The notes under the pieces are model-generated. The model made no database searches and had not been told where the DNA came from. It saw nothing but the letters and a program-made list of their open reading frames with translations. A stretch of DNA of 43,532 nt, taken from positions 1-43,532 of the forward strand of contig QNDR01000010.1 in assembly GCA_003646025.1 (NCBI GenBank), in the 5' to 3' direction. How positions within the stretch are numbered: the stretch's first letter is position 1; every line of letters starts with the position of its first letter. This DNA comes from Candidatus Fermentibacterota bacterium (GTDB lineage: Bacteria; Fermentibacterota; Fermentibacteria; Fermentibacterales; JCC-6). The position numbers were made by a program, and so were the translations under genes. Shown here piece after piece: positions 1-43,532 of the stretch.

Positions 1-1191
1 AAGCAGGTGTTTAAGCCAGTTGGTTCCGGTTCCCCCGGCGTTCTCCCAGAGAACCACCTCATCTGTTCCAATGGGGTATCCGGCTCCAGCAACAATATCG
101 GGATACCCGTCACCGGTGAGATCTGCCACATGCACCGTATAGGCTCCAGCAAACTCATCATCCAGCATGTGCTGTTCCCAATCATAACATGAACCGTCTA
201 CATTTTCGAACCAGAAACATAGTCCATTGTATGGATCACCTGAAGTCGCAGCAATATCAATATCACCATCGGAATCAAGGTCACCCGCGGATATAGATGT
301 TGGTGCACAGTAATCATCATCCGCGTTGATCAATTCAACATCCCAATTCATGCCGGAACCGTCATTGAAGAACAGCCAGTAATTGTAGTCACTGGTATGA
401 CAGGGGGCAATAATATCGATATCTCCATCCAGATCGAGGTCGGTGAGGTTAAGCTGCCAGGCTTGCCAATAATCATCATCATCTGTGATTGTGTGCTTCT
501 GCATAAGAGTACCCATGCCGTCGAGATTTTCCCACCAGCTTAGTCCGACACCTTTTTTAGTACTGCTTGCAACAACATCATTGTCACCATCATTGTCAAT
601 ATCAGCACTATATATACACATCAGGCAGTCATACTCATCAATACAGTGTTCTGTCCATGCAAGCCCTGTGCCATCTGTGTTCTCGTACCAGAAAAGAGTA
701 TCTCCTGCCTGGTTCGCGAAACATCCGACAACATCAAGAAACCCGTCTCCGTTGATGTCAACTATGGAGCAGCCTCTTGTTGGATATGCTCCGTATTTAA
801 ATTTAATGGTATGGCTAACCCATGATGTACCTGTTCCATCATTTTCAGACCACACAAGCTGCCTTGTAGTTGAATTGCAGGTTACAACATCTGTATTTCC
901 GTCTCCATTAATATCTCCGGAGCAGGCAAACTTGAAAGTTGGAGCCCCGCTTACTACATGCCTGGATGCCGTCAGATCCAGGTAAACTGAACCTGGTGTC
1001 TTATCCCATGTCATGTGCGTTTCACTGAGGAACACGCCTGCCCAGTTCCAGTTCTGAACCGGCCCTGGGGTACCGGGGCCTCCAGACCAGTCACCCTGCT
1101 GAACAGAACCGCCGCTGTAACTGATCAAGCTCTGTACTGACAGGAATATCGCTAGGAATATCACAGTTCTCCATTCTCCAGTTTGACCCAT
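1..1191 (-). CDS. Secreted FG-GAP/VCBS-repeat protein, N-terminal part (runs off the left edge)
   Basis: Manual reverse-strand translation from ATG at 1191 is open to position 1 (397 codons). It starts MGQTGEWRTVIFLAIFLSVQSLISYSGG (signal-peptide-like), followed by repeated calcium-binding-like motifs such as SGDINGDGNTDVV, VDINGDGFLDVVG, DIDNDGDNDVVA, DLDLDGDIDIIA, DLDSDGDIDIAA and DLTGDGYPDIVAGAG. Missing from the ORF track because there is no in-window stop. Confidence 0.9.
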   Translation of the reverse strand, partial: MGQTGEWRTVIFLAIFLSVQSLISYSGGSVQQGDWSGGPGTPGPVQNWNWAGVFLSETHMTWDKTPGSVYLDLTASRHVVSGAPTFKFACSGDINGDGNTDVVTCNSTTRQLVWSENDGTGTSWVSHTIKFKYGAYPTRGCSIVDINGDGFLDVVGCFANQAGDTLFWYENTDGTGLAWTEHCIDEYDCLMCIYSADIDNDGDNDVVASSTKKGVGLSWWENLDGMGTLMQKHTITDDDDYWQAWQLNLTDLDLDGDIDIIAPCHTSDYNYWLFFNDGSGMNWDVELINADDDYCAPTSISAGDLDSDGDIDIAATSGDPYNGLCFWFENVDGSCYDWEQHMLDDEFAGAYTVHVADLTGDGYPDIVAGAGYPIGTDEVVLWENAGGTGTNWLKHLL

Positions 1192-1429
1192 CCAATTCTA
1201 ACCGGATCCGCCCCTGATGACGAGTCTGTGGTTCTGAAGCTGAGAGAAACACTTGTAATTGTTTTGCCTGACCAAAGCGCAAGAGAACTCAAATCAAATG
1301 GATCAAGCCTTTCCCAGTCTGAAGTAACTTCACCGATCTTTACAGAACCAACCTGTGATTACACGGTATAAGCTTTTGGATGTAAACCAATTGGCAGGTA
1401 ACTGCTGTGAGAACTGGGAAAGGAAACGG

Positions 1430-2020
1430 TCAGTTTCTTAGTTCCACAGGTATCGAACCGGTGCAGTTCAGTATTCTTGACGGTCTGCGGGACTGAAGAG
1501 AACCGCCGTCAAGGGTGATATCTGTTTTCAGGGTGATCTCAGCGTGGATGGATTCTACAGTCAGAGGGAATGGCTCAGCTTTTCTGTTGGCGCTGGTTGT
1601 TACAAGAAACCTGCCTGTTTCCTTCAGAATGGCTTGAGAGAGTTTGTCTGCAGGTTGTCTCAGAGCGACTGTTCCTCCTGGGGAAACAAGCCAGTCCGGT
1701 ACGATCCTGCTCGCCTTGAAAACCATAGTAACCGGGCCGGGCCAGTATTTACGCATAAGTACCACACTGCCAGAGGTGGATACAAGTGTAAGGGCTGATT
1801 CGATATCCGGCACCAGAACAATGAAGGGCCTTACGGAAGAGTATCCCTTGATTGCAGCAACCGCCTGGCATGCAGCTCTGTTTCCGCTGTCTGCGATTAT
1901 TCCATACACAGTGTCAGAAGGATAGATAACGGTGCCTCCGGCTTTAATTACACAAGAGACCGCCGAAACGGTCTCTTTATCCGGTTCTAAAATATCAACA
2001 TGCAGATATTTACCAGCCAC
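1430..2020 (-). CDS. tsaC: Threonylcarbamoyl-AMP synthase (Sua5/YrdC/YciO family)
   Basis: 196 aa; [30 protein letters not shown] and [12 protein letters not shown] are characteristic of the YrdC domain. Confidence 0.9.
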
Positions 2021-2459
2021 GGGCTTCCTTCAGCGCAGCCAGCACTTTCCCGTCTGAAAGAGCTATGATCTGTGCCGCAAGGTAGGCGGCATTTCTGGCA
2101 CCGTGACTGCCGATCGCCACTGTCGCCACAGGAACACCTTTTGGCATCATTACAGTGGAGAGCAGGGCATCAAAACCCCGGAGCGGCCCGCCTTCAATGG
2201 GAACACCTATCACCGGCAGAAGGGTGTTGGCCGCGACAGCACCGGCCAGGTGGGCGGCAAGACCGGCTCCTGCGATAATTACCTTTATACCTCTGTCAGA
2301 GGCTGTTTGTGTGTAGCTTTTCACTTTTTCGGGGTTTCTGTGGGCACTCATTACACTGAGTTCAAATGGAATGCCGAGGCCCTCCAGAATCTCCCCGGTT
2401 TTGTTCATGGTTTCACGGTCGCTTTCGCTGCCCATTATTATGCCGACAAGTGGTTTCAT
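2010..2459 (-). CDS. purE: 5-(carboxyamino)imidazole ribonucleotide mutase PurE
   Basis: 149 aa; [32 protein letters not shown] motifs. Confidence 0.93.
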
Positions 2460-3667
2460 ACTGTCCTTCCAATGTCTCTTCTCATGTGTTTGCCTTCAAA
2501 CTCTATAAGCTCAGCATCTCTGTAAGCATTTTCCAGCGCCTCATCCAGGTCTTCGCCAAGTGCTGTTACACCCAGCACTCTTCCCCCTGCCGTGTACAGA
2601 GAACCATTTCTTTCGGTGGTCCCGGCCTGAAAGACCAGGGAATCAACCTTATCGATACCGGTGATCTCCTTACCTTTCGAATAGCTGCCGGGATACCCGC
2701 CAGAAGCAAGAATAACACAGGCCGAAGCTCCGTCACTGATCTCTACTGGAGGCAGCTTCTTTCCTCTGGCTGCAGCGAGAAACAACTGATCAAGACTGCT
2801 CTTTACAAGAGGCAGAACCGCCTGGGTCTCCGGATCACCGAAACGCACATTGAATTCCAGAACAAAGTATCCGTACTCCGTAATCATGAGACCGGCATAC
2901 AAAACACCTCTGTATTCCGTTCCCCGTGCTTTCATAACCCTGAGTACAGGAAGTATCACTTTTTCAAGAACATCATCTCCGAAATCGAAGGGAATGTCTG
3001 GTGGCGGACACACAGCACCCATTCCACCGGTATTGGGCCCCATATCACCATCATAAACCCTCTTGTGGTCCCGACTGGGAGGAAGAACAACGGCATCAGT
3101 TCCGTTGCAGACAGCCAGAACGCTGACCTCTCTGCCGGAAAGCCTCTGTTCAACAACCACAGTGCCGGAGCCGTTTCTGAACAGCTCCTCGATGATGGCA
3201 TCGGATTCCTTCCGCGTGTTCGGAAGGTACACGCCCTTGCCTGCAGCCAGACCGTCTGCCTTTATAACGAATTTGTCCGGGTACTCTCCAATGTAGTCCA
3301 CGGCGGAAGCGTGGTCTGTAAACACCTTTCCCGTTGCTGTTGGAACACCGGCCTCGGCCATTATTTCCTTGGCGAACCACTTGCTGCCCTCAAGACGGGC
3401 ACACTGTGCAGACGGCCCGAAACACGGTATTCCCTTTTCTTCAAGCACATCCGCAATACCATTAACCAGAGGAACTTCCGGACCTACAACCACCAGATCA
3501 ACAGATTCTTTCAATGCTATTTCAACCGGATCCCCTGTTGTATTGGTTGCGAACTCTGCTGTCCCCGGGTTTCCGGAAGAAACAAGAATCTGGTTTGCAC
3601 CGTTTCTGTGCAGAGCCCACGCAAGCGCGTGCTCGCGGCCTCCACTGCCAACTACAAGAATTTTCAC
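2456..3667 (-). CDS. purD: Phosphoribosylamine--glycine ligase
   Basis: 403 aa; [73 protein letters not shown]. Confidence 0.95.
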
Positions 3668-4485
3668 CTGGCTTTTCCCCTTCCCTTGAAAACATTCTCT
3701 TCACCGGGAAAAGTTCCACCGGCTACATCACTCACATAGTTTCCGATCGCCTTCTCCATCACAGAGTTGAGGTCTGCGTACTTTCTTAAAAACTTTGGAT
3801 TAAAACTACGGTTCATTCCCAGCATATCGTTAACAACCAGAATCTGACCGTGTGTGTACCTGCCTGCGCCTATACCGATCGTCGGGATCGATGAAGCCCG
3901 GGAAATTCTGTCTGCCACTTCCTCTTCTATCATTTCAAGAACCATGGAAAAAGCTCCGGCCTCTTCAAGATCCTTTGTCTGCCGGAGAAGCATTTCTTCG
4001 GAATCGGATCGTACTACCCGGTAACTTCCCTCGGCTCTGATAGACTGGGGAAGAAGACCGATGTGCCCCATCACTGGAATACCGGCACTTACAATAGCTC
4101 TCACCCGGCTCACAGCGGCATCGTTGCCGCCTTCCAGCTTCACAGCATCAACTCCCGCCTCGGCTATAAATCTCACAGCACTGGCAACTGCTGTCTCGTC
4201 AGAAGGCTGATAGCTTCCAAAAGGCATATCACCAACAACTAGAGCATCCGGTGCCCCTTTTCTTACAGCCCGGCAGTGGGCGATAAGAACATCCACAGTT
4301 GCTCCCAGAGTGGTATCCTCTCCAAGAACAGCCATTTGAAAGGAATCACCCACCAGAATAACATGGACTCCGGCCTGCTGTTCCATTCGGGCGGTCTGGT
4401 AGTCATATGCTGTGAGAGCTACGATCTTTTCTCCGCGTTTCCTCATTGCCGCCAGAGTTTTAACAGTTAGTTTTCCGCCTGCCAT
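3664..4485 (-). CDS. panB: 3-methyl-2-oxobutanoate hydroxymethyltransferase
   Basis: TVKTLAAMRKRGEKIVALTAYDYQTA, LVGDSFQMAVLG, GIPVMGHIGLLPQS, IGIGAGRYTHGQILVVNDMLG. Start trimmed to MAGGKLT (4485) after a GGAGG motif; the ORF track extends to 4536. Confidence 0.94.
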   Translation of the reverse strand: MAGGKLTVKTLAAMRKRGEKIVALTAYDYQTARMEQQAGVHVILVGDSFQMAVLGEDTTLGATVDVLIAHCRAVRKGAPDALVVGDMPFGSYQPSDETAVASAVRFIAEAGVDAVKLEGGNDAAVSRVRAIVSAGIPVMGHIGLLPQSIRAEGSYRVVRSDSEEMLLRQTKDLEEAGAFSMVLEMIEEEVADRISRASSIPTIGIGAGRYTHGQILVVNDMLGMNRSFNPKFLRKYADLNSVMEKAIGNYVSDVAGGTFPGEENVFKGRGKAR

Positions 4486-4592
4486 TTTCCTCCACCCTGA
4501 ATGTTTAGAGTACCCGGGTAAGATAACTGAATACAAACATCACTCAAAGACTGCGGACAAGCTGGAATAAAAGAAAAGTCTGGAAAAGAGGA

Positions 4593-4750
4593 AGGGGGTC
4601 AAACCCTGAGGAATGCTCTTAATACAGGGTTAAAGGGCTTACAACAACCGCCTGGGTCTCTGAGTCTTCCCCCCTTGAAGAGGGGCGCCTCCGAAGCAGA
4701 CGGGTGAGGCCTTCATGGGTATACTACCACTCTCAGATCTCTGACCCCCT
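4593..4750. repeat. Intergenic element bounded by imperfect terminal inverted repeats (AGGGGGTCA ... TGACCCCCT)
   Basis: Perfect 9-bp TIR at 4593-4601 / 4742-4750, with CTGAG matching again in both arms after 5 nt. The interior has GC-rich hairpins (CCCCCTTGAAGAGGGG and GCCTC...GAGGC). No ORF. Confidence 0.4.
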
Positions 4751-4777
4751 GACACAGACTATATTACCGGTTATCAT

Positions 4778-4826
4778 CGCTCTCGTCAAACCCCGTTGCA
4801 GGGGAAAGAGCGGGTTTTTGCTTTTT
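4778..4826 (+). terminator. Terminator-like hairpin with T-rich tail, about 30 nt upstream of proS
   Basis: CGCTCT(4778-4783)...CCCC(4791-4794)-GTTGCA-GGGG(4801-4804)...AGAGCG(4807-4812), followed by GGTTTTTGCTTTTT. Confidence 0.5.
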
Positions 4827-4854
4827 ATCTGTTGTAATATATGTTAATGAAAGG

Positions 4855-6303
4855 GTGGCCATGGCAAAAAACATAACAAGCCCGGAAAAAGACTTTTCCA
4901 GGTGGTATCTGGATGTCATAAGAGAAGCTGAGCTTTCTGACCCGGCTCCAGTCCGCGGCTGCATGGTCATACGCCCGTACGGCTACTCAATATGGGAGCT
5001 TATGAAGGATGATCTTGACCGTCGTTTCAAGGAAACCGGTCACAGCAATGCCTACTTCCCTCTGTTTATTCCCGAGAGTTTTCTTAAGAAAGAGGCAGAT
5101 CATGTTGAAGGCTTCAGCCCTGAACTGGCCATAGTAACACATGCAGGCGGGAAAGAGCTTGAGGAACCGCTTGTTGTGCGGCCTACATCTGAGACCATCA
5201 TCAATCACATGTTCAGCAAGTGGATCAACAGCTACCGTGACCTTCCCATGCTTCTCAACCAGTGGGCAAATGTTGTGAGGTGGGAGCTGCGCCCCAGACC
5301 GTTCCTGAGAACAACTGAATTTCTGTGGCAGGAGGGTCACACAGCCCACGCTTCCGAAGAGGATGCCAGGCAGGAAACCATGCGCATGCTGGAGGTATAC
5401 ACAGATTTCATGCACGATATGGCAGCTATCCCTGTTATACCCGGCAGAAAGACCGAAAAGGAAAAATTCGCCGGTGCAGTGGCTACTTACACGATCGAAT
5501 CCATGATGGGTAACGGATGGGCGCTGCAGGGTGGCACAAGCCATTACCTTGGAACAAACTTTGCCAAAGCTTTTGACACAAGATTTCTTGATTCGGAAAA
5601 CCAGCGTCAGTTCGTTCACCAGACCAGCTGGGGAGTTACAACAAGGCTTGTAGGCGCAGTGATCATGGTTCACGGAGATGAACACGGGTTGAAACTTCCA
5701 CCTATGCTTGCCCCTGTGCAGGTTGTGATAGTACCAATAGCCCGTAAAGAAGAGGAGAAACCTGCTGTCACAGAGGCTGCCGACAGGATCGCCAAACAGT
5801 TGAAAGATACAGGTATCCGTGTTCTTGTTGACCACAGAGACGGAATGAGCCCGGGATTTAAATTCAACCACTGGGAAGTTCGCGGTGTACCACTGCGGCT
5901 TGAACTGGGCCCCAGAGACCTGGCGGAAGGTCATGTAATGGCCAGCCCACGGAACAAACCAGGCAGAGAAGGCAAGTTTACAATTCCTATGGAAGGTATC
6001 GCCGGGGCTGTAAACAGTATTCTTACAGACATACAGAGTGAAATGCTTGCTTCCGCTCTTGAATTCAGAAACACCCACACCTACGATATTGAGACCTACG
6101 ACGAATTCAAACAGCTGCTTCCAGGGCAGCCGGGTTTCTACCGTGTGTGGTGGGACGGCGACGGTGAAGATGAAGCAAGAATACAGGAGGAAACCAAAGC
6201 TACTGTGCGGTGCATTCCCCTGGAGCAGAGGCCGGGATCCGGTACCTGTTTCCTCACAGGCAGAAAAACCTCCACAACGGCAATCATAGCACGGGCCTAC
6301 TGA
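4855..6303 (+). CDS. proS: Proline--tRNA ligase, archaeal/eukaryotic-like (ProS type 3)
   Basis: 482 aa; DFSRWYLDVIREAELSD, GCMVIRPYGYSIWELMKDDLD, LVVRPTSETII, RPFLRTTEFLWQEGHTAH, QTSWGVTTRLVGAVIMVHGDEHGLKLPP. Confidence 0.95.
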   Translation: MAMAKNITSPEKDFSRWYLDVIREAELSDPAPVRGCMVIRPYGYSIWELMKDDLDRRFKETGHSNAYFPLFIPESFLKKEADHVEGFSPELAIVTHAGGKELEEPLVVRPTSETIINHMFSKWINSYRDLPMLLNQWANVVRWELRPRPFLRTTEFLWQEGHTAHASEEDARQETMRMLEVYTDFMHDMAAIPVIPGRKTEKEKFAGAVATYTIESMMGNGWALQGGTSHYLGTNFAKAFDTRFLDSENQRQFVHQTSWGVTTRLVGAVIMVHGDEHGLKLPPMLAPVQVVIVPIARKEEEKPAVTEAADRIAKQLKDTGIRVLVDHRDGMSPGFKFNHWEVRGVPLRLELGPRDLAEGHVMASPRNKPGREGKFTIPMEGIAGAVNSILTDIQSEMLASALEFRNTHTYDIETYDEFKQLLPGQPGFYRVWWDGDGEDEARIQEETKATVRCIPLEQRPGSGTCFLTGRKTSTTAIIARAY

Positions 6304-6306
6304 CCG

Positions 6307-7842
6307 GTGTCTGAAAAGAGAAAGCTCCTGCCTGCCGTGACTGCGGCAGGCGGGCTTTTTCTTCTACTGGCTGTGATGGTTACCTGGCCGCTTGCTGTAA
6401 CAGGCAGTCCCCACGACCACGTTGACACCCTGTTCAACAGCTGGCTGATCTCCTGGAACACTCATGCGGTACTTTCAGGAGAAAACCCTCTGAACCTTCC
6501 GATCTTTGCAGGCTTTCCCGATGGTAACGGCAGGAATGACTTGCTTCTGGTGCAGAGTGCAGCTGCCCTGCCAATGCAGACTGCCGGTATGGACCCTGTT
6601 CGTATTCACAACCTTCTTCTTGTGTTGTCACTTGCTTTCGCAGGTTTCGCTGCCGCGGTTCTGGCGGCTGAAACAGGTGCATCTGTTTCCGGCAGGCTGT
6701 TCACCGGGTCGGTTGTTGTTCTGCTTCCGTATTTCCAGTCGCATATCTGGCACATTCAGCTGTTTTCCGCAGGGTTTTCTTTTCTGGCAATAGTTTACGC
6801 CCTTAGAACTCTCAAGGGGAAAACAACAGGCTGGCAGCTGGGTGTACTGGTCCTGCTGCAGTGCTTAAGCTCTCTTTACCTGTGGTACTTTCTGAATCTG
6901 GCCATACTGCTGCTACTGGCAACAGCCTTCTTCCTTAAACAAAGAAAAAAACTTCTTCCCATGGGAATCTGGTGGACTGCAGGCAACCTTGCTTCCCTGC
7001 TGTTTCTCATCCCTCACATTAAAAATGCTCAGGCGTGGCCGACAGACACAATAGCTTCAACAGATGTGCTGGCTTTCCTGGCGCCCTGGGGAAACAGCAC
7101 TGTTCTGGGCTGGATGAGAGCGGGCAGTGTACACCCTGAAGCAGCTCTGTGGCCCGGGCTTGCTGTGATCGCCGGAAGCATCTGGTTTCTCCTCCGGGGA
7201 AAAAAGAACAGATGGGATATTTTTCTCCTGGCCTGTGTTGTGTTCTTTTCCGTTTTCAGCCTGGGTCCGGTGCTGGTTGCAGGAGGCAAAGCTCTTGCTC
7301 CTGCGCCTTTCAGAATTCTGGCACTGCTGCCCGGGTGTTCTTCAATAAGACTTCCAGCAAGAGCAGGTATCTTCGCACTGGTTCCTCTGGCTGTGTTTGC
7401 AGGACGCAAGCTACAGGAAAAACCGGGACTCGCTGTGCTGGGAATTTTATTCACTGCGGCAGCAGTGTGGCATCCTCCGATAGAAACAATTCCACTTGGA
7501 TCTCAGCCCTGGCAGCAGTGGATTGCGCACAGAAACTTCCAGCGAATACTCTACCTGCCTGTTTCCAGTAACCTGGACCGGCCTGAAATTGAAACAGAAC
7601 GGCTGGCAGGTTCGACCTGCTGTTTTACTCCATCGGTAAACGGGTACAGCACAACGCTCCCGGCCGAATATGACGAGTATGCCCGTGTTCTTAACCAGTG
7701 GCCCTCCCAGGCGGCAGACAGCCTTCTCCGCGAACTTCAGGTAGACTGCATTATCATTGAGGGTACGCTGCAGCCGCAGGCTGATACCGTATTTTTCGAT
7801 GGAAGAATTCATGTTTCTGCAGTGGTGACCTACCTCAACTGA
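6307..7842 (+). CDS. Polytopic membrane protein, GT-C-like (uncharacterised)
   Basis: 511 aa, GTG start, many hydrophobic helices, N-terminal LFNSWLISWNTH region resembling GT-C-like membrane proteins. Confidence 0.6.
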   Translation: MSEKRKLLPAVTAAGGLFLLLAVMVTWPLAVTGSPHDHVDTLFNSWLISWNTHAVLSGENPLNLPIFAGFPDGNGRNDLLLVQSAAALPMQTAGMDPVRIHNLLLVLSLAFAGFAAAVLAAETGASVSGRLFTGSVVVLLPYFQSHIWHIQLFSAGFSFLAIVYALRTLKGKTTGWQLGVLVLLQCLSSLYLWYFLNLAILLLLATAFFLKQRKKLLPMGIWWTAGNLASLLFLIPHIKNAQAWPTDTIASTDVLAFLAPWGNSTVLGWMRAGSVHPEAALWPGLAVIAGSIWFLLRGKKNRWDIFLLACVVFFSVFSLGPVLVAGGKALAPAPFRILALLPGCSSIRLPARAGIFALVPLAVFAGRKLQEKPGLAVLGILFTAAAVWHPPIETIPLGSQPWQQWIAHRNFQRILYLPVSSNLDRPEIETERLAGSTCCFTPSVNGYSTTLPAEYDEYARVLNQWPSQAADSLLRELQVDCIIIEGTLQPQADTVFFDGRIHVSAVVTYLN

Positions 7843-7894
7843 GCGGGTATATTGTCTCTTCCCGCGGTTGAAATAAAACTATCCGGAGGTCAAC

Positions 7895-10375
7895 ATGCTG
7901 TTTCTGCCCATTTTGTTGTCTGTGTTTGGCGCAACCGTTCCAACAGGCATTTCTCCTGTGTCCTTCTCTGCCATTGAACGGTCTCCCCTTGAAGATTTTC
8001 CTGCATCTTTTCAGAACATCACAGCCCCGCTGGCACAACCTGCAGACGGAAACACCGTTCTTGTTGTTGTGGCTGATTATGTGGCATCTGCTCTGTCTGT
8101 TGAACTCACCCAGTTCCAGACGGACCTTGCTGCAGAAGGCTGGAACGTCACTGTTCAGAATATGTCCGGGGGAACGGCATCCGACCTGAAAGACCTTGTC
8201 CTTGGAACCACGGATATAGACGGTGCGATTTTCGTGGGTTTTCTGCCAGCAGCCTGGTACGAGGAAGACTACTGGGCACAGGAGGAATTCCCCTGCGAAC
8301 TCTACTTCATGGATCTGGACGGGATCTGGACAGACACGGATTCCAACGGTCTTCTTGATACGCACACAGGTGATGTGGCACCGGAAATATGGCTGGGCAG
8401 AATAGATGCCCACGCTGCAGAATTTGGCTCCGAACTTCTCATGCTTTCACAGTATTTCCAGAAAAACCATCTGTACCGTACAGGAGCCCTCACTCCTCCC
8501 TCAAGGGCTCTGGCCTACAACGATGATGACTGGAGTTCCTACACCGACTGCGGCCTTAATTCCATATACGGCAGTTCCGGTGTTACAGTGGTTAACTCTG
8601 AAACACAGACCACTGCTGAAAACTACCTCTCCCGTCTGGGAGAAGGTTACGAATTCGTGCACCTCATGGCCCATTCATGCCCGTGGGGACATACTTTCAA
8701 GGTGCCCTCGGGGATGTCCGGTACCGTTATGGCCCCTGAGATCGCGCAGGTAAATCCGAATACCGCCTTTCTTCAGCTTTTTTCCTGCTCCAATGCCAGG
8801 TGGACAGAAACCGGGTGTCTGGGCAACTGGTACCTGTTTGGAACAGACATGGGTCTTTTGATCTCAGGTGCAGCGAAAACAGGTTCAATGCTGGACTTTG
8901 AATACTTCTACAATCCGGTGGGCTCCGGTTCAACTTTCGGTGAGGCATTCAGAGACTGGTGGGAGTACGAAGCCCAGGGCGGATTCTCTTCCACAGAAAG
9001 GGCGTGGTTCTACGGAAACGCTCTGCTGGGTGATCCCACACTGAAACCGACAGGTGCCATGGCGGTTAATGCAGGTGTTGGACACAGCTCCCGGCCAACT
9101 GATGTTTTCCCTGTATCCACCAGTTCGAAGTCAGACTGTTTCCCCGCAGTGGATACCCACGAAAGTATCACAGCTATCGCATGGCTCACAGGAGAAAACG
9201 GAAGACTTGATGTTGCGTCACGGTTCTACGACGATTCTTCAGACAGCTGGAGCCAGGTTTACATCGTAGACGCCGATGAATACTGGGACAATGCGGTGTC
9301 TGTGTGTTTTGACAATTCCGGAACCCCCTGGCTGGCGTGGAGCGATTTTGATCTGTCAACCTACTCCTACAGAATAAAAACAGCACACGGTATTCCTTTT
9401 GAATCTGTTGTAACTGCAGTTCCCCAGGAAGGCTATCAGGTGTCTCCCGATCTTGCATTTACCGATAGAATGTGGCTTGTGTGGCAGGACTGGGAAGCAA
9501 CAGGGGGAAGGATCATGTTGAAATCTCTTGACGGCTCTGTACCGGTTCAGCAGCTCAGCGCATCAGGTTCATGGGCGGAATCACCTGTGATCTCAGAGGA
9601 TTACAGCGGTGATCTACACGCTCTGTGGGTGAAACAGACCCCCTCTGGAAGTTCTGTTGTGTGGTGCCATGGAGATGAAGCGGGTTTCAGTACACCGGAG
9701 ATCATCTCAACAGGCAACTTCTGCCATTCTCCTCACATAGCCCTGGCAAACGGAGTTCTTGTGGCCGTGTGGCAGTCTGACGGAGCTGTGTCTGCCGTCA
9801 ACTCCAGAATATGGAATGGATCACAGTGGGAATCTGTTAACACAGTTGCTTCAGGTGAAAAACACATGATCAACCCTGTGGTGTGTACTACACCTGAGGA
9901 CGGTCAGGCTGTGTACTGGCAGGAAGGAAGGTCTGATGCCGTAGCAATGACTTCTGTTCTAACCACAGAAGGCTGGTCGGCACCTTTCCAGCCCGTCTCA
10001 CCAGGCGGTCCTGTGTGGAACCCTGTTGCCTCAGGCGGCAGCATCTACTGGGCAGGAACCCAGGGCGGAGACTGGAACATCTACACTGAAGTATCAACGG
10101 GAATACAACAGGGTTCTTCTCCTGTACACCCTGCTCCTGTGGTACTTAACAACCCTGTAAACTCAAACCTTTCAATAATGTTCTCAGGCGGCGGGTATTC
10201 CTTTACCGGCATCATCAGTTTGTACGACATCGCAGGAAGAAAAGTGCTGGAAACACCGGTTTCCGCAGAAGCTGGAGAGGTGTTCTCTGTAGACTGTTCA
10301 TCTCTGCCCAGTGGTATCTACTCGCTGACCGCAGACAATTTCAGCACAGCAGTGCAGTTCACACTGCTCCGCTGA
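7895..10375 (+). CDS. Secreted gingipain/clan CD-like cysteine peptidase homologue with beta-propeller-like region and T9SS-type C-terminal sorting domain
   Basis: 826 aa; RBS CCGGAGG; signal peptide MLFLPILLSVFGATVPTG; EFVHLMAHSCPWGH (His260) and LQLFSCSNAR (Cys298) in clan CD-like spacing; C-terminus ISLYDIAGRKVLETPVSAEAGEVFSVDCSSLPSGIYSLTADNFSTAVQFTLLR resembles the T9SS type A tail. Confidence 0.75.
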   Translation: MLFLPILLSVFGATVPTGISPVSFSAIERSPLEDFPASFQNITAPLAQPADGNTVLVVVADYVASALSVELTQFQTDLAAEGWNVTVQNMSGGTASDLKDLVLGTTDIDGAIFVGFLPAAWYEEDYWAQEEFPCELYFMDLDGIWTDTDSNGLLDTHTGDVAPEIWLGRIDAHAAEFGSELLMLSQYFQKNHLYRTGALTPPSRALAYNDDDWSSYTDCGLNSIYGSSGVTVVNSETQTTAENYLSRLGEGYEFVHLMAHSCPWGHTFKVPSGMSGTVMAPEIAQVNPNTAFLQLFSCSNARWTETGCLGNWYLFGTDMGLLISGAAKTGSMLDFEYFYNPVGSGSTFGEAFRDWWEYEAQGGFSSTERAWFYGNALLGDPTLKPTGAMAVNAGVGHSSRPTDVFPVSTSSKSDCFPAVDTHESITAIAWLTGENGRLDVASRFYDDSSDSWSQVYIVDADEYWDNAVSVCFDNSGTPWLAWSDFDLSTYSYRIKTAHGIPFESVVTAVPQEGYQVSPDLAFTDRMWLVWQDWEATGGRIMLKSLDGSVPVQQLSASGSWAESPVISEDYSGDLHALWVKQTPSGSSVVWCHGDEAGFSTPEIISTGNFCHSPHIALANGVLVAVWQSDGAVSAVNSRIWNGSQWESVNTVASGEKHMINPVVCTTPEDGQAVYWQEGRSDAVAMTSVLTTEGWSAPFQPVSPGGPVWNPVASGGSIYWAGTQGGDWNIYTEVSTGIQQGSSPVHPAPVVLNNPVNSNLSIMFSGGGYSFTGIISLYDIAGRKVLETPVSAEAGEVFSVDCSSLPSGIYSLTADNFSTAVQFTLLR

Positions 10376-10415
10376 ACCGGGCTTTGATATAATCGGAACA
10401 AGAAGGGGGTGAATT

Positions 10416-11918
10416 ATGAACTGGACATATCTGGGTGAGGCAGTTTTTCTCGGGCTTTCAGTAGGTCTTATGCTGTGGGTGCTTAAAAAGCATGAGGGCC
10501 AGAGCAGGCTTAAACTGTGGGTGATTGCCACAGGGGTTTCCCTGGGTATATACCTGGCCCTGAAGATGCTTGACGTACCATCTGAGGCTATGGGAATCAG
10601 GGTTCTTCTTGCTTTTGCCATCATGATGGCGGCAAACACTGTACTTCAGTTCATGACTCTTCTTCTGTGGGAGCATCTTGCCAGGAGGCAGATGGAGCTT
10701 CCCATTCCAAGGCTTGTTATCGATGTTCTCACCTTCATCATCATGGCAACCCTGGCCGTGGTTCTTCTGAACACCCTGTTCAGTGTAAAACTTACCGCCT
10801 TTCTTGTTACTTCAACAGTTCTTTCCGCTGTAATAGGTCTCTCCCTTCAGGACATACTGGGTAATGTGTTCGCGGGGTTGTCTCTGCAGCTGGAAAGACC
10901 CTACGATATGGAAGACTGGATTGAAGTAGACGGTATTGAAGGTGCTGTGGAGGAAATGAACTGGCGCGTTCTTACAATAAGAACCAGAAACAACGATCTG
11001 ATGACAGTTCCCAATGCAACTGTGTCAAAAACTATTGTTACGAACTACAGCAAGCCCACAAAACTGCATCTCTCCCATGTTACCGTGGGGGTAGGCTATG
11101 CTCACCCGCCGGAGAGGGTAAAAAAGGTGCTTCTCGGTGCTGTTTCCGACACAAACGGTATCAGCGCAAAACCATCACCTGTGGTGTTTCTTGAAGACTT
11201 CGGAGACAGCTCCATCCAGTACGATGTTCGTTTCTGGATCACGGATTTCTCGCGAAAGCTGCACATCACTGATGCCGTCAGATCAAGAATATGGTACTGT
11301 CTGCAGAGGGCCGGTATGAGCATTCCTTTCCCTATCAGCGATGTGTACCTTCACACTGTTACTCCTGACCACGAAGAAAAACTCAGAGCTGAACTCCGCG
11401 AAGACATCATCAAAGAACTGAAGAACCTTGACCTGTTCAAACCCCTTACACACAAAGACATCACAACCCTGGCAGAGTATTCTTCTATTCTTCGCTACAC
11501 CAGGGGGGAGGCAATGGTTCGTCAGGGTGATACAGGTGACAGCCTGTACCTGATTCGATCCGGCTCCGTGGAAGTCACACTCAGGACAGATAAGAATGAG
11601 CCTGTTGTTCTTGCGAGCCTTGGCCCCGGCAAGTGCTTTGGAGAAATGAGCCTTTTAACCGGTGAGCCCCGTTCTGCAACGGTAACCGCACTTGAGGAAA
11701 CCCAGGTTGTTGTGGTTGGCAAGGAGGGTCTCAAGGCTCTGTTTGAATCCAATCCTCTTCTGGTTGAGCCTCTCAGTTCCATGCTTGAAGATCGCAGGAA
11801 AGAACAGGTTGCTTCGCAGACCAAAGCCTCAAAGCGCCGGAATAAAGTGGAAAGCAAATCCAGCGAAAAACACAGAGAAGACATTCTGGCTAGAATTAAA
11901 TCTTTCTTCAAGCTGTAG
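10416..11918 (+). CDS. MscS-family mechanosensitive channel with C-terminal cyclic nucleotide-binding domain
   Basis: 500 aa; TVLSAVIGLSLQDILGNVFAGLSLQLERPYDMEDWIEVDGIEG (MscS) and RGEAMVRQGDTGDSLYLIRSGSVEV...LGPGKCFGEMSLLTGEPRSATVTALEETQVVVV (cNMP-binding fold). Confidence 0.92.
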   Translation: MNWTYLGEAVFLGLSVGLMLWVLKKHEGQSRLKLWVIATGVSLGIYLALKMLDVPSEAMGIRVLLAFAIMMAANTVLQFMTLLLWEHLARRQMELPIPRLVIDVLTFIIMATLAVVLLNTLFSVKLTAFLVTSTVLSAVIGLSLQDILGNVFAGLSLQLERPYDMEDWIEVDGIEGAVEEMNWRVLTIRTRNNDLMTVPNATVSKTIVTNYSKPTKLHLSHVTVGVGYAHPPERVKKVLLGAVSDTNGISAKPSPVVFLEDFGDSSIQYDVRFWITDFSRKLHITDAVRSRIWYCLQRAGMSIPFPISDVYLHTVTPDHEEKLRAELREDIIKELKNLDLFKPLTHKDITTLAEYSSILRYTRGEAMVRQGDTGDSLYLIRSGSVEVTLRTDKNEPVVLASLGPGKCFGEMSLLTGEPRSATVTALEETQVVVVGKEGLKALFESNPLLVEPLSSMLEDRRKEQVASQTKASKRRNKVESKSSEKHREDILARIKSFFKL

Positions 11919-13002
11919 GGCTTGTGACCAAATTGAATTCCTCAACCAGAGTGCTCATCAGTTCCTTTACTGAGATGATCTCCTTTATCCTGAATGCATT
12001 GGCCCCTGCAAAAGCAAATCCGTTTACCAGATCACCGTTTCTGGCATTGCTTAAAGCTTCTGCAATACAGTAAGGAGCTTTCCTTCTGTCGCAGGTTTTT
12101 AGACATTTCCAGAGACAGTTAATGGGTTTTATTATTCCTCTGCTTACATCGGCCAGCAGCTTACTTTTTATCGCCCTTCCCGGAAGACCTACGGGACTGT
12201 TGATTAGAATCAAATCCTCTTCACTACAGTCCACGTAAGCCTGCTTGAATTTTGAATCGACATCACATTCGTTTGTGGCCACAAACCTTGTTCCCATCTT
12301 TACGCCTTTTGCGCCCAATTCTATGAATTTATGAATATCCTCTCCACTGTAAATTCCTCCTGCAGCGATTACAGGAATGGATCTACCATACTTCTGCTCA
12401 TATGGAATAATTTCTTTGATTACTTCCGGTAACAAAACTTCAAGACGGAATTCAGGATTATTAATATCTTCCATTCTGAATCCCAGATGCCCGCCTGCCT
12501 TTGGCCCTTCAAGCACCACAGCATCTGGAGCAATTGAGTAGTGTCTGTCCCAGAACTTACAAATTGCCTGTGCTGCCCGTGAAGAAGATATCTTGGGCAC
12601 TAGATTAGTAAAGCAATTTCTTGCCCGGTCTACAGAGATTATTTCCGGTATTCTTAAAGGCAGTCCCGCTCCAAGAAATACTACCGCTACTTTCTCCTCA
12701 ATTGCAACTTTTAAGTGTTCATTGAAATCGGATATAGCCATCATAATATTCAAGCCGAATATTCCCCTTGTTAACGCTTTTGTTTTTCTTATAACCTCTC
12801 TCAGAATGGTAGAATCACTCTCATCGGAATCAGGTTTTATCCGTCCAATTGCTGCTGTTGAGATAACTCCAATGCCACCCTCATCAGCCACTGTTGCAGC
12901 CAGTCTTGAAAGGGACACCCCTACCCCCATGCCCCCTTGAACGATTGGTAGTTTTGCTTTTACTGATCCTATTTCCAACTGAGGCATTGTTGATTCCATC
13001 AT
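11908..13002 (-). CDS. Nitronate monooxygenase / FabK-like flavoprotein
   Basis: LPIVQGGMGVGVSLSRLAATVADEGGIGVIST, VVLEGPKAGGHLGF, IPVIAAGGIYSGEDIHKFIELGAKGVKMGTRFVATNECD. Start trimmed to MMESTMPQLEIG after GGGAGAGG. Confidence 0.9.
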   Translation of the reverse strand: MMESTMPQLEIGSVKAKLPIVQGGMGVGVSLSRLAATVADEGGIGVISTAAIGRIKPDSDESDSTILREVIRKTKALTRGIFGLNIMMAISDFNEHLKVAIEEKVAVVFLGAGLPLRIPEIISVDRARNCFTNLVPKISSSRAAQAICKFWDRHYSIAPDAVVLEGPKAGGHLGFRMEDINNPEFRLEVLLPEVIKEIIPYEQKYGRSIPVIAAGGIYSGEDIHKFIELGAKGVKMGTRFVATNECDVDSKFKQAYVDCSEEDLILINSPVGLPGRAIKSKLLADVSRGIIKPINCLWKCLKTCDRRKAPYCIAEALSNARNGDLVNGFAFAGANAFRIKEIISVKELMSTLVEEFNLVTSPTA

Positions 13003-13032
13003 TTCCTCTCCCAAAATACTAATGAACATGCT

Positions 13033-13141
13033 TATGTTAACGACGATAACATATGATGCTATGTGGACGTTGTCAACATAGTAGTATGCGATTCATCAAC
13101 AATATGTTGACTTGGTTTACATACCAGACAATGTTCTGGTA
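13033..13141. promoter_or_regulatory. Divergent promoter/operator region between the FabK-like gene and the TetR gene
   Basis: Dyads: TATGTTA-N7-TAACATA (13033-13053); GTCAACATA (13072-13080) facing TATGTTGAC (13103-13111); TACCAGA-N6-TCTGGTA (13122-13141). Minus promoter TTGACA-N17-TATGTT (13076..13048); plus promoter TTGACT-N17-AATGTT (13107..13135). Confidence 0.65.
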
Positions 13142-13165
13142 CTCTAAAAAACCGGGAGTTTCCAG

Positions 13166-13795
13166 ATGCACAATAAACCTTACCATCATGGCAACCTGCG
13201 AGAAAAGCTGATCAATGAAGCAATGAGAGCTCTGTGCAATCACGGCATCGATTCTATTACACTGAGGAAACTCAGCAAGTCTCTAGGTGTTTCAAAAGCA
13301 GCTCCATACAGACACTTCGAAAGCAAGGCCGCTCTACTGGCAGCTGTGGCTGCAGAAGGATTCAGAAAAATGAGGAGTTCATTCGAGGAAACCACAAATG
13401 AAAGAAATCCTCAGACTGCGTTGAGAGTTATTATGGAACACTACATTGCTTTTGCCACGGGAAATCCTGAACTCTACAGACTTATGTTTAGTAGAGAAGT
13501 GATTAAATTACCTGTATCTGAAGAACTGCTTGAAGCGGCCACCGGTGCCTACATTGGAATAAAAGAAATTCTAAGCAGTATGAATTCATCTAAAAAGACA
13601 GCCGTGAACGTAAATACAGCCTGGGCTCTTGTTCATGGTATTTCATTACTGATCAACAACAATCTTCTTGTAATTGATGAGCAGGGAAACGCCGTACACG
13701 CTCTTTCAGTTGATGGTGAAAATCCAGCCGATCTCCAGATTTCAGAGCAGATCTCATCTGCCATAGATGTTTTCATAAAGGGACTTTCAACTTAG
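13166..13795 (+). CDS. TetR/AcrR family transcriptional regulator
   Basis: 209 aa; N-terminal HTH HGNLREKLINEAMRALCNHGIDSITLRKLSKSLGVSKAAPYRHFESKAALLAAVAAEGF; WHG-type TetR_C-like C-terminus. Confidence 0.93.
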   Translation: MHNKPYHHGNLREKLINEAMRALCNHGIDSITLRKLSKSLGVSKAAPYRHFESKAALLAAVAAEGFRKMRSSFEETTNERNPQTALRVIMEHYIAFATGNPELYRLMFSREVIKLPVSEELLEAATGAYIGIKEILSSMNSSKKTAVNVNTAWALVHGISLLINNNLLVIDEQGNAVHALSVDGENPADLQISEQISSAIDVFIKGLST

Positions 13796-13820
13796 GAGGC
13801 CGAGCGAAATGCCCGGCCTC
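13796..13820 (+). terminator. Hairpin between convergent genes, possible bidirectional terminator
   Basis: GAGGCCG (13796-13802) / CGGCCTC (13814-13820), directly after the TetR stop; only a weak T-tract. Confidence 0.45.
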
Positions 13821-13834
13821 TGTTCGTATCCCAA

Positions 13835-15856
13835 CTACTCTATTCTGGCTGTTGAGCCCTCAACAGGTGTAAACAGCTCACACTCTACTCCGGGAACATT
13901 CAGGAACAGAAATTCCTCTACCCTGCCGGCAAAATCAAGGCGGTTCTCCTCATGGGCAAAACCGTGACCCTCGTCACCGTAAACCACATACAGAACCTCC
14001 GTTCCTATTTCGCGAAGGGCACTGACCATCTGGTCACTCTCATCCTTTATCACTCTGGGGTCGTTGTCTCCCTGAACGATAAACATGGGCATTGTCATGT
14101 TCTCAGGAAAATTAACCGGGGAAGTCTCTTCCAGCATTGCTCTGTCCGCTTCGTCCTCAGGGTCGCCCACTCTGATATCCATCATGGCCTTTAGGGGTTT
14201 CCAGTAAGGTGGTACAGTCTCCATGAATGTGTTCAGATTGGAAGGTCCGAAGAAGTCCACGGCAGCGCAGTAGAGTTCCGGTGTGAATGCAGCTCCTGCA
14301 AGTGTTGCGTAACCACCGTAGGAACCACCAAGAATAACTACCCGCTCCGGGTCGGCAATACCGTTCTCCACTGCCCAGCTGACACCATCTGTAATGTCAT
14401 TCTGCATGTTTTTCCCCCACTGCCTGTTACCTGCATTCAGGAACTCTTTCCCAAAGCCGGTAGAACCCCGGAAGTTAACCTGCAGCACTGCAAAACCTCT
14501 GTTGGCAAACAGCTGGCAGAATGGTTCATAACCGTAGTAGTCGCGAGCCCATGGGCCACCGTGTACGTACATAATTGTGGGATATGGCCCTTCTCCGTAA
14601 AACTCTGAATCAGGTAATGTGAGATAGCTGGGCAGCGTATAGCCGTCGCGTGACTGTATCTCTACCGGTTCCACTGAAGCGAGTTTGTAGTCGGCAAGGG
14701 CTGGAATGGCTGTAAACATCTCCATCATGGTTGTATCTGTTCTGTCGTAGAGGAAGTAAACTGCAGGGTTGTCTACAGTGTAGTAAACAACTATCCATGT
14801 ACTGTCCGCGTTGTCTCTGGAAACTGTTCCAAAATCGCCTTCATGGTAACCTGCAAGAAAGTCCATGTCCGGTTGAATGGAGTCATCGAGGATCTCGCGC
14901 CTGCGCCTGAGGTAGTTGAAAGACACAGATCTGGGCTCTCCTGTATTGGGATCGAAACTCACTCCACCAACATCTGCAAGCGAATCGGATGTGATGAACG
15001 AAAGCTCACCGGTTTCCAGGTTCTGATAGTACAGAGCGGAAAGGTTGGATTCAAGGTTGGAAGCCAGATAGATACCTTTTCCGTCATCACTGAATCTTCT
15101 TGGCTCCCATGCATCATTTGATGAGAAGCTGGCAAGCTCCTCCCACTGGGAATTCTCATTCCACCTGTGATACACGGTGAAAAAGCCAGTTTCCGGATTA
15201 ATAGCGCTATACATTCTTATGTTGAGATCTTCGTCAGGCATGTAACCCAGCACCATATCGCCGTTCTCATCCGTACCCGGGTTATCGGCAACCATGGTTA
15301 GTTCGCCTGTTTCCAGGTTGCAGCTGTAAACATCAAAGAACATGGGATTCTCTTCATTGGTTTCTATGAGCACTGTGTTGGGCTGGTCTTCATCTGTGGC
15401 ACTTACGTAAGCTTTTACACCGTCAATGGGAGTGAGGTCAACCACTTCACCTGTCGCAACATCAAGACGGTACACGTGGGTGTTTTCTTCACCAGCTTCG
15501 TCCTGCATGTACAGAATGTGAATACCGTCTTCGGCCCAGGAATAGTTAGTAACGCCTCTGTTGGTGTCGAAGGTAAGCTGCCTGGGTTCAGACATATCCC
15601 TGTTCATTACCCACAGATTAAGCACCGCATCAACAGGAGCTATGTACGAAATCATGCTTCCGTCCGGTGAAATCTGCGGACCAACCCTTTCAGGATTCCC
15701 GAACAGAATCTGCCTGGGAATAAGCCTTTCCGAATTGTCGGAACTCACGTGCTCTGGTTCTACAAACGGCTCTGCCGTGTTGTCTGCAACCGGTGCTTCG
15801 CCATCGCCGCAACCGAGAAGCATAATCACCGGCAGGAAAAACAGAAATCTTTTCAT
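13835..15856 (-). CDS. S9-family (prolyl oligopeptidase-like) peptidase lipoprotein
   Basis: 673 aa; lipobox LLGC; beta-propeller N-terminus; catalytic GGSYGGY, DNDPRV, DEGHGF; YVHGGPWARDYYGYEPFCQLFANRGFAVLQVNFRGSTGFGKEF. Confidence 0.93.
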   Translation of the reverse strand: MKRFLFFLPVIMLLGCGDGEAPVADNTAEPFVEPEHVSSDNSERLIPRQILFGNPERVGPQISPDGSMISYIAPVDAVLNLWVMNRDMSEPRQLTFDTNRGVTNYSWAEDGIHILYMQDEAGEENTHVYRLDVATGEVVDLTPIDGVKAYVSATDEDQPNTVLIETNEENPMFFDVYSCNLETGELTMVADNPGTDENGDMVLGYMPDEDLNIRMYSAINPETGFFTVYHRWNENSQWEELASFSSNDAWEPRRFSDDGKGIYLASNLESNLSALYYQNLETGELSFITSDSLADVGGVSFDPNTGEPRSVSFNYLRRRREILDDSIQPDMDFLAGYHEGDFGTVSRDNADSTWIVVYYTVDNPAVYFLYDRTDTTMMEMFTAIPALADYKLASVEPVEIQSRDGYTLPSYLTLPDSEFYGEGPYPTIMYVHGGPWARDYYGYEPFCQLFANRGFAVLQVNFRGSTGFGKEFLNAGNRQWGKNMQNDITDGVSWAVENGIADPERVVILGGSYGGYATLAGAAFTPELYCAAVDFFGPSNLNTFMETVPPYWKPLKAMMDIRVGDPEDEADRAMLEETSPVNFPENMTMPMFIVQGDNDPRVIKDESDQMVSALREIGTEVLYVVYGDEGHGFAHEENRLDFAGRVEEFLFLNVPGVECELFTPVEGSTARIE

Positions 15857-15946
15857 ACTCTCTCCCTGTTAAAGTCAGCGCGCGGAAACAACACCGTTAA
15901 GTATAGCACTGGGTGCAACCCCTGGTATGATTACTCTGAAATCCAC

Positions 15947-15976
15947 TTGCAGAATGCTCCAGTTCCGCCGTATTGT
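15947..15976 (+). promoter_or_regulatory. Candidate sigma70-like promoter for the nucleotidyltransferase module
   Basis: TTGCAG (15947-15952) - N18 - TATTGT (15971-15976), upstream of the RBS GAAGGAGG. Confidence 0.3.
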
Positions 15977-16010
15977 ATGTGTGCTGACCTTTGAAGGAGG
16001 CCTTACCGTC

Positions 16011-16205
16011 ATGAATCGGGATATCACTGTGGAAGTCTTTCATAGTTTTGAGGAGGAGAACAGAGCCGAAGCTACTCGGCGTTCCAGAACATCAATAGAG
16101 CAACGGCTACACGAGTTCGCCACTCTTCAGGAACGCAGATGGGGGGCTGACTGGGGTTCGAGACCAATCGAAAAAGTAGTATCATACGAGAAAACAGACT
16201 GGTAA
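16011..16205 (+). CDS. Small protein (64 aa) of the nucleotidyltransferase-partner type; candidate antitoxin/partner
   Basis: RBS GAAGGAGG 10 nt upstream of ATG 16011; MNRDITVEVFHSFEEENRAEATRRSRTSIEQRLHEFATLQERRWGADWGSRPIEKVVSYEKTDW. Resembles the small SFEEA...SxxQRL proteins commonly found before stand-alone nucleotidyltransferases. Confidence 0.7.
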   Translation: MNRDITVEVFHSFEEENRAEATRRSRTSIEQRLHEFATLQERRWGADWGSRPIEKVVSYEKTDW

Positions 16206-16209
16206 ATCG

Positions 16210-16663
16210 GTGTTCTTCTCAGATGATATGAAAGACCTTATCTCTCTGTTTCACAAACATGATGTTGCCTATGCTCTTGTAGGCGGTTATGCTGTAAACT
16301 ACTACGGCTACACCAGAATGACTCAGGACATCGACTTTCTGCTTCTTCCATCAAAAGAAAATGCTGAGAATGTAATGAATGCACTGGAGGAGTTCGGCTT
16401 TGGAAATGCAGGTATACAACAGGAATTGTTTGAACACTCCGGCTGCAGTACACCTTGGAGTAGAACCAAACCGGATAGACCTGCTAACACACCTGGAAGG
16501 CATGAACAACAACACTGTTTTCAACAACATTGAACAGACTGCAATTGAGGGAACTACTGTGAACATTATCTGCAGAGCAGACCTAATTCTTGCAAAAAAA
16601 ACATCCAGGCGTCTGCGTGATCAGGCTGATGCGGAAGAACTCGAAAAGCTGTCCGGTGAGTGA
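16210..16663 (+). pseudogene. MNT-like/DUF6036-type nucleotidyltransferase, frameshifted
   Basis: Frame 1 gives HDVAYALVGGYAVNYYGYTRMTQDIDFLLLPSKENAENVMNALEEFGFGNAGIQQELFEHSG. The family-like continuation AVHLGVEPNRIDLLTHLEGMNNNT...ADLILAKKTSRRLRDQADAEELEKL lies in the +1 frame (ORF 16379..16663). Confidence 0.75.
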
Positions 16664-16666
16664 AAG

Positions 16667-17041
16667 CTATTGAAAATACTTCAGCATCTGTTGTTTTTCA
16701 GGCAGAAAGGCAGCAACTGCTCCGGCAAGACCAAGCACTATGGCAAGGCAGAATACCGGCTGACCGCAGTGAACACCTCTCAACAGCCCGCCCAGTGTTT
16801 CAACTGAAAATACCGCAGCGTAATCAACACTTCCCAGATCCTGTTCGCCAAGCCACCGAGCCACAAAGTAGCCCATTACTGAAAATACAACCACTACAAT
16901 AGCAGCGGTAAGCCACGGAAACACAGGACGACGGGGCATCAACCTTACGCTGAATCCTTCCGGCTCGGAACCACTGCTTACACTGGCTGCAAGCATCTCG
17001 TCAATTCTGTCGTTCAGTGTGTTATCAACCAATGAGTTCAT
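16667..17041 (-). CDS. Small membrane protein, putative anti-sigma factor
   Basis: 124 aa; cytosolic N-terminus then two TM segments; overlaps the 3' end of the sigma factor gene by 17 bp. Confidence 0.6.
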   Translation of the reverse strand: MNSLVDNTLNDRIDEMLAASVSSGSEPEGFSVRLMPRRPVFPWLTAAIVVVVFSVMGYFVARWLGEQDLGSVDYAAVFSVETLGGLLRGVHCGQPVFCLAIVLGLAGAVAAFLPEKQQMLKYFQ

Positions 17042-17573
17042 CCTTCCTCTCTATCAGCAGTTCCTTCAATCTTGCTCTCGCCCTGGAAAGATACACCCTT
17101 ACCGTTCCAGGGGGAATCTCCATGATCTCAGCCACCTCTGATGAGGTAAGCTCCTCAAAATAGCACAGCGTAACAAGCTGCCTGTCTCTAAAGGAAAGTT
17201 GAGATACGGCTTTCTCAAGAATGATACGGGAACCGTCGTAGGCAACTGGAAAGGAAGGGCTGAGGTTATCAAGAAATTCATCCACCCCGCTGGTTTCCAT
17301 TCTTCTGTTTCTTTTCTCTACGGCGTTAAGACAGGTTCTACGGGCAATGGCAGCAATCCACCCGGGGAATGCTGCCGGTTCTCGCAGTCTGTTCAGTTTC
17401 AGCCATCCCTTAAGGAATATGTCCTGGCACAGATCCTCAGCCATATGGTGATCTCCCGTCATCCGAAGAGCCATGGTGTAAACAAAGCCGGTGTAGTTCT
17501 TAACAAGGGTACCGTAGGAATCTCTATTCCCACCAGCGGCAGACTGCACCAGCTTTGCCGTCTCGTGTTTCAC
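17025..17573 (-). CDS. ECF-type RNA polymerase sigma factor
   Basis: 182 aa; YTMALRMTGDHHMAEDLCQDIFLKGWLKL (region 2) and LSFRDRQLVTLCYFEELTSSEVAEIMEIPPGTVRVYLSRARARLKELL (region 4). Confidence 0.94.
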   Translation of the reverse strand: MKHETAKLVQSAAGGNRDSYGTLVKNYTGFVYTMALRMTGDHHMAEDLCQDIFLKGWLKLNRLREPAAFPGWIAAIARRTCLNAVEKRNRRMETSGVDEFLDNLSPSFPVAYDGSRIILEKAVSQLSFRDRQLVTLCYFEELTSSEVAEIMEIPPGTVRVYLSRARARLKELLIERKDELIG

Positions 17574-17974
17574 GACTTCTCTGGGTCCTTCTTCACAATG
17601 AAAAGGGCAATTATAAACTTTGCCACAGCGAGCAGAGTGAGAACCAGGCCGGTAATTGTAACACCGTCAAGGTTTTCAGGAGATGAAGCCACAAGACGCA
17701 TGGCAAAAAAGCTCAGACCAAGAGCAAGAAGAAGCGTGCCATGTATGAGATTTCTCTGCCTCGGAGGTGTAGGCTTCCTTCCGGGCTCCTGGTTGATGGT
17801 TGCAATCAGCTGATCAAGAACTTCAGGAGAGGCATTGCTCTGTATGGCCTTCTCAATGAGCTGGTACTTTGCCAGTTTTCTTTTGTGGTACACCAACAGG
17901 GCAATTACAATCACTGCCGCAGGCAGTCCTATCGATGCTGTTATTGCAACAATCGGTATCAGTACTTCACCCAT
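17570..17974 (-). CDS. Small membrane protein, DUF6249-like
   Basis: 134 aa, three predicted TM stretches, YHKRKLAKYQLIEKAIQSNASPEVLDQLI linker; overlaps the sigma gene start by 4 bp. Confidence 0.65.
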   Translation of the reverse strand: MGEVLIPIVAITASIGLPAAVIVIALLVYHKRKLAKYQLIEKAIQSNASPEVLDQLIATINQEPGRKPTPPRQRNLIHGTLLLALGLSFFAMRLVASSPENLDGVTITGLVLTLLAVAKFIIALFIVKKDPEKS

Positions 17975-18357
17975 TCTGCTATCCTTTCTTCTCGGGTTAC
18001 ATACACAAGGACAGCTGAAAGGTAGCTGCTGTTACACTGTTAACCCGGTAGCGAAATCCGTACTTAAGAACAGTTTGAATCCCCTGGTTCGAAAGCTCCT
18101 GTCTCTGTCAGCTTAATATGCAAAACTTTCTCAGGTGGACAGGTGATTTCATAGAGAGACATCCCTCCCTATTCCCAGTTTTCATCCTGCTCTGTTACCG
18201 GTAAGCCAAGCCGGGGTTCTGTCTTTTGTCTGTCACCGGGAAGTTGACTATCCAGTACAACTGTACATATATTGGACACTGGCGTTTTGTCTTTGCTGAA
18301 GATGATTTCAGGTGGTTGTCTGAGAGCGAGTGTTGTTTCTCTTCAAGGAGGTTTCTG

Positions 18358-19005
18358 GTGAAATTTTTAAGTTTGCTTGTTATGGTATCTGCCGGTGTTT
18401 TCGTGTTCGGTGCCTATGCGGCAATCCAGCCTGCCACTTCAGAAGGGCAAACCATCCTCACCATGCCTGTGGTTCAGGATGCTGAATCCTCCGCTCTGGT
18501 ATCTACCCCTCCACTTGCGAACCAGATCGATCAGAATCAGCCAAGCGCCACGACCTACATGGCTGCCTTCGCTCAAACCGATCTTGCCCAGTCTTTTCAA
18601 CAGACAAACACGAATATTTCCGGTGCCGGAATCGCTTTGCACCCCGGTGTAGGCAGCTCAGATAACGTTACTATACAGCTCTGGGCTGACGGGCTTCCCA
18701 ACGCCTCGGGAACCATGCTTACCGAAGCAAGTGCCACTGGCACTGCCGGGCAATGGGTAGATGTTTACTGGACTCCTGTTGCAGTTGTTCCCGGAACAAC
18801 CTACTACCTTGTATTCACAGGCAACTCCACACTGGGAATTGACGGTGACTTAAACAACCCCTACCCCTACGGTTGTGTTTACGCCAATCCAGGATTTTCT
18901 CAGTTTGCAAGCTACGACTACGCATTTCGTACATACTACGACGATGACACAAGTCTTGAACGCTATACCTGGGCAGGCGTTAAGGCTTCCTTCAACCAGG
19001 AATAA
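18358..19005 (+). CDS. Secreted protein with a choice-of-anchor/DUF4082-like beta-sandwich domain
   Basis: RBS AAGGAGG 18346-18352, GTG start 18358; VKFLSLLVMVSAGVFVFGAYA signal; WVDVYWTPVAVVPGTTYYLVFTGNSTLGIDGD. The ORF-track start (18226) is likely too far upstream. Confidence 0.75.
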   Translation: MKFLSLLVMVSAGVFVFGAYAAIQPATSEGQTILTMPVVQDAESSALVSTPPLANQIDQNQPSATTYMAAFAQTDLAQSFQQTNTNISGAGIALHPGVGSSDNVTIQLWADGLPNASGTMLTEASATGTAGQWVDVYWTPVAVVPGTTYYLVFTGNSTLGIDGDLNNPYPYGCVYANPGFSQFASYDYAFRTYYDDDTSLERYTWAGVKASFNQE

Positions 19006-19022
19006 GTAATTTCAGCAATTAC

Positions 19023-19050
19023 CACCCCGTCAGCTCCGCCTGGCGGGGTG
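19023..19050 (+). terminator. Hairpin terminator between convergent genes
   Basis: CACCCCG (19023-19029) / CGGGGTG (19044-19050), followed by CTTAGTTT. Confidence 0.5.
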
Positions 19051-19051
19051 C

Positions 19052-20089
19052 TTAGTTTACCACCGCAACAGGTGCACCGTGGGCAAGGGAATAGTGGCCG
19101 CTTGTAATAACGGTTTCTCCCTCTGTGATCCCGTCTGTAACGGAGACAAAGCCTCTGCCGGCAGGGCCCAGAGTTACGTAACGCCAGTCGGCATGCCCGT
19201 CTGTTACAGCAAACACCATTGGCCGGTCATCACGGATAAGAACTGCCTGCTCGGGGATGACAAGAGAACCTTCGTGCTCGGCGAACACTATCTCGGTTCT
19301 GGCTGTGGCCCCGGGCCGGAGGTTCGGTATAGGGGGAACATCCACTACAACGGTACCCGAGCGGAAGCTGGGGTCTATCACAGGAGACACCGACCTTACT
19401 TCACCAACCAGAACGGTATCGTTTAAAGACGGTATTATCACAAAGGCTTTCAGGCCGGGAGTACACCGGGCAAGCTGCCTTTCATCAAGATTTACCTCTA
19501 CCTGAAGGCTCCAGGGGTCAACAAGGGTACCGAGGGGGGACCCTGGGTAAACTGTCATTCCATCCTGGGCGGTCACATCTGAGATCACACCGTTAAAACC
19601 GGCGGAGACAGCAGAATTTCCGTACTGGGTTCTGGCACTTGAAAGGGATGCGGAAGCAGCTTCCAGACCGGTTGTCTGTCTAAGCATGCTCCTTACGCCA
19701 TCGGTTATCTCACCGCGGTAATTATCTATCTCAAACTGGTAGAGAGCCTGTGCGTTTCTGTACTCGCTGTTGGCGGCAGACAGGTTGGACGCGTGCTGGC
19801 CACTGGCTACTCTGAAGATAACTTCTCCCTCTGAGAATTCCTCTCCCTCGTACTCCGGTGCCTGAACGATCTGACCCTGTATCTGCGCTGTAAGTGTCTG
19901 CGTTCTTCTGCTTGATACCCTTCCAGTTGAGGAAATTACTTCGTAAAGAACATCAATTGCCGCAACAGACGCTGTAACAGGAAGAGGAGATGGCTCCAGG
20001 GTTTCTCTTTCAAGTTCTTCCTTGTCTCCGCATCCTGAGAAAAGAATGAAACTTACGGTAAACAGAAAAAGACTAATTCTCCGGAACAT
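19052..20089 (-). CDS. RND efflux periplasmic adaptor (HlyD/MFP family) lipoprotein
   Basis: MFRRISLFLFTVSFILFSGCGDKEELERE start with RBS GGAGGAGG; VSSRRTQTLTAQIQGQIVQAPEYEGEEFSEGEVIFRV; AGFNGVISDVTAQDGMTVYPGSPLGTLVD; IPEQAVLIRDDRPMVFAV. Confidence 0.92.
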   Translation of the reverse strand: MFRRISLFLFTVSFILFSGCGDKEELERETLEPSPLPVTASVAAIDVLYEVISSTGRVSSRRTQTLTAQIQGQIVQAPEYEGEEFSEGEVIFRVASGQHASNLSAANSEYRNAQALYQFEIDNYRGEITDGVRSMLRQTTGLEAASASLSSARTQYGNSAVSAGFNGVISDVTAQDGMTVYPGSPLGTLVDPWSLQVEVNLDERQLARCTPGLKAFVIIPSLNDTVLVGEVRSVSPVIDPSFRSGTVVVDVPPIPNLRPGATARTEIVFAEHEGSLVIPEQAVLIRDDRPMVFAVTDGHADWRYVTLGPAGRGFVSVTDGITEGETVITSGHYSLAHGAPVAVVN

Positions 20090-23000
20090 GATTTTTCCTC
20101 CTCCGGGAAGTGATCTGGATAAGAGCCGGTAAAGTAACAAGCACAAGCGGTGTTGAAATAACCATACCGCAAACCACTGTAAAAGCCAGAGTTCCCCACA
20201 GGTCCTGGCTTGAGATGGGCCATAGAACAAGTGGAAGCAATCCCAGAACCGTGGTGGCTGTGGTCTGCAGAATCGGTCTCAGTCTTTCTCCTACAACTTC
20301 ATCTACCGCTTTGCGCAGGTCCATACCTGCCCTTTTCTTTTTTTCGAAACTGTCTATTAAAAGAATTGAATTGTTTACCGCGATTCCGACAAGGAAAACA
20401 CTTCCAACGTAGGCTTCAGGACTGAAAATCCTGTCAAAAGCCCAGAACCCGGCTGCAACACCCACAAGAGCCATGGGAATAACCGCCAGTATGTACAGAG
20501 GAGCCGTAAAGCTTTCGAAAACAACAGCTGTAACAGCAAACACCGCGAGTATGGCCAGAGCAACCAGAAGGTTCATATCCATGCCCTCTTCTTCTGCCAG
20601 CCAGTCCGGCAGGAAGGTTGTGTCTTCGTACACTCTGTAGCCTGAAGGAAGCTCAAGGCTGGTCAGCAGAGAGTTCCGGAACCGGGCTGCCATTCTTTCC
20701 GCCCCCATGAACGAGTAGGCAACTGTACGCACATACTCTCCGTCTTCCCTGTTTACAGACCCCTGAACCCCTACGGTATCTATACTTATTACATCGCGCA
20801 TTCTCATAAAACCGTCTCTTGTGGCTATTCTGCTGTCGAGAATTTCGCTTAGCTCCGGGTCTTTCTGACCTTCCAGACGGAAGGTCAGATCTGTTGTCTG
20901 ATCTCCTATTCTTATCTGAGCTCCGTACCCGCCGGCCATGTTGTACCTCAGAGCCATCACAAGCTGGTAGGGATTTATACCCAGATCGGCAAGCTCTATT
21001 CTGTCAAATACAATGGCCAGCTGATCTCTGTTCGCCATTCGCGGGTTCCAGTTTATGTCTACCTCTTCCACTCTGGGATGCCGTTCCAGGAGTGTTTTGA
21101 GATTGAGGGCAATACCCCGGAGACCTTCGTAGTCAAAACCCCGCAGTTCCACTGTCTGCATCATACCGGCACTGCTGCCCGGGTTGTTCCAGTATCCCTC
21201 GGGGCTGATACCGCCAACGTATATCCTCTGAATACCACCTATGGTGGTTGCAAGAGCAACGGCTTCAGACTCTATCCGCAGTGCGGTTCCATTGAGCAGA
21301 GCTTCCTGATCAAACAGGGCGTACACATTTCCACTTTCACCGTACACATTTGTTCTTGTGGAAACGATACCTTCCCGCCCGGCAACTATTTCTTCAAACC
21401 TTGTGGCAACTTCATCGGTTATCTCCTGAGGCGTTCCAGGCGGGAAAGAGTAGAACACTATCAGGTAATCCCGCTGGCCTCCGAAATTCCATGTTCTACC
21501 GTGCTCAACTTTGGCAAGAAGGACGTAAACCGAGCCTGCAATCAGAAGAATGGTGAAAATCACAGGAATCCAGGGCTTGTGGTGAAGAACTGACACTGCC
21601 TTTGCAAGTGCTCTGTCCCACTTTCTCTGACGGTACCAGCTTCCTTTTTTCCAGTGCCCGGCTATGGATGGAACGAATGTAAGACACACGGCATAAGATG
21701 CCATAAGAGTCGCCGCCACGGTGAAAGCGAAAGGTCTGTAATAAATACGCAGAACACCCTCGCTTGCAAGAAGAGGCACAAGCGCCACAAGGGTGGTCAG
21801 TATACCCCCCAGTACAGGCATTGCGACTTCTTTTGCCCCGGTTGCGGCAGCTTCAATGGCATTCATGCCCTGTCTGCGCCTGTAGGCTATGGCTTCCATA
21901 ACAACAACAGCACCGTCAACCAGCAGACCGAAAGCAATCGCAAGAGCGCTGAGAGTGAGCACATTGATGCTGTACCCTGCAAGAAACACAGCTGTTACAG
22001 CAAGAGCACTGCTAAACAGTATGGAGCTTAGAATAAGCGGTGTGGTAAGCGGACTGGGATTAAGAATGAGAAGAATCAGCATTATCAGCGCCAGCGAAAC
22101 AAGAGCTCTCCAGGAAAGAGCTCTGAGATCGTTTGTAATGTCTTCTGTACCGTCTTCGGTGAGATCCAGCATTATTCCTACAGGAAGGTCCTGCTGTATT
22201 TTCTCCACCTCCTGTTTTACCGCAGCCGCAACTCTCACTGCGTTGCTGCCGGCAGTACGGTCTATCTCCATGGTTATCTGATCAAGACCGTTGTATCTGA
22301 AAATAAGCCCGGAGTTCTCGGAGTAACTCTGGTATATACCGTGGGAGATATCGTCCAGGGTTACAAAATCTGTGCCTGACCGCTTTACAACAAGCTGCTT
22401 CATCTCCCACAGAGACACTGGGACACTTGAAACCCGCAGCACCGCTTCCAGTGCGTTGGAATCTGTGACTACCCCTACATTTCTGTCTACAATGCCGTTC
22501 TGGATCGAGGAAACAACCTGAGCAAGGGTTAGGTCCAGCGACCTGAGTGCCTCCATGTCCAGATCTATAAGAACTTCCTCGGAACCCAGTCCTTCAACTA
22601 TTACGGAACTTACCCCGTCTATTCTTTCAAGGCGGGGAACAACAATGTCCTCAGCAAGATTTTTAAGGATGGATTTCTCCGCGCCGGTAATTGCGTAGAT
22701 CAGAAAACCCTCGCTGTCCATTTCCCGGGGTATTGCCTGCGTAATTGTACTGGCGGATACATTCCCCGGAAGGTCATCCCTTATCATTGAGATCCGCTCG
22801 GTGAGCTCCATGGACGCCACATCCATATCGGTACCCTGGGCAAAGGAAACCGTAACCACACTTCTGCCCTCGCTGGAAGAGGACGAAACATCCTTGACAC
22901 CCCGCAGCTGTCTGGCGGCTTCCTCGATGGGTCTTGTAAGCTGTTCACACACAGCCTCAGGGTCTGCGCCGTACCAGCCGGTTACCACATTCAGCTCGGG

Positions 23001-23120
23001 AAGAGTTGTGCTTGGCGAGCCCTCAATGGGGATCCGGAAAAAACTTACCACAGCCAGACCCAGAAGAGCCATGAAAACAATGGCGGTTCCACGGGGCCTT
23101 TTGAGAATACCGGCAATCAC
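20073..23120 (-). CDS. RND efflux transporter permease (AcrB/HAE1-like), second of tandem pair
   Basis: 1015 aa; MIAGILKRPRGTAIVFMALLGLAVVSFFRIPIEGSPSTTLPELNVVTGWYGADPEAVCEQLTRPIE; GERLRPILQTTATTVLGLLPLVL. Confidence 0.95.
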   Translation of the reverse strand: MIAGILKRPRGTAIVFMALLGLAVVSFFRIPIEGSPSTTLPELNVVTGWYGADPEAVCEQLTRPIEEAARQLRGVKDVSSSSSEGRSVVTVSFAQGTDMDVASMELTERISMIRDDLPGNVSASTITQAIPREMDSEGFLIYAITGAEKSILKNLAEDIVVPRLERIDGVSSVIVEGLGSEEVLIDLDMEALRSLDLTLAQVVSSIQNGIVDRNVGVVTDSNALEAVLRVSSVPVSLWEMKQLVVKRSGTDFVTLDDISHGIYQSYSENSGLIFRYNGLDQITMEIDRTAGSNAVRVAAAVKQEVEKIQQDLPVGIMLDLTEDGTEDITNDLRALSWRALVSLALIMLILLILNPSPLTTPLILSSILFSSALAVTAVFLAGYSINVLTLSALAIAFGLLVDGAVVVMEAIAYRRRQGMNAIEAAATGAKEVAMPVLGGILTTLVALVPLLASEGVLRIYYRPFAFTVAATLMASYAVCLTFVPSIAGHWKKGSWYRQRKWDRALAKAVSVLHHKPWIPVIFTILLIAGSVYVLLAKVEHGRTWNFGGQRDYLIVFYSFPPGTPQEITDEVATRFEEIVAGREGIVSTRTNVYGESGNVYALFDQEALLNGTALRIESEAVALATTIGGIQRIYVGGISPEGYWNNPGSSAGMMQTVELRGFDYEGLRGIALNLKTLLERHPRVEEVDINWNPRMANRDQLAIVFDRIELADLGINPYQLVMALRYNMAGGYGAQIRIGDQTTDLTFRLEGQKDPELSEILDSRIATRDGFMRMRDVISIDTVGVQGSVNREDGEYVRTVAYSFMGAERMAARFRNSLLTSLELPSGYRVYEDTTFLPDWLAEEEGMDMNLLVALAILAVFAVTAVVFESFTAPLYILAVIPMALVGVAAGFWAFDRIFSPEAYVGSVFLVGIAVNNSILLIDSFEKKKRAGMDLRKAVDEVVGERLRPILQTTATTVLGLLPLVLWPISSQDLWGTLAFTVVCGMVISTPLVLVTLPALIQITSRRRKNHVPEN

Positions 23121-26113
23121 GACTGGCTCTTCTCTCTCACCAGTACGCTGTAAAGAACCGGAACAACAACAAGGGTAAGAAGGGTGGCAACAGAGATTCC
23201 ACAGATAACCGCTATGGCCAGAGGCTGCCTCAGTGCTGCTCCCTCACCCAGGCCGACTGCCATGGGAAGAAGACCCAGCACAGTTGTTACCGTTGTCATA
23301 AGTACAGGTCGAAACCTGTCTCTTCCTGCGTCTATAACAGCCTGTCTTACCGAAAGACCGGTTTTACGCAACTGGGTAATACGCTCTACCAGCAGGATTC
23401 CGTCATTCACCACGATTCCCGAAAGAATAACAAGACCAATACCGGAAAGAGCGTTCCAGCTCTGTCCAAAGACAGCAAGACCTGCAACTACTCCTATTAC
23501 ACCCAGAGGAACTGTGATCATTATTATCAGAGGTTCAACAAAGGACTCGAACTGAACGGCCAGAAGAACATAAACCAGAGCTATGGCCAGCAGCGCAGCC
23601 AGAATAAGACTTGAAGCAGTTCTGCTCATCTCTTCTATTTCAGCGCCTGTTCGAAGTTTTACAGGCTCGCCGCGAAGAACGGAATCTGCCAGGTCTGTGA
23701 TTACTCCAGCGGTTCCGGCCATGTTGGTTCCGCTGCCCTGAATAAAAACACCCACTGCTCTGTTCCCCTGATAGTGCTCTATGAACCCGGGAGTCTGCCG
23801 GACAAAAGTACTCACGATCCTGTCTACCTGAATCAGAGTTCCGTTTGCCTGAACAGAGCGCTGGAACAGAGAATCAACAGGTATTCCTTCCCCGCTGCCT
23901 GCAAGCAGCAGTACATCAATTTTCTCATCCTGACGGTAGTAAGTGGTTGCCACAATACCTCTGGAAAGGCTTTCAAGGTAGTCTGCAATGTCATCTGCAG
24001 AAATACCCAGAAGCTCGAGAAGTTCCCTGTCCGGTCTGACCACGATTTCAGGTTTGCCGGGCAGGAAATTAACATCCACGCTTACAACACCGTCTATTCC
24101 GTTCTGCGAAGACTCCGCAAGAACCTGTGCCGCCTGGAGGTCTGTTTCTATGCTTTCACCTTCAACGTAGATGGTGAAACCGCTTCCCCCACCCAGTATC
24201 TCCCCCAGAAGGGTTCCTCTGGGTCCAACCTGAAGGGGAAAGCTGAAAACCTCATCCCAGGCATCACGGATAGGTTGAATGGCCATGTCTGCATCGTGTG
24301 CATTCTCAAACTCGCTTACAGACAGGGCATCAACGCCCTCATCAGCCCGAACACCAATACGCCCGCTGGTCCACTGCGCTCCGGCACTGGAAGCCATCTC
24401 ACTGACCGCCGTTGAAAGATCAACAAGCTGCTGCATTGAAGTTCCTTCAGGTGCACTGAAAGTCATTTCAAGTTCACGGGCAGGTGTGTCGGGAAGAAGC
24501 TGCATTGGAAGCAGAAGAGCCCCAAGAAAAGCGGCAGCAGTAATCAGAAAAGTGATAACAAGCACTCTTTTACGCCTGTTCAGGAACCGGTCCATTGTGA
24601 TGGCATATCTTTCTTTCATGCCGCCTGTTACATCTTCTGTTAACTTTGTTTTCCTGATACGGGATGCAAGGGCTGGAATAACCGTTACCGCAACAAGCAG
24701 ACTTGCCAGAAGGGCAGAGCCAACAGCCAGCGCCTGGTCACGAAAAAGCTGGCTTGTAATTCCCTCCATGTATACAACCGGGAAGAAAACCACAATTGTG
24801 GTGAGTGTGCTGGCCACTATGGCCGGGCCTACTTCTGCGGTACCTGAAGTAGCCGCGCTTACTCTGGCTTCACCCTTTTCCCGTCTTCTGAAAATGGCCT
24901 CCAGTACAACAACAGCGTTGTCTACCAGAAGGCCTGTACCCAGAGCCAGCCCTCCCAGAGACATGATGTTGACGGTTACACCGGCCAGGTATAGGAAGAA
25001 CAGAGCAAGAGCAATACTGAGAGGAAGGGAGAGACCGAGGATAAGAGGGCTTTTCCAGTCTCGCAGGAAGAAGAAAAGAACACCGAAAGCAAGGATTCCA
25101 CCGAGTATAAGAGCCTCTACAACACCGCCTATCGATTCTTCTATAAACTCCGCATCGTTCTGAATAATTTCGAGAGAAACACCTTCATGGGCCTGGTTCA
25201 GCTCATCGAGTATGGCCTTTACCTCTGATGCCACCTCAACGGTGTTGGCCTCCGCCATCTTTCTTACTCGAAGAATGATTGCCCGTTCTCCGTTGTAGCT
25301 TGCCCATTCGGTGGGAGGTTTCTCTGCTATGTAGACATCCGCTATTGAACCCAGGAGCAGAGGTGTTTCTCCCAGCGAGCCTACAACTGTGTTCTTCACA
25401 TCTTCAAGAGATTCAAACTCCCCCTGGAGAGACAGGAAAAACTCCTTGTCACCGTCGCGGACCTGCCCGCCTGAAGAGGTTGCATTCGCTCCGTTTATTG
25501 CAGCGGCAACACTGGCCGGATCAATTCCCAGCTCCTCTACTGCACCGTCGCGAAGTCTTACGTAAACCGCAGGGGAAGCCTCTCCGTCAATCTCGCACGC
25601 CGCAACACCGTCTGCCTGTTCTATTCTGGTGGCAATAACCCTTCTTGAAAAATCGGTGATATCTGTCCATCCGCCGTCCATTGTGAGAAGAATCTCCATG
25701 AAAGGTCTGCTGGAAGGATCGTAATCGACTATTGTTGGCCTTTCCGCGGCGTCGGGGAGCGACCAGCTGGCAACATCCAGCTTTTCGCGGACCTCCAGCC
25801 TGGTGTAGTCCATATTGGCTCCCCAGTCGAACTCCAGCGTGATCCTGCTCATATCTCCGTAAGACCTTGAGGAGTACGAACGAAGCCCTCTTACACCGGC
25901 AAGCGCATCTTCCAGTGGATCGGTAACGAGCCGCTCCACCTCGTATGGGCTGGATGAAGGATACCTCGTTTCAATGGATATTCTGGGATACTCCACAGAA
26001 GGCAGAAGGTCCACCGGCATCTGAAGCACTGCAATGACACCAAGAACCGCGGCGACGACGGAAACAACTGTAACGGCAACAGGCCTGGAAACGGCAATAA
26101 TAGACAGTTTCAA
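23117..26113 (-). CDS. RND efflux transporter permease (AcrB/HAE1-like), first of tandem pair
   Basis: 998 aa; VLQMPVDLLPSVEYPRISIETRYPSSSPYEVERLVTDPLEDAL; ALGTGLLVDNAVVVLEAIFRR; DRFRPVLMTTVTTVLGLLPMAVG. Confidence 0.95.
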   Translation of the reverse strand: MKLSIIAVSRPVAVTVVSVVAAVLGVIAVLQMPVDLLPSVEYPRISIETRYPSSSPYEVERLVTDPLEDALAGVRGLRSYSSRSYGDMSRITLEFDWGANMDYTRLEVREKLDVASWSLPDAAERPTIVDYDPSSRPFMEILLTMDGGWTDITDFSRRVIATRIEQADGVAACEIDGEASPAVYVRLRDGAVEELGIDPASVAAAINGANATSSGGQVRDGDKEFFLSLQGEFESLEDVKNTVVGSLGETPLLLGSIADVYIAEKPPTEWASYNGERAIILRVRKMAEANTVEVASEVKAILDELNQAHEGVSLEIIQNDAEFIEESIGGVVEALILGGILAFGVLFFFLRDWKSPLILGLSLPLSIALALFFLYLAGVTVNIMSLGGLALGTGLLVDNAVVVLEAIFRRREKGEARVSAATSGTAEVGPAIVASTLTTIVVFFPVVYMEGITSQLFRDQALAVGSALLASLLVAVTVIPALASRIRKTKLTEDVTGGMKERYAITMDRFLNRRKRVLVITFLITAAAFLGALLLPMQLLPDTPARELEMTFSAPEGTSMQQLVDLSTAVSEMASSAGAQWTSGRIGVRADEGVDALSVSEFENAHDADMAIQPIRDAWDEVFSFPLQVGPRGTLLGEILGGGSGFTIYVEGESIETDLQAAQVLAESSQNGIDGVVSVDVNFLPGKPEIVVRPDRELLELLGISADDIADYLESLSRGIVATTYYRQDEKIDVLLLAGSGEGIPVDSLFQRSVQANGTLIQVDRIVSTFVRQTPGFIEHYQGNRAVGVFIQGSGTNMAGTAGVITDLADSVLRGEPVKLRTGAEIEEMSRTASSLILAALLAIALVYVLLAVQFESFVEPLIIMITVPLGVIGVVAGLAVFGQSWNALSGIGLVILSGIVVNDGILLVERITQLRKTGLSVRQAVIDAGRDRFRPVLMTTVTTVLGLLPMAVGLGEGAALRQPLAIAVICGISVATLLTLVVVPVLYSVLVREKSQS

Positions 26114-26220
26114 GCAGATCCCCCTCTCTCAAGGGCAGTCGAATTTTGATTCTGATGGTGTAAGCTAACAAAATAGCATTCGATTTGGCAAATTCTATTA
26201 CACTTTGTTACCGTTTGTGT

Positions 26221-27687
26221 TCATTCATCAAGAAGAGCCACTTCCATATGTTCACTGATTCGCCTGTAGAATTCGAAACTGTGAGAACCTCTTATGCTCT
26301 GAATAGATGGAATTCCCCACACATCGAGAACAACCCATACCTGCGAATGACCGCCGTTTTCCAGCAGACTGTCCAGCAGTTGTTCCGGAAATACTCTGTC
26401 TCTCTCCCGGTCAGGTACAAAAGGCAGATTTCCTGAAGGAGTAAGGTAGTCCATATCGGTTTCAGAGTAGTATTCCCAGGCAAGTGAAGTTGATTTCCCG
26501 CCAAATACCACAACGATATCATCCGGCTCTGCCAGAGATTCAACAGTAGCGACAGCTTCTCTCCAGTTGCTTCTGTGGTAGGGAAAGGTCTTCATGCTGT
26601 AGTATGGAACAAGTACCAGAATGCATATTGCCGAAACAACAGCACCGCTCCAGCGCAGTTTTGAGAAAACAGCCGCAGAAGTAATACTGAGCGGAATCCA
26701 CAGAACAGACAACTGCCTGATACCTGGTTCATCTGCAAGAAACAGGCTGAAAGGAATCAGTAAAGCCAGCCACAGGTATTTCCTCTCGACCAGCCTGAGC
26801 ATTCCCGCAAAAAACGGTCTGATGGTCAGGAACAGAACGGCAAACGCATTGACAGCAAAAACGGCAAGCATTCTTGGTCTTTCAAGCAGGTTTTCTGATA
26901 TCTCAGGAAGAATTCCACCGGCGAGAAGTCGGAAAAACTGTGATGCCGGGAGCACTCCTGAAAACCTGCTGAATCCAAGATACATTCCCGCAGATACCAT
27001 TCTAGAATTTCTTAATGAAAACTGATGGGAAAAATACAGAATGATGGGAGCATAGAACACAGCCAGAATACCGGGAACAATCAGAAAACGCCTTAACGGA
27101 ATTCTTTTCTCTTTGCTTACCGTAAGGTACAAAACACAACTTACAGCCACACTGATTACAAAAATATGTTGTGTGAGTATTCCAAAAATACCGAGAACAA
27201 GACTTCCAGTCAGTGCTTTTTTTGACCCCCGCCATGCCAGATCCGCAATATCTGCAAACCACAAGGATATTGCCGCGTTTACTCCGTAAACCCATGCTTC
27301 CTGTCCCAGCGAAACGGCAAATGGAGAAACCGCCCAGATCATTCCTGCCCAGAAGCCACCCTGAACAGTGGTTCTTCTTGATGCAAGCCGGAATACCGGA
27401 ACAACAGCAGACGAAACAGCAACAGCAACAAGCAGCCTCAAACCAAATTCACTGTCGCCTGCAAGCAGTGATGAAAGCTTGATAAGAACAAAGGCAAACG
27501 GGGGATGCGGGGTACCTGCAGCAACTGCAGTAAACATATCCGGCCATGTCATGCGGGTGGCCCCCCATGCAAGACACTCGTCTATCCACAAACTCTTGCT
27601 GCCAAGAAACAACAGTCTTGCCAGCAGTGAAATCACGCTGAGAACCACCATTGAGTACCTGGGTTTATTCCATGCTGAAAAACGCAT
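26221..27687 (-). CDS. GT39/PMT_2-like glycosyltransferase (GT-C, polytopic)
   Basis: 488 aa; SKSLWIDECLAW (GT-C acidic motif in first loop), TPHPPFAFVLIKLSSLLAGDSEFGLRLL, many TM segments. Confidence 0.8.
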   Translation of the reverse strand: MRFSAWNKPRYSMVVLSVISLLARLLFLGSKSLWIDECLAWGATRMTWPDMFTAVAAGTPHPPFAFVLIKLSSLLAGDSEFGLRLLVAVAVSSAVVPVFRLASRRTTVQGGFWAGMIWAVSPFAVSLGQEAWVYGVNAAISLWFADIADLAWRGSKKALTGSLVLGIFGILTQHIFVISVAVSCVLYLTVSKEKRIPLRRFLIVPGILAVFYAPIILYFSHQFSLRNSRMVSAGMYLGFSRFSGVLPASQFFRLLAGGILPEISENLLERPRMLAVFAVNAFAVLFLTIRPFFAGMLRLVERKYLWLALLIPFSLFLADEPGIRQLSVLWIPLSITSAAVFSKLRWSGAVVSAICILVLVPYYSMKTFPYHRSNWREAVATVESLAEPDDIVVVFGGKSTSLAWEYYSETDMDYLTPSGNLPFVPDRERDRVFPEQLLDSLLENGGHSQVWVVLDVWGIPSIQSIRGSHSFEFYRRISEHMEVALLDE

Positions 27688-27696
27688 TCGAACCTT

Positions 27697-28092
27697 TCAG
27701 ACAATAGGTTTTCTTCTACCGGCTTTCTTTTCCGACTGTTGCTTCTTTGCAGCCAGTCGTTTCTCTCTGGACGCTCTGGTCGGTCTTACCGGCTTTCTCC
27801 TCTTCGGTTCAACAACCGCCTGTGCAACAAGCTCTTCAAGCTTTCGCACAGCAGCATGCATATTCATAAGCCTGCTGCGGTACTCCCGGGATTCTATAAC
27901 TATCTCTCCGGAACCGGTGAGCCTTTTTCCTGCCAGTTTCTTCAGCCGCTCAGCAACTTCCGGGGAAAGGTTTCCAAGGGATACCGTGTAGCGGAGCTGA
28001 ACCGCTGTTTCTGTTTTGTTCTGATGCTGACCTCCGGGACCTCCTGCTCGAAGATATGCCCACGAGAGAGCAGCTTCAGGAATATCCGCCAT
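27697..28092 (-). CDS. arfB: Peptidyl-tRNA hydrolase / ribosome rescue factor (ArfB/YaeJ-like, RF-1 domain)
   Basis: 131 aa; YLRAGGPGGQHQNKTETAVQLR with GGQ; basic C-terminal tail TRASREKRLAAKKQQSEKKAGRRKPIV. Confidence 0.9.
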   Translation of the reverse strand: MADIPEAALSWAYLRAGGPGGQHQNKTETAVQLRYTVSLGNLSPEVAERLKKLAGKRLTGSGEIVIESREYRSRLMNMHAAVRKLEELVAQAVVEPKRRKPVRPTRASREKRLAAKKQQSEKKAGRRKPIV

Positions 28093-29234
28093 CAGTTTTT
28101 GCTGCCCAGCCCTTTCTTAAGGCTGTATGCAAGCATCAGACCGGCAAGCACAAACATTGCGATCTTCGCAGGACCTACTCCGTTCCCGAAACCGATAATT
28201 CCGGCGATAATAGCGGGAATACCCAGGAAGATATCAAACAGTGTAATCTTCGCTTTTTTGCTCACGGGATACTCCGCGGAGAGAAGTTCCTTCTTCGAGC
28301 CGTCAACCAGAGCACTGTACTGCTTTCCGTCTATGCTGTACTTCAGCTCCCACATTGGCACGTAAACCAGATCGACCTTGTTCACGTTAACCGTTGTGTC
28401 TACATCGGTAATAACATCGGTTTTCGATTCCGCCTTCTTCGCCTGATGGCTCTTTATGTTGCCTCTGGCGTTGGCCTCCGCCCTTTCCTGGGTTATCTGG
28501 CCATTCACAAGGTTCTCGTTCATTCCGGCATTCTTTACAGCCTCAATATCAAAGGGAATTTTCCCGTCGAGCATGTCTCTGTTTGAAGACTCCCTGCTGC
28601 CGCCCAGTCTGAGCCAGAACTTGCCCCAGTCGGGGAATATTGACTTCTTACCCGGCTGTATGTTTGCTATACCCCAGAACTCATCGGGATTCTCCCTGGC
28701 GTATTCCGGCCATGTGAAATCCTCATCAAAGCGGCCGCTTACAGGCTCGTACCAGGTCTGTGTTCTCTTGTTGTCTCCTGTTCCCGTGGATTTTGTTCTC
28801 TTCTTTTTCCCGTGCCATGATGTTGAAGCACTGCTTTTAACTATCCAGTAGGGAAGCATCAACCCCCTTACAGAACTCAGTTTTGCCGCGGCAACATAGC
28901 TTTTTGATCGATGAAATCCCTTCGAAAGCCATGTTATAAGGGTGCTGATGGCATCATTCTCATTCACCTCAATGGGAAGCATGGAATGACCGTCTATCTT
29001 AACAATGTTGTCGTAACCGGCAAGCATTGTTGTGGTTCCGCAGTAGGGGCAGGTGATAACATTCTCCCCTTCCATGTATGCAAGGGGGGCTGCACAGTTC
29101 TGGCAGGCCAGCTCACGGTCGTGGGCAAGAGCTGTAGACTCCTGCTGTTCGGGCTCCTCTGCGGTTTCCGGCATTCCCGGCACCTCGGGTGCTTCGGGAG
29201 CATCGGCCCCGGGGGTTGTTTTTTCTTCCTGCAT
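28092..29234 (-). CDS. Zinc-ribbon protein with C-terminal TM pair, uncharacterised
   Basis: 380 aa; acidic Pro-rich N-terminus; CQNCAAPLAYMEGENVITCPYCG zinc ribbon; hydrophobic C-terminal pair IFLGIPAIIAGIIGFGNGVGPAKIAMFVLAGLMLAYSL. Confidence 0.75.
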   Translation of the reverse strand: MQEEKTTPGADAPEAPEVPGMPETAEEPEQQESTALAHDRELACQNCAAPLAYMEGENVITCPYCGTTTMLAGYDNIVKIDGHSMLPIEVNENDAISTLITWLSKGFHRSKSYVAAAKLSSVRGLMLPYWIVKSSASTSWHGKKKRTKSTGTGDNKRTQTWYEPVSGRFDEDFTWPEYARENPDEFWGIANIQPGKKSIFPDWGKFWLRLGGSRESSNRDMLDGKIPFDIEAVKNAGMNENLVNGQITQERAEANARGNIKSHQAKKAESKTDVITDVDTTVNVNKVDLVYVPMWELKYSIDGKQYSALVDGSKKELLSAEYPVSKKAKITLFDIFLGIPAIIAGIIGFGNGVGPAKIAMFVLAGLMLAYSLKKGLGSKN

Positions 29235-29322
29235 GGCGTTCCCTCCTGTTGTTATGAAAAGTCAATTCCGTACCTCAGTGCATTATACAAACAAACACAA
29301 TCCGGGAAAACGGCAGAAAAAA

Positions 29323-29346
29323 AGCCGGCCCCTGCTGGAGCCGGCT
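29323..29346 (-). terminator. Rho-independent terminator of the porin-like gene
   Basis: Minus strand AGCCGGC-TCCAGCAGGG-GCCGGCT followed by TTTTTTCTG. Confidence 0.85.
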
Positions 29347-29364
29347 CTCTAACTGAAAAACTTC

Positions 29365-30411
29365 CTAGAAGTTCATTCTCCAGTTGGTATAGATGTCTGT
29401 GTAGCCATCTTTGTCGTATTCAAAGCCGTAGTTGCGGGCACCAATCTGAAGAGTATTGTTTTCACTGAACAGACCAACGTTAACACAGAAGTCGATGCGG
29501 GAGAAACTGCTTTCCGGATCAGTATCACCTTCGTACCACGGGTTAACAGCATCGTAGCGAACGGCAGGCATGATCCTGACGAACACATCGCCGTCGAGGT
29601 CCATGTCGTAGCCGCCCATTATACTCATTCTTGTTGCGTCTGTGGTTGAAACGGTATCTGCAACTTCGTGGTCAAATCCGAGTATCATGTACTCGCCCAC
29701 GAAACGGAATGTGCCTGTGGAAGAAACCGGGTAGTTGGCAAGGGCGAAGAAGTCCATACCGTTGCTGCTGAAAGCCTCTGTGGTATCTTCTTCTGTTTCA
29801 ATGTCAGGTGTGCCGACCATCGCAATGGAGCCACCAATAGTGGCCCACTCTACAGGGTCAACTGCAACTCTGGCTGTGAACTGCTTGTTTACATCGTTGT
29901 CAGCGGCTGTATTCATGTCAACACCGTTGGAAAGAGCAAGGTCAACTGTTACAGGAGCGAACTCGGCTGTAAGCATGGTCATGATATCCTTGCCTGCGTA
30001 CCTGGCGAACTGTCCACCGACTGTAAGCAGGGATCTGTCTGCGAAGTACATGGATCCGCCGCTGCGTGTGTATGCGTAGCCGAACGGAATGTTCATCTGG
30101 CCGCCGGAAAGGGTGAAGTTCTCTGTGAAGTGAAGGTTGAGGTATGCGTAGCTGACCTTGAAGTCTTCGTCGCCTGGTGTGTTAACGGTTACGGCAACCT
30201 TGGCATCAGCGTACTCGTTGAGCTTTGGAACCCAGCTGAGGTAGCTGTAGGTGCTCATTGTTGAGCTTGGATTGACATCTTCCTCACCATACATTGTCCA
30301 GCGGAAATTGCCGTATCCTGTAAACTTTGTAAGATCCGAGCTGCCGCTTACCATGTCGCCGGCAAAGGCAACAAGAGCGAACACTGCAAGAACAACAAGA
30401 GTTCTTTTCAT
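29365..30411 (-). CDS. Outer-membrane porin-like beta-barrel protein
   Basis: Start MKRTLVVLAVFALVAFAGDMVSG (30411) with RBS AGAGGGG; alternating amphipathic strands; C-terminal aromatic ...TNWRMNF. Confidence 0.8.
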   Translation of the reverse strand: MKRTLVVLAVFALVAFAGDMVSGSSDLTKFTGYGNFRWTMYGEEDVNPSSTMSTYSYLSWVPKLNEYADAKVAVTVNTPGDEDFKVSYAYLNLHFTENFTLSGGQMNIPFGYAYTRSGGSMYFADRSLLTVGGQFARYAGKDIMTMLTAEFAPVTVDLALSNGVDMNTAADNDVNKQFTARVAVDPVEWATIGGSIAMVGTPDIETEEDTTEAFSSNGMDFFALANYPVSSTGTFRFVGEYMILGFDHEVADTVSTTDATRMSIMGGYDMDLDGDVFVRIMPAVRYDAVNPWYEGDTDPESSFSRIDFCVNVGLFSENNTLQIGARNYGFEYDKDGYTDIYTNWRMNF

Positions 30412-30472
30412 TAAATATACCCCTCTGTGTTTTGACAGGAGAAACCACATCTCCCAGTCTGTGTCTGGCGGA

Positions 30473-30502
30473 ATTATACTTCCCATGTACGGAACAACGC
30501 AA
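30473..30502 (-). promoter_or_regulatory. Sigma70-like promoter of the porin-like gene
   Basis: Minus strand TTGCGT-N18-TATAAT; -10 at 30473-30478, -35 at 30497-30502. Confidence 0.55.
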
Positions 30503-30543
30503 GTATCTTACAGGGAAAGGGCTGTATCATAAGTATTGACAGT

Positions 30544-31362
30544 ATGTTCACCGTGTTTGCAGGGCTTTTCGGGCTTTGCATTGGAAGTTTTCTTAACGTG
30601 GTAATCTGGCGCGTTCCTCTGGGAAAATCCATAGTTTCACCTCCCAGTGCCTGCCCTGGCTGCGGTAAGGAAATAGAACCCATAGACAACATTCCAGTGC
30701 TGAGCTACCTCCTTCTGAAGGGAAAGTGCCGAAACTGCTCCATGACAATCTCACCGAAGTACCCGATAACTGAGCTGATCACAGGTGTGCTGTTTGCTCT
30801 GGCGGCTGTGAAAACAGGTTACTCAATTGAATTTATCAACTACGCGGTTCTTATCTCCCTGATGATCACAGTTGTAAGAACAGACCTGGAACAGTACATA
30901 ATTCTCGATGAGGTAAGTCTTGGAGGAACTGTTGCAGGAATTCTTCTTGCCCTGCTGCCCGGTGGCACAGACATACTGACCTCGCTGATAACCGCTGTGG
31001 CAGGTGCAGTGTTCTTCCTTCTGATAAGACTGGGCGCGTCGTACTATCTGAAAAGGAATAACATCCGGACTGAAGCTCCAGAGGGCTATGAGGATGAAGA
31101 GGATGAATTTCAAGGTGGAATGGGCTGGGGCGACATAAAACTTGCCGCATGCATCGGAGCATTCCTGGGACCGGCTCTAACTGTGATCGCTTTCTTCGCG
31201 TCGTTCATCCTGGGGGCACTTGCTGGCCTGGCAATGATTGCATTCGGCGGAAAGAAAAAAACTTCTCCAATACCGTTCGGACCCTTTATGGCTCTTGGAA
31301 CAGTACTTGCTCTGTTTTTTGGAAGCGAACTGTGGCACAGTTACATCACCATGATATGGTAA
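30544..31362 (+). CDS. pilD: Prepilin peptidase (A24A)
   Basis: 272 aa; [24 protein letters not shown]...CRNC zinc motif; [12 protein letters not shown] and [14 protein letters not shown] aspartate motifs. Confidence 0.93.
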
Positions 31363-31366
31363 ACGA

Positions 31367-32272
31367 ATGGCAGACAACTTGTTTCACCGATTGAAGTATG
31401 GAAAAGAAATAAGACAGAGGATTGCGGACATTGAAGCTGGGAAAGCAAACATAGACTGGCCCCGCTTCAGATTGCTTAAGTCTCTGGAGCTTTACCTTGC
31501 ACTGATGCGGAAGTGCAACATTCATGTTGCAGAGGCTGCAGCCCATGAGATACTGACCACACAGTTCAGTGATGACCTGGAACCCCGTCTCATAGAGCTG
31601 CTGGAAAATGACAGATCCTCGTGCCGTCTTGAGGCTGTCCGGTGCCTCAAACGCCTTGGAACACCTGCATCCCTGAAACCACTTTTTGCTGTGGTGTCTG
31701 ATGAGGATGCCACCGTTCGCAGGGAAGCGGTTACCGCTCTGGAACGAATTTCAAAGCGTTCAGGAAAACTGCAGGCAGCAGATATCTCCCGCCTGCTGCA
31801 GAAAAACAGGTATCCCGATATTCAGAAAAAGCTTCTGACCCTCCTGGCTGAAACCGGAGACCAGGGGGCTCTCATGGCTGTGGAAGCAGAGTTTGAAAAA
31901 GCAAGAGCTGTTCCGTGGACTATACCTGCAGACCTGATCAGAGACTACGGCAGACTGGCTGGAGGCAGAGCATTACCGGCTCTTGTTGAAATTCTTGAGG
32001 ATCCCGGATACACAAGAGCCATGGACGCGTGCAGAAAAGAGGAATGGAACCGGCGGGGATCAAACCTGGAAGTTGATATCATTCGCAATCGCTTCCACTA
32101 CAACAACTGGCGCTCCGTCCGCAGAGCCTGCATTGATGCTCTTGTTGAAATCTGTGATCAGGATGCCATTCCGGTTCTTACGGTGATCAGTACCACAGAC
32201 CCTGCTTCAACCCTTAGAGACAAGGCCGCAGCCGCCGTCAGGGAAATCCTCCGGAACTCAAAAATACGCTGA
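31367..32272 (+). CDS. HEAT-repeat protein
   Basis: 301 aa; repeated ...SSCRLEAVRCLKRLGTPASLKPLFAVVSDEDATVRREAVTALERI... and SVRRACIDALVEICDQDAIPVLTVI. Confidence 0.82.
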   Translation: MADNLFHRLKYGKEIRQRIADIEAGKANIDWPRFRLLKSLELYLALMRKCNIHVAEAAAHEILTTQFSDDLEPRLIELLENDRSSCRLEAVRCLKRLGTPASLKPLFAVVSDEDATVRREAVTALERISKRSGKLQAADISRLLQKNRYPDIQKKLLTLLAETGDQGALMAVEAEFEKARAVPWTIPADLIRDYGRLAGGRALPALVEILEDPGYTRAMDACRKEEWNRRGSNLEVDIIRNRFHYNNWRSVRRACIDALVEICDQDAIPVLTVISTTDPASTLRDKAAAAVREILRNSKIR

Positions 32273-32285
32273 AAAAACTATCCGG

Positions 32286-33233
32286 TTAGCGCTGCAGAAC
32301 AAAAAGGTCTGCAGTGCAGATCAGTGCCCTTGTTGTCTGGTTGTTGATGGCTATGTCTACAGGGTCACCGAAACCGTTAATCACAGCTTCCAGAGTGCCG
32401 TCCAGTGTGTTTACCACGGCAAAACCGTGGCCGGGAACAGTGGCGTACATGTACTTGCCGCTACTGGTAACAGCCAGCGCGGCAGCCGGGTAGGGAACGC
32501 TGAGTGTTCTGGAATGCTGACCTGTTCCGCAGTCAATAGCCCACACCTCGCTCTTTCCGGCAGGGGAAACAAAAACTTCACCAAACGGCGTAGAGCACAT
32601 CCCATTCACCCCGCCCTCTACAGTTGTTTCCGCTGCTGTAGAGAAATCAGCGGTTGATACCTTGTAGACCTTGTGGTTGCTGTCAGCGATAAACAGATAC
32701 TCTCCGCTTGTGTCCAGAACTGCGGCCACTGGGTCGGTTGCGTCAGTTGCACCGGTTTTCGTGATGGTCCAGCCAACGGTTTCCACCTTTGCCACCGTGC
32801 CGTCAGCACACACAACAAAAACAACTGTGGAAGATGGCCTGGGAACTATGAAAGACCCCACTTCAGGAAGAAGAACCTGCTGGTGAAGGGTATATATCTC
32901 GTTGGAAACCACGTAGAGAATGTTACCACCAGTGGCAAGACCGTAACCGCCTTCAGGGGAACTTCCCGCGTCTGCCAGCGGTGCACCCAGAGAAACTTCA
33001 GCTTTCACATACCCGGCATCACTGTCTACAAAGTACATATAGGTTCCTGCAACAGCAACACCGTCTCCGCTTCCACCCAGAAAGTCGCATGCAGTGGGGG
33101 GACCGCCTGTGTTAACTGCCTGAAGCATAAATGCGGGAAATTCGCTGTTTATGGATGGACCAGTTGTACCGCAACCGGCAGACAAAACAACCACAGTTAC
33201 AATCACAGTTACAAACAAGGCAATTCTTTTCAT
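32286..33233 (-). CDS. YncE-like beta-propeller lipoprotein
   Basis: MKRIALFVTVIVTVVVLSAGCGTTGPS lipobox; VAAVLDTSGEYLFIADSNHKVYKVSTAD; AALAVTSSGKYMYATVPGHGFAVVNTLDG. Confidence 0.8.
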   Translation of the reverse strand: MKRIALFVTVIVTVVVLSAGCGTTGPSINSEFPAFMLQAVNTGGPPTACDFLGGSGDGVAVAGTYMYFVDSDAGYVKAEVSLGAPLADAGSSPEGGYGLATGGNILYVVSNEIYTLHQQVLLPEVGSFIVPRPSSTVVFVVCADGTVAKVETVGWTITKTGATDATDPVAAVLDTSGEYLFIADSNHKVYKVSTADFSTAAETTVEGGVNGMCSTPFGEVFVSPAGKSEVWAIDCGTGQHSRTLSVPYPAAALAVTSSGKYMYATVPGHGFAVVNTLDGTLEAVINGFGDPVDIAINNQTTRALICTADLFVLQR

Positions 33234-33243
33234 GATCAACCTT

Positions 33244-34062
33244 TCACACTACTGCCAGAAAACGCGCCATGTCTTCGGCATTGAGAGCCGCTTTTCCCAT
33301 GTGACAATTGTTGAAGAAAACATAGCAGCTCTTAACATCCTCTGACAGCCTCTGAAGCCTGCCTGCCAATGCCCCAATTTCACCTGCTGAATACAGATAG
33401 TCATACCTCTGCTGTGTGTTCCCCCACCAGCTGCCGGAGTTTCTTCCGTGAAGGCGGAGATAAACCGCAATGCCGCTGTCGAGAAAACTTGTTCGGGGAA
33501 GCCCTGGCAGAGTCGGGAGATCAACTGATACCGGAACGAAACCCATCTTCTGCACCCTGTTACGGGATTCCTCCGTGTACCACTTCCTGTGCCTGAATTC
33601 AATGGCAATCTTCATGGCTGACAGGTTTTCCCTCACAGATGCAAGGTAGCTGAACGATTTTTCTTCCAGTGGAAAAGACCACGGAAACTGAGCAAGGACC
33701 ATTCCCATCTTACCAGATGAAACAAACGGAAAAAGCATACGGTGGAAAGCAGCCCAGTCTTCCCTGCCGGCACTGCGTGAGTGGGTCATGGATGAATGAA
33801 GCTTAATTGAAAAGGAAAAGTTATCCGGTACTGAATCTGCCATTTTACCGGCGGAGTTCTCAGAGAGTATTCTGTACCAGGTTGAATTTATTTCAACGGA
33901 GTTGAACTTGAGAGCATAGTACCTGAGCCAGTCCTTCCTGGCGATCCGTGACGGGTAAAACGCATTCGTCCAGTCTGGAAAACTGTAACCTGATGTTCCC
34001 AGGTGGAGATCTGCTCCTCCGGACAAGAGTTTTTTCTCTGCCTTTGTCTTAAACAGATCCAC
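33244..34062 (-). CDS. DUF72 (YecE-like) protein
   Basis: 272 aa; LGTSGYSFPDWTNAFYPSRIARKDWLRYYALKFNSVEINSTWYR; FVPVSVDLPTLPGLP; CYVFFNNCHMGKAALNAEDM. Confidence 0.92.
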   Translation of the reverse strand: MDLFKTKAEKKLLSGGADLHLGTSGYSFPDWTNAFYPSRIARKDWLRYYALKFNSVEINSTWYRILSENSAGKMADSVPDNFSFSIKLHSSMTHSRSAGREDWAAFHRMLFPFVSSGKMGMVLAQFPWSFPLEEKSFSYLASVRENLSAMKIAIEFRHRKWYTEESRNRVQKMGFVPVSVDLPTLPGLPRTSFLDSGIAVYLRLHGRNSGSWWGNTQQRYDYLYSAGEIGALAGRLQRLSEDVKSCYVFFNNCHMGKAALNAEDMARFLAVV

Positions 34063-34064
34063 GA

Positions 34065-35219
34065 TCAGTACTTCCCCTGAATGTATTCCAGTGACCTGGC
34101 ACTTACCACAGCCTTCTCTCCGTACCGCTTTCTTACCCTGTCGGCCACTCTGTTCAATTCGACTGTTCTCTCCGGAAAAAATGAAAGCTGAGCATTTTCT
34201 GACGGTACAAAATGACTGACAGACACCCCAATAAGACGTATGGGTTCTTGTATATGCTGCCTTGCCATGTCTTCAGCAGCGGTGAGTATGGTTTGATCCT
34301 GATCGGTGGGGACCGCGAGTATTCTGCGACGGGTTACTCTCTTCATGTTCCGCAGCCTGTATTTCAATGTAACCACACTGCCCAGCCATTTACCCTCTCT
34401 CAGACGGAAACCAGTTTTCTGACACACTGCCGCCAGAGCCGGCATGTACTCTGAGGGCAGAGAGACATCACGGGTGAATGTGTGCTCGTGTCCCATGGAT
34501 TTAGGAGGTTCTGTGTATCCGAAAAATCTTACCGGGCGGTCATCAATACCCCTGGCGTACCTGAATATCTCCTCACCGCCAGTGCCCAGGATCGACTTCA
34601 GCAGTCCGCGACTGAGACTGCGGAGTTTCCCAATTGTGTTTATACCGAACATCTCCAGCTTCGCCGCTGTACCTGGGCCTATGCCCCATATTGCACCTGC
34701 AGGAAAGTCAACTATATCGTCGGGCATGAGCAAACCTGCACCTTTGGGCTTGTAGAAATTTGATGCCATTTTTGCAAGAAGCCTGTTTGGACCACAACCC
34801 ACAGTACACCACAGGGATGTGGCTTCGTAAACCGCCTTCTGTATCTCAAGAGCTTTTTCAACAATACCGCCCGAAGTTCCAGTGAGGTCCATGAACGCCT
34901 CGTCTATACTGGTCGGCTGCACCATGGGGGTAAACGAAAGAAGCACTTTAAGAATACGGGTGCTGTAGGTTTTGTAACGGGCAAAACTGCCGGACAGCAC
35001 CACAGCACCTGGAATCAGGTTAAGTGCCCTGGTCATGGGCATTCCTGCATGTACACCGTATTTCCTGGCTATGTAGTTGCACGATGTAACCACCGAACGG
35101 AAGCCCGGATCTCCTCCCACGATAACAGGCCTGTTCTGCAGTTCTTCCCTGCCAAGCAGCTCCACAGACGCGAAGTAGGCATCCATGTCTACATGAAGTA
35201 TCCGCCTGTCAGGCTCCAT
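34065..35219 (-). CDS. dinB: DNA polymerase IV (Y-family)
   Basis: 384 aa; RRILHVDMDAYFASVELL, CNYIARKYGVHAGMPMTRAL, TSIDEAFMDLT, LAKMASNFYKPKG. Confidence 0.95.
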   Translation of the reverse strand: MEPDRRILHVDMDAYFASVELLGREELQNRPVIVGGDPGFRSVVTSCNYIARKYGVHAGMPMTRALNLIPGAVVLSGSFARYKTYSTRILKVLLSFTPMVQPTSIDEAFMDLTGTSGGIVEKALEIQKAVYEATSLWCTVGCGPNRLLAKMASNFYKPKGAGLLMPDDIVDFPAGAIWGIGPGTAAKLEMFGINTIGKLRSLSRGLLKSILGTGGEEIFRYARGIDDRPVRFFGYTEPPKSMGHEHTFTRDVSLPSEYMPALAAVCQKTGFRLREGKWLGSVVTLKYRLRNMKRVTRRRILAVPTDQDQTILTAAEDMARQHIQEPIRLIGVSVSHFVPSENAQLSFFPERTVELNRVADRVRKRYGEKAVVSARSLEYIQGKY

Positions 35220-35460
35220 TGGAATACTCGCAGTCTATGACCCAGCCCATTGTTTCGGTGTTGAGATGAATTTCGTACACATCGTCGGCAGATGTGCGAA
35301 CCACATAGTGGTAATACTTCACAGTACCCCGCCTGCTCTCCCAGGAAGAGGAAACTCTTACTATGTGATAAACACGATTCTGCCAGCGGAACCTGCACGG
35401 GGTCACACCACCCCCTGCAAAGTGGCAGATCATCTCAATTTTTTCCCCGAGCTCCTGCAT
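35209..35460 (-). CDS. DUF6504-like small protein upstream of dinB
   Basis: 83 aa, RBS GGAGG; PCRFRWQNRVYHIVRVSSSWESRRGTVKYYHYVVRTSADDVYEIHLNTETMGWVIDCEYSNGA; overlaps the dinB start by 11 bp. Confidence 0.7.
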   Translation of the reverse strand: MQELGEKIEMICHFAGGGVTPCRFRWQNRVYHIVRVSSSWESRRGTVKYYHYVVRTSADDVYEIHLNTETMGWVIDCEYSNGA

Positions 35461-35540
35461 ACAACCACCTCCGGCATCCTGCCCGGAGGAACAATAGTGA
35501 ACTTATGTTTACCCGTCAAGAAAGACGGAAGTTGATTCCT

Positions 35541-36305
35541 CTAAGCTCTGCCAAGTTTCATCCTTAGAAGAATCAGATCTCTTACCGCCCGGGGAACCCT
35601 TCTGTGAAGGGCAAGGGGTGTTTCCCTTATCTCTTCCAGTTTGATGGGAAGCTCCTGTATCACAAGCCCCCTGCGCTGTGCCCTGATGATGAGTTCAGAC
35701 GGGTAGAGATCAGGTTCATTTCCGCACAGGGGAAAGATGGACGCCACAGATGACCGTTTCATTATCTTGGGGCCATGGGTATCCGTTCCCCTGAACCCCA
35801 GTAGAATTCTTAGAAGTGAAGTTAGCACACGGGTGGCCATTCTGCGCAGAAACGGGCGTCTGTCATTTCTGCCAGCCAGAACCTTCGAGCCCTGAACCAT
35901 GTCGGTTGAGCCGTCTGCCATTACTGCAAGCCCCTGGACCCAGAAGTTCGTATCAAGCACATCCAGATCGTCCAGCATAAGAATATCCGCGGAAGAGCCT
36001 TCAAGCCCGTGTCTTACAGCATTACCGTAGCTCGGTTCTGGAATGGAGACAACACTGAGATTTGCAGCCTCTGCTTTCATTGTACTCAGTATGGAAACTG
36101 TCGCATCTGTTGAACCGTTTTCTACAACTGTTACGGTGAAACCTTCCGGCAGCTGGTTCAGCAGCGGCTCCAGCTGACTTTTCAGTATGGCTTCCTCGTT
36201 GTGCACAGGTATAACCAGTTCAACTGTTCCGCATTTTTCCATGAGAGGGCGCAGTTTATTCAGAAGCACGCTCTGCCTTCCGGAATGATATTCTGGCAAC
36301 GACAA
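35541..36305 (-). CDS. Family 2 glycosyltransferase
   Basis: VELVIPVHNEEAILKSQLEPLL, VVENGSTDATVSIL, YGNAVRHGLEGSSADILMLDDLD. Start uncertain: TTG 36305 or ATG 36239. Confidence 0.88.
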   Translation of the reverse strand: MSLPEYHSGRQSVLLNKLRPLMEKCGTVELVIPVHNEEAILKSQLEPLLNQLPEGFTVTVVENGSTDATVSILSTMKAEAANLSVVSIPEPSYGNAVRHGLEGSSADILMLDDLDVLDTNFWVQGLAVMADGSTDMVQGSKVLAGRNDRRPFLRRMATRVLTSLLRILLGFRGTDTHGPKIMKRSSVASIFPLCGNEPDLYPSELIIRAQRRGLVIQELPIKLEEIRETPLALHRRVPRAVRDLILLRMKLGRA

Positions 36306-36981
36306 GACTCAGTTCAAACAGAATATACAGCGGGAGAGCCAGCATAACCTGTGTAAGAGGGTCTGGTGGTGTGAGAATCGCAGCCATGATAAGAAGACCT
36401 ACCACCACATGCCTTCGGTATTTTCCCAGCGTTCGCGGCTGTATAACACCGGTCTTCGTTAGAAACAGTACCGCAAGGGGAAGTTGAAAAGCTGTACCGA
36501 ATACAAGCAGAAAGGAACCTATAAAGCCCAGATAGGCGGAAACACTCCATGTGCCGTGTATGTTTCCCGTTTCAAAACTCTGAAACAGAAGAAGAGCCGG
36601 CCTGCGCATGACAAACCAGGCGAACGCCGCCCCGCCGATAAACAGTAAGGTTCCTGCAACAGTAACTGAAATCACCCCTTTGCGCTCTTTTTCGTAAAGC
36701 CCCGGAGCTACAAACCTCCAGATCTGAAAAAGAAGAACAGGAGACGCGGTAATTATTCCAATCGCCACAGACAACCTCAGATGAGCCGTAACTGCCTCTG
36801 CAGGAGCCAGAGCCACCAGGTCGCACGGTGAGGTGGAAGTTATGTATCCCGTTGTGTACCTGCTGAGGGAAAAAGATACCGCAGTGAGAACCGCAACCAC
36901 CGCAAGCATCACGAACAGCCTTCTTCTGAACTCCTCAAGGTGGTCCCAGAAAGATCCTTCCTCCGGCGGTTTTACTGCCAT
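36256..36981 (-). CDS. tatC: Sec-independent protein translocase TatC
   Basis: 241 aa; FWDHLEEFRRRLFVMLAVV; SVAIGIITASPVLLFQIWRFVAPGLYEKERK. Confidence 0.94.
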   Translation of the reverse strand: MAVKPPEEGSFWDHLEEFRRRLFVMLAVVAVLTAVSFSLSRYTTGYITSTSPCDLVALAPAEAVTAHLRLSVAIGIITASPVLLFQIWRFVAPGLYEKERKGVISVTVAGTLLFIGGAAFAWFVMRRPALLLFQSFETGNIHGTWSVSAYLGFIGSFLLVFGTAFQLPLAVLFLTKTGVIQPRTLGKYRRHVVVGLLIMAAILTPPDPLTQVMLALPLYILFELSLVVARISFRKAERASE

Positions 36982-37964
36982 ACCTTTTCCAGCAGTTTTC
37001 TTTCGGAATCAGGGTCCAGCACAACCTGTTCGCAGTTCTCCCATCCCCTGGGTACTATCCAGATTCTTCCGCGGCCGGTTGTTTTTTTATCACCATCCAG
37101 GTGTTTCAGCACTTCCTTAAGGGTGATGGAAGAGGGAACTGCTGTTTCAATACCAAGACTTTGGGCAACCTCTCTCAGTTCTTCGGCAAAGCTGTGATCA
37201 CCGCCTATTTCCGCCGCAATGGGAATACCCATGGCAACGGCAGTTCCATGACCCACTGTAAAACCGCTGGCAGCCTCTATACAGTGACCTGTGGTGTGGC
37301 CGAGATTAAGTAGCCTTCTCTCGCCTTTTTCCTCCAGATCAGCAGACACAATTCTTCCTTTTACCGCCAGACAGGCTGGAACCGCCTGCAGATAGTCCTT
37401 TTCCCTGAGGAAATCAACGATCTGCCTGTTTCCGATTACTGCTGTCTTGAATGCTTCAGCAATGCCGTTTGCGGTCTCCGCAGGCGGAAGGGTATTCAGG
37501 AATTCCGGGCATATAACAACCTGTGAAGCCGGATACACCGTTCCCGCCTGATTCTTTTCTCCTGCGATATTCACTGCGGTCTTCCCGCCCAGCGATGCAT
37601 CCACCATGCACAGAAGGGTGGTTGGTACAAGAGTCAGGTTAACTCCCCGCTTCCATGTGGATGCGGCAAATGCAGCCAGGTCGCATACTGTTCCGCCGCC
37701 TGCGACAACCACTCTGGAATCCCTCTGAAGTTTCGCCCGGCTCATTTCCAGCCAGAGTCTTTCCACAGCGGCAGGAGTTTTACCTGCCTCACCACCGACG
37801 ACTTCAACAATGTTGCTGCACAGTGACAGCCTGTTCCCGTACAGTCTTTTTACCTCTGAATCAACAACCAGCATGTCTGGAGAAACAGAAATATCTTCCA
37901 GCCTCTCCACTGTGCGAACAACAGTTGAGACATCAGCTCTGGAAAAAGTGAATTCCTGTGACAT
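36972..37964 (-). CDS. aroB: 3-dehydroquinate synthase
   Basis: 330 aa; VVAGGGTVCDLAAFAASTWKRGVNLTLVPTTLLCMVDASLGGKTAVN; LNLGHTTGHCIEAASGFTVGHGTAVAMG. Confidence 0.94.
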   Translation of the reverse strand: MSQEFTFSRADVSTVVRTVERLEDISVSPDMLVVDSEVKRLYGNRLSLCSNIVEVVGGEAGKTPAAVERLWLEMSRAKLQRDSRVVVAGGGTVCDLAAFAASTWKRGVNLTLVPTTLLCMVDASLGGKTAVNIAGEKNQAGTVYPASQVVICPEFLNTLPPAETANGIAEAFKTAVIGNRQIVDFLREKDYLQAVPACLAVKGRIVSADLEEKGERRLLNLGHTTGHCIEAASGFTVGHGTAVAMGIPIAAEIGGDHSFAEELREVAQSLGIETAVPSSITLKEVLKHLDGDKKTTGRGRIWIVPRGWENCEQVVLDPDSERKLLEKVWQ

Positions 37965-37980
37965 CAGCGCAGGGTAAACC

Positions 37981-38634
37981 CTATTCCTCTCCGCCGGTAA
38001 ATGATGTAAGGGTGATCAGACTGTCGGCAGACTGCATCACAACTATTCCCACATCAGGTGCCAGCCAGATGTTTCTTGCAGACAGTGTGGTTTCCGGAGC
38101 AAAACCTGCAGTTTGAATCCAGTTTATTACCATTTCCTCCTGATGCACTCTGTAGCAGTTGCTCCATGCACCGTCAGGTGAAACTTCAGGGCCAGTGACA
38201 ATCTGATTCCGTATCCATGTGTGACTGAGGGTAACGCCCTGGCTCACAGCCTGAGCAGTTACAGAATCTCTGAAGGTCATTCCATCTGCAAGGGGCCACT
38301 GAAACATGGTTATCCAGGCCTGATAAATAGGCACTTCAAACCCGTTGAAAAGAACCGTGTGATCTTCGTATTTTTCCAGTCTGCCTTTTTCGTTGATCCA
38401 GTAGGTGTAGTCTGCACCGGACTGGAGCCTCCAGCACGGACGCTCTCCCACCACAGTCTGATCCACGACGGTTACTATTCTGCTTCCTCCACCATCAATG
38501 GAGTACTCCCATGTGGCGCCGGCAGGTGACACCGGGAAATAATCCGACGAAAGTCTGAAGTAAACGGGGTTGCTTTCACACGCGGAGTAGAGCACAAAAA
38601 AAACGGCAGAAATAAGTATTACAATCTTTTTCAC
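37981..38634 (-). CDS. Lipoprotein, uncharacterised
   Basis: 217 aa; MKKIVILISAVFFVLYSACESNPV lipobox. Confidence 0.75.
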   Translation of the reverse strand: MKKIVILISAVFFVLYSACESNPVYFRLSSDYFPVSPAGATWEYSIDGGGSRIVTVVDQTVVGERPCWRLQSGADYTYWINEKGRLEKYEDHTVLFNGFEVPIYQAWITMFQWPLADGMTFRDSVTAQAVSQGVTLSHTWIRNQIVTGPEVSPDGAWSNCYRVHQEEMVINWIQTAGFAPETTLSARNIWLAPDVGIVVMQSADSLITLTSFTGGEE

Positions 38635-39158
38635 AGCTGCACCTCCCTTGAAACACCGAAGGTCAATCTGAAGGCGTCTCCGGATTTCTCTGTCGCCATA
38701 ACGCTTTCAAGGTCAAGCCCAAGACCTGCCCTCCACGGAGCGCCCAGGCTGAAGTTCCACCGCAATCCAGCCCGCCAGAACAGGTCCCAGCTTTCCGGAT
38801 CAACCCCTCCTCCGGAAGCAAGGCGGCTCCTGCAGTATCCGAAACCGGCAGAAAGACCGGGGTTGAAAATCGTTCCTCCGGGGCGGAAGTAGAACAGGAC
38901 ATCAGCCATTGGTTTCAGCTGGGAAAAGGAGGCACTGCCCTGGCTGGCATCTGCAAATATTGCTCCATCTATTCCCAGACCTGCTCTGAGTTTCTCCGTA
39001 AACAGCCAGTTGCCGTACAAACCGCCTGAAAGACCGTTACTGAGGTTTTCCCCCCAGCCGCCAATGGGTGTTATACCAGCCCCCTCAAAAACCAGATTTA
39101 CCGTTCCAGCTGTAACAGCGGTGGCAATCGTCATTATCAGAACAGCAGCTTTGTACAA
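38631..39158 (-). CDS. Outer-membrane beta-barrel-like protein, uncharacterised
   Basis: 175 aa; signal peptide MYKAAVLIMTIATAVTA; alternating glycine-rich strands, FRWxx-like C-terminus; overlaps the next gene by 4 bp. Confidence 0.65.
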   Translation of the reverse strand: MYKAAVLIMTIATAVTAGTVNLVFEGAGITPIGGWGENLSNGLSGGLYGNWLFTEKLRAGLGIDGAIFADASQGSASFSQLKPMADVLFYFRPGGTIFNPGLSAGFGYCRSRLASGGGVDPESWDLFWRAGLRWNFSLGAPWRAGLGLDLESVMATEKSGDAFRLTFGVSREVQL

Positions 39159-39166
39159 AATGCCTC

Positions 39167-39928
39167 CTATACTTTAATGTATGGCAAAGCCTCGTAAGGC
39201 TTTCCGGTAAATACTCTGAATCTGCCATCTGCAACCTGTTCGCACGATTTCAATACCAGATCAGTTGTGTTGTTCTCCTCGCTGAGATGTGCCGCCACAC
39301 AAAAGTTCAATTCACTGTGTACTATACCTGCAAGAGCATCTGCAGCGTCACAGTTGGAAAGGTGCCCCTCCCCTGAAGCGATTCTCTGTTTCAGCGGCCA
39401 CGGATACGAACCGTCCCAGAGCATATTGATGTCGTGATTGAATTCAAACACCAGCCCGTTGCATCCCTCGAGCATAGTTTTCGCCAATGGAGTAAAAACT
39501 CCCATATCTGTGGCAATACCCAGTTTTCTTCCTCCGGCGGTTATGGTAAACCCGCTTGGATCCCGGGCATCATGGGGTATACTCCACGGTTCTATAGTAA
39601 AATGACCTATCTGGATTGTATCACCGTTGGAAAAAAACTCTATGCCCTTGAGTTTCTGGCCGGTAAGCCGTGCTCCTTCAACGGTACCTCTGGTTCCGAA
39701 TACGGGGATCTTCCACTTTCTTGCAAGAATACCTGCTGCCTTCGCATGGTCACTGTGTTCGTGGCTGACAAACAACCCCACTGCCTCTGCCCTGGGCAGA
39801 GCAGAGCTTTCAAGACGGAGAAGATGCTGCTTTCCGCTGAGACCCGCATCAAAGAACAGCATCTGCCCCATGTATTCAACTGCAACGGCATTACCTGATG
39901 ATCCGCTTGCCAGCACTGCCAGATTCAC
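39167..39928 (-). CDS. MBL-fold metallo-hydrolase (YycJ/WalJ-like)
   Basis: 253 aa; LASGSSGNAVAVEYMGQMLFFDAGLS, LFVSHEHSDHAKAA, IPHDARDPSGFTI, GEGHLSNCDAADAL. Confidence 0.92.
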   Translation of the reverse strand: MNLAVLASGSSGNAVAVEYMGQMLFFDAGLSGKQHLLRLESSALPRAEAVGLFVSHEHSDHAKAAGILARKWKIPVFGTRGTVEGARLTGQKLKGIEFFSNGDTIQIGHFTIEPWSIPHDARDPSGFTITAGGRKLGIATDMGVFTPLAKTMLEGCNGLVFEFNHDINMLWDGSYPWPLKQRIASGEGHLSNCDAADALAGIVHSELNFCVAAHLSEENNTTDLVLKSCEQVADGRFRVFTGKPYEALPYIKV

Positions 39929-41058
39929 GGCAGCCTCACTGTGTTGAAGTATGCAGGTGAAACTCCGTGTTCAGGCGAGGAGCCTTCGCCCCACCCGTTT
40001 TTCAGTATCTGTTCGGTACCTTCAGGCAGAGAGTTCAGGCTGAACACGCAGATCCCTCCTGCACCCAGCTGCAGAGCTTTTTCAGCACCCACAAGGGAGC
40101 TACCTACAGTCTGATTCCAGACACCTATTCCGTAGACAACTTTCTCCGGGTACACAGATGTGGTGGAAGATGCCAGCTCAAGAGCCCTGGCAGTGTCTGA
40201 AGTGTAGGCCATGGGACATACAAAATCAACGAGCCCCAGATCCAGCCAGCTCTGCCAGTCGCATGAAAACTCTGAAGCAGCCGAATACGGATTGGCCATA
40301 ACCGCGCACGAAAGCAGCACACCCGGGTCCACAGATCGAAGGGCGGTTCTCACAGTGGCAACGGTTTCTGTAACCTGCTGCTGTCTCCAGATTCCCCACT
40401 GCTCCGGTGCTTCATCCGGTGAAAAGCCAGTGGCAATCTGGAAAAGCTCCACTTCGCCTGACGCATATCCGAACGAGGAATTGGGGTATCTGATGTAATC
40501 GAGGTGTATTCCGTCTATGCTGTAATTTTCAGCCAGTTCCACTGCAATACTGGAGATGTACTCTCGCACTCCCGGGTACGCCGGAGACAGAGTGGCCCCC
40601 ACGAGACCTGCCGCTTCAGCCTCCTCCTTCGTGTAGGACCGGGAGCTTCTTCCGTTCCTGTTAGCGGTAAACCACTCGGGATGGCTGTGGTATACATGAT
40701 CGGGAGACTCCGGCAGCCACGGCGCAGACCACACAAGGTATGCGTTTATCCATGCGTGAACCTCCATGCCCATGGGGCCTGCTTTCTGAATTATATAGGC
40801 AAACGGGTCTTCAAAACCGGAAAAATTCGCAGGAGGCAGGATCTCCGACTGATAGTAAGCTTCCCCTCTTCCCACCACCTGAACAAGAATCCCGTTGGCT
40901 CCGGCAGCCTGTGCCCTTTCAAGCAGCCTGTCTACCTGCCGGGGGCTGGCCAGACCGTCCCTCACCACCCAGAAGTATCTGCACCCGGACTCACCGTACG
41001 CAGCTGCAGCAGTCAGAAGCAGGAGGAACAAAAAAACCGGTTTACTCAAGCGAAGCAC
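39925..41058 (-). CDS. Glycosyl-hydrolase-like 10 (GHL10/DUF187-like) secreted protein
   Basis: 377 aa; signal peptide; AGANGILVQVVGRGEAYYQSEILPP, GMEVHAWINAYLVWSAP, IDGIHLDYIRYPNSSFGYA. Confidence 0.88.
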   Translation of the reverse strand: MLRLSKPVFLFLLLLTAAAAYGESGCRYFWVVRDGLASPRQVDRLLERAQAAGANGILVQVVGRGEAYYQSEILPPANFSGFEDPFAYIIQKAGPMGMEVHAWINAYLVWSAPWLPESPDHVYHSHPEWFTANRNGRSSRSYTKEEAEAAGLVGATLSPAYPGVREYISSIAVELAENYSIDGIHLDYIRYPNSSFGYASGEVELFQIATGFSPDEAPEQWGIWRQQQVTETVATVRTALRSVDPGVLLSCAVMANPYSAASEFSCDWQSWLDLGLVDFVCPMAYTSDTARALELASSTTSVYPEKVVYGIGVWNQTVGSSLVGAEKALQLGAGGICVFSLNSLPEGTEQILKNGWGEGSSPEHGVSPAYFNTVRLP

Positions 41059-42013
41059 TGAATTCTTCTTTCTGGGGGCGCAGGAAAAGCTGCCCTATTG
41101 CAGTTCTAAGATCTGTTTCGCCGTCAATAATACTTCGTACCATGGATGTTATCGGAAGTTCCACAGACAGTTTTTCCGCAAGGGAAAGCATGGCGTGAGA
41201 AGTGGGTACTCCTTCGGCCAGTCCGGACATTTTTTCATTCTTTACAAGGGACTCTCCGAAACTCCGGTTTCGGCTGAACTTCGAAAACAGAGTAGCTTCG
41301 TAATCCCCCAGGTGAGAAAGGCCGTAAACACTTCGCCAGTCACCGCCTGAAGCCTGTACAAGTCTGGCCACTTCCTGGGGAGCTCTGGCCATGAGAGCAC
41401 CCTTCAAACCACTCATTTTCATACCGTCCAGCATACCGGCGGCAATACCGACCACATTTTTTGCAGCCGCCCCTATTTCACAGCCGATCAGGTCTGTGGA
41501 ACGGTACATTCTTACAAGCGGGGAGCCCATTCTTTCTGTAATTCTTACAGATGTCTCCTCGTGGAGGGAACTTATCAGCATACAGCCGGGCACCCCTGCT
41601 ACAAAATCCTGTGGATGGCCGGGACCGACCCAGATGCTCAGCGAGCGCGGCTCAAGCCCTTCCTCTTCGGCTACAACGGAAAGCCGTTTACCTGTAGACA
41701 GCTCAAGCCCCTTCATGCACAGAACCACATCGATGGCAGAAAGGTCGTATCCTGAAAGCCGCGATGCAAGCCCCCTGAACAGCTGGGCAGGTACCGAAAT
41801 AATGATCTGGTCGGCATCAAGAGCCTGCTCCAGATCTGTTGTCAATTTCACCGAATCTGGGAGGCTGAGGTAGGGGTTTGCCCTGTTTTTCACAAGCAGA
41901 GCAAAGTTGGTGCTGTCCGCCGGTTCCCAGCCTGTTACCCGATACCCCTGTTCAGCTGCGTACCACAGGTGGAAACTACCCCATCTTCCACAGCCAAGCA
42001 CTGATATTTTCAT
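41042..42013 (-). CDS. gpsA: NAD(P)-dependent glycerol-3-phosphate dehydrogenase
   Basis: MKISVLGCGRWGSFHLWYAAEQGYRVTGWE; CMKGLELSTGKRLSVV; EIGAAAKNVVGIAAGMLDGM. Start trimmed to 42013 with RBS AAAGGAG. Confidence 0.92.
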   Translation of the reverse strand: MKISVLGCGRWGSFHLWYAAEQGYRVTGWEPADSTNFALLVKNRANPYLSLPDSVKLTTDLEQALDADQIIISVPAQLFRGLASRLSGYDLSAIDVVLCMKGLELSTGKRLSVVAEEEGLEPRSLSIWVGPGHPQDFVAGVPGCMLISSLHEETSVRITERMGSPLVRMYRSTDLIGCEIGAAAKNVVGIAAGMLDGMKMSGLKGALMARAPQEVARLVQASGGDWRSVYGLSHLGDYEATLFSKFSRNRSFGESLVKNEKMSGLAEGVPTSHAMLSLAEKLSVELPITSMVRSIIDGETDLRTAIGQLFLRPQKEEFSASLE

Positions 42014-42064
42014 GCAGAAGGCTCCTTTCCCTGTTGCAGACAATATAGTGTTTCCGGTGATTTT

Positions 42065-42093
42065 TTGACATTCTGCTGTTACCGCGGTAACTT
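42065..42093 (+). promoter_or_regulatory. Sigma70-like promoter containing a perfect 14-bp palindrome
   Basis: TTGACA (42065-42070) - N17 - TAACTT (42088-42093); palindrome GTTACCGCGGTAAC at 42078-42091. Confidence 0.65.
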
Positions 42094-42124
42094 ACACCGG
42101 GAAACCCACTAGAAAGGAGCAAAA

Positions 42125-43243
42125 ATGAAGCTGTCAATAATGCTGGTCTTCTCGATATTGTTTCTTGCTTCCTGCGGAGCAAATCAGGAGCCAGCAGCCG
42201 AACAGGCAAACGCACCTTCTTTTCCAGTTGATACCCTTGAAATAACAGGATACATCGGCGAGGAACTGGGGGACTCCACCAGCACATTCGGTATCATTGC
42301 AGACGCAGAGTACCGCGAAGGTTCCGGTAACATTCTTCTGCTGGACAACGGAGCAGCCTGCTTCAAGGAATACACTCCAGATGGTGACTACATAAGACAG
42401 ATCTCCAGACAGGGCAGCGGCCCTGGAGAGCTCTCTTTTGTCACCCTTGAGTTCTTTCAGATGGGCGGGAATGTATTTGCTCTCAACATGATGAAGCAGG
42501 GCTTTGTTGTTTTCGATGATTCTCTGAACTACCTTGAAGAGATCCCTCTGTGGCCGCAGAATCCCCCTATGCAGAGTGTAGCCGTTTCCGACAGTGTTTT
42601 TGCCTCCTACAAACCGGATTTTGAAGAGGCTGGAGAAGGCAGTTTCATTATGTTCAGAACGATAGCTCTTTTTTCCCGCGGAGAAGAAGAATACGACACT
42701 GTTCTGTGGAGAGATTCTATGGAGTTAACCATGAGTGACCTGATATCCAACAGCTCCAGTCTGATCAACGACTTCTTCCTTGGCGTAGCCATGGGGGGAA
42801 ACAGCGATATCATACTTTTCTCTCTGAAGGAATCGGACAACTACACAGTTCACGCCTACAACCCCGACGGTTCAGAAGCCTTTACCATAACAATGCCCCT
42901 TGAACAGGTCGCCAAAACCGAAGGGGAAATAGCAGAAGAGAAAGCCTACATGGAGGGCTATTTCGCACAGATGGGTGCCCAGGGCATGAGCGAATTCACT
43001 CCGGAACCCTACAGAGACATGGTTGTTGGTGTTTACGTGGGACCGGACGGCAATATCTGGGTACTGCGGGGAACTCAGGAACAGCCCTTTTTCGATGTTT
43101 TCGACATGGAAGGTACTCTTATCGGTCACAAAATTTTCCCGGAATCGGGCTGGACCTGGCACTTCTCCATGAATTCAGGCGGTATTCTGGCCTGGGAGGA
43201 CGATCCGGAACTCGGATACCAGCAGCTGTTCATGGTGCAATAA
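42125..43243 (+). CDS. 6-bladed beta-propeller-like lipoprotein
   Basis: 372 aa; RBS AAAGGAG; MKLSIMLVFSILFLASCGANQEP lipobox; LLDNGAACFKEYTPDGDYIRQISRQGSGPGEL. Confidence 0.82.
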   Translation: MKLSIMLVFSILFLASCGANQEPAAEQANAPSFPVDTLEITGYIGEELGDSTSTFGIIADAEYREGSGNILLLDNGAACFKEYTPDGDYIRQISRQGSGPGELSFVTLEFFQMGGNVFALNMMKQGFVVFDDSLNYLEEIPLWPQNPPMQSVAVSDSVFASYKPDFEEAGEGSFIMFRTIALFSRGEEEYDTVLWRDSMELTMSDLISNSSSLINDFFLGVAMGGNSDIILFSLKESDNYTVHAYNPDGSEAFTITMPLEQVAKTEGEIAEEKAYMEGYFAQMGAQGMSEFTPEPYRDMVVGVYVGPDGNIWVLRGTQEQPFFDVFDMEGTLIGHKIFPESGWTWHFSMNSGGILAWEDDPELGYQQLFMVQ

Positions 43244-43263
43244 GCAGAATCGCCTACAGCAGA

Positions 43264-43283
43264 GGGCAGCCGCATGGCTGCCC
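43264..43283 (+). terminator. Intrinsic terminator-like hairpin
   Basis: GGGCAGCC-GCAT-GGCTGCCC followed by CCTATTTTA. Confidence 0.7.
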
Positions 43284-43306
43284 CCTATTTTACATATGTC
43301 TCTGTA

Positions 43307-43532
43307 TCAGCGGGTAAGAACGATTCTGCATGTTGATACTTCTGTGCCTGACCCGGCCACAACCGTATAGATACCAGTTGCCATTGAACCGGCATCCACG
43401 ACAACAGAGCAGGATCCCTCTGAATCTACTGAAGCGGCCAGACGACCGGCAGAGTCGTAGATACGTAACTCGATATTTTCTGCAGACGCAGTCTGGATGT
43501 TGATGTTGAATGTTCCCTGAGCCGGGTTTACT
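43307..43532 (-). CDS. C-terminal end of a secreted protein with a T9SS type A-like sorting domain (runs off the right edge)
   Basis: Manual reverse-strand translation: ...NPAQGTFNINIQTASAENIELRIYDSAGRLAASVDSEGSCSVVVDAGSMATGIYTVVAGSGTEVSTCRIVLTR*, stop at 43307-43309. Missing from the ORF track. Confidence 0.8.
   Translation of the reverse strand, partial: VNPAQGTFNINIQTASAENIELRIYDSAGRLAASVDSEGSCSVVVDAGSMATGIYTVVAGSGTEVSTCRIVLTR

What the first reader, a model, noticed from the sequence alone, without database searches (positions are those of the whole stretch)
16011..16663. Two-gene nucleotidyltransferase module (small partner + MNT-like/DUF6036-type NTase), possibly toxin-antitoxin-like
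A 64-aa charged protein with its own strong RBS is followed 4 nt after its stop by an NTase with LVGGYAVNYYGYTRMTQDIDF (G-G...D-x-D core). The pairing of a small SFEE...QRL protein with a stand-alone NTase is recurrent in bacteria and poorly characterised. By analogy with MNT/HEPN and AbiE it may be a toxin-antitoxin or defence module, but here the partner is neither a recognisable HEPN protein nor an AbiEi-like one.
Basis: partly seen in the sequence, partly recalled or inferred. Interest (0 to 1): 0.6.

Follow-up and report, generated by a model that had tools for sequence, protein, structure and literature searches.

The report
Small antitoxin beside broken nucleotidyltransferase toxin
The pair is a decayed copy of a widespread but undescribed two-gene module in which a roughly 64-residue helical protein sits next to an enzyme related to a tuberculosis toxin that cripples transfer RNAs, so it is probably a toxin-antitoxin system whose toxin gene is broken here.

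Summary
A 64-aa ORF with a good RBS (16011-16205) lies 4 nt before an NTase that carries a frameshift near 16435-16443. The linkage is real and nearly obligate: with a profile trained on 37 small proteins, 76 of 85 held-out NTase loci (Fermentibacterota, Acidobacteriota) have a family member adjacent, and only 2 of about 4,300 other ORFs hit, both parts of such modules. The small family has no Pfam, NCBIfam or PADLOC model. The NTase is DUF6036/DUF2204-like. Its best solved relative, by sequence and by fold, is the tRNA-modifying toxin MenT1, and the active-site residues are conserved in 95-100 of 100 homologues. No small-protein profile detects MenA1, the MenT1 antitoxin. Decay is one-sided: broken, missing or catalytically dead NTases lie beside intact small genes, but no intact NTase (0 of 107) lies beside a broken small gene. 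This supports NTase = toxin, small = antitoxin, against the reversed HEPN-MNT roles. In the genus the module occupies one site, intact in some species, decaying in others, absent in three. Most likely a MenAT1-like toxin-antitoxin module with a new antitoxin family; the window copy is a relic. Toxicity and tRNA activity are inferred.

The parts
15994..16000 (+). Shine-Dalgarno-like AAGGAGG, 10 nt before the small ORF
   Evidence: read directly in the sequence
16011..16205 (+). 64-aa small partner, putative antitoxin; predicted helices at residues 13-26 and 29-44, disordered C-terminus
   Evidence: ORF, conserved family alignment, AF2 model, purifying selection
16210..16440 (+). NTase (MenT1-like putative toxin), N-terminal part: VGG motif and T-x-D-I-D catalytic motif, GTG start
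   Evidence: MenT1 T39/D41/D43 equivalents present
16432..16443 (+). frameshift zone: reading frame moves from frame 1 to frame 2
   Evidence: overlap of the two HMM matches 16213-16443 and 16430-16654; tblastn pieces against the intact homologue
16437..16663 (+). NTase C-terminal part, out of frame with the N-terminal part; holds the third acidic residue and the MenT1 K137 and D152 equivalents
13835..15856 (-). left flank: S9 (prolyl-oligopeptidase-like) lipoprotein peptidase, conserved next to the module in the genus
   Evidence: function named from its sequence, not tested
16667..17041 (-). right flank: small membrane protein beside the sigma factor gene (putative anti-sigma), conserved next to the module
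   Evidence: function inferred
17025..17573 (-). ECF-type sigma factor gene used as the synteny anchor

Best explanation
The pair is a decayed member of a broad family of MenAT1-like toxin-antitoxin modules. The NTase is the toxin: a pol-beta-fold nucleotidyltransferase that, by homology with MenT1, probably adds nucleotides to tRNA 3' ends and stops translation. The small two-helix protein is its cognate antitoxin, made first from its own strong RBS and translationally coupled to the toxin. It binds the NTase, probably over the active-site face, and blocks it. It may also trigger phosphorylation of the invariant Thr two residues before the first catalytic Asp, as MenA1 does for MenT1 T39. In the window the toxin is cut off from its C-terminal catalytic residues by a frameshift, so the locus is probably a relic that keeps the harmless partner. 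Shown here: family linkage, catalytic-site conservation, fold match, one-sided decay, gain or loss at one chromosomal site. Inferred: toxicity, neutralisation, tRNA as target, phosphorylation.
For: Linkage: 37 of 38 training loci and 76 of 85 held-out loci at E<0.01, with 2 hits elsewhere, both from such modules. All 107 intact NTases have an adjacent short partner: 99 by model, 5 divergent by eye, one of the remaining three (L124) with a family partner downstream instead of upstream, two remote NTases (L080, L083) with another short ORF. The NTase profile hits MenT1 8an4 at E=4.8e-8. Foldseek of the AF2 model (pLDDT 85.9, pTM 0.82) ranks MenAT1 8an5 first, E=2e-6. Equivalents of MenT1 T39, D41, D43, K137 and D152 are conserved in 100, 95, 97, 100 and 100 of 100 NTases; D41A, K137A and D152A abolish MenT1 toxicity (PMC10435456). 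Decay: 9 loci with a disrupted NTase and intact small gene in the NTase-first set, none the other way among 107 intact NTases; 7 of 100 full-length NTases have lost D41 or D43; the small-first search found 13 more broken and 6 absent NTases. Plasmid copies include one inside a type I R-M operon and one on the pSYSA plasmid with intact small gene and broken NTase.
Against: No experiment. No small-protein profile detects MenA1 in the PDB even at E<=10, and the small-protein model has no Foldseek match, so antitoxin homology with MenA1 is not shown. The small protein has no recognisable DNA-binding domain, so autoregulation is not evident; MenAT1 also lacks it (PMC11375011). One-sided decay could partly reflect the larger NTase target (about 450 against 195 nt), phylogenetic non-independence, and my choice of a few partial hits (L146-L148) for fetching. 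The model fused the pair through a read-through stop, so its interface is not evidence of binding.
Confidence: 0.68

Rival explanations
1. Reversed roles, as in type VII HEPN-MNT: the small protein is the toxin and the NTase is an antitoxin that nucleotidylates it.
For: NTase antitoxins of this superfamily exist (MntA modifies HepT; PMC7641770, listed). The small gene is first and has the strong RBS.
Against: Intact small genes repeatedly persist next to broken, absent or catalytically dead NTases and never the reverse, which is the wrong direction for this model. The partner is 60-75 aa with two predicted helices and matches no HEPN model. The NTase is closest to the toxin MenT1, not to MntA.
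Confidence: 0.09
2. Not a toxin-antitoxin system: the NTase is a drug- or metabolite-modifying enzyme (LnuA/ANT-like) or a defence effector, and the small protein is its chaperone or regulatory subunit.
For: LnuA is the next sequence and fold match (4fo1, E=0.0022; 6.4e-5). Some family pairs sit next to R-M genes.
Against: MenT1 matches over nearly the whole domain and better. An obligate short partner and frequent one-sided decay fit a toxin better than a resistance enzyme.
Confidence: 0.15
3. For the window copy only: the frameshift is an assembly or sequencing error and the module is intact and working.
For: Both halves still look constrained (window-to-relative dN/dS 0.10-0.22), and there is no other lesion.
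Against: Orthologues in the same genus are independently damaged: D43N-equivalent in G035, insertion and truncated small gene in G031, remnant in G036, deletion fusion in G037.
Confidence: 0.3

Closest known systems
MenAT1 (Rv0078B-Rv0078A), NTase toxin-antitoxin system of Mycobacterium tuberculosis
   Same: Short antitoxin gene upstream of a compact NTase; same NTase fold and same catalytic residues T39/D41/D43/K137/D152; antitoxin short, helical and without a DNA-binding domain.
   Different: The small proteins here are not detectably related to MenA1; the NTase is about 150 aa against about 190; most relatives overlap the two genes by 50-56 nt; found in Acidobacteriota, Fermentibacterota and Cyanobacteriota.
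HEPN-MNT (HepT-MntA), type VII toxin-antitoxin
   Same: Two-gene module with a small pol-beta-fold NTase.
   Different: No HEPN partner; the decay pattern says that the NTase is not the antitoxin.
AbiE (AbiEi-AbiEii), type IV toxin-antitoxin / abortive infection
   Same: NTase toxin class; the window N-terminal part gives a weak AbiEii match (18.8 bits against a cut-off of 22.5).
   Different: Partner is 64 aa without the two-domain winged-helix AbiEi architecture; score below the family cut-off.
DUF6036 (PF19502) / DUF2204 (PF09970) nucleotidyltransferases
   Same: Several NTase relatives match these families.
   Different: These are families of unknown function; no partner is described in the models, and no paper in the library discusses DUF6036.

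Membership tests
MenAT (MenAT1-like) toxin-antitoxin | NTase homologous to MenT with the S/T-x-D, second Asp, Lys and late Asp active site | tested here: met
   E=4.8e-8 to 8an4, alignment, residue counts in 100 homologues, fold match. In the window copy the Lys and late Asp lie behind the frameshift.
MenAT (MenAT1-like) toxin-antitoxin | cognate antitoxin gene directly adjacent | tested here: met
MenAT (MenAT1-like) toxin-antitoxin | antitoxin homologous to MenA1 | tested here: not met
   profiles of 37 and 64 small proteins do not find the MenA1 chain at E<=10; no Foldseek match for the small model
MenAT (MenAT1-like) toxin-antitoxin | NTase toxic through tRNA 3'-end nucleotide addition, neutralised by the partner | not testable with these tools
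   needs expression and tRNA sequencing
HEPN-MNT type VII | HEPN-domain toxin as partner | tested here: not met
   no HEPN match for 37 members; 60-75 aa with two predicted helices
HEPN-MNT type VII | NTase acts as antitoxin (its loss should not be tolerated with the partner intact) | tested here: not met
   loss of NTase with intact small gene is recurrent
AbiE type IV | AbiEii above the curated cut-off (PF08843) | tested here: not met
   18.8 bits against a cut-off of 22.5 for the N-terminal part
AbiE type IV | AbiEi partner with winged-helix DNA-binding domain | tested here: not met
   no match for the partner in Pfam, NCBIfam or PADLOC
toxin-antitoxin system in general | two-gene module, patchy distribution, mobility | tested here: met
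   9 of 42 Fermentibacterota genomes, occupied and empty versions of one site, plasmid copies, swapped gene order
toxin-antitoxin system in general | toxicity and rescue | not testable with these tools
   experiment needed

The most novel reading that the evidence does not exclude
The small proteins form a large, undescribed antitoxin family, paired with DUF6036/DUF2204 NTases across several phyla, that silences tRNA-modifying toxins by binding the active-site face and inducing phosphorylation of an invariant Thr. That Thr is conserved in 100 of 100 NTases, more strictly than two of the catalytic Asp residues, although the equivalent Thr is dispensable for MenT1 toxicity.
Probability: 0.35. 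Interest if true: 0.7.

Novelty: new variant of a known kind. Interest (0 to 1): 0.56.

Why it matters
DUF6036/DUF2204 NTases are common, and their short partner is often unannotated or misnamed because it overlaps the NTase gene. Recognising it turns many 'orphan' nucleotidyltransferases into testable toxin-antitoxin pairs, extends MenAT1-type control well beyond mycobacteria, and supplies a set of natural dead-toxin loci where a lone antitoxin survives. The invariant Thr makes the proposed MenA1-style auto-phosphorylation directly testable in harmless laboratory hosts.

Tried and rejected
Small protein against plasmids, phages and viral contigs: no match. NTase against phages: no match. Profiles of the small family against the PDB at E<=10: no MenA1, only chance hits. 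Foldseek of the small model: no match at E<=10. Fetching MenAT1-like plasmid pairs with the MenT1 fragment printed by the PDB search: no match. NCBIfam RecX match to the small protein (E=0.01, 15.5 bits against a cut-off of 253): rejected as chance. Search for more close relatives in the phylum of L017: only itself. A mixed alignment with distant small proteins misaligned them onto the NTase, so only close small relatives were used for the fused model. Programmed frameshifting at the window site: rejected, because there is no slippery heptamer around 16435-16443 and relatives are in one frame. The promoter scan found nothing above chance. 'Stops inside' flags of the first HMM pass were mostly the natural NTase stop and were recounted.

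Full report
What is there. The window is contig C10 of a 136-contig MAG; the named relatives are MAGs of Candidatus Sabulitectum. A 64-aa ORF (16011-16205) has AAGGAGG 10 nt upstream. Four nucleotides after its stop, at 16210, a GTG opens a nucleotidyltransferase with LVGGYAVNYYGYTRMTQDIDFLL. The NTase is split: the family model matches 16213-16443 in one frame and 16430-16654 in the next. The first product would keep the T-x-D-x-D motif but lose the Lys and late Asp of the active site. The lesion may be real or an assembly error; the constraint on both halves (dN/dS 0.10-0.22 against relatives) says only that, if real, it is recent.

Is the pairing real? The small protein occurs in 9 of 42 Fermentibacterota genomes. 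In five of those loci a complete NTase follows directly. Pairs also occur in an Acidobacteriota genome, with a truncated NTase in a further bacterium. A profile of seven NTases matched 144 of 297 Acidobacteriota genomes. Iterating from nine small proteins, 37 of 38 NTase loci had a family member next to the NTase; the remaining one, L020, also has it by eye, its NTase being frameshifted. A profile of 37 small proteins was then tested on 85 loci not used to build it: 76 had a match at E<0.01 beside the NTase, against 2 in the rest of 4,376 ORFs, and both of those belong to such modules. With a model restricted to the part before the gene overlap, 64 of 85 still matched and 1 hit fell elsewhere. 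In 65 of the 76 the small gene's stop lies 50 or 56 nt inside the NTase model's start, so the genes overlap; in the window's own subgroup they are separated by a few nucleotides.

What the parts are. None of 37 small proteins matches a Pfam, NCBIfam or PADLOC family convincingly. AlphaFold2 gives two helices, residues 13-26 and 29-44, with a flexible C-terminus. The NTases match DUF6036 and DUF2204. Against the PDB the NTase profile finds MenT1 of M. tuberculosis at E=4.8e-8, ahead of the LnuA lincosamide enzymes. Foldseek of an AF2 model (pLDDT 85.9, pTM 0.82) puts MenAT1 first, E=2e-6. That model was made by reading through the single stop between the two genes of L006, so it is not evidence of binding. 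Equivalents of MenT1 T39, D41, D43, K137 and D152 are kept in 100, 95, 97, 100 and 100 of 100 homologues. In MenT1, D41A, K137A and D152A abolish toxicity while T39A does not (PMC10435456). T39 is the site of MenA1-induced auto-phosphorylation (PMC11375011).

Which one is the toxin? In the NTase-first set of 120 loci, 107 NTases are intact. 99 have an intact small gene by model and five a divergent but open one. One (L124) has the family partner downstream; so does L197 from the small-first set. Two remote NTases, L080 and L083, have other short ORFs nearby. No intact NTase sits beside a broken small gene. Nine loci, the window included, have a disrupted NTase with an intact small gene. Seven of 100 full-length NTases have lost D41 or D43. 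The small-first search gave 105 matches; in the 22 loci inspected because no complete NTase had been listed, 13 carry only a broken NTase and 6 none. If lesions struck in proportion to gene length, several intact NTases with a broken small gene would be expected; none was seen. This is what a toxin (NTase) and antitoxin (small protein) predict, and the opposite of what HEPN-MNT predicts. Caveats: related genomes are not independent, three of the nine (L146-L148) were fetched partly because their matches were partial, and a small gene destroyed beyond recognition would be missed.

Mobility and decay. In the genus the module lies between an S9 peptidase gene and a putative anti-sigma/sigma pair in G000, G033, G034 and G035. 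It is next to one of these flanks or both in G031 and G032, and an NTase remnant lies there in G036. In G028, G029 and G037 the flanks are close together with no match to the module. G029 keeps a lone small gene elsewhere, and G037 a deletion that fuses both gene ends. Among the occupied sites, G032-G034 are intact, G035 has lost a catalytic Asp, G000 is frameshifted and G031 carries an insertion and a truncated small gene. Cyanobacterial plasmids carry the module too: in Geminocystis within a type I R-M operon, and on pSYSA of Synechocystis as an intact small ORF with a broken NTase.

How it probably works. Inference: the small protein binds and blocks the NTase; freed NTase would extend tRNA 3' ends and stop translation. 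The invariant Thr suggests MenA1-like induced auto-phosphorylation, which remains to be shown. The window copy is most likely a relic.

Filing. It works like MenAT1, and the NTase meets the tested MenT criteria. The antitoxin is not detectably MenA1, so the module is called a new variant rather than a member of MenAT1. HEPN-MNT and AbiE fail tested defining features.

Noticed in passing
L019 2865-3438 (Geminocystis plasmid pGM02): The pair sits inside a type I R-M operon, between hsdM/hsdS plus VapC-type and HTH genes and hsdR; the small ORF is annotated 'toxin secretion, membrane fusion protein', probably a misnomer.
   Followed up: partly
L209 about 2390-2721 (pSYSA, Synechocystis PCC 6803): An unannotated intact small ORF of the family overlaps a truncated NTase annotated as a 64-aa hypothetical protein; not among the MNT pairs listed in the 2016 survey of type II systems that I searched.
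   Followed up: partly
L210 about 2680-3120 (plasmid of Synechocystis PCC 7339): Directly after the truncated NTase there is a run of regularly spaced near-identical repeats that looks CRISPR-like.
   Followed up: no
L021 2758-4905 and L023 2757-4896 (Fibrella, Spirosoma plasmids): A DUF6036 NTase is fused to a long C-terminal region that looks TOPRIM/primase-like, preceded by a different 74-75-aa ORF.
   Followed up: no
L008 about 850-1000 (G031:C220): The NTase is interrupted by a short tandem duplication with a roughly 45-nt unit, and the small gene's start is also lost.
   Followed up: no
L124 369-563 and L197 about 1590-1790: Gene order is swapped: the family small protein lies downstream of the NTase.
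   Followed up: partly
L083 (downstream of the NTase) and L080 (upstream of it): More remote NTases have other short ORFs next to them with an S-P-x-x-K-L-x-W-L or S-M-T-x-R-M pattern, possibly further partner families.
   Followed up: no
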